From positions 42,547,554-42,611,553 of the forward strand of contig OX485803.1 of NCBI GenBank assembly GCA_950295325.1: a stretch of DNA of 64,000 bases. The letters are read 5' to 3'. The DNA is from Polytrichum commune. Taxonomy: Eukaryota; Streptophyta; Polytrichopsida; Polytrichales; Polytrichaceae. The position numbers and the translations under genes are program-made. How positions within the stretch are numbered: the first letter of the stretch is position 1; every line of letters begins with the position of its first letter. Below the pieces are notes generated by a model, which worked only from the letters and a program-made list of their open reading frames with translations, was not told the origin of the DNA and did not search any database. Below, in pieces: positions 1-64,000 of the stretch.

Positions 1-2060
1 GATATGTGTATGATCTCAAATTCTTTGGATATTTCCTTTTCTCTAATGAAATGGTGTTGAATCTTGATATGTTTGGTTTTTGCGTGTAATCCATGGTTCT
101 TGACAAATTTGGTGGCATTGAAGTTACTGCAATAAAGGGGTGTTTGCTTTGTCATTTGTATCTTGAGGTTGTGTAGTAGCATCGTGGTCCATGCCATCTC
201 CTTTGTTGTCTCACTCATGGAGATCACTTGGCGGTATTCCGCCTTTGTTGTTGAGGTAGCCATTGTGGGATGAAGCTTGTTCTTCCATGTGATTGATATA
301 TTCCCAATTTTGATGAAGATACTAATGATAGACTTCCTCATGTCCAAGTCGCGCATATTCGGAGTAAGAAAATGCGATAAGTTACATGTTATTCTACGCC
401 AGGAAGAAAATTTCCATGTTGTATGTTCCTTGTTCTTTGTTGCATTCATGTGTGTTTGAAGTGATTCGGTCATAAAGTGGTTAAGTACGCTTACCGCATA
501 TGACCAGTCTAGTTTGGTGCGAGTCATGCATATTAGACTACCCACAAGTTTGTGGTATTCGTCAGTGTCAATAGGTTCCAAATTCATTATGGAGTTTAAA
601 TTCCTCCATGGGTGTATTGATGGCAATAGTCGGAATGTTGCATGCAAAATTTCTTGAGTAAGTTGGCAATGTACATGTGTTAGACAAGCAACAACCTTTT
701 TTGTAGGTAAAGGAAGTGTAACCCTATATAGAGTTTTAGACATCTCAAGTCTAACATCTTGTATTACCTTTATAATGCTTCCTTTTTGAATTGCAATCTT
801 GTGGTATCATCGCGAGTCAACATGATGCCATCAATGTAGAGAACTAAAATCACGTAGAATCCAGTGGTGGTGACTTTGAAATCCAAGGATGGCAATCTAC
901 AAGTTAGTGTGCATGTACCAAGCTCATCCAAATTGTTGTAATTTGCAAACTAATTCATTTTGTTGTCCACATATGGTTCTCTGCAATATGCAAACTAATT
1001 CATTTTGTTTGTTAAGTTCGAATCCTTGTGGTTGTGTCATGTAGACTTCCTCCGTTAGCACACCATTCAGGTATGTAGCCTTGACATCAATGCATGAAAT
1101 TGCCATTTCTTCCAAGTTGCTATGGTAATTAACGATCACCTTTATTGTGCTCTATTTAGCAGTTGGTGAAAATATTTATGGTAATCGAAACCATGTCTTT
1201 GTTGAAACCCCCGTGCCATGAGCCTTGCCTTCAATTGCTCCATTGTCCCATCTGCCCCTCTCTTGGTTCAAAAAGCCCACTTGGTAGTGATTGGTTTATT
1301 TCCTGGGGGCAGAGGGACCAAAGTCTATGTTTTGTTTGCAATGAGAATATCGTATTTAGTCTACATTGCCGTTCTCCAACACCGGTTATTGTATGCTTCG
1401 TGGAAGCCAATTGGTTTAAGAATTATAGCATCCAATGAGAAAATGTAATCTTTCAAGAAGTGTGGCGTTCCTCTCAATCTTGTTGAGATTCTAGTTGGCA
1501 TGGTTGCAAAGAACCTTGGTTTTTGCTACCTTGCGGGTTGCTGAGGGTCTTCGTGTTGTGGATGTGCAGGTGCAATGAGTTGAGGTGTAAAGGTGTCAAT
1601 GGTCGCTTTGTCATTCTTTTGTGGAAGTAAGTCAACTTCACCTTGATGTGGCTCCTCCTGCACAAGGGTTTGATTTGTGTATATTCTAAGAACTCTGATG
1701 GAATTGTTTGAGTGGTGGCATATGGTGATGGGTAGCTAGTGTTTGCCCTTAGGAGTGTAACCATCATGGTTTGCTTGTCAAATTTGATGTCCATTATTAC
1801 AAACACCTTCTTTTTTGGGGGGTTGTAGATACGGTATCCTTTTGTTTAATTGCCGTAGTGGATGAAGATGCAAATTTTTGCATTGGGGTTGAGTTTTCCC
1901 TTGAGTTCTTTCCTCAAATGGATGTAGACCACACAACCAAATACCCTCAACTTGCTTAGGTTGACGGACTAACTGGTGTATAGTTCCATTGGTGATGATA
2001 CTTGGTTCGCTCTTGACGGGATGATGCAATGTGAATTTTTTGGCCATAGCTTGGTAGGAG
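1..2060 (-). mobile_element. Ty1/copia retrotransposon pol, fossil fragment
   Basis: Antisense remains of a copia-type polyprotein. Read on the minus strand, the order from high to low coordinate is the integrase tail (about 1780-2050), reverse transcriptase (about 900-1400, with the family motif VYMTQPQGF near 1020-1090), then the RT to RNase H bridge and RNase H (about 1-620). The last carries the TKHI-x-x-x-HHF pattern that closes copia RNase H. The order integrase before RT is diagnostic for copia rather than gypsy. The element runs off the left edge, and no LTR or gag was found inside the window. It is broken in several places and looks old. Confidence 0.88.
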
Positions 2061-4330
2061 GAGGAAACTATTTTTAAAGTATGAAAATAATTTCTTTAAT
2101 GATTAAGTAGCCAAAATAGTGAATGGAAACAAGTTTAGGATGAATTAGGAAGGCTATAGCCCGAGGGAAGTAGTTGCAAGAGTTATAGGCGCCGGGAGCT
2201 CCAAGCCTAATAAGAGGGTTATTGCCAAGGAGAAGATACTTTTAGTTAAATCTGTTGAGATCATAGCCGTAGAGAGATAAGCTAGAGACAATAGAGCTAG
2301 AATTGAAGGCACTTTCTTTGAGGATAGATTGGAATAGGAGCATCACCGCCTATGATTGGGGGATGCAGACAAGCAAATTGAATCAAAATTGATTGATTAA
2401 AGATAATCATGTGATGGATATAAGTGTGGCAATAGTTTGTGTATGAAATATGTGGTCAAGTAAGTGTATGTCAAAAATGTGTTAGAGTCCAGTGAAAGAA
2501 GAAGGCAGAATATGATTGTAAAGGGTGAATCAAATGTGAGAATTTTTTGAGTGGAGTGGATTGAAGGTGAAGGGATATATTGATGAATCGATGTTGTCAT
2601 GCTCAAGGACTAAGATAGACCATAGTGGAAAGTGAGGCTATAATCTGTATCGTGAAGGAAACAGGGTGAGCCAGAGTTGGAAAACCACACCCTATGACAA
2701 TTGAGAGGAAGAAGGTTGTTAAAGGAAACATCTTGGCTATAGCAAGGGTTACTGGAAACCTAAGAGTGATTAGTAGTAAGCGAGAGAGATGATCTCAGCA
2801 TGAATCAAAATCGGAAAAGAAAATTCTGGAGAGGAGAGATTGACCACCGCTAAAGTAAAAATAAATTTGAGGGCCATAGTCTGTAGCATGGACATGGTCC
2901 CATAAGCACAATTACAAGAATTGAGGAAGAGTTCACAAGTGCCATTGGGCCATAGCCAAAAACATTTGAATATTGCCAAGATTGTAAGGACAAGGAAACG
3001 ATGTTGGTAAAAGTGATCCATAGAGGCGGTTGAATCACATTAGTGCATACAGAAAGAGAAATTTCACCAAGAGCAGTGAACAGGAGAGTCAAAGTTGCGG
3101 AGAGGTCTTGTGCGGCAACCATCGATGATCAAGAAATGAACAACCTACGGACCATAGCCTGCGAGAGATCAATGAGATGGGGGATTGAATTAAGAGATGC
3201 CTAGAGTGTAATGACTAAGGCACTGAAAGAGGGAGAGAACATTGATAAGTAGATAAAGAGTTGCAAGAAGGGACATACCAGAAAGTTGTTAAGGACAACA
3301 AATACATGATAGAAATGAAAGGGTAGAGAGAGAGACGAGACTGAGAGAAGGGCAATCGTCATGATAGCGTCTATTGGCAACTAGTCTCGTCAACAAAGAG
3401 CATGCTTTGATATGATTAGGAATGAAATTGAAATATGGTTGGATGTGGAAATAAATTAGACTAGCCGTCGAATCAATTGTATTGGAATCTAATGACTATA
3501 GCTTATAAATATGTATGATTCTTTAAGGATGTTGCAAGAATCCATGCAAGCCTTTGTGTGTTATGTGACAATGAAGAATATGAGATAAGTGAATCTCGAT
3601 TACAACTAAGGAAAGATAAATGAGATAATATAAAGGAACTAATTCTTTGAGCAATGCAATTTGAATTACGATTGATGTCAATAAATGATTATTTCAATTA
3701 AGGAAAAAGATACTAACCCTAATATGATAAGAATCCATTGGGAGACTATTGCCAAAGCTTTTGAGCTTCACGGCTGAATTAAAAGGTAGAAAATTAAAGT
3801 GATAGAAGTCGTCATATAGGACAGACTCACACACAATTGAAGATGCACAAGGAACCATAAGAGTGGAAATTAAGCTTAATAAAGAAGAAATAAAGGAATA
3901 AAAAACCTAGATTGTTATTAGAACTTTAATCCAACGTGACATTAATCCTTATAGACACTAATTTAGCCTTCCTTAAGACCCAGTTCCCTAGGTTGTTTTC
4001 TTTGAGTTAGTTTGAGCCCTAGCAAAAACCTTAACTAGAGATGATATTGGTCAAGTAGGTTGTTGTAGCTACAACATCCGCTCAAAGAGATCCTAGCATG
4101 GCTATGCTTCTTGCTTGGTCGATGATCATTTATTTTTTGTGTTTTGCGACACCATTTTGGTTTGAGGTGTGTGGTGCGGTAAGGTGTCATGTGATGCTGG
4201 CTTGCTTGCAAAAATTGATAAATTATAAGGACAATAATTCGTCATTGATGCACATTTTGGATGGCATTGGAGGGTAGTGTTGAGAGCACTGTTGTAATTA
4301 TGAACAATATGAGTAACATGCGTGTGTTAC
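2061..4330. other. No recognisable gene, decayed repeat-like DNA
   Basis: About 2.3 kb, purine-rich on the plus strand in its first half, with only short, uninformative open frames. The phrase ctatag/ccatag followed by tctg recurs several times between 2100 and 3200, hinting at a degenerate repeat. No domain, terminal repeat or target duplication could be placed. It may be more of the adjoining retrotransposon, but nothing proves it. Confidence 0.4.
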
Positions 4331-4739
4331 GGATCTCCCCATTTTCTATTCATGTCGCTTGCTTGTAGTAGAACTTGCTTTGTCTCTCTTTACTGCAACC
4401 CACACGTTGCACCCACTCGTTGACAGTGTGGTTCGTCCTGTATTTTGAGTGGGTCTTGTCGAGACAAGCACAACACCTTGCCTCACCATCAAAGCAATTA
4501 TGTGCACAAAGATCCTTATCTGAAGTGAACGCTCTTGGCCGGAAGAGCTGCAGAGCAGATCCGGAAGATTTGTATCTAATAATCCATTTGTGAGTTTCGA
4601 AGTTGTCAGCTTCAAAAGCTGTGAAATTCATAAGTGTGAGTTCCAAAGTTGTGTGATCTGGGAAGCTATGAGCTGCGAAGAGGGAACTCGGATCCAAACT
4701 CGGAGATCACTCCACTTGCAAGAATCTAACAACCCATTT

Positions 4740-4880
4740 GAGTCTCCAGACAATAAAGAAAAACCGAGAGATGTCAGCATGTAACCGGTTGGGCTTGAGA
4801 ACACTAGTATTTCATCCAGAGCACTTCTAGATCAAGGAAGATGTCCAGCTTCCACTCACTTCGCAATTTTGATACTCCCA
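4740..4880 (-). repeat. Dispersed repeat family G, partial copy
   Basis: The reverse complement of this stretch contains AACCGGTTACATGCTGACAT followed by a TCTCGGTTTT-like tail. It matches the core of the fuller copies at 6056-6280 and 36985-37214. Only about 60-140 bp align. The surrounding 4331-5300 has no recognised gene. Confidence 0.4.
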
Positions 4881-6055
4881 GCTTCAAAAACTTCGCAGTA
4901 ACCTTGTTGTGCATAGAACACTTTACCTGGTGATGAACCTCGGTTGTTGTGTTGCCTTAGAGTGTCCTGTCACAACTTAGATTACGACCAACTTCCTATC
5001 TTCTTCCGGCCTTCTTCTCCTCTTCTTCCGATCTTTCGGTCATCTTATTTTTACAGTGATGTTTATTGCATAGTGTTTTGTATTTGGATGTAATGAATGG
5101 ATGCTTTAAACTTGAATGATTGCAGCTGTCCCCGTCTGTGGAATAATTACACAGTGTTTTTGAATATTTCATTTGGCATGTTTACTTAAGAATGTGAGTC
5201 ACTTAATAAGAATGCCTCTTACAATTTATGGGTTTTACCAACGGAGCGCCACAATTCTCCCAATACTTTGTGAGCTTGTTGTCCAAAATCCTGCATGAGA
5301 TCACATTTTGGGTTTAAGAAGTCAGAGCTCATGGGAAAGAAACAATTTTGTGGCGCCCAACAAATATGGAGACATGATTCTCAAACCTTGCCTTATGATG
5401 CATTTTCTTCTATAGTATCATATTAAATCTAGACCATTTATGGAAAGTGAACACAACTCGTTTACTAAGCAAAGTTATGTATGAATTAAATGAACAACAT
5501 ACAAATTTTGAGAATGCAAGTTGTCTCCATGTGATGTGAAAATGCACATATCAGTAGTACTACTGATTTCATCACTATAGCTATTTACCGACATTATCCT
5601 TTTTTACCAAGTTAATTATGTCATGTTCTTTGATGTGCATACTAACTATTTATGCAGCTTCACTAAAAAATCATACGCTGAGTAAAATGTTATAGTAGTG
5701 CACAACCCCAAATGGCAACCAACGCTAGTAGGACAGTTCAGTGTAGCTGATGTAGCATGATTTGTAATGTATAATAAGCTACTAAAGAATCTTAATTCAC
5801 AAGTATCATGTAAGTTTGCACGAGGTAGGGGCCTTTGACCTCACCCTTGCCTAATCTTGCCGTCACCATATCTGCCTTTTTGCAAACAACCATGTAGCCA
5901 GAGCAAGTCTTCCCAATGTGTGGGTCCATATATGACGCATCCCTTATGTAATGTATCAAACATTCCCTCTGCTGAATTGTGTGCTTCATAATGTCAAACT
6001 TACTTGCTACAACACCACCATTATTTGAAGTTCTACAAACTTACTTTTGGCAGCA
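4881..6055. other. No gene recognised
   Basis: Contains a pyrimidine-rich stretch near 4990-5040 and a TGGCGCCCAAC string near 5350, which resembles the start of a lysine-tRNA primer site of LTR elements. No LTR pair was found around it, so I do not call an element. The open frames are short and unlike any family I know. Confidence 0.35.
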
Positions 6056-6280
6056 TTGCCTGGGAAGTTTTAGGGCATAATCGGTCAAGATCCTAGTGAT
6101 GCTAAATCCAGCCGGTTACATGTTGACATCTTTCGGTTTTGTTTCATTCATTTGAGGTATATTTTATAGATTCCTCTAAAATGATCGGTAACTCTCCTAA
6201 AGTCTCCAACTTCAACCAGTTATTTCTCAAACTCAACCAGTTCATCTGCAACTAACCACCGGTTCTTCCCAAGCAGTGTT
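6056..6280 (+). repeat. Dispersed repeat family G, copy 1
   Basis: About 225 bp that recurs in reverse orientation at 36985-37214. Shared landmarks in the same order are GCCTGGGAAGTTTT, GGTCAAGATCCT, CCGGTTACATGTTG, TTCATTCATTTGAGG, AGATTCCTCTAAAATGATCG and TTATTTCTCAAACTCAACC. No terminal repeat or coding potential is seen. Its last 45 bp share a module with the MITE at 9567-10150. Confidence 0.65.
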
Positions 6281-6344
6281 TGGCAATTTATAGATTACAT
6301 GTGCATTTGTGTAGTCAATGTGTATTTATTACCTTGTATAGGCT

Positions 6345-6825
6345 AGGGATTTGTGGGTTGGGTTCGTAGCGTCTATGTAAGCTCATCCATCTTGGATGAA
6401 GGGGCTCTCATAAAAACAAGTCTCCTACAAAGTTGAGGGCCAATTTATTTCATCTTGAGTCCATTAGACAAGGTTGATGCCATTGTCAAGATCAAGTGAT
6501 CTTAAAATAGTTTTCTTTAAACGAGAAAATAATTCCTTGAGTTTTCACCTTGCTAATGGATGAGTTTACGTAGACACCATGAATCATTGGGTTTCGTGGC
6601 ATCTACTTGAACTCATCCATTGCATAGGTGAAATGCAATGGATTACATTTTAGCATATAAATGATTATTTTAGGATGACCTGACTTTGAAATAGCATTAG
6701 AAACCTCGAATTAGTGTAGTAGAGTCTAGCTGGAATGAATTGGCCCTCAACCTCATAGGGGGCTTATTTTTACTAAAGACCCTTCATTCATGATACGTGA
6801 GTTTACACAAACGCCACAAATCCCA
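6345..6825. mobile_element. Foldback MITE, about 480 bp
   Basis: The left end (GGGATTTGTGG, then CGTCTATGTAAGCTCATCC, then GAGGGCCAATTTATT) reappears as its reverse complement at the right end, ending CCACAAATCCC. The arms are about 100 bp with perhaps 75-80 percent identity. It carries no coding sequence. The superfamily cannot be set because no clear target duplication was found. Confidence 0.6.
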
Positions 6826-7075
6826 AGCCCCTTGTATGGGCTTTCGTGGTGTCTACATAAACTTATCCATTGCAAAGGTGAACACGTTGGGAACTAATTT
6901 TTTTTTAATATATGTGATTATTTTTTGGCAATGTAATCATGTAAAAACCATATGCATCCAAAATTATAATATGTATAGAGATTCAGTTGGAATGAACCAA
7001 CCCTTGATTTATAGGGGGGTTTTTTAAATAGTAAAGCCCCTTCATCCACAAGTATAATGTTCAAGTGGGGAGTTT
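6826..7075. repeat. Second, partial unit of the 6345-6825 repeat
   Basis: Runs tandem to the MITE. Its start (TTTCGTGGTGTCTACATAAA) matches the interior of the first unit near 6595. Its end, with GGAATGAACCAACCC, a GGGGGG run and GCCCCTTCATCCA, matches the end of the first unit. The period is roughly 250 bp. It looks like a partial duplication rather than an independent insertion. Confidence 0.5.
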
Positions 7076-7914
7076 GTTTATTCCAAGTGGGTCTTGACTC
7101 TTGATGTTGTTGAATCATATTTTTAATTGTGTGAAATTTAATTTAAAATATTTATCAATACTATATTTTTGTAATTTAATTATTGATTAATAATTGAAAG
7201 TTTTCTATAATTACCTTAACATAGTATAAATTTACACAAATTAATTTAAATGTTGTGCTCACTCGAGGTACATTTGCACAACCATGATTGAGGTTCATGG
7301 CGTTTGCGTACTTTACAAACGGACAATTTTGCCCACTCGGCAACCTCTCATAATCTTCTTGTCACCTTCGAGTCCCCTTTCCAATCGGCAGCCTTTCATT
7401 AAGTTCATTTGATTTTTTCCGCCTTGAATTTGTTTATTGAGTTTTCAAGGTTTTGAATCTCAAGTCTTTCTGCAACCTCCTCCTTTTATACGGGTCCGGT
7501 AATTTTCCAAGTCTTTGTGTCTAAACCCTTGCCTCCAAGGAACCAGTATGTGTACAGGTTGGTTCGCCCCAGCCTCTAATCCCCAATACACTTGTACTAG
7601 CTACAGGAGTTCCCCTAAAGTGAGTGGTTTGCTTCACGGTTTCACTGGTCCGTCAACCAAGATCCTACTGCAGTTGGCCAACCAGTGCATGTATACGGAA
7701 TTCTCAATCTCTAGGAGAGGAATTCAGAGCCCTACTGGTTTGGTGACCAATGGCACTCATCAGGCTCAGGACCTCCCCAGACTTTTGGGTTTATTATTCC
7801 TTACACATCTGTCCAGATCTAGGCTAGCCTATAACTTATATGTGAGCCCCTGGTACCCGATCGGCCGTACTGACGACTTGAGTTTGTTTTGGATGGTGGC
7901 TTTACGTACCCATC
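7076..7914. other. No gene supported
   Basis: AT-rich to about 7250, then more balanced. A 152-codon frame starts at 7515 but runs into the MITE at 7918, resembles no family I know and has no supporting context, so it is not called. Nothing else is seen. Confidence 0.4.
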
Positions 7915-7917
7915 TAA

Positions 7918-8434
7918 GGGCATCTGTAGTGGATCTAGGTAAAGCTCACTGCAAACCAAAACCTATCTTTTGACTGACCTAAAATTAGAAACTGAAATTA
8001 CCATCATTAGAAGCACACCTAAATAAACGTGAGATATTTCTCAAGAAAAAAGAATTGTAAAAATTTGACGTAGGTGAAATCCCTCATTGAAAACACCACA
8101 TTTTCAAAATTTAGAGGGAGTACACCAAATCTTGCTTTAAAATGGAAAGATCCTCCCACACTCCCTCCAAATTTTTGACATTTAGAGGGAGTGTGGGAGG
8201 ATCTTTCCATTTTTAAGCAAGATTTGGTGCACTCCCTCTAAATTTTGAAAATGTGGTGTTTTCAATGAGGGATTTCACCTACGTCAAATTTTTACAATTC
8301 TTTTTTCTTGAGAAATATCTCACGTTTATTTAGGTGTGCTTCTAATGATGGTAATTTCAGTTTCTAATTTTAGGTCAGTCAAAAGATAGGTTTTGGTTTG
8401 CAGTGAGCTTTACCTAGATCCACTACAGATGCCC
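7918..8434. mobile_element. PIF/Harbinger-type (Tourist-like) MITE, near-perfect hairpin
   Basis: A 517-bp element that is almost entirely an inverted repeat: two arms of about 250 bp around a short loop near 8165-8175. It begins GGGCATCTGTAGTGGATC and ends with the exact reverse complement. The target duplication is TAA at 7915-7917 and 8435-8437, which fits PIF/Harbinger. By eye the arms differ at only about two positions, so the insertion or its last arm homogenisation is recent. It has no coding capacity. A transcript would fold into a very long double-stranded stem. Confidence 0.9.
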
Positions 8435-8453
8435 TAACCTAAGTACTCAGAGC

Positions 8454-9562
8454 CAGGCCATAAATTTGACACCCTAGCCAAATTTCCAGGGGACACCCTG
8501 TCCCAAATTTTGGGTGTCCCAAGGACACCCTGCTCCAATTTTTGGGTGTCCTCATAAATTTCTCTTAAATTATTTTTTTTGTCAAAATAGGTACAATTTT
8601 GAAAAATATATAATATCATTTCAAATTCTCAATCAAAAATCAAAAAAATCACTACATATCATAACTTGCAATGCAAATCAAACCTACAAGCGGCGGCCTT
8701 TCATAGCACACCACTTTACCCATACTTGTTCAAAGTCAATGGCCTCTATGGGGATTTTTGCCATTGCAACTCTCATTTGTAATTCCAAAGTCTCTAATAC
8801 CAAACTACACCGTAAAGTAGATTTAATATGATTTTGAGTAGAAAATCCTCTCTCACAAGAAGCTGTACTAGCAGGAATTACAAGAACAGCTTGCCACAAC
8901 TTTGTCATATGAGGATATCTTCCAACATAGTCCAAATTGGAAGAATAAACCATCCAAGCTTGGTGCATTTTAAGACCACCACATGAAATATGAAGTGTAT
9001 CCAAAAAACCTCGAAGCTCTGATTTTAAACCACGCTCATCAAAAAGATTCCCTCCATTAGTGCAGAAGTGGTCAATGAAACTCTGAAGCCATAAACGAGC
9101 ATTTCGATGAAGAAGTGTCAAGTCTGTTGAAAAACAGACAGGGCTAAATAGCTTAGCTGCATTGAAGAGCTTCAAATCATGAAATCGTTGCTGCAATGAT
9201 TCTATCACCTTAACCACATAGGCTTGTGCAATCACCTTGCACCCATGGAGGGTACCATCACCACCAAACTCAATTGCATGAGGCAATGGTGCATAATGCA
9301 ATATATGTGAATGCACCACTCCTGTAGAGTCTTGAAAATGGATCTCACCACCTCTAGAAATGTCCAAAAATTGTGCCACAAATTTGGTATCCGCTGATAG
9401 GCCCTACAAGTACAGGGGACACCCTGAATTTTTTTTGGGTGTAAAAAGGACACCCTTGTAGGATTTTTGGGTGTCCCCGAGGACACCCTGTTTGAGATTT
9501 GGGTGTCCTAGGACACTCTAGGAAGCAAAATACACCCCCCAGGGTGTCAATTTTATGCCCTA
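8454..9562 (-). mobile_element. hAT transposon, internally deleted, with 8-bp target duplication
   Basis: The left end is CAGGCCATAAATTTGACACC. The right end, reverse-complemented, is TAGGGCATAAAATTGACACC. Both are flanked by the perfect 8-bp direct repeat CTCAGAGC (8446-8453 and 9563-9570), as expected of hAT. Inside each end lie arrays of alternating GGACACCCTG and GGGTGTCC motifs (8490-8552 and 9415-9515), typical of hAT subterminal transposase-binding repeats. The element is only 1.1 kb and keeps just the 3' part of its transposase gene. Confidence 0.92.
8684..9404 (-). pseudogene. hAT transposase, C-terminal remnant with dimerisation domain
   Basis: About 235 continuous codons without an ATG at the front. 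The frame opens right where the subterminal repeats stop, so the N-terminal BED zinc finger and most of the catalytic core were lost in an internal deletion. The last 90 residues are the hAT C-terminal dimerisation region, with the signature LWQAVLVIPASTASCERGFS and then a series of short helices. In intact elements this domain pairs transposase subunits. No break was seen within the surviving part. The frame ends 230 bp inside the left TIR. It could not act alone. Confidence 0.88.
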
Positions 9563-9566
9563 CTCA

Positions 9567-10150
9567 GAGCAAGCCCAGTCGTTCCTGGAGCTGCATCCAG
9601 GAATGAAAAGTAGCCTCCCTCCAGGATGCAGATGCAGACCCAGGCAAAACTACCACTCATCCTGCTTTCTGCATTCTGGTTGGACTTGGAAATGGTAGGA
9701 TTTTACCATTGATGCTCAGAAATCACCCCAAAAAATTTCATGAAATCTTGTTCTTCAACCGGTTATTTCTCAAACTCAACCGGTTCATCTGTAACAGGTG
9801 ATTTCTCAACCCCAAGCCTCAACCGGTGATTTCTCTGAACCCCAAGCCTCAACCAGGTAATTTCTATGAACCCCAAGCCTCAAACAGGTAAGTTCTATGA
9901 ACCCTAAGCCTCAATCGGTGATTTCTATGAACCTCAAGCAGGTAATTTCTCTAAAGTTCTTTGTCCTTTAGCTGATAGCAGGCTCCCTACATAAGTCGAC
10001 GTTATGCAGGGAGTTAGGCAGTTCCTGCATGATTTTCCATCCGGATTTGCAAGTTGAAGGGGCCACTAGGCGTCGTTCCTGCATCTGCATCTGCATCGCG
10101 GATGTAAAAGTGCAGATGCAGATGCGGATGCAGGGTGAGTGGCCTTGCCC
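9567..10150. mobile_element. PIF/Harbinger-type MITE, family D copy 1
   Basis: A 584-bp element with imperfect terminal repeats: GAGCAAGCCCAGTCGTTCC on the left and GGGCAAGGCCACTCACCC as the reverse complement of the right. Both are followed by runs of GCATCTGCATCC-like sequence. The TCA trinucleotide lies on both sides (9564-9566 and 10151-10153). The hAT element inserted at its left border, so its left flank now lies at 8446. The interior holds a minisatellite. A second copy in inverse orientation lies at 47221-47747. Confidence 0.8.
9757..9960 (+). repeat. Minisatellite of about 30-bp units inside MITE D
   Basis: Six or seven imperfect units of the form CAACCGGTGATTTCTCTGAA followed by CCCCAAGCCT. 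The first units carry TTATTTCTCAAACTCAACCG, which is shared with family G. The copy of this MITE at 47.2 kb has only about two units. Confidence 0.8.
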
Positions 10151-10229
10151 TCATACAGCAGTGATACAGAGACTTGTGGCCATCTTAGTTAGACTTCTCA
10201 AGGATCTGAGTGATGAGAGACCTCTCTCA

Positions 10230-10808
10230 GGGCCACTTCACACACAAGGCTGAAGGCCCTTGACCATGGCAATGTAAGAGCTCTCATTGATCGAAAAAGG
10301 CGGAGACCGTCCAAGTTCACTTCACACTAGGAGGTGAAGGCCTAAAGGCCCAAAGAAAAGTTCGTGGATGAAAAGTCTACGTGGAGTCCTACATGGCTAG
10401 TTGTGGATAAGGGTGCATGGTCTACCGGAATTTGCGTCAGACCCACCTCCAAGAGGTGGGCTTGGCGCAAATTCCAGGAGACCATGACTTTTTTAATATT
10501 TTTTCCAACAGGAGAGATTTCAGGACAGACTGCATGGCAGATTCCAGGACAGACAAACACCACCAAGTAGTTATCTTGAATTGATCAACTTGGACACATA
10601 TTATATTAAACCAAATCCTCCCCTCTTTTTCTGCCAACAAAATATGCAATGGTCCCGCAACATGGTTCATTCTCACTTCACACTATGCTTGAGGACCAAA
10701 GACTACATAAAATGGCTTTCCCAACACCCATGGTACGACCTTTGGATGAGAGTCAAGGGTCCTCACCATTACAAGGTCACGGCTCTTGGCTCATGTGTGA
10801 AGTGGCCC
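10230..10808 (+). mobile_element. PIF/Harbinger-type MITE, family A copy 1
   Basis: A 579-bp element bounded by GGGCCACTTCACACA and its reverse complement, with TCA on each side (10227-10229 and 10809-10811). It is non-coding. An internal hairpin lies at about 10420-10486, where CATGGTCT...GGAATTTGCG faces CGCAAATTCC...AGACCATG. It is highly similar, in reverse orientation, to 45930-46519. A longer relative with a TAA duplication is at 35020-36643. Open frames seen here mirror those in the other copy and are shadows of the repeat. Confidence 0.88.
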
Positions 10809-10962
10809 TCACTCTCTGTCCCTGGACCATCCTCACTAATGTAGTCACAACAACCCTTTTCCTTGATAGGTGTGTGTGTGCACAAGCCAATCTCATAACA
10901 TATCTACTGATCTATTTCATGGTTCCCTCAAGGACTTCGTCGTCTGGTGTCTCTTACACACC

Positions 10963-11310
10963 TAATGGGGCATTCCCACTTGACATTAGTTAGAAGTAGT
11001 TTTAGTCTAAAAGCGGTTTTAGTTATCTAGGGTTCACACATACGGCTCTTTTTAGTGCCGAGCCTAGGTGGCAAATGATGTGGCATGGCTTTAAAGTGGA
11101 GGTTTTAAGCCTCAACCACCGACCCTCCCATCGGTACCTAAACATGAGGCAAGAATATAGGAACTTTAAAAGTGTCGCCTCCCACCCTTGTGATTGGTTG
11201 CTTTTTAGTCTTAGCTATGAGGGCACGAGGAGCCCCATTAACAAAAACCGATGGTAAGATAGGTGAGTAGTAAGGCATTTGGGGATGGGACAAAAACTAC
11301 CCATCAACAC
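10963..11310 (+). repeat. Dispersed repeat family E, copy 1 (uninterrupted)
   Basis: Matches 46915-47790 in the same orientation, including GCCTCCCACCCTTGTGATTG and GGCATTTGGGGATGGGACAA. At 11271-11273 it has a single TAA where the other copy carries a 527-bp MITE. No terminal repeats could be defined, so its class is unknown. Confidence 0.75.
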
Positions 11311-11983
11311 CAATAAAGAGTCACAACTAAAAGGACATCCTTCATATTCCCAAAGCCATAATTTTACACACACCTCATAATACGAAGTTGATGGTGAGTG
11401 ACTAAGAATTTTTTAGCTAAGGATAACCACATTCTTAGCCATGCCTTGCTTCAACAAAACCAACCTAGCATTACCTCAACCTATCCAAAACTCTAGATTC
11501 ACATGCCATAAATGCTATTAGCCACTCTATCAGCATAATAACTACATTAGCACCCCCATTACACAACAAGGGCAACATAGGCCTCCTCAAACACCGATGA
11601 TGGTTGTAAATCATACCAGCATCTTCACTCCAACTAGAAAGTACCCCACATGCTCCCTCATAAGCTCCCCAAAAAAACCTTGTATGATCAAATCGAAACA
11701 CTGAAGGGTCCTCCTCCACCACCATCACTAAGCTCCGAGTTAATGTGTTGAGAGGCCTTGCCCGAATATGTGCCTACCTTGCCAATTGGGGACACACACA
11801 ATGAACAAAGCCAACCTCTAGCCCTCCCTCCCACGGTTGTCACACACCTAATTGTGAGGAAACAATATCATGAGAGTATGCAACCGGAGCTTCCTCAACT
11901 CTAGGCCCTTCCCATCCCCCTACAAGTGGCGCTCCCACACTATCTCCAATACATCACCCCCTCCGATTAATATTGAATTGGCC
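11311..11983. other. No gene recognised; insertion target of the Mutator-like element
   Basis: C-rich on the plus strand, with an 85-codon minus-strand frame at 11471-11728 of no known family. The character continues to the right of the transposon (18399-18490 and 20040-20600), so these were probably one stretch before the insertions. It may be remains of an older element or gene. Confidence 0.4.
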
Positions 11984-11993
11984 ACCTCCAAGT

Positions 11994-12061
11994 GGGGAGT
12001 GCTATCTTGTGAGCGGTGAGCAGTGAGCGGTGAGCGATGAGCGGTAATTTGTGAGCGGTGA
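11994..12061 (+). repeat. Left terminal inverted repeat of the MULE
   Basis: Begins GGGGAGTGCTATCTTGTGAG and continues with five or six heptads of TGAGCGG type. It pairs with 18321-18388. Heptad arrays inside a TIR are plausible repeated transposase contacts. Confidence 0.85.
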
Positions 12062-12685
12062 AGAAAACAAAATATTTGGTAATAGGACCCCTAGTATCCT
12101 ATAACCGTGGCCTAAAGAAATAAATTTTTAGGGTTCAATAATAAGAAGATTGGGGAGGACAAACAATATGAATGCTAGATTGCAAGTAGTGAGCAATGAA
12201 AAATACCAATATGTACATGACTCGGGGTTGTTAGTATGTGAGCATGCGAGTGTGAACTTGTGAGCCTTCAATTTTTTCCCGGTTATGGTTTGTAAATCCG
12301 TTGGGGGCCTATGATTGTGGAATTACATGTAAGGGTCTATAGTCCAAATGAACAACAAATGAGAATGTTGCTATAACAATTTTGTATAAAAAATGAACTA
12401 ATATACATTCAACTGTTGAGATAATAATAATGTAATTGGAGACAATGTGTAAGCAAACTCATGTTGAAAACAAGTGTAGCATGTTAGAATGTCTCACTAT
12501 AATACACATCAATGTAAAATTTGAATACATCATAACACTATCATGAGGGTGACATTTACGAAGTGCAAAACATAAAGAACAACAAAAGTGAATTGTAGAT
12601 ATAAATCGGGTAGTAGGTTTAAATTGTTGAAGTTCTTGGAAATCAAATATAAAAAATAAAAAATAATGGGCACATCATCCATACC

Positions 12686-14284
12686 ATCTGGACAATAGTT
12701 GATGGACACATGCATATTAGCCACAGTAGCATCAAAGAGCTTCTCGGTCTCAATAGCCAACTGCCAAATACAAAATAAAGATTAGAAAAATTGAATGATT
12801 GAAAAAATATTTTTTTTCAAAAAACATAGACAAAAATTTATCACCTGAGCCCACCAAGTAGCTTTATCAAGTCACTTACGAAACTCTATATCATTGAATT
12901 TTGGTTTCGGAAACTTGAGAGCCTCACGAAGAGTAGATGAACTGTTCCACCTCTCAAGCCACTTAATCTTCATAGATGTATCCATTGCCAAAGTTGCTAA
13001 CATCCAAAGTTTTTTTTGAATCATCTCAGGATTCTCATCGTGAGTTTCATAATGAGACTTCACCTGCTTTAAGAACATAGGACAATGTCTAGGATCTGCA
13101 ATGGAAAGTTGTTTCTTTAGTTCCAAATGGGAAGTCAATCCTACCCTCTCCACAGCTTTGGAAACAAATTCACCCACTGCACTTAAAGTCCAATATGTAG
13201 AATCAGGGTATTTCTCATAAAATTTCCTTTGAGCAGTAGCAGCAACATCTCCCAACTCTTGCTACACCAAGGAAAAAACATATAAGAGTATGATAAATCA
13301 CACATAATAAAAATAAGATGTAATAAAACACATAGTTATAGAATTCTAAATAAAAAGAAAAAAATATATACAAGAAAAAAAAAACGTGAAAAACTAATAT
13401 TTTAGAAAAATAACCTAATATAGAAATCCATTAAGAGCCTCAATAGTAAAAAGAAACCAAGTTCTATATTTGGATTTTTATTTGGCATCAACGGCAGTAA
13501 GATCTTCTTTGGAGACAACTTTTTTTAAATATGAAAGTGGTTGTCCAACAATGCTTTGAATGCGGCAAAGCTTATGAACAAGATTCGTACAAACATGGGA
13601 TTTTTAGTTCCTCATGACAAAATAAAACAACCAATGATAAGCCACGGAAAAGAAATATACAATAAAAAAATAAACTTAAAAGAAAACCAAATGAACCGAA
13701 CAAATAAAAAGAGAAGAATGAAGGAAGTATCACTTCATGTAAAGCTGCGAACATGGTTGTAATATCTCCCTTGACATCCAAAATAATACTTTCAACAGCA
13801 TAATGTCGAGCATGATCATGTATATGATCTCGATTAATAATGGGCAACCATGCTTGCAAACGGTGGTTTCCATCCCACATCATAAACATTTTGCGAGAGA
13901 ATACTTTGAGGTCCTCATCAGTTTGCAATATTTTTTCAAAGGCATCATTAGTCCGTACCCAATTTTCACTCCATGATTCAATGATATTATCAGTAATATT
14001 TATTGTTTTCCCCTCATTGTTTTCCAAGGCCACATAAAAAACCCCGTTGCCCTCCATATAACCACAAGCAACAAAATGTGCAGCCAGGTTCATAACGTTA
14101 TTTTTCAAAAAAGACCTAACAACAGGCAATGCAACCATTCGACATAGTGGAATGTTGAATTTTAATTGAGCCCTTGGTTGATACCTCAACCGTTCAAGAC
14201 AGGAGGATGTATTGATAGTTTCTTTTTTAAAAATGCATGCAATTGCAATTCCAATTGATCTTCAGAAAGATGTACAACTTCCAT
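12686..14284 (-). pseudogene. Spliced ParB-like gene carried by the MULE (damaged)
   Basis: Three predicted exons: 14284-13734 (ATG at 14284), 13261-12845 and 12760-12686. The introns have GT..AG borders (GTGATA donor and GTGTAG acceptor; CAGGTGATA donor and TTTGGCAG acceptor), and frame is kept across both junctions. Exon 1 carries MWDGNHRLQAW, matching the DG-x-HRL-x-A motif of the ParB/sulfiredoxin fold. A basic, helix-rich stretch precedes it and an acidic ILDVKGD strand follows. Exons 2-3 encode a helical region unlike anything I know (YEKYPDSTYWTLSAVGEF). Two breaks are visible: a frame change near 14190 between LSIHPPVLNG and RYQPRAQLKF, and an in-frame TGA at 12874-12872 between EFRK and LDKATWWAQ. 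The 3' end beyond 12686 is uncertain. It could be a MULE accessory gene or a captured host gene. Confidence 0.6.
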
Positions 14285-14460
14285 ATCTAAATCACAAAAA
14301 TATCATCCATATGAAAGATAAAACTAAATTAAAAGAAATATATACATATGAAAGAAATCACATATGCAAACTAAAATAATATACAAAAATATTTATGAAA
14401 GTAAGAGTATACATAAGGAAAAACCACATATAGAATAGAATCTGAAATTTCAATATGGAT

Positions 14461-15275
14461 GGCCGTTAACAGCCACCTTTGTAGGAGGAAAAAAAATGAA
14501 AGAAATAAGTGTATACATGAAGAAAAATACACATATAGAAAATAATATAAAATTTTAATAACGGTGGAAATGAGTGTATACATGAAAAAATAAACTTATA
14601 TACCAATAAATTTGAGATGCAACCAAGGGTGGCCGTTAACAGCCACACTTTTAGATGGAACAGACATAAGAAATATATGTATATATGTGATTTTATTTCA
14701 AAGAAATTATGTTGTTAAATGAAGACTGAAACCCAAAAAGAGGTACCCTAAACTAGAAAATAGAAGTTAGCATCATACAAAGGGTGGCCGTTGACGGCCA
14801 CCCTAAACTAGAACACAGAAGTTGGCATCATAAAAATGGTGGCCGTTAATGGCCAAACTTTTAGATGGAACAGAAATAAAAAATATATGTATATATATGA
14901 TTTTATTTCAAAGAAATTATGTTGTTAAATGAAGACTAAAACCCAAGAAGAGGTACCCTAAACTAGAAAATAGAAGTTAGCATCATACAAAGGGTGGCCG
15001 TTGACGGCCATCCTAAACTAGAACACAGAAGTTGGCATCATAAAAAGGGTGGCCGTTAACGGCCACACTTTTAGATGGAACAGACATAAGAAATATATGT
15101 ATATATGTGATTTTATTTCAAATAAAATATGTTGTTAAATGAAGACTGAAACCCAAGAACGGGTACCCTAAACTAGAAAATAGAAGTTAGCATCATACAA
15201 AAGGTGGCCGTTGACGGCCACCCTAAACTAGAACATAGAAGTTGGTATCATAAAAAGGGTGGCCGTTAACGGCTA
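14461..15275. repeat. 210-bp tandem array with eight palindromes
   Basis: Three near-identical 210-bp units span about 14628-15260. Each has two palindromic cores of GGCCGTTAACGGCC or GGCCGTTGACGGCC type. Cores lie at 14461, 14631, 14786, 14841, 14996, 15051, 15206 and 15261. One series (14631, 14841, 15051, 15261) and the other (14786, 14996, 15206) both step by exactly 210. The array sits between the start of the ParB-like gene and the transposase gene, where shared promoters or binding sites would be expected. Confidence 0.9.
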
Positions 15276-16139
15276 CCCATTTAGAAGAGAAATACACCTT
15301 GATTTGAGTCAGTTTCCGGAGTTGCTATAACATTTTCAAATATTCTAATTTATTTCCGAAAAAAATCAAGTGCATAGATTACAGCCTTGCCATGTACTCC
15401 AATTGTTTTCAGAATTTTTGGAGATGATATCAATTTTATATAAATCGCCAAAGTCTACTGAAATTAATATGATTAGATTTCCTGCATAAAATCTTCATTT
15501 TTTGAAGATTTTAGAAGAATCTAAGATGCTCTAATTGTTTTTTTGGCTCTAAAACATGCAAAACAAAATGATTTTATTTATGCTATTTACCGTTGGAATC
15601 GTATTCTCGGCATGCACAATATAATATACATTACATACCTCCAAATTTATTTTGATTTTAAAGTTATTTTCTTACGATTTTGTTCATACAACCTACCTCC
15701 ATCTCCGCCTCAGAAGATTGTTCTTCTTTTTCGTATTGTGTGGCATATTTCTCCATGGTTGCACGTGAGCGTACATGGCTTTTCTATTGTTCTACGAGTT
15801 TGGATAAGATGACCCAAAAATATATCAAACCATCATTGCAGTTTCAACACAAGTAATTATGTAAGGATTACAAAGACGCGAAAACAATGGACTACGCCGA
15901 GACTAAGTATCATGTGATTCGTTCTTGGTGGTTGTCATCCGGATCTGCCTCAGAAGAAGGCATCCTTGGCCTTTCAGAGTGGTTGGGTTTGTAGCACTTT
16001 CGTTACAGACAATGGGGTGGTCATATGTTATTTGTAAGTACATATCAAAATTCAATATTCAATGTTATTCATTTTTCTTTTATTATTATATATATTATAT
16101 ATTTTTATTATCCTCATATTTGTGTGTTGTTCATAAGAT
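15276..16139 (+). other. Upstream part of the MULE transposase gene, unresolved
   Basis: AT-rich, with no long frame. A good donor GTAAGT follows TATTT at about 16033, and an AG acceptor precedes the ATG at 16140. The exon before the donor may read STFVTDNGVV, which would suit the run-up to the catalytic Glu of a DDE transposase. A CATCTCCGCCTCAGAAGA-like phrase occurs at about 15701 and again in altered form near 15942. The two catalytic Asp motifs were not found, so the N-terminal two thirds seem lost or too decayed to read. Confidence 0.35.
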
Positions 16140-17503
16140 ATGACAATAGAACAACGTGCGGAAATGCCAACATACAACCTTGCAGAGACTGTACACAAAA
16201 AATGGCTCCAACAGTCCGGCAACAAGATGACTTGTTTATATGAAGCTACAGTGGATGACATGATCCGTGCCTTCATGCAAATTGCAAATTACCGGACATG
16301 GTTGAAAGGGGGTCTGATGATAAAGGTCTTGATTCGGCATCCTTGAAACTCAAAGCGGCTGCCAGGTGTGGGGATCCAAAAATGTTGGCTGATGCCATGA
16401 AGTCTTATCTAGGGGCAGAAGACGTCAACACTAAAGATTGTGCATTGGAAGGGTCAGAGCTCTTTGGTTCCACCAGACGCAAACTCAACCTATCACCGGA
16501 TGTTGATTATGACTCTCATCGACCCGACAAAGTGAACTATTTCATTCCTCGTCCCAACACCCGAGCAACTCGTCAACGTATAGAGGAATCGTTGAATTTT
16601 GCAATTCATGGTGTGGCTCATACCACATCTGTGTTAGAGACTGATTGTCTTGCTTCTAAGTGGCACATTGCAAGATTGCCACCCAACTCAGCCAAACAAT
16701 GTTGGGTACTGCAGGCCATTACAGGGACTATGTACAATACCAAAGTCGGGATTGGGAAACATGGCACACCTGCTCCAACATACAAAGGGCTCAGGAAGGA
16801 ATTTTGCTCTCCCTACAATGTGGAGTATGAATTTTGGTTTTGCCTTGACGATATTAAGCATTGTGTGAGTGGCAGTATGAAGAAATATGTGTTGGATTGG
16901 CCTATAGTACCCAACATGTGGCCGGTAAAGATAGGTACCAATCTATCGAGAGAGGAGGTTCTGGCATTTGAAGATGCTGAATTTCAACTACAGCAGAGGG
17001 AGGCATTGTCCCCTCGTCGTAGGCTTTCAACAATCGCAACTCTTCCCAAACCTCGCTCGCATTTTTGTATGCCACCAAACCCGGACGTCCACCCTACATT
17101 CAGGTTTGGGAAGACAGTGCGTCGTAATCCAACAGCACTGCTGGCGGATCACAAAAACAAATGGGAAAGCACCAGACTCATGGAAGATTACTATGTGGTT
17201 GGGGTCACTACCATTCCATATCCGGGCTTTGGAGTGATAATCAACATTGTCTCCAAGCAAGATATCACCTACCATGTCACAAATTGGCGACATCCCACAT
17301 TGCACATGCCCGGATTTCACGAAAATGTCATCTCATGCATCGGGAAAAAAAGGAAAATGGGGTATTGTAAACATCTTTATTATGTGTTTAGATTTTTGTG
17401 CAAGGTGGATTACGAGAGTGACAAGTTCATTCATGCACCTACATATACATATAATGGGGTCATGCAACTACTTGAACTTGCTGATATTGTAAAATGTGAG
17501 TAG
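16140..17503 (+). pseudogene. Mutator-like transposase, C-terminal part with SWIM zinc finger
   Basis: The first frame (16140 to about 16310) carries YNLAETVHKKWLQQSG. This matches the T/S-x-N-x-AE-x-x-H pattern around the catalytic Glu of MULE-type DDE transposases, the Glu being codon 16185-16187. The next frame (16298-17503) continues after a one-base shift at the run of G near 16308 and gives about 400 residues. Near its end is a SWIM zinc finger, C-x-C then C-x-H: HCTCPDF and YCKHLYYVF. The HCTC part is in a different frame from the rest between about 17280 and 17362, so two compensating small indels bracket it. SWIM fingers follow the DDE core in Mutator transposases and are thought to help bind DNA. 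The middle 300 residues are unfamiliar. Confidence 0.7.
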
Positions 17504-17639
17504 CATTGCAAGTGTTTTATTAAGCAACATATATTTGAATGTCAATAAATGGCATGTTTTGGTTTGGATTATTATAACAAAAATTAGTTATGGACTGAAA
17601 GTCTTTCAAATGATTCAGTAACTTCAATTCTATTTAGAC

Positions 17640-18002
17640 TACGACCCAACCGTGAGCGGTTTGATTGAATCACACAGATAAATAATAACAAGTTTCTAAA
17701 AATAAAAAATAATCGACAAGATTCTACGCACATCCGCGTAGTAACCTCTTCTTGGTATCCGCCTATAGATTATTCCTACTTTATCATTAGCTCAATTTGG
17801 GATAGCACCAGTCAATGTAACCAACCGGATTCGAACCTGGGTTGATCCAGACCTAATACCAGTCTCTTACACAACTCGCATCTACAGGCGGATGTCTCAA
17901 AATCTAGTAGCTACCTACATATTGACTGTTTCTAATATCTAATTTCCTTGCTTTTGTAGATTGTGGGCCTTAACTGAGCCCGTGAGCGGTTTGAGTGGTT
18001 CA
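17640..18002 (-). mobile_element. Possible tRNA-like SINE inside the MULE 3' flank
   Basis: On the minus strand a perfect pol III B box, GGTTCGAATCC, lies at 17837-17827. An A-box-like GCGAGTTGTGTAAGAGACTG sits about 40-60 bp upstream, like the two boxes of a tRNA-derived SINE. Direct repeats of GTGAGCGGTTTGA occur at about 17652 and 17982. An A/T-rich tail lies near 17700 on the plus strand. No second copy was found in the window, so the call rests on the boxes alone. Confidence 0.4.
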
Positions 18003-18010
18003 CAATTATG

Positions 18011-18205
18011 ACACCTACATATACGTATAATGAGGTTATGCACCTACTTGAACTTGTTGGTGTTGTGAAATGTGAGTAGTTGTACAAGTGTGGGTTGTAA
18101 CTACATGTATAAGGATATCAATAAATGACATGTATTGGTTTGGATTATTATAATAAAAATCAGCAATGGATTGAAAGTGTTTAAAATGATCCATGGCAAT
18201 AGGGT
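18011..18205 (+). pseudogene. Duplicated C-terminal end of the MULE transposase gene
   Basis: Repeats 17436-17625 at an offset of 575 bp. It encodes the same tail (TPTYTYNEVMHLLELVGVVK, then CE and a stop) followed by matching 3' sequence with AATAAATG and GGTTTGGATTATTATAA. The intervening piece holds the SINE-like sequence. It lacks any start and cannot be a gene by itself. Confidence 0.75.
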
Positions 18206-18320
18206 CCTTTCACGTGTGCTTCATTTAAAATACTGGCAATTTACAATTGAAAATATGCAATTAATTTGTCAAAATTCTGGTTATGTACCCTAAACCCGTA
18301 TGTCTTTACTAAATTTGGAG

Positions 18321-18388
18321 TCATTGCTCATATGTTACTGCTCACCACTCACCGCTCACTGCTCATCGCTCATAAGATAGCTTCCCTC
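18321..18388 (-). repeat. Right terminal inverted repeat of the MULE
   Basis: The reverse complement begins GAGGGAAGCTATCTTATGAG and continues with the same TGAGC heptads as the left end. It is followed directly by the 10-bp target duplication at 18389-18398. Confidence 0.85.
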
Positions 18389-18497
18389 ACCTCCAAGTCA
18401 ACCATCCCTACCACCAAAGCCATCTTCCAAAAGTGCAGAGACAAAGTCGACATTGGACTACAACCCAGGGCATGCCCACCTCACTAAGGGCCACTAA

Positions 18498-20035
18498 GAA
18501 TTCTTTACACTACGGTGGAGAAGTGCACCGGTCGGTCAAGAATTCTAGCCCAAGACATGGTTATTTGAGGTGAGGGATGGTGTGCCGGAGAAGATGAAAA
18601 GACAATAAAGAAAAAATGCCTTAAGAAGTCTTGACCGGCCATAGTGTAACCACCTAGAGGAGAAGTGTATTGGACAACTTCACCAAGAGGAGAAGTCCAC
18701 CGGACTACTTCACAAAATAGTCATAGCCGGCCATAGTAGAGACCTTACCCCCTAAATGACCATTGTATTGATCAAAAAAAACAAAAAACATATATGGCAA
18801 TGTTTTATAAATTCTTTCATGACAATAATTTATTTGAAAATGTTCCACCTTTATAATACATCCAAATTAAGGTAAATAAGTACGTAACATTGTCTTCTTA
18901 TTGATCTTTAAAGAAATTTCATATTGGTATAGTCCAACCTCATTAATACAACACTTGTTTATACAACACTCATTTATATGACACCCTCGAAATTACGACA
19001 CCCTCGATATTACGACACATTTTTGCGAGACCAAAATTTTTAGTTTAGAACTCCCTCTTTTATACAACTACAACACTCGATACTGCAACATTTAGAATCT
19101 ATGTTTTGTCATATTAAAGAGGTACTTAATGCTAGAATTCCTTTCATCTATATTATGTACATATAGAAAACATCCATTTTCACTTGGGATTTACTTGGGA
19201 ACTTCACTTATTGTTGGGAACTTCATGGTAATTAGGGTTACTAGTGTAAATTGGACATGGTTAGGGTGAGAGTGGCCTCCTGCCTAGTATGTTGCCTTGT
19301 ACACGGTTGATATAGTATCACCAATATCTTGATGCTAAATGCCATGCATCATTGTTGTCTAGTTTCTTATTAGAGAACTCTATATATTTTGGTGTTAATG
19401 AAATTATTAGTTTCCAAAAGTTAGATGGGAATTAAGATAAGATGACAGTTGCTAACTTGGGTAGGCAACACCAAAGATCTTTGGACTCTTATTTTAAGAG
19501 TTCTTGAGAATATTTGTATTTTTTTGGAGTTATAAGTTATTATTTCATACCATCTATATTGCTTAAACTTGTTGTATATACTCTTAAGCTCATTTTACTT
19601 ATGTTTTTGTATTCCCTCAATAATATGACAACTTTACGTCATTTGTCATATTAATGAGAAGATGACACCTCGATAATACAATTTTTTTGTGTTTCCCAAA
19701 AGTGTCATACTAAAGAGGGAGAACAATAGTGCAAAGATTTCTCTAGGGGAAAAATGTTATATTCAAGTTGGAGTTCTTTGGAGGCCAAGTTTCTTATTTG
19801 AGGCTTTGAGGTTGCCCAAGAAACTTGACCTCCAGAGAACTCCCCATCAAAAAAATTGTCGCCATGTTGGCAACCATGTCAATTTGTCATCCATGTATAA
19901 AGTTCTCCACCTAAGGACTTTTGGCCGTAGTGTAAACCACCACTGGACAAGAGTGTCACTATCGGCCAATCAAATTTCAAAATTCCCCTAGAATTCATGA
20001 CCGGTGGACTTCTCCACCTTAGTGTAAAGCAGTCC
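18498..20035. mobile_element. PIF/Harbinger-like element, about 1.5 kb, non-coding
   Basis: The left end is GAATTCTTTACACTACGGTG, then GAGAAGTGCACCGGTC. The right end, reverse-complemented, is GGACTGCTTTACACTAAGGT, then GGAGAAGTCCACCGGTC. TAA lies on both sides (18495-18497 and 20036-20038). Degenerate internal repeats of CCACCTAGAGGAGAAGT type occur near both ends. No transposase is seen. It appears to hold the pogo-like element listed next. Confidence 0.55.
18925..19725. mobile_element. Possible pogo/Tc1-mariner-like non-autonomous element
   Basis: The left part reads GTCCAACCTCATTAATACAA followed by short repeats of ACACTCGATATTACGACA type. The right part has the inverse theme (TATTAATGAGAAGATGACAC, CATACTAAAGAGGGAGAAC). 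Plant pogo elements have ends of the kind CAGT-x-x-AACCTC followed by A/T-rich repeats. The ends are too worn to prove a TA duplication. Confidence 0.4.
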
Positions 20036-20146
20036 TAAGTATGCCAGGATATCACTTCCCCAAAAATCATCCCATGCCACAAAGATTCAATTAAAACCGT
20101 GTCAATCATAACTTTGCCCACAAACTAACAAAATATTTTGCCAACA

Positions 20147-20149
<3 letters not shown>

Positions 20150-20181
<32 letters not shown>
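20150..20181. repeat. (TC)n microsatellite
   Basis: About 15 dinucleotide units ending in TTTT. A run of 11-12 C follows at about 20370. Confidence 0.95.
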
Positions 20182-20187
<6 letters not shown>

Positions 20188-21443
20188 AATAACAAAATGC
20201 CAAGATTATGTGTTAGGGAAGAGGTCCACCCTGTATCAAGCTCAAAATCTGGAATAACATTTTCTTGCATCAATTACCATTGTGGACTCATAAGGACTCG
20301 ACCTCAGCTCTCACATAGTACAAAGTCACAACCCCCTCCCCCTTGAATTATGTCATCTCAACATGTTCACCCCCCCCCCCCTTCCCACATGCAAATTTAT
20401 ACAAACTTCCCATGCTAATACAACTCTTCTCCCCTAGGCGTCTCCAAACCACCATTGGTCACAAACTCAAACTATCATCCCAACGCACAAGCCCATAAAG
20501 AAAGTCTAATATTAGTTACAGAGCCAACCTACCTACATGTCGGCAGTATTCTAGGAGTAGACTCTAAAGGAGTAAACCCGTTCAACAAACTCTAGAAAGA
20601 ACATGCCCTTAATTTCGTCGGAAGTTCATTTAATTTAGTATATAGACATGTGTTGTTTGGATGGTTTTCTCTCTACACTCACTTCTCATAGGATATAAAA
20701 CATACAGTCAATGCGAGATGATTAGCAAATCCAAATTTGTGCCCATAGGCACTTGCCTCATTTTGGCCTCATATCACAAGAATCTTTACTCTGATAATGA
20801 ATGAGATATCCAAACGAGCTTCATTATCAAAGTGGTCACATAGATCCCTGCAATCATGTTGATTATTAAACATAAAATGATTAGCATGTTTTGAGCAAGT
20901 TGTTCGATCTCGTTTAAATACTAGATACAATTTGTTTGATGTCCATTCTTAAATCCACACCTGACCACATACCACTCAAATGTAGGTATCCAAAGCTTTG
21001 CTACATTGGATTAACACACATCTACCTTAGTGTTGTGATGCAAATCACAAAATGACAGTGGCATTTAGTTCTTGGTAGAGGAAGCCGGAAAGTCCCATGG
21101 TGTAAAGAATTGATGGTACACAAGTGCCTATAAGAAAAGAAAAAGAGAAAAGAAAAAGAAAAAGGAAGGACTAAAGGAAATAAAGAATGTATCCTTGTGG
21201 AAATGTGGACCGAAATCTCTGTCTTCATTGGTAGGTCCAAATTCTGTATTCTAGTGTAAAATAGACCAAGCTTGTCTTCTTCCATGGAGAAAGTAAAAAT
21301 GATGGAGGTGTAGCACGAATCTAACTAAAGGACAATGGCGTTACTTTCGTTACTTATTTTTCCTTTGCATTATTGAAGTTGACATTCCAACTTGCATGAT
21401 TGCCTTTCCTTGTGAGACACCAAAGCCAAATTTTCTCCTTGAA
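20182..21443. other. No gene recognised
   Basis: C-rich on the plus strand to about 20600, like the DNA left of the MULE at 11311-11983, then AT-rich. A fragment near 20955-20995 resembles the tail of family F. The minus-strand frame at 21022-21285 is driven by an A/G-rich run and is not convincing. Confidence 0.4.
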
Positions 21444-21795
21444 AGGTACATGGGTGTTATTTGGTTCTATTTTACATGTTCTCCAACTTCTACCAACTAG
21501 GTTAAACAACAAAACTTGTGTTGCATTAGCAAATCTATGATGAAACATTCGCAAAAATCGGATTAAGATTCGGATCTCCCATGATTTAGTTATGATCATC
21601 GGAAGTGCATGTTTGTTGATTTCGTAACTGGATACATAGGTCCTCCCAATTGTGTTCAATATTGAGTGTGTAATGGTTATTTATATTTGAAGACTTAGTC
21701 CAATCTTTTTGAAACATGTGTCTTTATAATGTTTGCTCTTTGATCCTCACCGAACCATATACCAATCTTATAGGGGTCCGACTAAGAAAATGAGC
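21444..21795 (+). repeat. Dispersed repeat family F, copy 1
   Basis: About 350 bp that recurs on the same strand at 49681-50022 and 63436-63790. Common landmarks are TTCTCCAACTTCTACC, AACTTGTGTTGCATTAGCAA, GGTCCTCCCAATTGTGT and CATGTGTCTTTATAATGTTT. It has no terminal repeats and no coding. It could be a solo LTR or a retrotransposon tail. Confidence 0.7.
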
Positions 21796-24700
21796 CACTT
21801 ACAACCCATCTACCCTACATGGACAAAACACACATGATTGATCTAACATATAGGCAAAAATGACCATTTTCACCATCTTGGTGTGCACATTACTTACCTA
21901 AATTTTGAGATAAGTGATACTCTTTGAATGATAAGTTGAGAATTTTAAATGTTCGGGTGATTGATTTCGATTGGAGTTTGTATATGTTTGATTTTATGTA
22001 AACATTTTTATGATATAAAGGGTTGGAATGTTGTATCTTGTTACTTCTCTCTTATCCTAAATTGTCTTCTAAAGGATTTTGATGATAATTGGACCCAAGT
22101 AATAATTATTGGATATGTTTTTTTGCATAAATCATACGCTCCTTCAATGCTTTATGTAAGTCTACCACATTAAAAATCAGTGTATGTTCACCCACTTCAT
22201 AATCAATTGTACATTACCATGGTTGTTGACATGTTGTATCACTTTTTGGCAATCAGAGTGTCAAACCAATCAGAGTGTCAAATCAATTGTACATTGTCAT
22301 GGTTGTTGAATCAAATGCTATTCTTAATTCTCACCAGTCTGTATTTGGATAGGAAGATATCACAATTGAGTTGCAAAACAAGTGTGGACTTGTAAATGGA
22401 ATGTCCACCGATTCAAAGTTGACGAATACCTCTAAAAGAGTGGCCAATGGGTGTTTGTAAGCAAACTACAATGTCCTTGTTTTGATGTCACATTACAATC
22501 TTTACAACCCATTGTTAAAATATAATAAATCCTATGCTCGATGGTCTTTACATCATATAAAATAAGACTCATGTATATGTTAATGTTAGTAACAAGAGAT
22601 TCATAGAAACAAATATTGTCTTACCAAATATTTTTACACTATATAGAAGATTTTTGTGTTACAAGATTTTGGGGAGGAGTTTGACAACATCATTTATGCA
22701 TGGCAAAGAAAATCTTCGTTGCTCAAATTGTGATGTTAGTGGTTCCACCAACGAGAACCACAACACTTCTCCGTCCACACATGTCCATGTCCACGCCTAT
22801 TGTCATTTTTAGATCGTGTCCTCACATTGTATTCAACCGATATTTTTGGATTTGGGAGCTATCCCATGTTTGAACCCAACGAACGTCGAGTGTAAGAGTG
22901 TTGCAACAATACGCCCTTTCACTATTTGTGTTGTTCTCCATTGAAATATTCATTGGAAGTGGTGATTTTTTCTCGTTCTTCAAGTGTTGTATGTCAAATG
23001 ATGCATGTATGTTGTGTTCTTCATAGACCATTACATGCAAAGCGGTCTAGATATGCAAATATCAATCACCTTTCACTAATGCTACGATCGAGATCTCAAT
23101 AACCACCTCCTTCCTTGGGCATATCAGTCACATGCGCAACTTTGGTCTAGAGGATAAGACCAAAATAATGCTCCAAGATATGCAAGCACTAATAAAATCC
23201 ACAAAGAAGAAGATAGAGTAGGATTAAAGAAGAAGAAGAAGAAGAAGAAGTTGAAAGAAGACATACTATTATATGTTCAGTGAACAAATCCGTCTATCCA
23301 AAGGCGGCGAAGCATATCCCAAGTGGAGTCTTCACTGGAAACCTAAACGATGTGCGTGGGTAACGGTGCGTGAAACTAAACCCACTATATATATATATAT
23401 GAGAAGATTATAGAGAAAACCAAATGTATGCATACTAATGATAGGCTAGAAGTGGACTCATGTATTTATATTGAGTTTTCAATTAAATATAATAAATGCC
23501 TCCACTAAATTTACAAAGTTTCAATCATAGATTCAAATTTAAGCATTTATTACATGTAGGTCCACTTTCACATTCCGATGAGAAAGTCATTGACATGTAA
23601 ATCAACGATTGCGTCAAACAAACAAGACAAAAGCACAATAACTCAGCAATAATATGGAGATTAAAACTCAAGGGAGCCATGAGCACTCCAAGAGCCTCCA
23701 ATCTGTAAAAACCTAGAACCCAAATGCAAACCCTAACATAAATGAACAAGGCAATCATCAAGGACTATCACCACATGACAAGAATGGATGAAATTGTGAG
23801 TTGGACAAAATTAACACATCTAGACCTCATGGCCCCCTTTTTATAAATCTACTTTAATTCAAAATTATTATTTTTTTTTTTAATTGTACACACTAGAGAA
23901 AAATAATACCTCTCCCTCATATATATTATGTAAGCTAATGCTTCAAATTATACCCCTTCTTACACTCACGCTAGTTCATATTCGGTATAAATCAAAATAA
24001 CAATACCATATATTTTTTACATTGTGTAAGACTTTGCCTCACAACAACAGAGTTGTCGACAAGCATCTTGCTAATGCACTTCCCAGGGGATGGGCTGATG
24101 TATTCCCCCTCGCGGTTGGAGGATAAGGGAGGGGGGGGGGTCTTCCTCTCCTGAGACCATTCTCTTTATCATTTTCTTTTTCCAGAGTTTTGGGTGTTTT
24201 CCCATATCTTTGAGGAGGAACCACTTAGTAATGAGAACATTGATGAAGAACATCTTGCAAGTGGCATTGAAGACCCTATCATCATTGATTCTCAAGGTCT
24301 CACTATGATGTTTGTGAATTTTTGCCTCATTTAAAGAAACAGTGTGAAAAAAACCAATTTAAACAAGATATTCAATTAGCATGTGATAAATCAAGCCATA
24401 GACTAGGAGATATAAAGGGAAACAAATATTGTCAAAGACTATGGTCTATTAGGAGTAGCCACCATGTAGTTAGGTTTTTGCTATCACTCAAATATTCTAA
24501 AGAATAACAACCTAGGGAGCTAGGTCACAAGGAATACTATAAGGGTTAATGTCACATTGGATAATGACTTAGCCCATCCCAGGCCTCTCAGTCTTTACCA
24601 CTTTCACTCAGGCTACTTGCCTCCTTTTCATTTTCTCAACATCTCTTAGCCTTCAACTACTTAGCTTTATGTTTTTTAGCTTGTAGTCAAGTTGTTGCCC

Positions 24701-25152
24701 TTCTTAAGGTGACTCGTCTTTCTTTCTCTCTCACAAACCAAGGTAAGACCACTTTTGCTTATTCGCCAAGACTTTACTTCCCTTTCAAAGACTTGTACAT
24801 CTCCCTTACATCTCTCAGGTTATACCCACATGATCATTCCTTTATATTGGCCTATAGGCTCTCACAAGTTTACTTGCCTTTCTGGTTGATCAATGTTTTA
24901 TCGACCATTTCTATCAAGACACTTGACTATGCCCCAACTTCAAACAACATTGGTCCCTATAGACATTACTCTCCGAAGTTCTCACTCAAACTTCCTCTTA
25001 CTCAACCTATTGCCATATTTTCCTTACATCTCATCTTAAACATTGTAATCTTTACTCACTTTCATTCATACTCCTTGACATACTACTTGCCTAACTTACA
25101 CTTAACAATCCTGCTCTTATATATCCATAACATCATTCCACTTCAAGACACT
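21796..25152. other. Gene-poor stretch with simple repeats
   Basis: No gene is supported. Short duplicated phrases lie at 22200-22310 (AATCAATTGTACATT twice). A (GAA)n run is at about 23226-23250, (TA)n at about 23385-23400 and a G run at about 24130-24141. The plus-strand frame of 179 codons at 24709-25248 is rich in Leu, Ser and His, runs through a CA microsatellite and resembles no family, so it is not called. Confidence 0.4.
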
Positions 25153-25176
25153 AACACACACACACACACACACACA
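25153..25176. repeat. (AC)n microsatellite
   Basis: About eleven units of AC, at the end of a spurious open frame. Confidence 0.9.
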
Positions 25177-28100
25177 AACTTGCACTCCAAGTTCACCAAG
25201 ATAATAGCATTGAAATCACAACTTTACTTTCAATGTCAAAGTTTATAAACAACTAGAGTCCGAATCACTCGGCTCTAAAATATCCCTCCTATGCCCACAA
25301 GCATCTCACTTGGGACTGCCTAATTGCCACCCAACCTCAATCACTGAGTGTTGATGCTTCAGAAAGCCTATTGTTTTAGCTATGCCTGATTTCTAAAAAT
25401 GATAATAGCATGGTTAAGTCTTTGCTTGCCTCCTCCTTATTGCGTCGAGGAAGTGGAGAAGCAAGTTAGAGTCCCTAACCGATTCATAACGGCAATTGCC
25501 TTTATCTTCTACCCTAGATGACTTCCAACCGCCAATGTCCAGATGAAAGCCGTCAAATTTTGAAAATTGCCTAATTTGGCTAGGCTATGACCCAAAAAGT
25601 GGTTTTGCACACCACCATGAAAAATTAGCACATGTTTGGTTGTTGTTATATATATATGTATGTGGTGAATTTCTCAAGAAATGATCTTAGACCATAATTT
25701 AATCTACTTCATACCTCTAATGGAATGACAATTGACTTGTAACGCAAATTATGATGATATTAGGATCAAAGATTGATACTTTGTGAATGAAATGTACCCT
25801 AGTTTGTGAAGGCTATCTATTTTGTTGAACAAAAAGTGATTCACCAGTCCATTGTTTGATTGTTTCTGTGTACAATTGAAAACTCTACATCAGAGAGAAT
25901 TTGGTTGAAATTGTGTACAATTTCTTTGTGCAAGCTAATGGTTTGTCATCTACATTGTGAATTGGTTTGATTTCTCTGCGGAGGGGGTGAATCAATAGTT
26001 TTGTTTGTGTTGTGAGAAACTTCCAATTGTGTATGATGGAAGAAGTACAAAATCAATGGTCTGTGGCACAAAGTGATTTCATTGAGAATTGTGTGAAGCA
26101 AGTTATTGATACTTAGGACTCAATCTGTTGGAAAAATGCCACAGGGTGTACTTGGCGCGTTAGTGGATTTATGGTCTACTTGAGGAGAATTATCTCTAAG
26201 TCGATTGACCTTTCATGTTACTATAGTTTCATATCTAAGAGACTATTGTCTAATTGTGTGATATAATTATACATCATGTAGTAGAACATATAGGGAGAGA
26301 ATAGAGATAAATTGCTCCTTATTATGGGAATCCCTAATCATGAGGATTCATGAGAACTATTGTTTGGTATGAGTGTTTTGAGTTTTTGAGAGATTTCAAA
26401 TTAATTGGAGCATCGAGTCATTAGTATTAAAGGGAAAAATATTGAGTGAAGAATATAAGAATATGGATTTGGTAAAGACTATGGTCTTTTAGAATTCAAG
26501 AGATGAGCTATTGCCTTTAAAAAGGATGTCGTTGTGATATGCGAGTAATGTAGCCGGAGCGCAAATTCGATAAACATAAGAGGACATGAATGCTTTGGAA
26601 ATCAAGAGGCAATAGTTTGGTGCATGTTTGGCACCATGGTTGTTTTCGGTGATTTTGGCGGGACAAAGAACTTGAACAGAGAACGGCCAGAGACCGTTGG
26701 ACTTCCATTACTTTGGCCAAGACCAGGTAAAAGGCCATTGTCAAATAATGTAATGTAATGTAATTAATTAATTAATAAAGGAAAAATGATAAATTTGAAA
26801 GGAGGAATGTACAACATTTTCAAGTTAAATTTTAAATAATTAAATTAATATGAGGTTATTGACTATACCAAAGTGCCCTTGGCTTTGGTAAAAAGACTAA
26901 AATGAGATACTCTATGCAAGACTATTGACAATGGTTGTGCCTATGTTTGTGCACCACACCTGGTCCAAATTAAATAAACTCACTACCAGACTATTGCCCG
27001 GATAAATAAAAATCATTACCCAATTATTCTTTCGAATATGAAATAACCTAAAATAATCTTGCGATTTTCCTAATAAAACTTGTTTGTGACACGTAGATGT
27101 TATATGAATCACCATTTAAGTCTTCCCCGATTGTTTCCCTGGTTTTTGTCATGTCCAAATTCTTAATTACAATGTTTTCCTAGATTACCCTATGTGATGC
27201 GCTAAATTCCATAAACCTTTCCCAAGGTAGTTCTTCACATGCAGTGCTTAGAACAATCGCGTTTAGCATATACACCTCACTTATGAAGAAGGCCAAAGAA
27301 TATATGACCTTTTAAGATTACTTGTTTGTTGATTTGAAGCACGAGAAGGGAAGCATAACCAGTTGATAACTCGTGCCTCCGCAAAGATGTTGGGACCCCT
27401 ACAAATCTTTCTTTTTCAAAGAAGACAACCACTAGCTCTTTCAAAAGTCACCAAAGTTTTATGAGTAGCCTACTTGTCCTCCATGGGATACAAATTATTC
27501 TTATTATTGAATGCCATGCCCTTGTCCTTCCTTCATATGTTTTTCACACATATTTTGTTGTCCTTTATATGTTCCTCATAAATCTTTTGATGTCCTTCAT
27601 TGTCCTTTGGGTTTACAGTACCTATATGATTGGGTGTCATTCATTGTCCATTACTGTTGAAACTTGTCCTTCAATGTTATTGCCTATTCTTATGCGTTTC
27701 TTTTTCCTCCTACACTAACGGATCTATAATGGTACCTTTGCACATGTTGCCAATTGTACACTATCATTTAGTGTCTATATCATTTGAGTGTTCATGCGTC
27801 AATACTTTCATAATGCGGATTTACGCTCAAGCACATCGACCCCTACTTTGACTTCAACAGTAAAAAACGCACATGAATAATAGTCATGTTTTTCTATAAA
27901 AACTTGTTCATATAAATGCATTACATGTGGTCTTTGACCATTGAATGGTCTTTGCACAATAAGCTTGAGGGACATTGAAAAGATGTACTTGAACACTTGA
28001 GAAAAGATTGCTTGTATTTACAACATAGTGCAAACACATCCTTGTGGTAGTCTTCACTTTAGAACCTCGGCATTTTTAAGATGATGAGTAGAATTGCGAT

Positions 28101-30225
28101 TACATTGGCTATAAGTATGTTTTGGAATCCCAGTAGCCTTTTTGCGATTCTTGATTTGTTGAATGGGCTAGAGACCCCATATCCTATGCTTATTCCCAAC
28201 CATTTTGATGAGGAAAAACTGCCTTGCAATCCAAATATGATGTCTTTGGTATGGAGGGAGTTACATTGTGTAAATTGTGTTGTGAAAGTGAGGGGAAAGG
28301 AGAGGTATGAGTGGGACTCATGTTGAATGTGTCTAAATTTTTTGGATGTTTTTTGGTGTAAAACAATAGTTTTGTGTGGAACAATTCGTCACAAATATGA
28401 TGTGATTGGTGAGCAAAAGGATGCTTGTTTGTTTGTTTGGTGTGCAAAAGGATGTTAGGGTTTTTGGCGTGGCCATGATCCTAGTGAGTTTTTGGTGCAT
28501 GGTTTTAATGTGTTCAAAGGGCATGGTTAAAACTCAAGGAGGTGACTATTGGAATTTTTAAAAACCACGTGAGATGAAAAAAAAAATAGGGTCAATTTAA
28601 TGTAAAATTCGTTTAGGGTAAAATTCATAATTTTGTTAGATCTACCATAGCATTGGAATTATGTTCCCTACATTATTATATTTATAATAGGGTGGTGGAT
28701 AATTTCTTCATTTTAGTAATCAATAAAAATTAAAAAAACAAGGTCATAGACATAGGATCTTCCCTAAAAGTGTGGAGTAGGATCGGTAGAATAATTATGG
28801 GTTTGACTACGTGGATGAGAAGTGTGTAGTTTCTATCCAAATTTGAATCAAGCGCATTAGTATGGAGGGAAATGGCATGGGAGTTTTTTGGGGAAGACAA
28901 GGTGGAGTGGTTGGAGACTCGGGGGTTGCCCCCCTCATGCCATCAACTAGTTCTAGATATTCATCATCATTGGTGCTAAACCTCTCATAATTTATTAGTC
29001 TTATCATGACATCGTATAGGATGTTGAATATGTATCCTCGTAGTATTGGAGGGTGCATAGTTGTATTCTAACCCTTCACATTATAAATATTTGTTACAAG
29101 GCTTGATTGAGTTTATAGTTGAATGTGTTTGTAAACACAATTAAAGTGAATGTTTTTTATTTTTGTATTTAGCTTTCTTGTATTTGAATGCAATCTTGGA
29201 TTTTGGGAGTAGGTAGTTGTGCAAATTTCATGTTTTGTCACAACTAATTGTATTTTTTGTTTTTTCCTATCCGCGTTTACAACTTGTCTATTTCAGCTTG
29301 TGTATTTGTTATCTTCATGTTTATTGATGACCCTTTAACTAGTATCCAAGTGCTAGTGGTTGTGTTTTGAATGCTTTAGGATTAGTAATATTATTTGAAA
29401 CCAAATGAATGACAATTTGAATGATTTGAAATGTTCGTTGCTCACATAGTCAATTTCGCAATGCTATAGTATTCCATCCACTATTTGGTACTTGTATAAT
29501 TTATTAAAAAAAAAATATTGTGCCAAAAATTAGCCTCTCTAAAGAATTAAAAATAAATACAAGGTGCTAAAAATACATCAAAGTAGATTTCTATCTACAA
29601 ATAAGGAGGGATAAAAATATTGAGATGTGCATAAATATCCCCCAATTAAATACCCCATTATTGCATGTGATTAAGAAACGTAACGGGGTGTGATCGCCCC
29701 CAGGGTTAGAAATGAGGTGTGCACTCTTGATCAAGGCAAAAGATCTCTATGCTTGTTTAGGATCACATGTTTTAGGGTTTGTAGCGGGATTGTTGCTTAT
29801 GGATGGAGCAAAGGTGCTCGCATTGGTAGGCTGTTGGATGTAATAAAATATTGTGTCTTTACATCTTGTGGGGATGTAGGTCCTCTTGAATCTATGTATG
29901 GTGTCAATTGTGAGGTTCTTGTGGCAATGGTGGTCTATTTGTGTGACTCCATGCAATCTCCTTGAGCTCCATTGCATTCAGTTTTTTTTGCCATTCTTTA
30001 GACTTTTGTGCTTTGGGCATTGTGGAATCATGCACATGTATTTAGCGATCAATGTTCTTCTATCTACAAGAGCTTATTGATCGTGTCGTTGTTCAACATG
30101 AGTAGAGTTTAGCATCCATGGATCATGCATGTCAACTACAAGATTTGATTTTTCTATTTTAGGTCCAAACCACACGGGAGGAACGGCAGTGAGTTGGATG
30201 AATAACATTAGTTCAAATGAGCAAG
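25177..30225. other. 5-kb stretch with no recognised gene or element
   Basis: AT-rich DNA with only short open frames, none with a family I know. Phrases such as GACTATGGTCTTTTAG and AGACTATTGCC recur at 24430, 26475 and 26940. They also echo 2.1-3.2 kb and 32.0 kb, suggesting one very old dispersed repeat. No ends or target duplications were found. Confidence 0.35.
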
Positions 30226-30482
30226 TGGTTGCCACATGAGAGGAAATATGAGGAGTGGCAACAATGACTTTTTAGCTTTGGATTTTGCTTTGGGTTTAGG
30301 GTTGGGATCTACTTGGCAATAAAGTAGAGTGACATGGCACAGTAAATGTAGTTCAATACTACCGGGCACTAGTGCCCGGAATTCCACAGTTCAAGGAGAA
30401 AAACTAGAAAAAGGAGACTTTTCAAAAGCAAAGTGCCATGTTGGAGGAAGTTGTGAAACTTCCTCTGGCTCTTGTGTGGCAT
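30226..30482 (+). repeat. Dispersed repeat family R, copy 1 (possible MITE)
   Basis: About 257 bp, over 90 percent identical by eye to 51602-51857 on the same strand. It starts GTTGCCACATGAGAGG and ends in the inexact reverse complement CTCTTGTGTGGCAT, so it may be a MITE with a terminal repeat of about 13 bp. It includes a small palindrome GGGCACTAGTGCCC that is altered in the other copy. It has no coding capacity. Confidence 0.65.
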
Positions 30483-32518
30483 CCACCTCAAACTCCATTC
30501 CACTCATAGCATGAAGGGCGTTCATGGTCAAAACCATAGAATATCTTCACTATGTAGGTCCTTTTGCATGTTTCCTTATTGCTCATTATCTAGTGCCTTT
30601 ATGTAGAATTTAATATCTACAAAGCATCTTGTTCTATTTTAAGCTATACCATAGTCAAAATTTGACAATGTTCAAGGTATGTGACATTCCTTTTGGGATA
30701 CCTCAACCATGAATGACAATGGTTTTGCTAAGTTTTGATATTCAATGTCATTCAGATGAGTAAATAAGTGTCATAATAGATGGCTGAACACATGGAAAAT
30801 TCTCTTGTACAATCTTCACATCTTTGTTACATCAAAATTCCAAACATTCTAATTTTGTGCTAAAATTTAACGGTCATGCTCATCTATGCATATTACATTA
30901 GAGAGTCTAGGACGTTCTAATTTGTTCTTCTTCTAAACATCAACCTATACAAACTATGTTTCAAGTATATCTAGACTTATGCATGAATTATGGACATTCC
31001 GTAATTACATATGTGCATTTCTATTGGCAACACCTACGATAGAAATGACAAAACCTAATCCTAGATGTGGATTGCATCTCTTGTTGCAACACGGTTTAGT
31101 TGCATGCATATTTTTCAATTTGTAAAAGAACAATCACACATCCAGAGGGACGATTTGACCACATTGCTTCTTAAAGTATGTGTTATTCGGAGTTTTCATC
31201 ATATTCTTCTAGTAAACTTCCCCCAAATAATATGTTTTGCAATGTGCATGTCTTGATTGGACAAAATATGCTCTACATGCATTATGAAATTGTGAACAAG
31301 TCTTTTGTATGTATTTACTTAAATCCTAGTTAATGTCCATTTGTTTGATTTTCTTGGAGACCAACCATGTGGGTAGTATTGTTCTTATTGTGTTAAATGT
31401 TATAGTTTATAATATTAGTAATATTTCAGGATGATCTAATGTTCATTTACCTCGAACTGATATCAAATTTGCTATTCGTTAGAAACAAAACAAATGGTCC
31501 AACTTAATACACGTTATTATGTAAATAGATGCCCCAAGTTGGGCCTCTTGGATGCTTAAGGGTTGATTGGATAATTCAATGTAAACAAGATGAAGTTTCT
31601 TACTAAGATTCACTATTCCAAATTAAACTGGAGTTGGAGATTTACTCGTACCCCCTCCTTTCTAAGAAGCCAAAATATGGAATTTTTATGGGTCAAACAC
31701 AACATCAACCTTTATTAGGATTTTAGGGCATGTTTACACGGAAGCCATTAGAGACATGGATCTTGAAAATCCTTGAATTCTATTTGGTCAAGACCGTCAT
31801 GGATTCCCGCTTTAGGTTTACGTGACCATAGTTTTGGACCACAACCCATAAATTTTTAATGAACTGTAAATCTACACAAACTGCCACATGGCAAGTATTG
31901 GATAATGTAGGCCAAGATTATAGGGAATTTTTTAGGACAACTCTTGAAGGTAGGCATGATGGAATTTGTAGTGGGAATTTGGGTTTACACTTATGGGATT
32001 ATGCCCTGCAAAAGACTTTGGACTATAGTCAATGGACTTTTGTATGGTCTCTTCCATAAAGTGGGGGAATGCGATCATTTTAAGAGCCATGGCCTAATGC
32101 CTTTGGTATAAACATGCCTTAAGTGCTTAGAATCTTTGAGCTTGATCAAGAGACTTGAAGTTTTTTTGAAATCTAATTTGTACTTTGTCTTTTGGAAGAT
32201 GGGAAATTTCAATTTCTTAAACATTCTGAAAACATTACTTTGTAGTGATTATGGAACCCAAAGCTATGTTCCATTAAATTTAAACTCTTTTAATCACATG
32301 GAATTATTAGCAAAAAAAATCCATAATATTACAATATAGAGTTTCTTGAGTAGATTAATGATGTCCTTGGCTTGCTATAGAAATGCATGGATTTTCAATA
32401 TTTTTCAAAAGGGGGAAGAATATAACATATGGTGGCCTTTATTTTTCAAAAGTATAAGAAAGTTATAATTGATGAAGGGTGGCCTTTATACCTAATACTT
32501 AGGTTAAAGAAGATTAGC
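30483..32518. other. No gene recognised
   Basis: AT-rich DNA with short frames only. The stretch 31730-32120 repeats the CTATAGTC/CCATGGCC phrasing seen at 26.5 kb. Nothing else is supported. Confidence 0.4.
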
Positions 32519-32897
32519 AACTACACTAAATACGATATTTGGTGTCATATAAAATTTAATGTCACTAAGGTAACTTTTTGTATAACACTTGTTATAAATC
32601 ATTTACAAATACTGTCATGGATGATGGATGAGTTCATCCATGGGCCAAAATTCTATCTTCTCTTGTCAGCAACTTGTGATGAAATATTGTCATGGATGAT
32701 TGAAAATTGGATGAAAAATCACTTGGTAAGTGACAGTAATTGCAACAGTGTAAATCTATAATCCCCCAAAAAATTACATGGAATACAAATAAAGTTGGGT
32801 TAGCATTTAGTGTTGGTGACACTATACCGCGGTTTACAATTCGTATTGAGCAAGACAACTGGAATTGGTGACACTAAATATCGTGTTTAGTGCAGTT
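32519..32897. mobile_element. MITE of the ACTACACTAAATA family, copy 1
   Basis: Ends AACTACACTAAATACG on the left and AACTGCACTAAACACG as the reverse complement on the right. Each continues with a TATTTGGTGTCA-like segment, so each end can also fold on itself. The interior matches 59427-59786 in reverse orientation. It is non-coding. The C-ACTA-like start suggests a CACTA link, but no 3-bp duplication could be proven. Confidence 0.65.
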
Positions 32898-35016
32898 ATT
32901 AGGTGATTTTTAAAATAATATGTTTTTGTAACATATAAGAACAATTATCTCAAGTGAAGAATCAAAAGTTTGTTAAGATATATATATTTTTTAAAGAATG
33001 CCAATAAAGGCCAAATTGTTGTATAAACCTCCGGGAGACTTTATGTTATTTGTCTAAAGAGAATGTTTTCTATACCATCATCCCAAATAATGAGATTAAT
33101 TTCATTCATAACATTTTATATTTCATTGATTAAAGAAAACCCTTAAGGAAGGAGGAATGATCTCCTCAAACCCTCACTGGGGGCTCATTCTCACCCCCTC
33201 TCGTTCATGTGTTGTGTGGCTAAGGAGGGCGTGTGAGTTCAAAAAATCTATTGACTATCTAAGTGTTACTTCTTCTAGTTCTACGTGTTTATTGGGATTG
33301 GGCTCAAACTGTGGAGTATACTTTGTGCAAAGGCTGAGCACATTGAAGACATATCCAACAAGAAAACGGTAGAACCGTGAGGCTCTATCCTTTACTATGA
33401 AAGACTACAATTGTAGTTGTCCACTTTGCTCATGCCAATCCATGGATATTTACTATACCAAACCTTTCTTGGATTTTGTGCACCTTCTTCTCAAATGCAA
33501 GTCAAGGATTTTGATATCACCTGAAATTTTTAGAATAAATAATCAAGAATTGCTGAAATAACTATAGTTAACTAGATTTCTTTCAATGCATTTTAGGGAG
33601 AAATTATAGTTCTATATATATATACACATATATAATTATAATTAACATCCATATTAAATAAAGTGGACCAAAAATAACAAGAACAAGTAACGTCCAAGTG
33701 TGAACGCAAAGTGGTTAGGAAATTTGCTCTTGAAACGAAGAAGTTGATGCATAGCCTCTGTCCTACAGATAGAGCCAACAAAAGGTTGCAAGAAAGCAAA
33801 CATGGAGTAGAGGTGCAACTACAGCTAGTGTGGTAACGACAAAGAATATAAGATCCCATTGGATAGGAAGGGTGTAGAAGATGCGAAGGAAAGTTGGATC
33901 AAAATGGGGAATATTGCAACAACATGTGAAGCTTTCAAACAAAAGTATCATCCAATGAGAGGAAAATTGGGTCTAGTTGCATCATTATGGTCTTATTGTA
34001 TAGTACATCTAAGGGTAAAGGTTCTTTGAAGTACAAATATGATGCTTTAGACTCTAAGTGGACAGATATCAATTCAACTATATCAATTATGACAATAACA
34101 TATCAACCATCCTCCAAGTTATATGCAGTGGATAGTAATCATTACGAGTGTCTAGCATAATTCGTTTATGTTCGAAGTTAAGTTGACTATGTGTATGCTA
34201 GACCTTCTTGGTTCATACTTGCATCATTTGTGATGTAATTTTTACCATTACATCTCATCAATAAATGTGTATCAAAGCAATTTTCATTACTATCTTTTGG
34301 TGTATTGGAACTTTGACAAATGCCTCTATCACTTCTAGTCCTACTTTCAAAGTTTTTAGTTTCTTAAAGATAAATATATGGTTATGGGATATAAAAACTC
34401 TAAAGATTTATCTTTAACATACCATCCCATCAAAAGACTTGAATTCCAATTTTATGTAATTATAGGGTCCTCAAAATGTATGCCAAAAAAATCAATACCC
34501 CCATAGAATATGTTGGATATGGCATGTATATGCAACAATTACACTAAGTGACCCCCCAATGATGCAATTTTTAATTTCTCTTGGTGATTTACAGAGTGGA
34601 AAATACCATTGAATATATGGAAACAGGCTTGGTACAAAAATATTATATTATATTATATTATATTCTCATATTATATGTACGTATCCCCAACATTAGAACA
34701 AGTTTAGGGCTACTTTTTCACATTTCAAAAACATATTGTACAATATTTCCAAAGCTAAAGTTTTCCTTTATCTAAAAGTAGAAATGGTAAAATGAACATT
34801 TCGAAATGTTAAGAAAAAATGTCACACAAGTTTTAGGGTTTGTGGGTCTTATATGGTCATTCTCCAGATTGGACACATGTATTTGAATGGTATATGGCAA
34901 GGATGGGCCTGAACCCTTAATAAATACATAGAATATTTTTTATTTTATTTTATTTTCCAAAGAAATTATTTTATTAATTTTAATCAAACAAGAAAGGAAT
35001 ATGGAGGACCTTGCCC
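32898..35016. other. No gene recognised
   Basis: AT-rich. It contains (TATATTA)n-like sequence at about 34643-34665 and short frames only. A moderately GC-balanced stretch at 33150-33400 has a 71-codon frame of no known family. Confidence 0.4.
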
Positions 35017-35019
35017 TAA

Positions 35020-36643
35020 GGGCCACTTCACACTAGGGCTTGAGGGCCCTCGACCATGACATACAAATTATATTATAAGTCAAGAAGTAGGGGAAGTCCG
35101 AGCTCATTTTATATATACTAGACCCTAAGGGCATGAGGGACCAAAGAATCTACATGGCACCAAGTGGATGATGTTCCATGATCTATTGGATACACGGGGA
35201 GGTCACTTCATTGTCAAGTTGACACCACGTGCGGACAAAGTTTGCTACCCCTATATTACATGCCATATATAATTTTAAAATTTATGATATTTTTTCTACA
35301 TATACATAACCATTGATAGTATCTTTTGTATATTGTTTTGAAATTTTTAGTCATCTTTATTTTTTAAAATAAATGTTTTAGTTCAATTCTGTGTCATTCT
35401 AGTTAGAAACGGTATGTTTTATGAAAAAAACAAATCATCAAATTTAGTTACCACTTTTACCTATGTCATAGGTACTATGTATATCTACTCATGAAAAAAA
35501 TTTGATAAACTTTTGACCCATTTTGGTGGTGCAACTTACCAAAAGAAGATTTTTTTTGGTCGCAGGTGGTGTTCAACTTGACATTGATGGAGTGATCTAC
35601 CCGTGATTGGATATCATTATAGGTTTGTCAAAATGAGGTGGGCTTGACAGAAAAACTTGGGTCTTTGGCAAGCAATCAAATTGCCATGGGGGGCACATGC
35701 ATGGCTGAGATACCCCTTCAAGAACAAGGTTTGTTTTTTTGTAATTAATTTAAGGAGTCCAAAAAAACCTCCAAAAAAAAAGGAGTGAACATAAAGCTAG
35801 TATAGATATAGAAGCAATTTTCTTACTTAAAATATTGTCAATAACCGTAAATGTATATATATATTTAATAAATATGATTCTAAGGCACCTGGTGCTTTGA
35901 GATAAATAATTCGAACATGTTTACTACGTGTTTAAGATTTATTCAGGTTTGTATTACTCCCTTACGTCCTAATTTGTTTAATGATTTTTGAAAGCCATCA
36001 AATGTCTTCAAAATAAAGGTCATTTTGCATGTTTCCCTATTGTTCATAATCATGTTCATTTATCTAAAATCTAAAATTCATAAAAACATGGAATTTTTCA
36101 TGTTTATGTGCTTCATGTTGATGTTTATAGATGGATTGAGCTATGTTGCATCCTATGATGTATGCTTTCACTTTAAAGGCATTCCTTTCCTATTTTTTAA
36201 GTAGAAGATGCCTTTTGTGAGAAGTTTACTTCAATAGGAAAGACATTCAAATTAAATCAACATCATTAAATTCCATTAGTTTTGGTTATAACACTTTATA
36301 AGGTAAACAAAGGACTAGCATTTTTTTGATATTTACAAGAAGACGTATTTGGAGCTACTTCAAAGCCCTCCATATTGATAATTTGGGTCAATGATATCCG
36401 ATCTGGGTAACCCAACAATACATGTGCACTTGGGTCCTAGACTTGTTGAATTGCCACATTGGGGTCCAGACTACGTATTCAAGTTTTGAATTATCCATAA
36501 AACATGTTCTGGTTACTTTCACTTTACACTAAGCTCGAGGGCCCATCAATTGCAAAATGCAATCTCCATTTCCTTGTGAATGATTTCCAAAGACCCTTAG
36601 ATTTTCATGGTCACAACTCTTGAGTATGCGTGTAAAGTGGCCC
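35020..36643. mobile_element. PIF/Harbinger-like element, long member of family A
   Basis: Bounded by GGGCCACTTCACACTAGG and, on the right, GCGTGTAAAGTGGCCC, with TAA on both sides (35017-35019 and 36644-36646). The first 150 bp resemble the start of the 10230-10808 copy. At 1.6 kb it is almost three times longer, yet no transposase frame is visible. It may be a divergent subfamily or hold later insertions. Confidence 0.7.
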
Positions 36644-36984
36644 TAAGAAACCTGTAATTCAACTTTAAATAAAATAAAAGCTTCAAAAATATATAGTTAT
36701 ATTATAACATGTCTCAATATAATATACATTTACATTTTGGGAATCCTCTATCTACAATCTACAAGAAAATGGGAAAATTAGAAGAAAAAGAAAAGAAAAA
36801 TAATGATGATTATTTAAAGATATCTTAAACCAACTTATATACTTAACACTAGGAGCTGCCAGTCTGGGACAGCACTGGGATTGAAATGATCCATCTAAGT
36901 GTCCACATTGAACTTTGTCCATTATGATTCACGAAGTATAGTATCAACTACTTGTTGATTCTAACAACCCCCCTCCAGGGCTCA

Positions 36985-37214
36985 GGGAGAACCGGCAGTT
37001 AGTTACAGATGCACTGGTTGAGTTTGAGAAATAAGCGGTTGAAGTTCGAGACTTGAGAAGAATTACCGATCATTTTAGAGGAATCTATGGAAGAATATAC
37101 GTCCTCAAATGAATGAAAGCAAAACCGGAAGATTATGGCAACATGTAACTGGCTGGATTTAGAATCACGAGGATCTTGACCAACTCTATATGCCCAAAAA
37201 CTTCCCAGGCACTG
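36985..37214 (-). repeat. Dispersed repeat family G, copy 2
   Basis: Reverse-complement counterpart of 6056-6280 with all landmarks in order. A few short insertions separate the two, so both are old. Confidence 0.65.
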
Positions 37215-38451
37215 CTCCTCACAGTAGTTTTTAGTCGATTCTACATGCAGTTGACTGTTGCAGCATACGAATCCTTAAATGCCGCAAATCTAAACTATAT
37301 TTATCTCCAATCGAGCAGTTTATGAATGTTGTTTATATAGTCGACTGATGATAACAGACTACACTTGTCGTTGACCAAATCTAATGGACCGTAACTTTAT
37401 GTGTAAATTTGTTTAGATTTGTTTAATTGACTGCATAGTGGATTGCTTCATAGCATTACTTAGCTTAGCCATGACGTTCTGTGAGCCATACCTTAGCTGA
37501 GTCATGTTATGTTGCAATCAATTTGGTGAAGATCTTTTTGAGAGAAAATTTAGAATAATCATATGACAGGGATTTGTTCCCGCGGATTCTCCCCCCACCC
37601 TCAATTGAGCGTTTAAAGGCCTTTGTCAAGACTCATTCCACCATGAAAGCATTTGTAATACGTACCTCTCACATTCAAAGAGTCTGCTCCAAGCAGCACT
37701 CATCGCCACAAATATTGACATCTTCGACTCTTCCAACTTGTTCACAGTTTTCCATCACCTGTGTAACTTGTCAAACTCACACAGCAGCTACTGCAAGCCA
37801 GTCTCCAGGGCTTTCGACACGCCAACAGTGACAAATATTGAAGTATTCATTTAAAAACATCTCGATGACTGGCAGTTAGTGTGCCCTGCAGTCGATGGAA
37901 GCTCATGCATCATCAGCAATGATCTATCGGACAGCCATCTACTCAATGTTAGTTGTCCAAAAATAAATAAATAAATATATATATATATATCTCACCCTTG
38001 CATACAGTCGAAGTGCTTGTGGCAGATTGGTTTCCGGGGCTTTGGACACGCCCGTTCGTCAAAATCTTCAAGCAACGTGAGTGACAAAAGAAGTATACAT
38101 TTCAGAAGGTTGTCTCAAGTCTTTCTTCCAATTGGAGTATCAAGTTGATGCTAGCTTTTTATCTTACTGAGGCCGCTGCACTCTGTCGCTCTAGGGAATC
38201 AGCGTTTTTGACACCATCTTCATGTACTTCATCCCATAAGCGTTTTGGCTTCCTGGACTTTTAAAGTTGATTTCATTTCATTTCAGGATATCTGGACTAC
38301 TACTTGGTGTGCCCTGGAGTTGAAGCGCACATAGGTACAATTTGAACTACTCAACACTGAAATTAGTCCTCCGAGACATATACATCTCTTGCTAATTGCA
38401 CACTGTATTAGAAGACTGTGCTTTGCGGCGATTAAATCAGGTTGCGGAGGC
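37215..38451. other. Upstream region of the 38452 gene; no separate gene
   Basis: Two diverged copies of a phrase, CCAGGGCTTTCGACACGCC at about 37807 and CCGGGGCTTTGGACACGCCC at about 38033, and GTGTGCCCTGCAGT at 37880 against GTGTGCCCTGGAGT at 38309, suggest an old duplication of about 230-430 bp. A (TA)n run lies at about 37975-37992. The 85-codon frame at 37574-37831 is not of a known family. Part of this could be 5' leader or intron of the next gene. Confidence 0.35.
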
Positions 38452-38943
38452 ATGGCGCCGGTTAAAATGCAGAAGAAGCAGTACTATGTGCTTCACCAAA
38501 TATGCGAGCAGATTGTGAAGCTGGTGGCCTCGTACCCGACGAAGGAGGAGGCATTCACCGACGCCCTAAACAGACAGATCGAGGCTCTCCAGGCCATGAA
38601 GGAAAACTTGGTAACTCATTTGTGCAAAGGTTATCCCAATCGTTCATCTGAGTGGAAGCTCAAGATGTTGCAGAGCGCGATGAAGAAATACATTGCGGAC
38701 GTGGGGTTGGAGGGCTGGACCGATACCTTCCTTGTGATGTCAACCCAAGTGAACTCAATTACTCCCGCATCACATATTAGGATCCGGTGGAAACCGCAAT
38801 TTGATGATATTGCGCCACAGAAAGGATCACGGCCTCATGACGAATTTGGCTCAAGGCCGAGCACCATGGCCAAATACATGTACTGGACCTTGCCGTTTGG
38901 GCCAGTAGAGTTGAATTCACGGACATCTGTAGGACCTAATTAA
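38452..38943 (+). CDS. Orphan protein of 163 residues, function unknown
   Basis: The first ATG of the frame (38452) is preceded by a GC-richer context and followed by codon use clearly different from the AT-rich flanks, with many G/C third positions. This supports a real gene. The product starts MAPVKMQKKQYYVLHQICEQ and its first 90 residues look helical and charged (a YPTKEEAFTDAL segment and the alternating EALQAMKENL). The C-terminal part is richer in Pro and aromatic residues (IRIRWKPQFDD, YWTLPFGPVEL). No signal peptide, membrane segment or known domain is visible. The 3' half, with its downstream sequence, is repeated directly after it. A 5' intron cannot be excluded, since the frame stays open upstream of the ATG to about 38389. 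Confidence 0.5.
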   Translation: MAPVKMQKKQYYVLHQICEQIVKLVASYPTKEEAFTDALNRQIEALQAMKENLVTHLCKGYPNRSSEWKLKMLQSAMKKYIADVGLEGWTDTFLVMSTQVNSITPASHIRIRWKPQFDDIAPQKGSRPHDEFGSRPSTMAKYMYWTLPFGPVELNSRTSVGPN

Positions 38944-39045
38944 TTCAGACACCACATGATTAATTAGTGCTCATGGAGCTCACTTTCATGACTTCTGACA
39001 GCAATTTCTTGTTATCGAATTCTTCTATTGGTTGTTGATTGTTGA

Positions 39046-39364
39046 CTTCCTTGTGATGTCAACCCAAGTGAACTCAATTTACTCCCGCATCACATATTAG
39101 GATCTGGTGGAAACCGCAATGTGATGATATTGCGCCACAGAAAGGATCATGGCCTGATGACGAATTTGGCTCAAGGCCGAGCATCATAGCCAGGTTCACA
39201 TACTGGACCTTGCCTTTTGGGCCAGTAGAGCGACAATTGAATCCACAGACATCTGTATGACCTAATTAATATGGATACTGCAAAATCAGTGTCTAGGGAG
39301 CTCACGTTGATGACTTCTGACAACAATTATTTGTAATTGAATTCTGCTATTAGTTGTTGATTGT
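39046..39364 (+). pseudogene. Tandem copy of the 3' half of the 38452 gene
   Basis: Repeats 38727-39045 at a period of 319 bp and over 90 percent identity by eye, covering the last 70 or so codons plus 3' sequence. An extra T early in the copy (CAATTTACTCC against CAATTACTCC) shifts the frame and it soon meets stops. It has no start of its own. Confidence 0.85.
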
Positions 39365-39983
39365 GGAGAGATTTGGTGCGACAGGCTCGAGCAGGAGTGT
39401 GTGGGGTAATTTTCTATGATTAAATCCTACTTGGATTCTTCACATCATCCCACGTTTCTTTCTTTTGCAAACAACTGTATCCCAATACTATCATGCACAT
39501 CCTGGTCACTACTGGCCTGTGTGTTCCTGAATGTTTTTCTTTTGTGTGTGTGCCTCTGAATTCCTAGTACCCTTTAATTGAATCCTCATCCTAGCATGGA
39601 ATACTTTAAATGTGGAATGTTGGATTCTCATGTTGACATAGAGGCTTATGTTTGCCTGAGGTTTCAGTGTTGCTCTGTGCTCTCTAAATTCAGGCACAGT
39701 TAATCAAAACTTGCTGTTTAGATAGTTGTAGATAGGTTGCTTGCAACAAATTCTGCCTAGCAAAGACCACTAGGTTTTTCTTGCTAGGTTTTTCTTGGAG
39801 GCGTCATCATTTGCCATTGTGATGCGCTCATCTAAAGAGCCTTACATCATCTGAATGTTTTCATTATATCGTTTATCCCTTGAGTACTATGGAGCCCAAG
39901 TAGACGTATTCAACCATTGTGTGACCCTTCCATTTATTTGTATCATGCTACATGCAAGCGCACATTTTAATGCTCGTCAGCAA

Positions 39984-40150
39984 TAAGGTTTGCACAACTA
40001 TATAGATATAGATATAGATATATATGTTGTCTCTTGCAGTTTCCTTTCGTTGTCGCAATTGTTAGAAGGCTTGCACAATTAAATACATATACATATAGAT
40101 ATATATTGTGTCTCCTGTAGTTTTCCCTTTGATCCGACAATTATTCTGTT
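39984..40150 (+). repeat. Tandem duplication of about 83 bp
   Basis: Two copies of a unit that begins AAGGTTTGCACAAC or AAGGCTTGCACAAT. It runs through (GATATA)n and ends GTTTCCTTTC/GTTTTCCCTT. Confidence 0.7.
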
Positions 40151-40590
40151 TAAACCAGTTGTTTCTAAATCACTTCTAATACATTTGATGAATTGATTGT
40201 TTATTATTTCACAAACGGGAGCAACATGTATGGAAAGAAAGAGGGCATTGAGATGAATCCATAGATACAATTTGTGTCCAATTTAGAAATGGTTTTGCAC
40301 TTTCAAAATTTCATTATTTGAAAACATTCAAAGCAAGTTTTGTAAAACAAGTGCCATCATCCAAAGCCCCTAAATATTTGATTTCACTTCTATGAGATTT
40401 TGGGTAAGTTTTTAAAGAATCTTAGAATTTATAGTCTCGAAAATGCTTGTAATGTGCAATTGAATCCAAAATAGTGCTTCTTAAAATTGGTTTAGTAGTA
40501 TCAAACCAAATTCTTAAGATGGAGATCCCTACAAGTGCTACAAATAATTGCCACCCAGGGGTTTTCCCTAAGTCCTAATTGTGCAGGCCT
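40151..40590 (+). repeat. Dispersed repeat family H, copy 1
   Basis: Matches 55040-55275 in parts: ACCAGTTGTTTCTAAATCAC, then AGAGGGCATTGAGA, then TGCTTCTTAAAAT and CAAGTGCTACAAAT. This copy is longer by insertions. Class unknown. Confidence 0.5.
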
Positions 40591-41369
40591 CCACATTATT
40601 AAAATGACACTTTTGCACATAGAAACTAGATGTGCTACCCACCCTCTGCAAATGAAGCTCAAATAGAAGGTTGTTAGTTTTTGGAAAGGTTAGTCTTATT
40701 TATAGTCTTCTCTCATCATAGATTTAGGTGTAAAGAAGATCCAACATATTGCATTTTCATCCCATGAATTTCAGCCCATAGGATCGGGTACGTGTTGGGT
40801 AATTAAGTTGCAATTAAAGTGCCCATCCTAGGCTAGTATTATAACATAAAGACAAGAGATGATGTTTGGACATTTTGTACCTTCAAATTCACTCTTTTAA
40901 GCGCTAGCAGAAAAATTGTCCATTACGACTATCCTTTACAACTTGTTCATTGCAATTGATGGCAAGAAAAATGCACAAATTAGTCATTTTGGTTGTCATG
41001 ATTGATCAATCAAAGGTTTTCAGTTATGGTTCATGAACAATTTGCAACCAAAAACCTCCAATTGACTTGATCAAAACAATTTATTTACACATTCTTGTTG
41101 CCATTAGTTGCAAAGGATGAGTTGCAAAGGATGGTTGAAATGAACATGTTTATTTATCACCGGTCATCACTTGGGGTTTCCACAATTATTGCATCATGAA
41201 GCGCCTAGTAATATGAACACATGCATAACAATTTTCCTCTTACAACCTAAGTTCATTGTGATGTTGCAACCACAAATGTACACATAAGCATATCATGGGT
41301 TACGTTAAGTTGCACCATCTGACTAGGATATCACAATGTTCATAAATAAAATAACCTTGAATGAGCCTA
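40591..41369. other. No gene recognised
   Basis: AT-rich sequence without a coding frame, terminal repeat or simple repeat worth noting. Confidence 0.4.
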
Positions 41370-41377
41370 AAAACTCC

Positions 41378-41953
41378 CCCGGGTACGCAACTCCCATATT
41401 ATACGCAAGGGGCATCGTACTTAAAACGGCTTAGGGGACGGCTTTTGTAAAAATTATATCAAATTAAAATGATCAAAAAGTTGGGTGAAGACCAAATTAA
41501 ATAAAATGAGATGAAAAAAAAAGTTGGGTAAAGACCAAATTAAATAAAATGAGATGAAAAAATTGGGTGAAGACCAAATTAAATAAATGAGATGAAAGAA
41601 AAGTTGGGTTGCATATTTATTAAGCCTCCCATTAAAATTATAAGGCACGAATAGTTGCCTCCCATTAAAATTATAATTCATTCACAATGTTAAATTTTTA
41701 TTAAAAAGTCCAAAAAGTTGGGTAGTTTGACCTATGGTACTTGTATTAAAAAATCATATAATTAGGTTTTTAATGCAATTATATGCTTCAAAATATATTC
41801 ATTTCCTATATATAATTACATCTTTGGATTCCTTGTTAGAAGGGCTACAAGGGTTTCCTACATTAAAACAAATTGTATCACTCAATATTGGACTAAAACG
41901 CATTATAAGTGATTATAATCAGGACCATATAATACGGGAGTTGTGTACCCGGG
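41378..41953. mobile_element. TIR element with CCCGGG ends and 8-bp target duplication
   Basis: A 576-bp element. The left end is CCCGGGTACGCAACTCCCAT. The right end, reverse-complemented, is CCCGGGTACACAACTCCCGT. Each is followed by ATTATA-C/T-G, giving a terminal repeat of about 28 bp. The perfect 8-bp direct repeat AAAACTCC flanks it (41370-41377 and 41954-41961), which points to hAT or a relative, although the end is not the usual CAGGG. A minisatellite lies inside. It is non-coding. Confidence 0.75.
41456..41610. repeat. Minisatellite of about 45-50 bp units
   Basis: Three to four units of AAAGTTGGGTGAAGACCAAA followed by TTAAATAAAATGAGATG, inside the CCCGGG element. Confidence 0.8.
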
Positions 41954-41961
41954 AAAACTCC

Positions 41962-43690
41962 GTTGGAGATTTTTTCAATTTTTTAGGAACCTCTTGTGGA
42001 CATCGCAGGTGCACTCATCGTAGAGATTCGGAGTCACACGAATGCATCCTTTTGACCCCTTGCCCTCAAGTACATTACAATTGATATGGAAAAAATATGA
42101 AAATCACTTGACATGTTAGATCTTGTGCGAATTATGTGTTTGAAATATGTGACCATGGTATGTTATCAAAAACAAAATCCCTAATTTCTCAAAGTTAAGA
42201 ATCGGACATTTTAGTCCAAATTTTCACCCAAGTTTTGAAAGCCACTTTCATTTTATTTGGTTAAATTTGTTAAAATGAGCAAATTGCAAGTATTAAGATA
42301 ATATCCAAAAAGAATCACATGTGGGGAAGAAGAGACGTTTGTACGTGAGAGAGTAACGTACATAAGTGAGGAACATCTACGTCAAGAGACCTAAAATTTT
42401 GCATGATAAGTACATAGTTATTATGACAATGTCCACCACTTTAACATCAAGCTCTCGTGTTGGTTTTAAATCATGTACCATCAAAACTTTGAAACCTGAT
42501 AACTTTTGCATGCGTCATCCAAATACAACATGCTATGGTGCATTAGAAACCCCTGTCAATCACTAACAAGAATCATATAAACTTTATGCATTTAAGAATA
42601 ATAACTATCCTCAGCACTTAACTGAGTGGCAGGCTCAGCACCACATAAGTTACCTTACAAAAACACCGAGTTCCACCCTTCACTGGGATGTTTGTGGTGG
42701 GAGATCTACCAGAGGGGCCTCGAAAGTGCATCACCTTTTGTCCGATATCTAGGAATTAGGAAGATAGTTAACCACAGGGGGGAAATTGTACATGTACCCA
42801 TACTCTCTACATACTGGGACAGAGGCAATGAACTCTAGTGGGAATTAAACTGTGGGAGTTTTGGTGAGGGAAGATGTCCAATCAACAGGTCATGTCGTTG
42901 AAACTTTCGCATAGAGGAAACTGTCGTATTGAACCTTGTGAATCTCAAAGTGAGATCGATGTGTAAGGCTTGCTGACAACTTCCACACCGAAGTGATGGA
43001 AAGATTTAGTCCACGTAGCAAGTATTGAAATGATTTAGGGCTGTGAAGGCGTTGTAGAATATGTTTCAAAAATCATGGCAGCTTGCCACTCCACCGATTG
43101 CACTAAATTATGTCCAGACGTGAGTTTGCGGCGCGTCAGTGATTGAGCAAGTGCAATGTTCCAATTGCCATTTCAACATTACTTTATTATGCATGTGTTC
43201 TTGAAATACCACATGATTTCCCCGTGCAGTAAATTGCCCCAAAATTCCTTGGTGACAGCCTGCTGGCAGACTCTCAAAAGTTGATAGCTAGAGTGGAGGC
43301 GCCTGCTACCGATTGCCTTGAGAGATTTTGTGCCAGATCTGGAGAAGTATAAGGCGGTGCAGATTTCTCGCATGGAGGAAGATAGAAATAAGGAGGATTG
43401 CATGTTTGCGGTAATTTGATTCCTGGAATTGAAATTATTGTGAATTTTTGAAGTCGAAAGTTGGTCTGAACACGTTACCAATGTTTAGAGTCTGTCATAA
43501 CCGTTCATTCCTCCTCACTTTAGCACTTGAAACCAAGACATGTGTCATGGCACTATTGGTTCCGGCCAAATCGAAATTGAGTCCCAACCAAATTGAAATT
43601 CAGTCCCGGCCTTATCAAAATTTTGGTATCCTATAAGCTGTTGACGGGGTCCTATTTGGGAATGGGCGCCTCTATTGTAGAGAAGCTCTT
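41962..43690. other. No gene recognised
   Basis: Short frames only. The stretch 42600-43460 has a more balanced base composition than its flanks and could be remains of a gene or element, but no motif supports a call. Confidence 0.35.
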
Positions 43691-43700
43691 CACTAATAGA

Positions 43701-44010
43701 AAACTATGCCAAAAAGAACTGCAGCCGAAATTGGCCGCAGTACTTTTGACCAGCCTGATCTGCAGTCGCTAAATGACTGCAGATTTGTTTCTTGGGTTTA
43801 GCGACTGAAATTTTAGGAATTTGGGGGCGAGTAACATACCGTTGGAAAGGTCTTGAGAATACCTTTCCAACGGTATATTACACGCTCAAAAAATGTAAAA
43901 TTTCAGTTGTAAATTGAAGAAGAAAAACATGTAGTCGTTTAACGACTGCAGATCAGGCTGGTCAAAAACACCGCAGCCGATTTCGGCTCCAATTTTTTTA
44001 AACATAGTTT
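43701..44010. mobile_element. Foldback MITE with AAACTATG ends
   Basis: The arms face each other throughout: AAACTATG at the tips, then GACCAGCCTGATCTGCAGTC in both arms. The centre (43847-43882) is a palindrome of ACCGTTGGAAAGGT and ACCTTTCCAACGGT. Arm identity is about 75-80 percent. CACTA stands ten bases before the left tip, but a matching right flank is unclear. It is non-coding. Confidence 0.65.
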
Positions 44011-44012
44011 AC

Positions 44013-44232
44013 TACTACACTAAATATGAAATTTAGTGTGACTTACTATTTGGAATTACGCAATGCTATTTATTTATTTTGCATCTCATATTTACAAATG
44101 TTAAAGTGAGAGTTTGGATATTATAAAACATTGACAACTTTACTTGGTGAAATGTTATTTCAATAGCAAAAAGATATAGCACCATGTAAATCCAAATAGT
44201 AAGTCACACCAAATAACATATTTAGTGTAGTG
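44013..44232. mobile_element. MITE of the ACTACACTAAATA family, copy 2
   Basis: The terminal repeat is about 45 bp: CTACACTAAATATG, then GTGTGACTTACTATTTGGA on both ends. The tips resemble the elements at 32519 and 59427, while the interior differs. It directly abuts the foldback MITE to its left. Confidence 0.7.
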
Positions 44233-45926
44233 CTTCATGATAGAGAAAGCAACAAAAAATCAACGTAGGTCATGACTAAGTCAGCATTTCCCTTATGCGA
44301 TTAGTTAGTTAGCTCTTGGGGGCGTAACTTCATGGGGAAATTTGGTGACAAAGCCAATAGCTGCCTAACTTAAATTCTTTGACTCCAAAAATAGCCTGAT
44401 CGGGATTCAATTGGTATGACTTTGTCCTGAACATGTACACATGACTTGTTTTTACTCGAGTCCCTTCTACCATGATGCGGACTTTAAGAAATTCCCAAGA
44501 CTTAAGAGATCGCCAACACTTTCTTTCTCAAAAGCAGCATAGATTGAAACAACATCACATGTTGAACTTACTGTGGAACTTTAGTTTGAAGCAGTAGTGC
44601 AGGTTGACCTAGTACTACTTAATAGTATCACTGTACTCTAAGAGAGAATAGTATACATATACGGTGGAAACGAAGCAGACCGATCCAATCTTGGTATGCA
44701 ATTTCCGTTTGCAGCATGAGTCTCGAGATATGGGTTGCGAGTTTCACGCACGTAACATGCCGATTCATCATCACTTTGTCCAAGAAGTCTTCTCGATCTA
44801 GCTAGTTATATACATGGTCTGGGGACTTGTCTCGGACAAGGAGCTAGTTCTGGAATCTGAACATGGCCACCTAAGTAACAGACAGTGAAGTATAAGTGCT
44901 TGCATGCTGTTACTTGTAGCGCAAACTTTCAAGCTTACTACCGTAAATCTACTCCCAGGTCCACCAGTGGATGTGTTCAATTCATGCTGTCGACTGGCAC
45001 ATATGTGACACTGAACTCATACTTGTTGCACAGATTATATTTAGTATATCGCTTCAGAACATTCTCCATCACCATAGCTCTTCACACTTTTCCCATTTCA
45101 GTACAGAGTTCAGCCTGCCACTTTCTCGAGTTCCCACCCCCTTGTCGGATTCCTCATCCATAACATTACTCAACATCAAGTTGCTGCATCGTGGGGTCAG
45201 ACGTTTATTGGAGCATAATGCTCTTTTTATGCTGGGCCACTCTTACAAATTGATGTGTAGTATTCGAGTTTGAAGTATTATATTGTTCAGTTTGCAAGAG
45301 TGAACCTACAGTTTTTTCCGACACCCGTGACTAGTGGCTTGTCATGTCTGTACAAAGTGTTGTCTAGTATCAAAAAAATGGTCACCAATGGTGGCACATG
45401 GCGGTTGCTTGCCGGACACGCACATGTAGTTGGGTACTGGTTGACAATGTCAGTGGATGTACTAGGCCAACTACTTGTTGTGATTTAGACCCATTTTATA
45501 CACGGCTTGGGGCCGGCCCAAGCACCGGCTTGATTCATGTGCAATTAAACTCTCAATCAGGTCCATCTGTATCAACTTTTGCGGGTCCAACCTTCTCACA
45601 TTTGATTGATGAGGTGCGATTTTAAGTCCTAATGTTCTTGAGGGGAATGTGCAGTGAAGAGAATTAACCTTTCATAGACCGACGGTAGAGGTGTTCATTA
45701 TCCAACTGATGAGCCCCATCCGACCCATGTTGAGAGTTGGGCCAAGGAAAAACTTGTCCTGGTCTCATCAAGCTACCCCGAAGGTTTGGCCCCAAAATTG
45801 TGCCACCTAAGATGCCACATGGGATGAGTAAGTGTTCAGGCCCCACCCTAGTATAAAGCTCTTGGGTCAAATTTGATGAAATCGAACGATCCTATTGAAC
45901 CAAATTTTTAGAGTTTGGACCGACCC
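44233..45926. other. No gene supported
   Basis: A plus-strand frame around 44940-45030 contains RSTSGCVQFML, which resembles the RNase H strand of copia elements, but nothing around it agrees. The rest shows short frames only. The base composition is more balanced than the surroundings. Confidence 0.35.
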
Positions 45927-45929
45927 TCA

Positions 45930-46519
45930 GGGCCACTTCACACATGAGCCAAGAGCCGCGACCTTGTAATGGTGAGGACCCTTGACTCTCATCCAAAGGC
46001 CGTACCATGGGTGTTGGGAAAGCCATTTTATGTAGTCTTTGGCCCTCAAGCATAGTGTGAAGTGAGAATGAACCATGTTGCGGGACCATTGCATATTTTG
46101 TTGGCGGAAAAAGAGGGGAGGGTTTGGTTTAATATAATATGTCTCCAAGTTTATCAATTTAAGATAACTACTTGGTGGTGTTTGTTTGTCCTAGAATCTG
46201 TCCTGGAATCTGCCATGCAGTCTGTACTGAAATCTATCCTGCTGGAAAAAATATTAAAAAAGTCATGGTCTCCCGAAATTTGCGCCAAGCCCACCTCTTG
46301 GAGGTGGGTCTGACGCAAATTCCGGTAGACCATGCTCCCTTATCCACAACTAGCCATGTAGGACTCCATGTAGACTTTTCATCCACGAACTTTTCGTTGG
46401 GCCTTTAGGCCTTCACCTCCTAGTGTGAAGTGAACTTGGACGGTCTCCACCTTTTCGACCAATGAGAGCACTTACATTGCCATGGTCAAGGGCCTTCAGC
46501 CTTGTGTGTGAAGTGGCCC
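45930..46519 (-). mobile_element. PIF/Harbinger-type MITE, family A copy 2
   Basis: A 590-bp reverse-orientation partner of 10230-10808, ending GGGCCACTTCACACA on both sides with TCA at 45927-45929 and 46520-46522. Differences are few (for example one extra repeat of the CCTGGAATCTG phrase), so the family amplified fairly recently. A further family-like tip (AAAGTGGCCCTAATT) lies at about 46530. Confidence 0.88.
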
Positions 46520-46914
46520 TCAATCTGGCACCAGGTTTAAAGTGGCCCTAATTAGTAATGTTATGTCCAAGTAAGGAGGTTGTCCCAATTCAATCGAGGC
46601 CGTAATATGAAATGGCATCTTCAGAATCAAAAAAACTGCTTATTCTAGACGTTCAAAATGTATTATCAGTCCCTGCAAAGAGTGATCCGTACTTTTAAAA
46701 TATTACGTTCCCTTGGAAAGTGTCTAAAATTAATTAAAGTGTGACCGCGGACGCCAGATCAGACCACATGCACCATGCATTTTGGCACCTCGCTTTGGAT
46801 GAGGATCCTGAAACCAAGGAGCTGAAATAGGTCATCTGCTTTTGCCACATGGAAGAGCGGAAATAAGTCAGTCACTTCACCGCAACTGGAAGAGCCGTTA
46901 GTCTTCTGCTGGAC

Positions 46915-47790
46915 CAAGTCTAATGCCCCCTTCCCACCCGACTTTAGCTAAGCCTAAAAGTTGGTTCTAACAACCCGGCCTTCACACCATCAACATTATC
47001 TAGTGCTGAGCCTAGTTGGCAACTGATGTGGCATGGTTTACAAGTGCAGGTTTTAAGTCTCAAGCACTGATCCACCCTCCCATCGGTACCTAAATATGAG
47101 ACAAGAATATAGGACCTTTAAAAGTGTCGCCTCCCACCCTTGTGATTGGTTGCTTTTTAGTCTTAGTTATGAGGGCACAAGGAACTCCATTAACAAAAAC
47201 CGATTTGGTAAGAAATGTAAGGGCAAGCCCAGTGACCCTGCACCTGCATCTGCATTTGCGCTTTTTCATCCGCGATGCGAATGCCGATGCAGGATACTGG
47301 CCCAGCCACCCTACTATTTGCTAAAATTAGATGTAAAATAATACAAGAAGTGTAGAACTCCTTGCATTTTGTCGAGATATGCAGGGAGCCTGCTATCAGC
47401 TAAGGACAAACAACTTCATGGCGGCTTTTAACTAAAGACAACTCAATATGGTAGGGTCCTAGTGAATGACGAGGTTTAGGGTAAACCAGGAGATAATTCT
47501 AGTTACGCGCAAAATTAGGGATGAGTTTGAGAAATAACCGGTTGAGGTTTAGGGTAAACTAGGAGATAATTCTAGTTACGTGCAAAATTAGGGATGAGTT
47601 TGAGAAATAACCGGTTTTAGAGGAAATTCTGATGAAAGCAATGCAGAATGAGTGGCAGTTTTGCCTGGGTCTGCATATGCATTCTGGATGGAGGCCATTT
47701 TTCATTCCCGGATGCAGATGCATATCCAGGAACGACTAGGCTTGCTCTAAGGCATTTGGGGATGGGACAAAAACTACCCAACATTCATTG
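46915..47790 (+). repeat. Dispersed repeat family E, copy 2 (split by a MITE)
   Basis: Homologous to 10963-11310. The match stops at 47217, where a 527-bp MITE is inserted, and resumes at 47748 with TAAGGCATTTGGGGATGGGA. Confidence 0.75.
47221..47747. mobile_element. PIF/Harbinger-type MITE, family D copy 2
   Basis: The left end is GGGCAAGCCCAGTGACCC. The right end, reverse-complemented, is GAGCAAGCCTAGTCGTTCC. TAA lies on both sides (47218-47220 and 47748-47750). It is oriented opposite to the copy at 9567-10150, and its internal minisatellite has only about two units (GAGTTTGAGAAATAACCGGT). The uninterrupted repeat at 11271 shows the empty site. Confidence 0.9.
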
Positions 47791-47850
47791 CTTGGTAAAT
47801 AAAACAATGAACATGTGTGAAAACTACTTAACTAAAACCTACTCAAAAAT

Positions 47851-48942
47851 GGCTAGGGTGAACTAGCACCTACACTCGTACCTTCGGGGGATGAAGGCCT
47901 CGTGGATGACACTGAAAACTTCATCCTTCTTTATGGGGAAGCCCGCTTGACTACAAATCCCATATTGAGTGCACTTCGCCTTCAAGGTCTAAAATCCAAT
48001 ATATATGTTCACTTCCAATTAGTAAATAAGCAATTCATTGGGATTTCATTCCAGAAGTGAAACCATCAATGAAGCATGTAATCAACTTGGAGGTCAAATA
48101 AAATTACAAAATCCTCATTAACATTGAGGTTATAATTTTTTTGACTTACCATTTGAAATTCTCTTTGTCATTCTAAAATGACACTTAAAGTTAGTGTGCT
48201 GATTTAGTATGTTTATTTTATAATATTTTAATAACGCCGCCTACTTTCACAAGTATTCATACACATTCAAACCAATTAAGTGTGATTTAATGTCATTAAG
48301 TCTAATTAATTCTGATGAATCCTATTTAAGCCCAAATAAATCAAAAAAGTGTGCTTACCAAATAAAGTAAGACTAATTAATTATAATGTTTAATTACTGT
48401 AATTTAATTCAATTACTTCCAGTAATTAACTGAACCAATTCATTCCAGTAATTCATTTCAGCAATTAAATTGATTAATTAATTCCAGTAATTACATTTAA
48501 TTAATTAATTCCAGTAGTTTATTTATTTATTTATGAATACTTGTGAAAGTAGGCGGCGTTATTAAAATATTATAAAATAAACATACTAAATCAGCACACT
48601 AAATTTAAGCGTCACTTTAGAATGACAAAGAGAATTTTAAATGGTAAGTCAAAAAAATTATAACCTCAATGTTAATGAGGATTTTGTAATTTTATTTGAC
48701 CTCCAAGTTGATTACATGCTTCATTGATGGTTTCACTTCCGGAATGAAATCCCAATGAATTGCTTATTTACTAGTTGGAAGTGCACATATATATTGGATT
48801 TTAGACCTTGAAGGCGAAGTGCACTCAATATGGGATTTGTAGTCAAGCGGGCTTCCCCATAAAGAAGGATGAAGTTTTCAGTGTCATCCGCGAGGCCTTC
48901 ATCCCCCGAAGGTACGAGTGTAGGTGCTGGTTCACCCTAGCC
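47851..48942. mobile_element. Mutator-type foldback element, 410-bp arms, 9-bp target duplication
   Basis: A 1092-bp element. The arms 47851-48260 and 48533-48942 are inverted repeats of equal length, with about ten mismatches by eye (near 97-98 percent). The tips are GGCTAGGGTGAACTAGCACC and its partner GGCTAGGGTGAACCAGCACC. The perfect direct repeat CTCAAAAAT flanks both sides (47842-47850 and 48943-48951). A 9-bp duplication with long TIRs fits a non-autonomous Mutator-type element. The loop (48261-48532) is AT-rich with repeated AATTAATTCCAGTAATT-like phrases. It is unrelated in sequence to the MULE at 12-18 kb. Confidence 0.9.
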
Positions 48943-49337
48943 CTCAAAAATCTCCGGAACAAGTTCTTGTAGGTGCATTGGGATAGCCGGATGCCTCCGC
49001 TTTAACCGAGGGAGCTTTACCCGGTTTTTAAGAAATACTTTTAGTCTTAGCTAAAGTCACGTGGAAAGGGGGCATAAGTGTAGTGTAGTGTAGTGTCAAC
49101 TCTGTCTCATGCTCTGGTTGCATGTCTGTTCTCTGTAGAACTTTGTGGATTTGGGAAAAATACAAACGAAGCGAGATCATAGCGTTAAAGTACCGATCGG
49201 AGATCAGAGTCCATTCAAGGCACACCTACTTTATGTGTTGTACAAGTTCGATTTGTCTAACTGTAAGCTCAGGAAAGGCTGTCGAATTTTCGTATGAACC
49301 CTGGTCTTGTAGACACATCAATCCAGCCTGTTTATAG

Positions 49338-49491
49338 TCTGAGATGACCTTGAACTACCAGATGATACTGGAAAGGTACCCAAACCGTACGGAATGGTTG
49401 GCAGTTCAATTCCTGGCTCTGACATTGTCTCTCTACTTGACAGAAAACTAGCCAAATGGTCAAGTGTCTACTATGTTCTCAAAAAAATTAA
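49338..49491 (+). mobile_element. tRNA-like SINE, family S copy 1
   Basis: About 155 bp matching 53262-53460: GAGATGACCTTGAACTACC, then GGAAAGGTACCC, a B-box-like AGTTCAATTCC (49403-49413), then CTCTCTACTTGACAGAAAAC and a weak A-rich end. It is older than the second copy, because its B box and tail have decayed. Confidence 0.65.
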
Positions 49492-49680
49492 AATCGTGAT
49501 TGTTTATTACATCATGTTCGGCTTTTCTCTTGTCAGACTATAATTTCCACTTAAGATTGGATGAGTTTTGAGCAATGTTAGACTACCAAGTGGCAAATTT
49601 TTAAGAAAATGTTGATTTATAAGAAGCCAAAGCAGGAAGTACTTTAGAGTACATGCTTATGTCTAGTACCAGTAAGAACA

Positions 49681-50022
49681 AGGTACGTGGGTGTTATTTG
49701 GTTCGTTTTTCATGTTCTCCAACTTCTACCAATTAGTTTTACGCCCCCAAAAAAACTTGTGTTGCATTAGCAAATCTACGCTAAAACATCTGCCAAAACC
49801 GGATTGATTGAGATTAACGGTAGTGCATGTTTGTTGGTTTCTTAACTGGATACATCAGTCCTCCCAATTGCGTCCAATATTGAGTGTAGAGTAGTCATTA
49901 ATATTTGAAGACGCAGTCCAATCTCTTCTAAACGTGTGTCTTTATGATGTTTGCCATTTGATCCACACCGAACCACATACCAGTCAAATATAGGAGTTTG
50001 ATTAAGAATATGAACCACTTAA
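49681..50022 (+). repeat. Dispersed repeat family F, copy 2
   Basis: Same order of landmarks as at 21444-21795 (TTCTCCAACTTCTACC, CTTGTGTTGCATTAGCAAAT, CCTCCCAATTGCGT), with small indels. Confidence 0.7.
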
Positions 50023-51601
50023 GACCTGTTTGCCTTAGTACCACTCTGATATGCATGATATATTGAATCTAAAAATGGTATATGATGGATGGCACAGTGC
50101 ATGAGAAGCCTAGCATTTGCATTTAATGCCGATCAATTCGAATGGCTCAACTTACTTGTTGAAGTGTGTGGGCACTTCCAACTCCACGTACAATTTGGTT
50201 GTTGGATTGGATTGGGAATTGTCTCATTCGGTCAGTAATTGCAAATCACACAAAATATCTTTTCAAGTTCTCGAATCACAATTGAGATGCAAAAGTTACA
50301 GGAGGTCAACGTGAAGATTAATTTTTTCTCTTCAAGTGATCACATGAGTTTGAGTCTTTATTATGTCAACGATTGAACCTAGAATATTTTGATTATTATA
50401 TTTTGAGTACATAATATGATTTGAATAGCAAATGTTGTCATATACCACTCATATATAAGTGTTCAATAAAGAAAAGTGTCCATATAAGGTCCATGTACCT
50501 TGATATGGATTCTACCCACTTTAACCCATTCAAAACCAACCCTTAGCCGAGCCCCACATGATCCCATTTTTACTAGGGAAGCCCCAATCATCTTGGGCCC
50601 ATCTTAGACAATTTGGATGAGCAATCACTTTACCACACCCCCGAGAAATTTGGGGATGCCATGTGGTGCTATTAGGCTGCTCATTTGAGACCATGGACAA
50701 GTGGCTTCCTTGACAAAATCAAATCCATCTTGGTCTTTAAGGGTTAATTCTTGAAGACTTCCCACGCATTTCCAACATCAATATCATAGGTTGATAGCAT
50801 GTTGGGCAGTAAATGTCCAATAAGTAATTGATTTAAAAAAAAAGGCTTCAACAGTCTGTAAAAAACATTTATGAGAAATTAGGCAAGCATGTATATATGC
50901 ATGTGTGTGTGTGTGTTAGGCACATAACATATCCTAGATACAAATCCACATATTATAACTTATTTTTCATTCATTTATGGTGGTTAAGTACACAATGCTA
51001 TCCTTTAGGGTTTAAGTTAAGCCCTCTTATTGTGCTAACTAGGGTTGTGAATAAAACTTTCCATCATTTTGTGGTCATGTTCAATAAAGGTTGTTTAAGA
51101 ATTTGCAAGTATGGTTAAGAGGCAGAGGCAAATTGATTATATGTTTCATCCCATTGACAAGGATGAGATATTATTGAGCGTTGCAAGTGATATTGAAATT
51201 TTGAATGCAAAAAAATTCCTAATATTTAGATACTTTGATGATTATTTTGTCCTTTCATTTAGGCCATCTGACCTAATAATTTTCATAAAAAATTAGGCTT
51301 GATTATTTTTAATGATTTCCGCCCAACATGCTATCAACCTAAGGTACTATATATGCATGAAGGAAAAAAAATCTAGTGCATTATGAATATGTGAAAGAGC
51401 AAAAATGTAAGCTCATATTAGAATATTGATACACAAATCATATCTTCAAAGACTTCCCAACACCTTCCCAACATCAAGAGTCCATGCACTTTTTAAGAAA
51501 GCACAATACACCTATTGAACTTTATTGGAAGGATCCCGGAAAGATGGATGTATATATATTGACTTGAAATGCACCCATAGAGGGTGGCGTGGACACTGAG
51601 T
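50023..51601. other. No gene recognised
   Basis: AT-rich. A short (TG)n run lies at about 50901-50914. Related sentences such as GACTTCCCA-C-GCATTTCCAAC and CCTTCCCAACATCAAGAG near 50758 and 51451 hint at a diverged duplication of about 700 bp. No coding frame of interest. Confidence 0.4.
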
Positions 51602-51857
51602 TGGTTGCCACATGAGAGGAAGTATGGGGAGTGGCAACAATGACTTTTTAGCTTTGGATTTTGTTTTGGATATTGCTTCGGGATCTACTTGGCAATAAAG
51701 TAGAGTGACATGGCACAATAAATGTAGTTCAATACTACTGGGCACTAGTGCTTTAATTCCACAGTATAAGGAGAAAAACAAGGAAAAGGAGACTTTTCAA
51801 AAGCAAAGTGCCATGTTGGAGGAAGTTGTGAAACTTTTTTTGGCTCTCGTGTGGCAT
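51602..51857 (+). repeat. Dispersed repeat family R, copy 2
   Basis: Near-identical to 30226-30482 in the same orientation, including GTAGAGTGACATGGCACA and AAGCAAAGTGCCATGTTGGA. Flanks differ, so it moved or was copied as a unit. Confidence 0.65.
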
Positions 51858-53260
51858 GGGCTCAATGTACATCATTTTCTAGTTGTACAAAAGGTTATTA
51901 AATGAGAGATTGGCTACAAAGTATACACATGTGATGGGCGCATAACATTATTCAACAACCTTATCATGTATCTAGTCACATGAAGAATAACTCTTGAGTG
52001 ATTTACAAATATTTGCATGGTGAGGTTAAATTTTGGACAATTTAGGGAGCTCGATCATTGCCGATGAACTCTCAACCAAATTTCATGGGACTAGATCAAG
52101 GGTGCAGTGGATTAAATACTTAGCTAGAATCTTTTTGGAATCATGGTTTATGGTTGGATGGAAATATTTCACCATCTAAATAATGTCATGTGTTGTTCCC
52201 CTCAGTTTCATTAAAATAATATTTAGGGTAGTATGAACTCTAGAGGAGAGGGTTTACAATTTAGGTACACTTTGAGGCCCCTCAAAGGTTTCTCACAACT
52301 AAATTTCATTTCAATCACATATGCCTCATACCCTCCAAAAATTCATATGAGTTCGAATGAAGCAATTTTCGTCCACCTCTGTGTCATACTTCAATGACTT
52401 TGCCAATATAAAAAATGGATTTATGAGCATATATATCAGGAATGTCTATGATTTTTCCACTCCACTTATATGTTGAGTACACAATGAAGGCAATGTACTA
52501 GAGGACTTCAAAATTCCAATTACATCAGACTATTGTGTAGTTTATTATTGGTATGTATAATCATCCTTTTGCTATTTTTGTTATTTTTTTTTGTATATAT
52601 GGAGTTATAATTAAGTTTATGCATGCACATGGCTCCCACTCTGAAAGAAGTGCCCCCCCCCCAATGCCCTCTGTGTAGGCTGTGTATCCACATCAAATCT
52701 CTACTTAGTAAATCAACATGGTTTTATCCCATTAACTCAAATTTAAAAGTATTGTTGGTCCTGATAAATTATTGTAGCCTACACTAATATGACAAACTGG
52801 TGTACTAGGTATAACTTTTACTATGGATTCCATTTTTATTAACCAAGTAAGAATAAGAGCCCGGGTGTTACAGAACAGAAAAGACTTTATGTCAAAAAGA
52901 ATCCACACATAGGATATTTGCATCCACGATCTATAGTGCATGAGCAAATTGGTTATGTTTCATAACCACTTGCTTATTGACTTCACTTATTGGCTTTTAC
53001 ATTAATATAGCAGCTGCTCAGCAAGCCTCACGTCAAAAGCAAGAAGGACAATTACATGTTAGCTCTTTGTAACCAAGCAAATATTTTATCGAGATTACAA
53101 AATATGCAACCAAAGCTTTAAAAAAGCTTTTCTTATGGAATCCTCTCTAAGCACACAAATGCGTACGTGTAGAGGTACCATTGGACTAGCGGAGAGGAAC
53201 TCAGTAACCCTTGACGCCGAAGCCCTCTACCCCCCTGCCATCAAACTGCTGCTAACCTTG
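51858..53260. other. No gene recognised
   Basis: AT-rich, with a C run at about 52656-52664 and no credible frame. Confidence 0.4.
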
Positions 53261-53261
53261 G

Positions 53262-53460
53262 TTTGAGATGACCTTAAACTACCGGATGATGATGGAGAGA
53301 TACCCAAATCTCAAGGAAGAGGTTGGTGGTTCGAATCCCGACTGTGAAATCTCCTCTTTACTTCACGGAAAACTTACCAGGTGGTCAACTGCCTCATGTG
53401 CTTTGGCACTAGCTTGTCGGCCTTCTATCTTTATATATAATTTAAAAAAAAAAAAAAAAA
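53262..53460 (+). mobile_element. tRNA-like SINE, family S copy 2, with poly(A) tail
   Basis: Begins TTTGAGATGACCTTAAACTA, has a perfect pol III B box GGTTCGAATCC at 53328-53338 and ends in 17 A (53444-53460). It shares its whole length with 49338-49491. The structure (internal pol III promoter, no coding, A tail) is that of a tRNA-derived SINE. The A box is weak and no clear target duplication was found. Confidence 0.75.
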
Positions 53461-53479
53461 CTTCACCTGCAAAGCACTT

Positions 53480-54345
53480 TGGCTACCCAGCTCATTGTCT
53501 ACCGACCTCCCCAAAGCCAGTCCCGAACCCGCGTCGCTGCTAGTGATCGACCACCCTTTTAACGGGCTATTTTCATCCCCACCAGCCTCTGTAAACGGTA
53601 TCTGCGGAGTGCCGGGCCGTGTTCAGTATGCCGTTCGGAATGATGGGGAAGTAACGCCTCGGCGCGCCAAGCCGCACGGCACCGCTAGTCGTCGCCGATG
53701 AACTCGCCACAGAATTTGGCTGTATTTCAGAGCTTGCTCGCCAACCTTCCATCGTTGGCGATCGATTCCTGCGCCTGATTTCACGTTAGGGTTCGATTGA
53801 GCTGCAGCGATTAATGGAAACAAGATCATGTTTCCACTTAACTTAGTCAGCGATGGTCCTTGCGTTGATGTGTTGCGAAATCTTGGAGAAGGGAGAGGAA
53901 CGGGAAGCGAACCTGCGTGACTTTTGGGACACCTGTTGAATGTTTCTCTTATGACGAATACATGGGAGTTCTGTAACAATTATGAACTGTCAAGGCATCA
54001 ATGAGCCTGCACAGGCTGATAACTTCAGGTTTCCCGTCTGATTATCGAAGTTGACACACTTCTGCCAGATAGAACCTGTAACTTGCTTTATTAGGTATTC
54101 GACGGGGTCAAGCACACGGCTCTGCGCAAAATCCTGTCGAGGATGAAATGATAAATCGGGCACTGCACCTCTCCTCATGATAATTTGACAGCGGGTTGAT
54201 AGTCCGTGGAGATGAATGGTGTGAGAACTTGTCAATCTCCTTGAATGCAGAGTCATACTTTAAATCATTATCCGAGCAGAATGTTCCAGGCTCCGACGAG
54301 TGCAGCAAAACAGTGCTGCCACGGCATCCGTAAGATCTCAGATTG
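53480..54345 (-). other. GC-rich island, possible gene or pseudogene fragment
   Basis: Much richer in G, C and CpG than the surroundings (for example GGCGCGCCAAGCCGCACGGC near 53660). Minus-strand frames at 54110-54310 (SDNDLKYDSAFKEIDKFSHH) and 53990-54110 (VEYLIKQVTGSIWQKCVNFD) look like adjoining pieces of one coding region in two frames. On the plus strand a 26-codon frame starts at 53698. I recognise no family. It may be a first exon with promoter, or a decayed gene. Confidence 0.3.
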
Positions 54346-56399
54346 TTCTATTACAGAGAATATTTGATCACTCCCAGGATAGATCAATTCACGGGCTACT
54401 ATTAATGTAGGACCTTGAAGAGGATATTAAAAAACTTGAAATTGAGTTCTCGCTGAGTCGCCCGTTTCCCAAGTCCAAGCAAGTGCCGTAGCATATTTCC
54501 ATCACCATCCAAACTGCAAACTCACGAGTTTAGAGCATTGTGTAGTTGTTGACCAAATCCCAAATGCAACTACCCCCCTGGGACCACATATCTCTTAAAT
54601 TCGTCAACGCATAACTATTTGTCATTGCTTTAGAGATCGTGCAATCTTAAGATTGTTGCAAATAAAGATAAAAGGTTTTCATTGCAATTACGGAATACTG
54701 AAGTGCATACAGACACTTCAGAAGTTCAGACTTGGCAAATGCACCACGGAGCTTCTCCTCCCGACAAGCTATTGTGTCCTCTTTCTCTTTGCAAAGTAGA
54801 ATAAAATAAAACCAACATGGGGATGGGCTATTGTACCAACACAAAATGGGTGACTATTCTCTCTTACACTTTCACATTTTACCAAGCGTTAGTGTAAGGG
54901 TACTTCCTTCCTCTCAGAAGCTGGTTATCATAAAGTTTTCGTCCTTTCAACTGTCAGTCCTTTGCACAAATTTCCCTTTGTTAGAGGGGTGGGGGGTGGG
55001 TGCCTCAATTATGTATAGTCAGTGTGGCAATTCTCTCCTTTGGAACAATTATTTTTAAACCACTTCTAATGCTCCTAATGACTTGACGATTTTGTTGTTT
55101 CATAAAGATGAGCAACATGGTTGAAAAAGAGGGCATTGAGAGGAATCTGTTGATACAAAGCAACTCCATAACAATGCTTCTTAAAATGAGTTCAAGAGCT
55201 CTTACCAAATTCTAAAGATGATGACCCATGTGAGTGCTACAAATGAGTGCCACCTAGGGACCTTACACCTTGTAATTGCCCTTTGTCAAACCCATATAAA
55301 CTTTCTTTGTGACTTCAACTGGAATGTCAATCTTTTCTAAATTGGAAGATCTAAAGTCTTTTGATAAATCACATGATAAGACCCTAATCTACTACAAAGT
55401 TCTTCTTGTTGATTTGCTTTATCAAGCCTTGCATATTGCCACCTTATCCTGAGAATGCCTGGAGGTGTGCGACGTAGTACACCATCTCGAGTTTCAATAA
55501 AGTATAGGATCTATTTCCCACACTATTTACCTCCTCTGAGAGTTGGCACCAACTAATACTAAGTAGAGTGTTTCCTTTATTATTAAGACGGTCTTCTATA
55601 AATTAATATAACAAACCTTTTGAAATTGTCATATGTCTCTACTTAACCCTTGAAGGTCTAAGGGGGCTCAAATGTGTGACCCGTATATAAAAAAATTCTT
55701 ACGAGTCCTCACCAAGTCTTAAATCACCTTTATGTAGCACATCAGCAAGTTATGTCAATGAAAATACAAAAACCAATTTAAAAATAGATAAGATTGATGA
55801 TCATCATGTGTGTATTTGCATCCGAAGATGCACATGTTGTGTATGTGAATTTAAGTCTTCAGTTGCATGATGATATTCAACCAGCTAATTAACTGCACTT
55901 GATGCATGAGTCAGTTTTAGATAGGACCATATTCGACATATTAATTTTAAAATGAAAGTATGTAGCTCATATACGGCCTTTGGATAGTTAGGGTTAAATA
56001 TCATGATTTACATGCAATATTTATCTTAGTTGTAAAGTGAAGTGAGGGAGTGCAACCTTTCCATGACCAAATCCAATTGCTTCTATGAAGAATCGGGGGA
56101 CCCTTGGCCTTCAAGCGGTGAAGGCATTGCTAGGTTCAATTCCCAAGGATATTAACTCTTCAAATTTAAAGTTTTGAACATGCCTTTCTTTTCACTTATT
56201 CAAGATTTCTAATAACTTTTCGTACATTTTTTAAACAATTAGTGCCGATATGAATTCCATTTAATCGGATATTGGCCAATGAAAATATGAAAATATAGGC
56301 AATTGGCCGATTGATTTTACAAAAGACCGGCTCTTGCCGATGTAAATTGGAAAAAATCCAACCCTTCGTAGCGACTACCGGCAATTAGCCACTAAGGCT
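54346..56399. other. No gene recognised
   Basis: Contains repeat H copy 2 (55040-55275) and otherwise AT-rich sequence with short frames. The last 200 bp are probably the promoter region of the F-box gene, but no TATA box can be chosen with confidence. Confidence 0.4.
55040..55275 (+). repeat. Dispersed repeat family H, copy 2
   Basis: Counterpart of 40151-40590, with AAACCACTTCTAATGC, AAAGAGGGCATTGAGAGGAA and GTGAGTGCTACAAATGAGTG. Confidence 0.5.
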
Positions 56400-56710
56400 T
56401 CAAAAACTTCCCGAACTCTGCTTAGAAGTGAACGATTTCTTCAGGGAATTCTTCAAAACCCATGAATTTGTTTCCTCGATTCCGTTATGTAAACGTTGTG
56501 CAGAAACGGCAGGCTCCATCTGCTGCGAGTCGTGCCGTTGGGTGAGTACTTTTTCTTGTTGTGGTAGCAGCTTCCGATTGTTGTGAACGGTCACCCTAAT
56601 TACTCTAGGGTTGTTGACAACCAGACGACTAGGGTGGCAAACCACAGCAAGGAAAGCAAAGCAGAGGAAAGGATTGGATTCCAAGGTGTTGCGTATGGGC
56701 ATCGCATGTG

Positions 56711-58048
56711 ATGGGGGTCGGAGTTCGTAGAAATGGGTGGAAGATGCGTCATGTGAAGGTTGTGCGAGTAACGCGCCTCGTGCGCAGCCGACAGGCAAGT
56801 GGGAATCCCAGTGATAAGGCTGCAATCTCAAGCGATGCAAGAGAGTTGGAGGGTGATGGTGGCGGCGGCGGCAGCAGCAACTCCTTCTCCTTTTCCATTC
56901 CAGGAGATGTGCAGGACATTATAATAGCAAAGCTTCCATTTACAGATCTATATCGATGCCTCTCAGTGAGTAAATACTACAGAGGAGTAGTGCACCGCCG
57001 CACATTTCAGGTTGCACGGTCGCTGGCTTATCCTAACGAGTTCTCTTTAAGCCCTGTGGTATTTTATGTGAATGACGAGGAGGTTTGGAGTGTGCTGGGT
57101 TTTGATATCAGTGCCCAGACATGGCGGAGGCTGCCCCCCCTCAAGATGCTTCCTGCTCCAGATCCGGAGTTGTTCAAGGATTTTCTTGTAGCAGGGGGGG
57201 TGGGGCTATTCTGTGTAAATGTGGGTAAATCGCCAGACAAGGAGAAGCTGATTGTATGTAACCCACTTACGCAGGAGGTAAGGAATCTTCCGCCATTAAA
57301 TTATCCAAGGCACCCTGTCGTAATGTGCGTTCATGTGAATCTGACTGCGAATACATACACAGTAATAGTGGCCGGCAGCTCCGGCATTGGCACTGAGAAA
57401 CTCTCCAAGAAGACTGAAATTTACAACTCGGTTGTAAAAAAATGGGTCACAGTTGGGGATGTCCCCGGCCCAGATTTTGCCCTGAATGAATATCAAACTG
57501 GGTCTTATTGCGAAAAACGGAGTATCTTGTTTTGCATAGGGTTCCTAGATGGAGGGGGCAAAGGAATTTTGGCTTTTCATTTGGAGAAGCGTGAATGGCT
57601 TAATGAATGGCGATGTACTCTGCCATCACCATCCTTTGCAGAAAACAGGCTGATAACATACTTTGCAATCACCCAGCTTGTGGTGTGCAGTGGCATGATC
57701 TACCTCTTCTCTGAGCAAGAGTTTGGCAGAGATGTCAAACATTGCATTCATATGCTAAACTTTGAGAAAGAAGGTGGAGACAGGTGGACAAGAGTGGTGG
57801 AGGAATCCAGGAAAGGGATCCGGGCTCTACTTGTGTACCCAGAATATTGCTGTGTCCCTCAGGGTAAAGGCAGGTTATGCATCTTCAATACAATTGAAAG
57901 AACAGGGGATGTGTATGACATACAGGAGAACATCGTTGTCAAAAAGGAGTCACTACCTCAACCTCCTTCCAGCCAAATAGGAGTCATGTTTCATAGCCTG
58001 AATCCTATTGGGTATACATTTGAGCCCAGCTTTGGAGTATCCGTTTGA
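56711..58048 (+). CDS. F-box protein with a kelch-like/FBA-type C-terminal domain
   Basis: An intronless frame of 445 residues from the ATG at 56711. The frame is open slightly upstream (GTG at 56708), but the ATG is the natural start. Residues 1-61 are a basic leader followed by an acidic and then Gly/Ser-rich linker. The F-box lies at about residues 62-98 (IPGDVQDIIIAKLPFTDLYR, then CLSVSKYYRGVV). F-box domains bind SKP1 and make the protein the substrate receptor of an SCF ubiquitin ligase. Residues 100-440 resemble the propeller-type region of plant F-box/kelch proteins: WRRLPPL, LIVCNPLTQEVRNLPPL, TEIYNSVVKKWVTVGDVPGP and a following run of strands. This part would pick the target protein, which is unknown. 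Length is typical (about 400-450). No frameshift is seen. It is the only clearly functional host gene in the window. Confidence 0.9.
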   Translation: MGVGVRRNGWKMRHVKVVRVTRLVRSRQASGNPSDKAAISSDARELEGDGGGGGSSNSFSFSIPGDVQDIIIAKLPFTDLYRCLSVSKYYRGVVHRRTFQVARSLAYPNEFSLSPVVFYVNDEEVWSVLGFDISAQTWRRLPPLKMLPAPDPELFKDFLVAGGVGLFCVNVGKSPDKEKLIVCNPLTQEVRNLPPLNYPRHPVVMCVHVNLTANTYTVIVAGSSGIGTEKLSKKTEIYNSVVKKWVTVGDVPGPDFALNEYQTGSYCEKRSILFCIGFLDGGGKGILAFHLEKREWLNEWRCTLPSPSFAENRLITYFAITQLVVCSGMIYLFSEQEFGRDVKHCIHMLNFEKEGGDRWTRVVEESRKGIRALLVYPEYCCVPQGKGRLCIFNTIERTGDVYDIQENIVVKKESLPQPPSSQIGVMFHSLNPIGYTFEPSFGVSV

Positions 58049-58270
58049 TGAGGTAATGGTGACAATGGAACTAAATTCTTGGCATCCAAATTGGATTTCG
58101 CTTTTGTCTGCGCAAAAGCAGTAGGAGAGAATTAGTTCAGCCAATTTCGATAGTTATGTGGCTTATGTCTTTCAAAATGACATATGCTATCTCTGCTACT
58201 GGTGCCAGCAGTCCACAGGTTTCAAGTAGCTGTATGTTATGTTTCATGTCTCTCTATAATTGCTAAGCTG

Positions 58271-58276
58271 AATAAA
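58271..58276 (+). promoter_or_regulatory. Likely poly(A) signal of the F-box gene
   Basis: AATAAA 223 bp after the stop codon, in a moderately T-rich 3' region. It is the first such hexamer downstream of the gene. Confidence 0.5.
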
Positions 58277-58299
58277 GAACAACTCTGAGAGCGATTGAG

Positions 58300-59426
58300 A
58301 AGTAACAGACTGATTTAAGCAGGACTGATGTTTATATCCTAGAAAATGCAACTATATTGGTCAATGCTGGTAGGGTTTGATTATGTTGCCTGCACGCCTC
58401 TCACAGACTAAAAATTGTTCAAATGGTCTTCTGGAATCTAGAATGTTTGAACATAACTGGAGATCACATTTTACAGGATGTCTATCATGGATCAAAGGAT
58501 GCTTGTCAGTGGAGATCAACTTCTTGCGCTAAGCTCCTGGCTTTGACTTTGTTGAAGCACCAATTTACTTAAAACAATGGCAAAATAGAATGCTCCATAA
58601 TTCAATGGAGAGGCAATTTGTTCCAAAGCCTCTGTCCCACATCCTTTAAATTGCCTTGCAGGCTCAGAGTTTGAATGCGTGAATTATGAAGCACTGAGCT
58701 TTGGCTGCGGCATCCCGAGGATCCTGCATGTTGTTGGTTTGTGGAGCTGAATCCTCTTGAAGGTGACGATCAGTTCTTAGAGTGCTCTAGGTGGTGTACA
58801 TGCTAGTAGATTTTGTGCATACAGTGTGTTGTATCTCAGTACCTATCTAATGCACAAATGTTTGTTGCATTTAGATAACCATAGTCCATACACGTTTAGT
58901 GGCCTAGCCCATGCAATCTTTATTGCTGTGAACACTTTTTTCTATTATTTTTGTTATTTTTTATGGGAGAGTGCTATAAACTCTTAGGATTGAAGCTTTG
59001 AATGGTTTTTTCATGGATGCTAACGCAGATCGTTTACAAGGGTATGTGAATCTATGAAGTATATCAAGTGGCTTAACATTCTCCCGATTACTGTTAAATA
59101 GAGAGTTACGTCTGGTACAGTTTAAGGAAATTTACATGCAGACAGGATTTTGTGACAGCCTTGTCTCCACTGATGTCAATGCAACATCGAGGACCTGGGC
59201 TCTGGGCATTGAAGATTTGATCGCTTTGTCAAAGCAGATTTGTACCAGGCTGAGGCAGGGAAGGAAGCCATCAAAAATAGCACACTTAAGAAAGGCACCA
59301 ATCAGGGTGGGTGGATCTATTTACCTGGTCATCTGGTCATGCAGTGCATGCCAGTAACTGTTGCAGTGAGATTAGTTTCTCGCTTCCTCTCTTTCATATT
59401 TGAATACTTGTAAATCTGTTGATATA
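58300..59426. other. No gene supported downstream of the F-box gene
   Basis: Base composition stays more balanced than in the far intergenic DNA. A 73-codon frame at 59136-59357 starts with ATG but has no known family and no neighbouring exon I can join to it. Part could belong to an alternative 3' UTR. Confidence 0.35.
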
Positions 59427-59786
59427 TACTCTAAATGTTGTATTCAATGTCACTGATTCTATTTGTCTTGCTCAATACTAATTGTAAACCGCCCGTGTAG
59501 TATCACCAACACTAAAAGTGAACCCAACATTATTTGTCATTCCTTGAAAAACCGTTTTTGGCATTATAAATTTTCAATGTTGCAATTACTGTCACTCAGT
59601 GGATTTTCATCCAAATTTCAATCATTCATGACAATGTTCCATCATAGAAATATTGGGGTGCAGTTATACCAACTAAAAGTAAGTTGGGATGACAGTACTT
59701 GTAAACTTATTCATAAGAAGTGTCTTTAGAAAAGTTACTACAGTGACATAGAATATCATTTGACACTAAATACAATTTAGTGTAGT
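59427..59786. mobile_element. MITE of the ACTACACTAAATA family, copy 3
   Basis: The right end reads TGACACTAAATACAATTTAG then TGTAGT. The left end, more worn, reads ACTCTAAATGTTGTATTCAA then TGTCA. The interior (TTGTCTTGCTCAATAC, AATTGTAAACCGC) matches 32519-32897 in reverse orientation. It is non-coding. Confidence 0.65.
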
Positions 59787-62700
59787 CCTAAGTGAATCCT
59801 CCCGATTTAGCTTATCAGTTCACATTAATTCTGAAGAAAAATTCCTCCAGGCTTGGAAATTGTAGTGGCCTAAGGTTCTTAAATCTCACTTGGCAAGGTT
59901 GAATCCAGCTGGAAACCATATTATAGACTGCCTACATAATCACACTATCTGCAAAAAAGTTCTGTAGAAGTAGTTGTTTCTCATTCAGTTCAAGTCTACA
60001 TGGAAGGAAAGGAACTCCAACTGTGAGAAAGCCACTGTGGGGACAAGTGGAAGCATTGATTGGGGGCAACAAATACTGTCAAGGACTCGAGCACGTATTT
60101 AAGTGTGAAATAATGCTAGCTTTTGTAATCCAGACCATCACATGAACAATGAACTTAGAGTTGGTGCCCCACTCTTTGTTTTGGTAGCGATCGAAATGAC
60201 CCAGCCACCAGATTGTTTGCAGGTGTTACAGGTTTCTAATGGGCTTGAAACTTTCTCGGTATTGTTGACCCAATCAAACACTTCTGTGGCAAGCAGGTGC
60301 AACGGAGAATGCATGTAGGTCAGCTAATTACCAGTGCAGCCATTCCACAAAACCTTGCATCACTGCAAGGATTTCATGACTCCTTTTTAACACTGATCAA
60401 GGGGAGATTAAGGCACAATTTGGTTTTTATGAAATTTAAGGTGACCACAAGGTCCAGTGCTGGACATAGTTTGCTGCATGGATCTCTCCCTTTGACTTGT
60501 GTTCCTGCTTTCAAATGTGTTCAATACTTCTGTTCTCTGTTTTTTCTTACTATTACTTTGGAGATAATAATTTTGAGAAAAAGCCATGAGCTTTCTCTTC
60601 CACTCACAGCTGCATCTGTCACATTAATCTCCATATGTGTGATCAGTGCGCTCCCTTCATTTCCTCCTTGATGTTCGTTGTGTTGTTATTAATTCTCTCA
60701 ACTCTAGAAGAATTCTTCATTAGGTATGAACACAGAAGCCCTTGTGTTAATTATTGAACCTAGAACGATGTTTGTATTGAGAGCATGTAGTTCAATCTCA
60801 TTTGTGACATGTGTCTTTATGGTGGCTGTCCTTGCCTACAAGCCTTGGCATATAGCACTCAAACCTACGAGTGTCCGATTAAGAGAAGCAACCACATAAC
60901 CATCCAGTGTCATCAACCTTAACCGTTATACTCCAGCATTCATTCATCAAAGGTTGATATACCTCATGATATGAAGAAGGGTCTGAAGTGAGGTTTGCCA
61001 TGGGGTCCACAATATTGCAACTGCTCAGCTGTACTAATACCTACCAAGGTCTGCCTTTCTTCCCATCTTTGAGCAAGGAATCATGTTTGGAGCTGTATCT
61101 CATCAGCACCCTCAAGAGTTATAATCAAGTTTGGAGCTGTATCTTGTCTACGTGACACCCTCAATGGCTCTGGGAGGTTGATTTTATGATGAGAATCACT
61201 ACTTGATGGCGTGTCAGTCAGGTAGGAAGGAGGAGGCAGGCAGTCTCTGGTTTGATAAAACCTTGCCACTGATTATGTGTCGAGTATTAGATCTGAGGCT
61301 AATCAATGTATAATGCAGCCCTTCAATAGGCTCAGCCTACAAGCCTTGCATATCAAGAGCGCCCATTGTACACCAATACCGTCCTCAAAAAAACCAATAC
61401 TTAATGCATAACCTAGCTGCAAATGCAACCAAAAGATGATCATGTTGCTTATTCTAGGATGATAAGTGAATCTTGCAAGTGCACCTTGCTAGAGCTTTAG
61501 CAGCTTTGTGATGTTTAGCTATGCATGATGTTTGAGTGATCGAGGGGAGCAGGACTCTTTTGTTGTAGTAGAGGCACATTAGAACATCCGTGAGAGCTTA
61601 GAGCGTTGTTTGCCGCTCCTAGGAGGGGATAAAACTTTAACTATGTAAGGTCTTGGGATCAAACTCCCAGTTTTGATGTGTTGGCTAAAATGCAAGTTTG
61701 TGAGTTAATGTGCAATCTCGTCACCCAACTTTTCATAAGCCTTAAATTAACATGCTTAGTGAATGGTGTCGGGTGAATTAAACTCCAGCTTTCTAGTTAG
61801 TGATACTAGGATGGGTGGGTCTTGCATAGGTTGACATGGGATTTAGGGCGGCAGGTCCCATGGGTAGACCATGTTTTAGATCTTAAAATTCTTTCAAAGT
61901 GTTTGATGTTTGGGATGTAGTTGAGCTAGACCCCCACTTGTATTACCCAATGTGAAGATGATTTTATTCTATTATAGCATGTAATTTCTATTTGCAGGAG
62001 AGTTGTTTGCTGAGCTAGCATTAGAAACCATGAATTAGTCTATAGATTCCCACTTGGGATAAATACACTACAAACCCATAGAGGTCATGTTTTTATTAGA
62101 TCCCTTGCACCTTGGGAAATATTGGTGAAGGATAAACTCAAATAGGTGAGCATCTAGCCTTAGCCTTTTGGGATGGCAAGGGGAGGTCCAAGGACTTTCA
62201 CCATCTCTCAAAATCAGGACACATGACAATCTAATGAGCATTTAATAAAAAATCCTCTCTAAACTTGGACGTTGGTCCGTCTTTGAGATACCTTGCACAT
62301 AAGGTCTCACTTATGATTGAGATACTCTCCTATTTTAGTGAACCTGTAAACTTCTTCTACTTTGGAGTTGGCTTCATTGTGTGAGTTATTAGAAAATAAG
62401 TGGATGTCAGTGGATAGCAAGTCCCTCAATGCAAAGGTTGAGTATGATGCATACTTCATAACATTATTAAGGCCGAGTTGCATGGTCCCTTTACTGTATG
62501 GAGGGGCCTAGTTGGGCTCCCTGAATATGTGAAAACATATTTCCTAAGCTACACGATTAGATGTGAAGGTGACTTACTCGGAGGCAAACCATCTATATCT
62601 GATGGCTAATGGCAGGCGATCGGTTGACATGGGTTGATGCAAGCATTTTACTAAAACAATATGTTTGCATTCCGATTGCCAGACCTCAAGTCCAGCCCAC

Positions 62701-63435
62701 TTGTCAGGTTGTTGTTGTGAGATGAACAATACTTAAGCTAAATACTATTCATTTTTCAAGAGTGACCCAACATAAGTGGGACATGATTCTCATAAAATTC
62801 TCAAAATTCTTAAAATTCCCATCACTAGGGGTGCAACACCCTAAGTGTTGAGTAGTGTTATATTCTCCATCTTCAATATGAAGATCCAGTTGAATGTGTT
62901 ACCTTAATGTCCTTCCATTCAACATTGAAGCAGTCTCCTTAAATTCTTGAGAATCCAAGGGATTGTATGATGTCGACATTGTTCATCAACAATGGTTGAG
63001 TTGGGTCTTTCTAAGAAAAGAAAAGGGTTAGTAACCAGTGAACACCTCCTTATGAACGTTATCAGAGAGACTGCTGCCAAACCCTTGCAGGTATATCACA
63101 AACTACATTTTTGTTGAGAAAAGTGGGAAGCACCATTTCGAAGCTAGCGGACACAACATCAACTCCTCAAAAGTACACTATTGAGCTGAGAGAAGATGTT
63201 AGGATTACAAACTTACTGGTGTGTGTCCGGTGATCAGTCTGGAAGATGAGGAGCAGGTTGCATCTGTAAACGGGGATTTCAAGGTGATGTGTGCAGCTCA
63301 AACTTCACTGGTGTTTGAGCTGAATCAAGCTTCAACACCTGCATCGGTGGATGAGATCTCGGAGCTGCGATGCACTATGTCGTGAATCATGATGTCAGAA
63401 GCAGTTCAACAATTGTGTCAGATCGTGTGATGGTT
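59787..63435. other. 3.6 kb with no recognised gene
   Basis: A 124-codon frame at 60297-60671 has a hydrophobic C-terminal part but no known domain, starts on a non-ATG codon and lacks context. A family F tail-like piece lies at about 60765-60910. A phrase near 62015 (AGCATTAGAAACCATGAATT) resembles 6700 in the foldback repeat. Nothing else is supported. Confidence 0.35.
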
Positions 63436-63790
63436 AGGTATGTGGGCGTTACTCGGTTCATTGTTCATGTTCACCAACTTCTACTGATTAGATTTACACA
63501 ATGAAACTTGTGTTGCTCTGAAGCATCAGCAGAATTCGGATTGAAAATCGGACTTCTCCTTATTTAGTTATGTTTATGGGAAGTGTATGTTTGTTGATTC
63601 TTTAATTGAATACACAGGTCCTCCCAATTGTGTAGACTATTGAGTGTGGAGTAGTTAATATGATTTGAAGACGTAATCCAGTCACCATCATGTGTCCTTA
63701 TGGTGTTTGTGCTTTGATCCTCACCAAACCACACACCAATCAAATATAGGTGTCTGATTCGGAAATGTAACTTAATAACACATGCATACC
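63436..63790 (+). repeat. Dispersed repeat family F, copy 3
   Basis: Third same-strand copy: TTCACCAACTTCTACTGATT, GGTCCTCCCAATTGTGTAGA, GATTTGAAGACGTAATCCAG. Somewhat more diverged than the other two. Confidence 0.65.
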
Positions 63791-64000
63791 TTATTGCGTT
63801 AGGGCACTTCAAAGACATTCATATTCAGTTGTTGATGTTTTTACAAAGCCTAGCAGTTTCCTAAGAGTTATGTGCGGCATAGATGTGAATTTGTTCATTC
63901 ATGTGTCCTCATATGGGACATCTTTGTAAGGTATGTTGCACTATTATAAAGAACTACATCTTGAGCAATTTTTATTGATTACATAAGATTTGTAATCCTA

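Follow-up and report, generated by a model that had tools for sequence, protein, structure and literature searches.

The window, that is the whole 64-kb stretch of DNA that was analysed, contains a probable Mutator-like element at positions 11994-18388 with imperfect inverted repeats of approximately 70 bp and a target-site duplication. The element itself is real; its assignment to the Mutator-like elements (MULEs) is highly probable. The inverted arms at 11992-12061 and 18321-18390 comprise 70 nt, are 80% complementary and gave a local alignment score of 43, compared to a maximum of 21 for 2000 random pairs of 140-bp stretches from the same window. The left terminal inverted repeat (TIR; 11994..12061, plus strand) starts with GGGGAGTGCTATCTT, followed by TGAGC heptads (TRF period 7, 7.6 copies). 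The right TIR (18321..18388, minus strand) also showed a TRF period of 7, with 4.7 copies, and at both element ends TGAGC is spaced in steps of 7 or 14 bp. The target-site duplication (TSD) ACCTCCAAGT is located at 11984..11993 and, as read directly from the sequence, in identical form at 18389..18398. It is perfect over 10 bp. Since a C precedes each copy, an 11-bp duplication is also possible, which would place the left copy at 11983-11993 and the end of the right TIR at 18387. The TIRs of about 68 bp with TGAGC heptads and the 10-bp target duplication described in the initial annotation were thus confirmed. Within the 64-kb window the element is present as one, degenerate copy.

The tail of a transposase is encoded on the plus strand at 16138..17503. 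It includes the sequence NLAETVHKKW near 16176, a long middle region and a SWIM-type C-x-C / C-x-H pattern at ~17301-17374. A stop-free run of 414 amino acids exists on this strand; when the element was simulated 300 times with a first-order Markov model, no run exceeded 196. The frame changes near 16310 and twice more between 17283 and 17363. The SWIM motif is split, with CTCPDF (from ~17301) in the frame spanning 17283-17363 and GYCKHL (to ~17374) in another one. On the joined frames Pfam SWIM was matched with 13.8 bits (E 0.045) at a cut-off of 19.6. The SWIM finger noted earlier is visible as C-x-C and C-x-H, but only across a frame change and below the cut-off. A SWIM or other zinc finger is a frequent, though not universal, component of MULE transposases. 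The AETVH motif was found at ~16182 as had been claimed. Judged from the sequence, its glutamate may be the catalytic one, but no MULE or DDE family of Pfam was matched by the transposase frames, whether joined, separate or upstream; the separate and upstream frames matched no Pfam family at all. A candidate upstream exon (15921..16033, plus strand) probably ends at a GTAAGT donor, and its protein-like frame joins the next exon only via a frame change. Upstream catalytic aspartates, or the region containing them, are not recognisable in this degraded copy. Consequently, with the region expected to contain the first catalytic residues decayed or deleted and with broken frames, this copy cannot encode the transposase. 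The 3' end of the transposase at 17429-17614 recurs in a second, diverged form (81%) at 18005..18190 on the plus strand (tblastn 70.8% over 24 amino acids).

The element ends, the TSD and the SWIM-type tail are best read as those of a Mutator-like element with an antisense second gene. MULE TIRs are usually long. A TSD of 10-11 bp, TIRs of ~70 bp starting with GGGG/GAGGG and the order NLAExxH...SWIM are features which we take to fit MULEs better than other superfamilies. They argue against a DNA transposon of another kind that combines a SWIM-type protein with long inverted repeats. The assignment of a DDE domain to none of the frames and the SWIM match below the cut-off would suit such an element, which we nevertheless consider very unlikely. 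MULE TSDs usually measure 8-11 bp, and plant MULEs often carry a second ORF in antisense orientation (PMC6446971, PMC9168764). A second antisense gene is for this reason not unusual here, and together with the ends and the duplication it gives a layout already known from MULEs. According to passages of the same two papers, antisense-ORF plant MULEs (MuDR/mudrB, PMD-bearing groups and Abermu) share with our element the TIRs, a TSD of 8-11 bp, a SWIM-type transposase and a further gene in antisense orientation. In contrast to these, the second gene of our element matches no Pfam family above the cut-off, and the plant mobile domain is not among its matches that pass the HMMER filters.

This antisense gene occupies 12659..14284 on the minus strand, with an ATG at 14284 and an approximate 3' end. 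Its coding pieces are located at ~14284-14189, 14183-13734, 13610-13415, 13261-12845 and 12760 to ~12659. The codons for DGNHRLQAW (13848..13874, counted from the three-frame translation) lie in an open frame, and a stop-free run on the minus strand (229 amino acids) exceeds the maximum of 196 amino acids from the 300 Markov simulations mentioned above. Two of the three proposed introns are in-phase GT-AG introns; the first one possesses GT and AG, yet the frames as read do not join across them. The gene is broken by a frame change near 14186 and by four in-frame stops (TAA 13606, TAA 13480, TAG 13417 and TGA 12874). Thus, of the spliced gene proposed in the initial annotation, the motif and two introns were recovered, but not an intact reading frame. 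Among the Pfam matches passing the HMMER filters, DUF3269 (E 0.066) was the only one listed for the antisense protein, and PMD, ULP1, SET and OTU were absent. For both element proteins together the best Pfam matches were SWIM (E 0.045), DUF3269 (0.066) and DUF7199 (0.083), and the best PHROGs matches had E values of 0.15-0.71; none was convincing. NCBIfam gave no matches to the element proteins.

The antisense protein carries a motif of the type DG(Q/N/H)(Q/H)R. It resembles the signatures DGQQR, DGQHR and FGGCHR which are described for ParB/sulfiredoxin-fold proteins (PMC4619093); the N variant is an extension made here after a ParB-like planctomycete protein (locus L002). The latter contains DGNHRLEAW and matched a ParB profile with a score of 34.8. 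By eye, the hydrophobic pattern flanking the motif of the antisense protein could also fit the ParB order of strands and helices. These features would favour a MULE with two genes in which the partner protein truly has the ParB/sulfiredoxin fold. Against a ParB_N profile built from ten bacterial ParB_N domains, however, the antisense protein reached an hhalign score of 14.0, which was equalled or exceeded by 26 of 300 shuffles and by 25 of 219 decoys. The decoys were six-frame open stretches from fetched loci rather than curated proteins, and L002, L030, L036 and L037 were left among them. Its best profile alignment excluded the motif, and among the remaining 22 bacterial loci picked by the motif (range 8.8-17.5) five scored at least as high. 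Similarity to ParB/sulfiredoxin over the domain was hence not found, the calibrated hhalign result being at chance level. Sequence searches of Pfam, NCBIfam, PHROGs and PDB yielded no ParB/sulfiredoxin match either; the silence of Pfam is weak evidence, because Pfam also misses the ParB-like L002. The two AlphaFold models had pLDDT values of 35.5 and 32.6, and neither was usable. The ParB-like partner claimed in the initial annotation was consequently not supported by the profile comparison or by any of these libraries. We regard a true ParB/sulfiredoxin fold as improbable; the idea is unproven, and not refuted, since the motif resembles that of such proteins.

Two variations of the profile comparison were rejected. 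When L002, chosen by its motif, and the related L037 were included in the profile, the score rose to 25.6, a value reached by 0 of 300 shuffles and by 2 of 219 decoys; the alignment covered 12 columns, all at the motif. As it covers the motif columns only, this result is circular and is not counted as support. Deletion of the loop joining what would be strands 2 and 3, a post-hoc change, gave a score of 13.2 and thus no gain.

Relatives were searched for in several collections. Of two protein scans of viral contigs, one gave no match and the other matched three stretches, none of them a relative; a motif scan gave 0 matches. In bacterial and archaeal genomes a scan with the motif, whose DNA pattern also accepts S in place of R and F in place of L, returned 23 loci. 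By reading, these comprised the ParB-like L002, three apparent members of one other family (L005, L015 and L021) and 19 that resemble, for the most part, chance frames. A search with L002 in 59 genomes of one phylum found a match in its own genome only, plus L037 there as a diverged second match. The single tblastn matches against plasmids and phages (E 2 and 7) were taken as chance.

The stretch separating the two divergent genes contains the 16-bp palindrome TGGCCGTTRACGGCCA eight times with no more than one mismatch (14460..15275), starting at positions 14460, 14630, 14785, 14840, 14995, 15050, 15205 and 15260. A 210-bp tandem repeat (14625..15285, 3.1 copies) contains seven of the eight palindromes in steps of 55 and 155 bp and is preceded by a more diverged repeat at 14331-14631. 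This palindrome and tandem-repeat array at 14460-15285 is absent from the initial annotation. The 16 strand matches at 8 places compare with 0.35 expected and were reached in 0 of 100 shuffles; the count largely reflects duplication, since seven copies lie in near-identical 210-bp units, which shuffling ignores. Tandem repeats within transposons are often meaningless. A comparison of two diverged repeat units showed the 16-bp core to be identical in 16 of 16 columns and the remainder in 78 of 111, a difference with a probability of 0.0035 if columns were independent. Outside the intergenic array the palindrome was not found in the 64 kb with up to 3 mismatches. Neither the heptad-array TIRs nor a palindrome array appear in the passages on MULEs considered here (PMC6446971, PMC9168764).

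A short motif repeated in the non-coding tandem repeats of the element, here the eight palindromes, is a trait of the VANC systems. In VANDAL MULEs, VANC proteins bind short motifs located in tandem repeats outside the coding sequence, with loss of DNA methylation (PMC5735166, PMC10398659). Like these elements, ours combines an accessory gene with short motifs in its own non-coding tandem repeats. The target motifs of VANC21 are 9 bp long, non-palindromic and arrayed in one orientation (PMC5735166), in contrast to the 16-bp palindrome. The likeness is one of layout.

We tentatively prefer, at slightly below an even chance, to read the element as a dead copy of a two-gene MULE-type cut-and-paste transposon with a palindrome-binding antisense regulator. 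A full-length relative would supply, or would have supplied, the transposase recognising the TGAGC-heptad ends. The putative product of the antisense gene would be a sequence-specific helper which recognises the palindromes of the intergenic array as binding sites and may control the expression or silencing of its own element. In this copy the frames of both genes are broken, and the region expected to contain the first catalytic residues is decayed or deleted. The TIRs with their TSD, the heptads, the sub-threshold SWIM-type motif, the long stop-free frames, the confinement of the palindrome to the intergenic array and the VANC precedent are in favour of this reading. Against it stand the failure of every family library to place either protein, the missing catalytic aspartates, the single copy, the share of duplication in the palindrome count and the different form of the VANC21 motifs. 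That the second gene acts as a regulator through the array is, from the present analysis, possible and somewhat less probable than the reading as a whole.

Capture of host genes is frequent in MULEs (PMC6446971, PMC9168764). The element could accordingly be a Pack-MULE, a non-autonomous MULE holding part of an ordinary host gene, here the antisense gene, without a role in transposition. The antisense gene retains introns, is decaying and occurs once in the window, as such a capture would. The captured piece would, however, be unusually complete (~420 codons spread over several coding pieces, an ATG included), and the divergent layout on either side of the repeat array gives an organised, not a random, impression. 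These two points do not settle the matter, and we consider a Pack-MULE rather unlikely.

If the regulator reading holds, an accessory gene beside its own candidate binding-site array could be an independent case of VANC-like regulation, and the palindrome offers a direct binding test. How mobile DNA evades silencing by its host is shown by transposons with sequence-specific regulators of their own, VANDAL/VANC being the plant example in the literature consulted. A far bolder and very doubtful proposal is a plant MULE lineage with a partition-like module. Here a ParB/sulfiredoxin-fold protein and a parS-like palindrome array directly upstream of its gene would form the MULE counterpart of bacterial operator/ParB pairs, and the protein would load, spread over the element and keep it unsilenced or assist transposition. 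The statement of the initial annotation that no MULE with a ParB-like partner is known holds for the open-access papers covered: none was found by title or in the main text of PMC6446971, where 'ParB' occurs 0 times. Comparable proteins of algal transposons, among them Sola1-1_Ec32 of Ectocarpus, resemble our case in having an accessory gene antisense to the transposase, which is predicted to be ParB-like in passages of PMC12477816. They differ in belonging to another transposon superfamily, in the additional DNA methyltransferase domain of the Ectocarpus protein (PMC12477816) and in their ParB-like domain, whereas the antisense protein is linked to ParB by the motif alone. Should a ParB-type fold be proven, an accessory domain so far reported, in the literature consulted, in algal transposons would extend to plant MULEs. 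A kelch-like frame and the remnant of a hAT element in the window, together with the multi-intron MULE-type element, point to a plant as the source; Rfam and ARAGORN gave no matches across the window.

The stretch at 11994-18388 is a real but decayed Mutator-like element that carries an antisense gene not assigned to any family and a previously unremarked palindrome array. It is flanked by inverted arms of 70 nt with a complementarity of 80%. Alignment of one arm with the other gave a score of 43; when 140-bp stretches of the window were paired at random 2000 times, no pair scored above 21. Both arms contain copies of TGAGC spaced 7 or 14 bp (TRF period 7), which confirmed the terminal inverted repeats with TGAGC heptads proposed in the initial annotation. 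The 10-bp target duplication was also verified: ACCTCCAAGT is present just outside the arms at 11984-11993 and 18389-18398. Because a C stands ahead of each copy, the duplication may equally well be 11 bp long, in which case the right end would be at 18387. For MULEs, target duplications of 8-11 bp and common antisense second ORFs have been described (PMC6446971; PMC9168764). Together, the ends and the duplication indicate that a MULE-type transposase moved the element by cut and paste. No second copy of the element was found within the 64-kb window. The observed/expected CpG ratio is 0.59 for the element and 0.39 and 0.40 for its 10-kb flanks.

A stop-free frame of 414 aa extends over 16259-17503 on the plus strand; when the element was simulated 300 times with a first-order Markov model, the longest such run was 196 aa. 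Immediately upstream lies a shorter frame with NLAETVHKKW, in which the Glu of AETVH is putatively catalytic. Reading the tail as a single protein requires three frame changes, one at about 16310 and two within 17283-17363. Both motifs of the postulated SWIM transposase tail are present, but the SWIM-type motif is split: the middle frame holds C-x-C (CTCPDF), whereas C-x-H (GYCKHL) belongs to the outer one. The joined frames matched Pfam SWIM with 13.8 bits (E 0.045), under the cut-off of 19.6, and the separate frames had no Pfam match at E up to 1. Three frames further upstream (15286 to about 16035) matched nothing at E up to 10; consequently, no transposase region holding the first catalytic residues could be recognised. 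Two of the three frame changes lie in or beside homopolymers and may therefore be assembly errors. The transposase 3' end and downstream sequence (17429-17614) are duplicated near the right end at 18005-18190 (81%).

On the minus strand, the antisense gene was read from an ATG at 14284 in pieces to about 12659. DGNHRLQAW lies within a 229-aa frame (13572-14261). The spliced structure claimed for this gene was retained in part: introns 13414-13262 and 12844-12761 are GT-AG and in phase, whereas at 13733-13611 GT and AG are present but the frames fail to join. The frame changes near 14186, and stops occur at 13606, 13480, 13417 and 12874. Both genes are thus broken in the present copy, which is dead.

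The motifs DGQQR, DGQHR and FGGCHR mark ParB/Srx-fold and related proteins (PMC4619093), and nuclease/NTPase roles have been described for ParB/Srx-type domains (PMC5512222). The antisense protein had been proposed to be ParB-like; it was placed by none of Pfam, NCBIfam, PHROGs and PDB sequences. Against a profile of ten of the eleven bacterial ParB_N matches listed (L030, with a short flank, was omitted) it scored 14.0, which is at chance level: among 300 shuffles 26 did at least as well, as did 25 among 219 decoy stretches. Its best alignment excludes the motif. This test has some power, since the divergent planctomycete ParB-like protein L002 (DGNHRLEAW), likewise unplaced by Pfam, scored 34.8. 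All 23 loci chosen solely by a DGNHR-type motif were scored in this way. Among the 22 other than L002 (range 8.8-17.5), five reached the score of the antisense protein, namely two of the three members of a second family and three of 19 chance-like frames. AlphaFold gave a mean pLDDT of 35.5 for the antisense protein alone and 32.6 with two distant rows. As libraries, calibrated profile score and AlphaFold gave no placement, the ParB assignment is unsupported by these tests and is a motif resemblance, neither demonstrated nor refuted. The second family consists of bacterial proteins sharing FPKPI..L and DGNHRFxAW (L005:469-1137, L015:7442-7999, L021:2539-3114), two of the three from candidate-phylum MAGs; no Pfam family was above cut-off (best DUF1015, E 0.057, for L015).

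Among the open-access titles listed, no MULE with a ParB-like gene was found, an absence which is weak evidence. Among these titles, the sole eukaryotic-transposon case with ParB is the Ectocarpus Sola1 element, in which a ParB-like plus methyltransferase gene is reported antisense to the transposase; similar algal proteins are mentioned (PMC12477816). Thus, a partner gene of ParB-like type would have some precedent among eukaryotic transposons.

Between the two genes lies a 210-bp tandem repeat of 3.1 copies (14625-15285), accompanied by a more diverged repeat. These repeats contain eight copies of the palindrome TGGCCGTTRACGGCCA with at most one mismatch; elsewhere in the 64-kb window none was found at up to three mismatches. 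With both strands counted, this makes 16 matches at 8 places against an expected 0.35, a number that none of 100 shuffles reached. Seven of the eight copies are inside the near-identical array, so the copy number is largely due to duplication. In one diverged unit pair the 16-bp core was identical in 16/16 columns and the remainder in 78/111, a single comparison giving 0.0035 if columns were independent, which hints at constraint.

VANC proteins of VANDAL elements remove methylation and bind to short motifs that lie within non-coding tandem repeats (PMC5735166; PMC10398659). The layout here is similar, with a second gene near an array of one motif, in this case a palindrome, to which binding is putative. 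Because of this likeness, we tentatively consider the second gene a sequence-specific regulator paired with the array, although at well below even probability. That the gene was instead captured from the host and plays no role appears slightly less probable still.

Within the element, a minus-strand tRNA-type B-box sequence, CCCAGGTTCGAATCCGG (17825-17841), lies between two copies of CCGTGAGCGGTTTGA. The region 17730-17960 is possibly a SINE remnant; ARAGORN and Rfam made no call there. Elsewhere in the window, a hAT transposase dimerisation region was detected at 8684-9403 on the minus strand (Pfam 1.6e-7). The inverted repeat pairs 10229-10809/45929-46520 (94.6% identity) and 47851-48261/48532-48942 (97.8% identity) are probably other mobile elements. 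A plus-strand frame of 471 aa (56633-58048) showed kelch similarity (Kelch_6 8.6e-6) and by eye is F-box/kelch-like.
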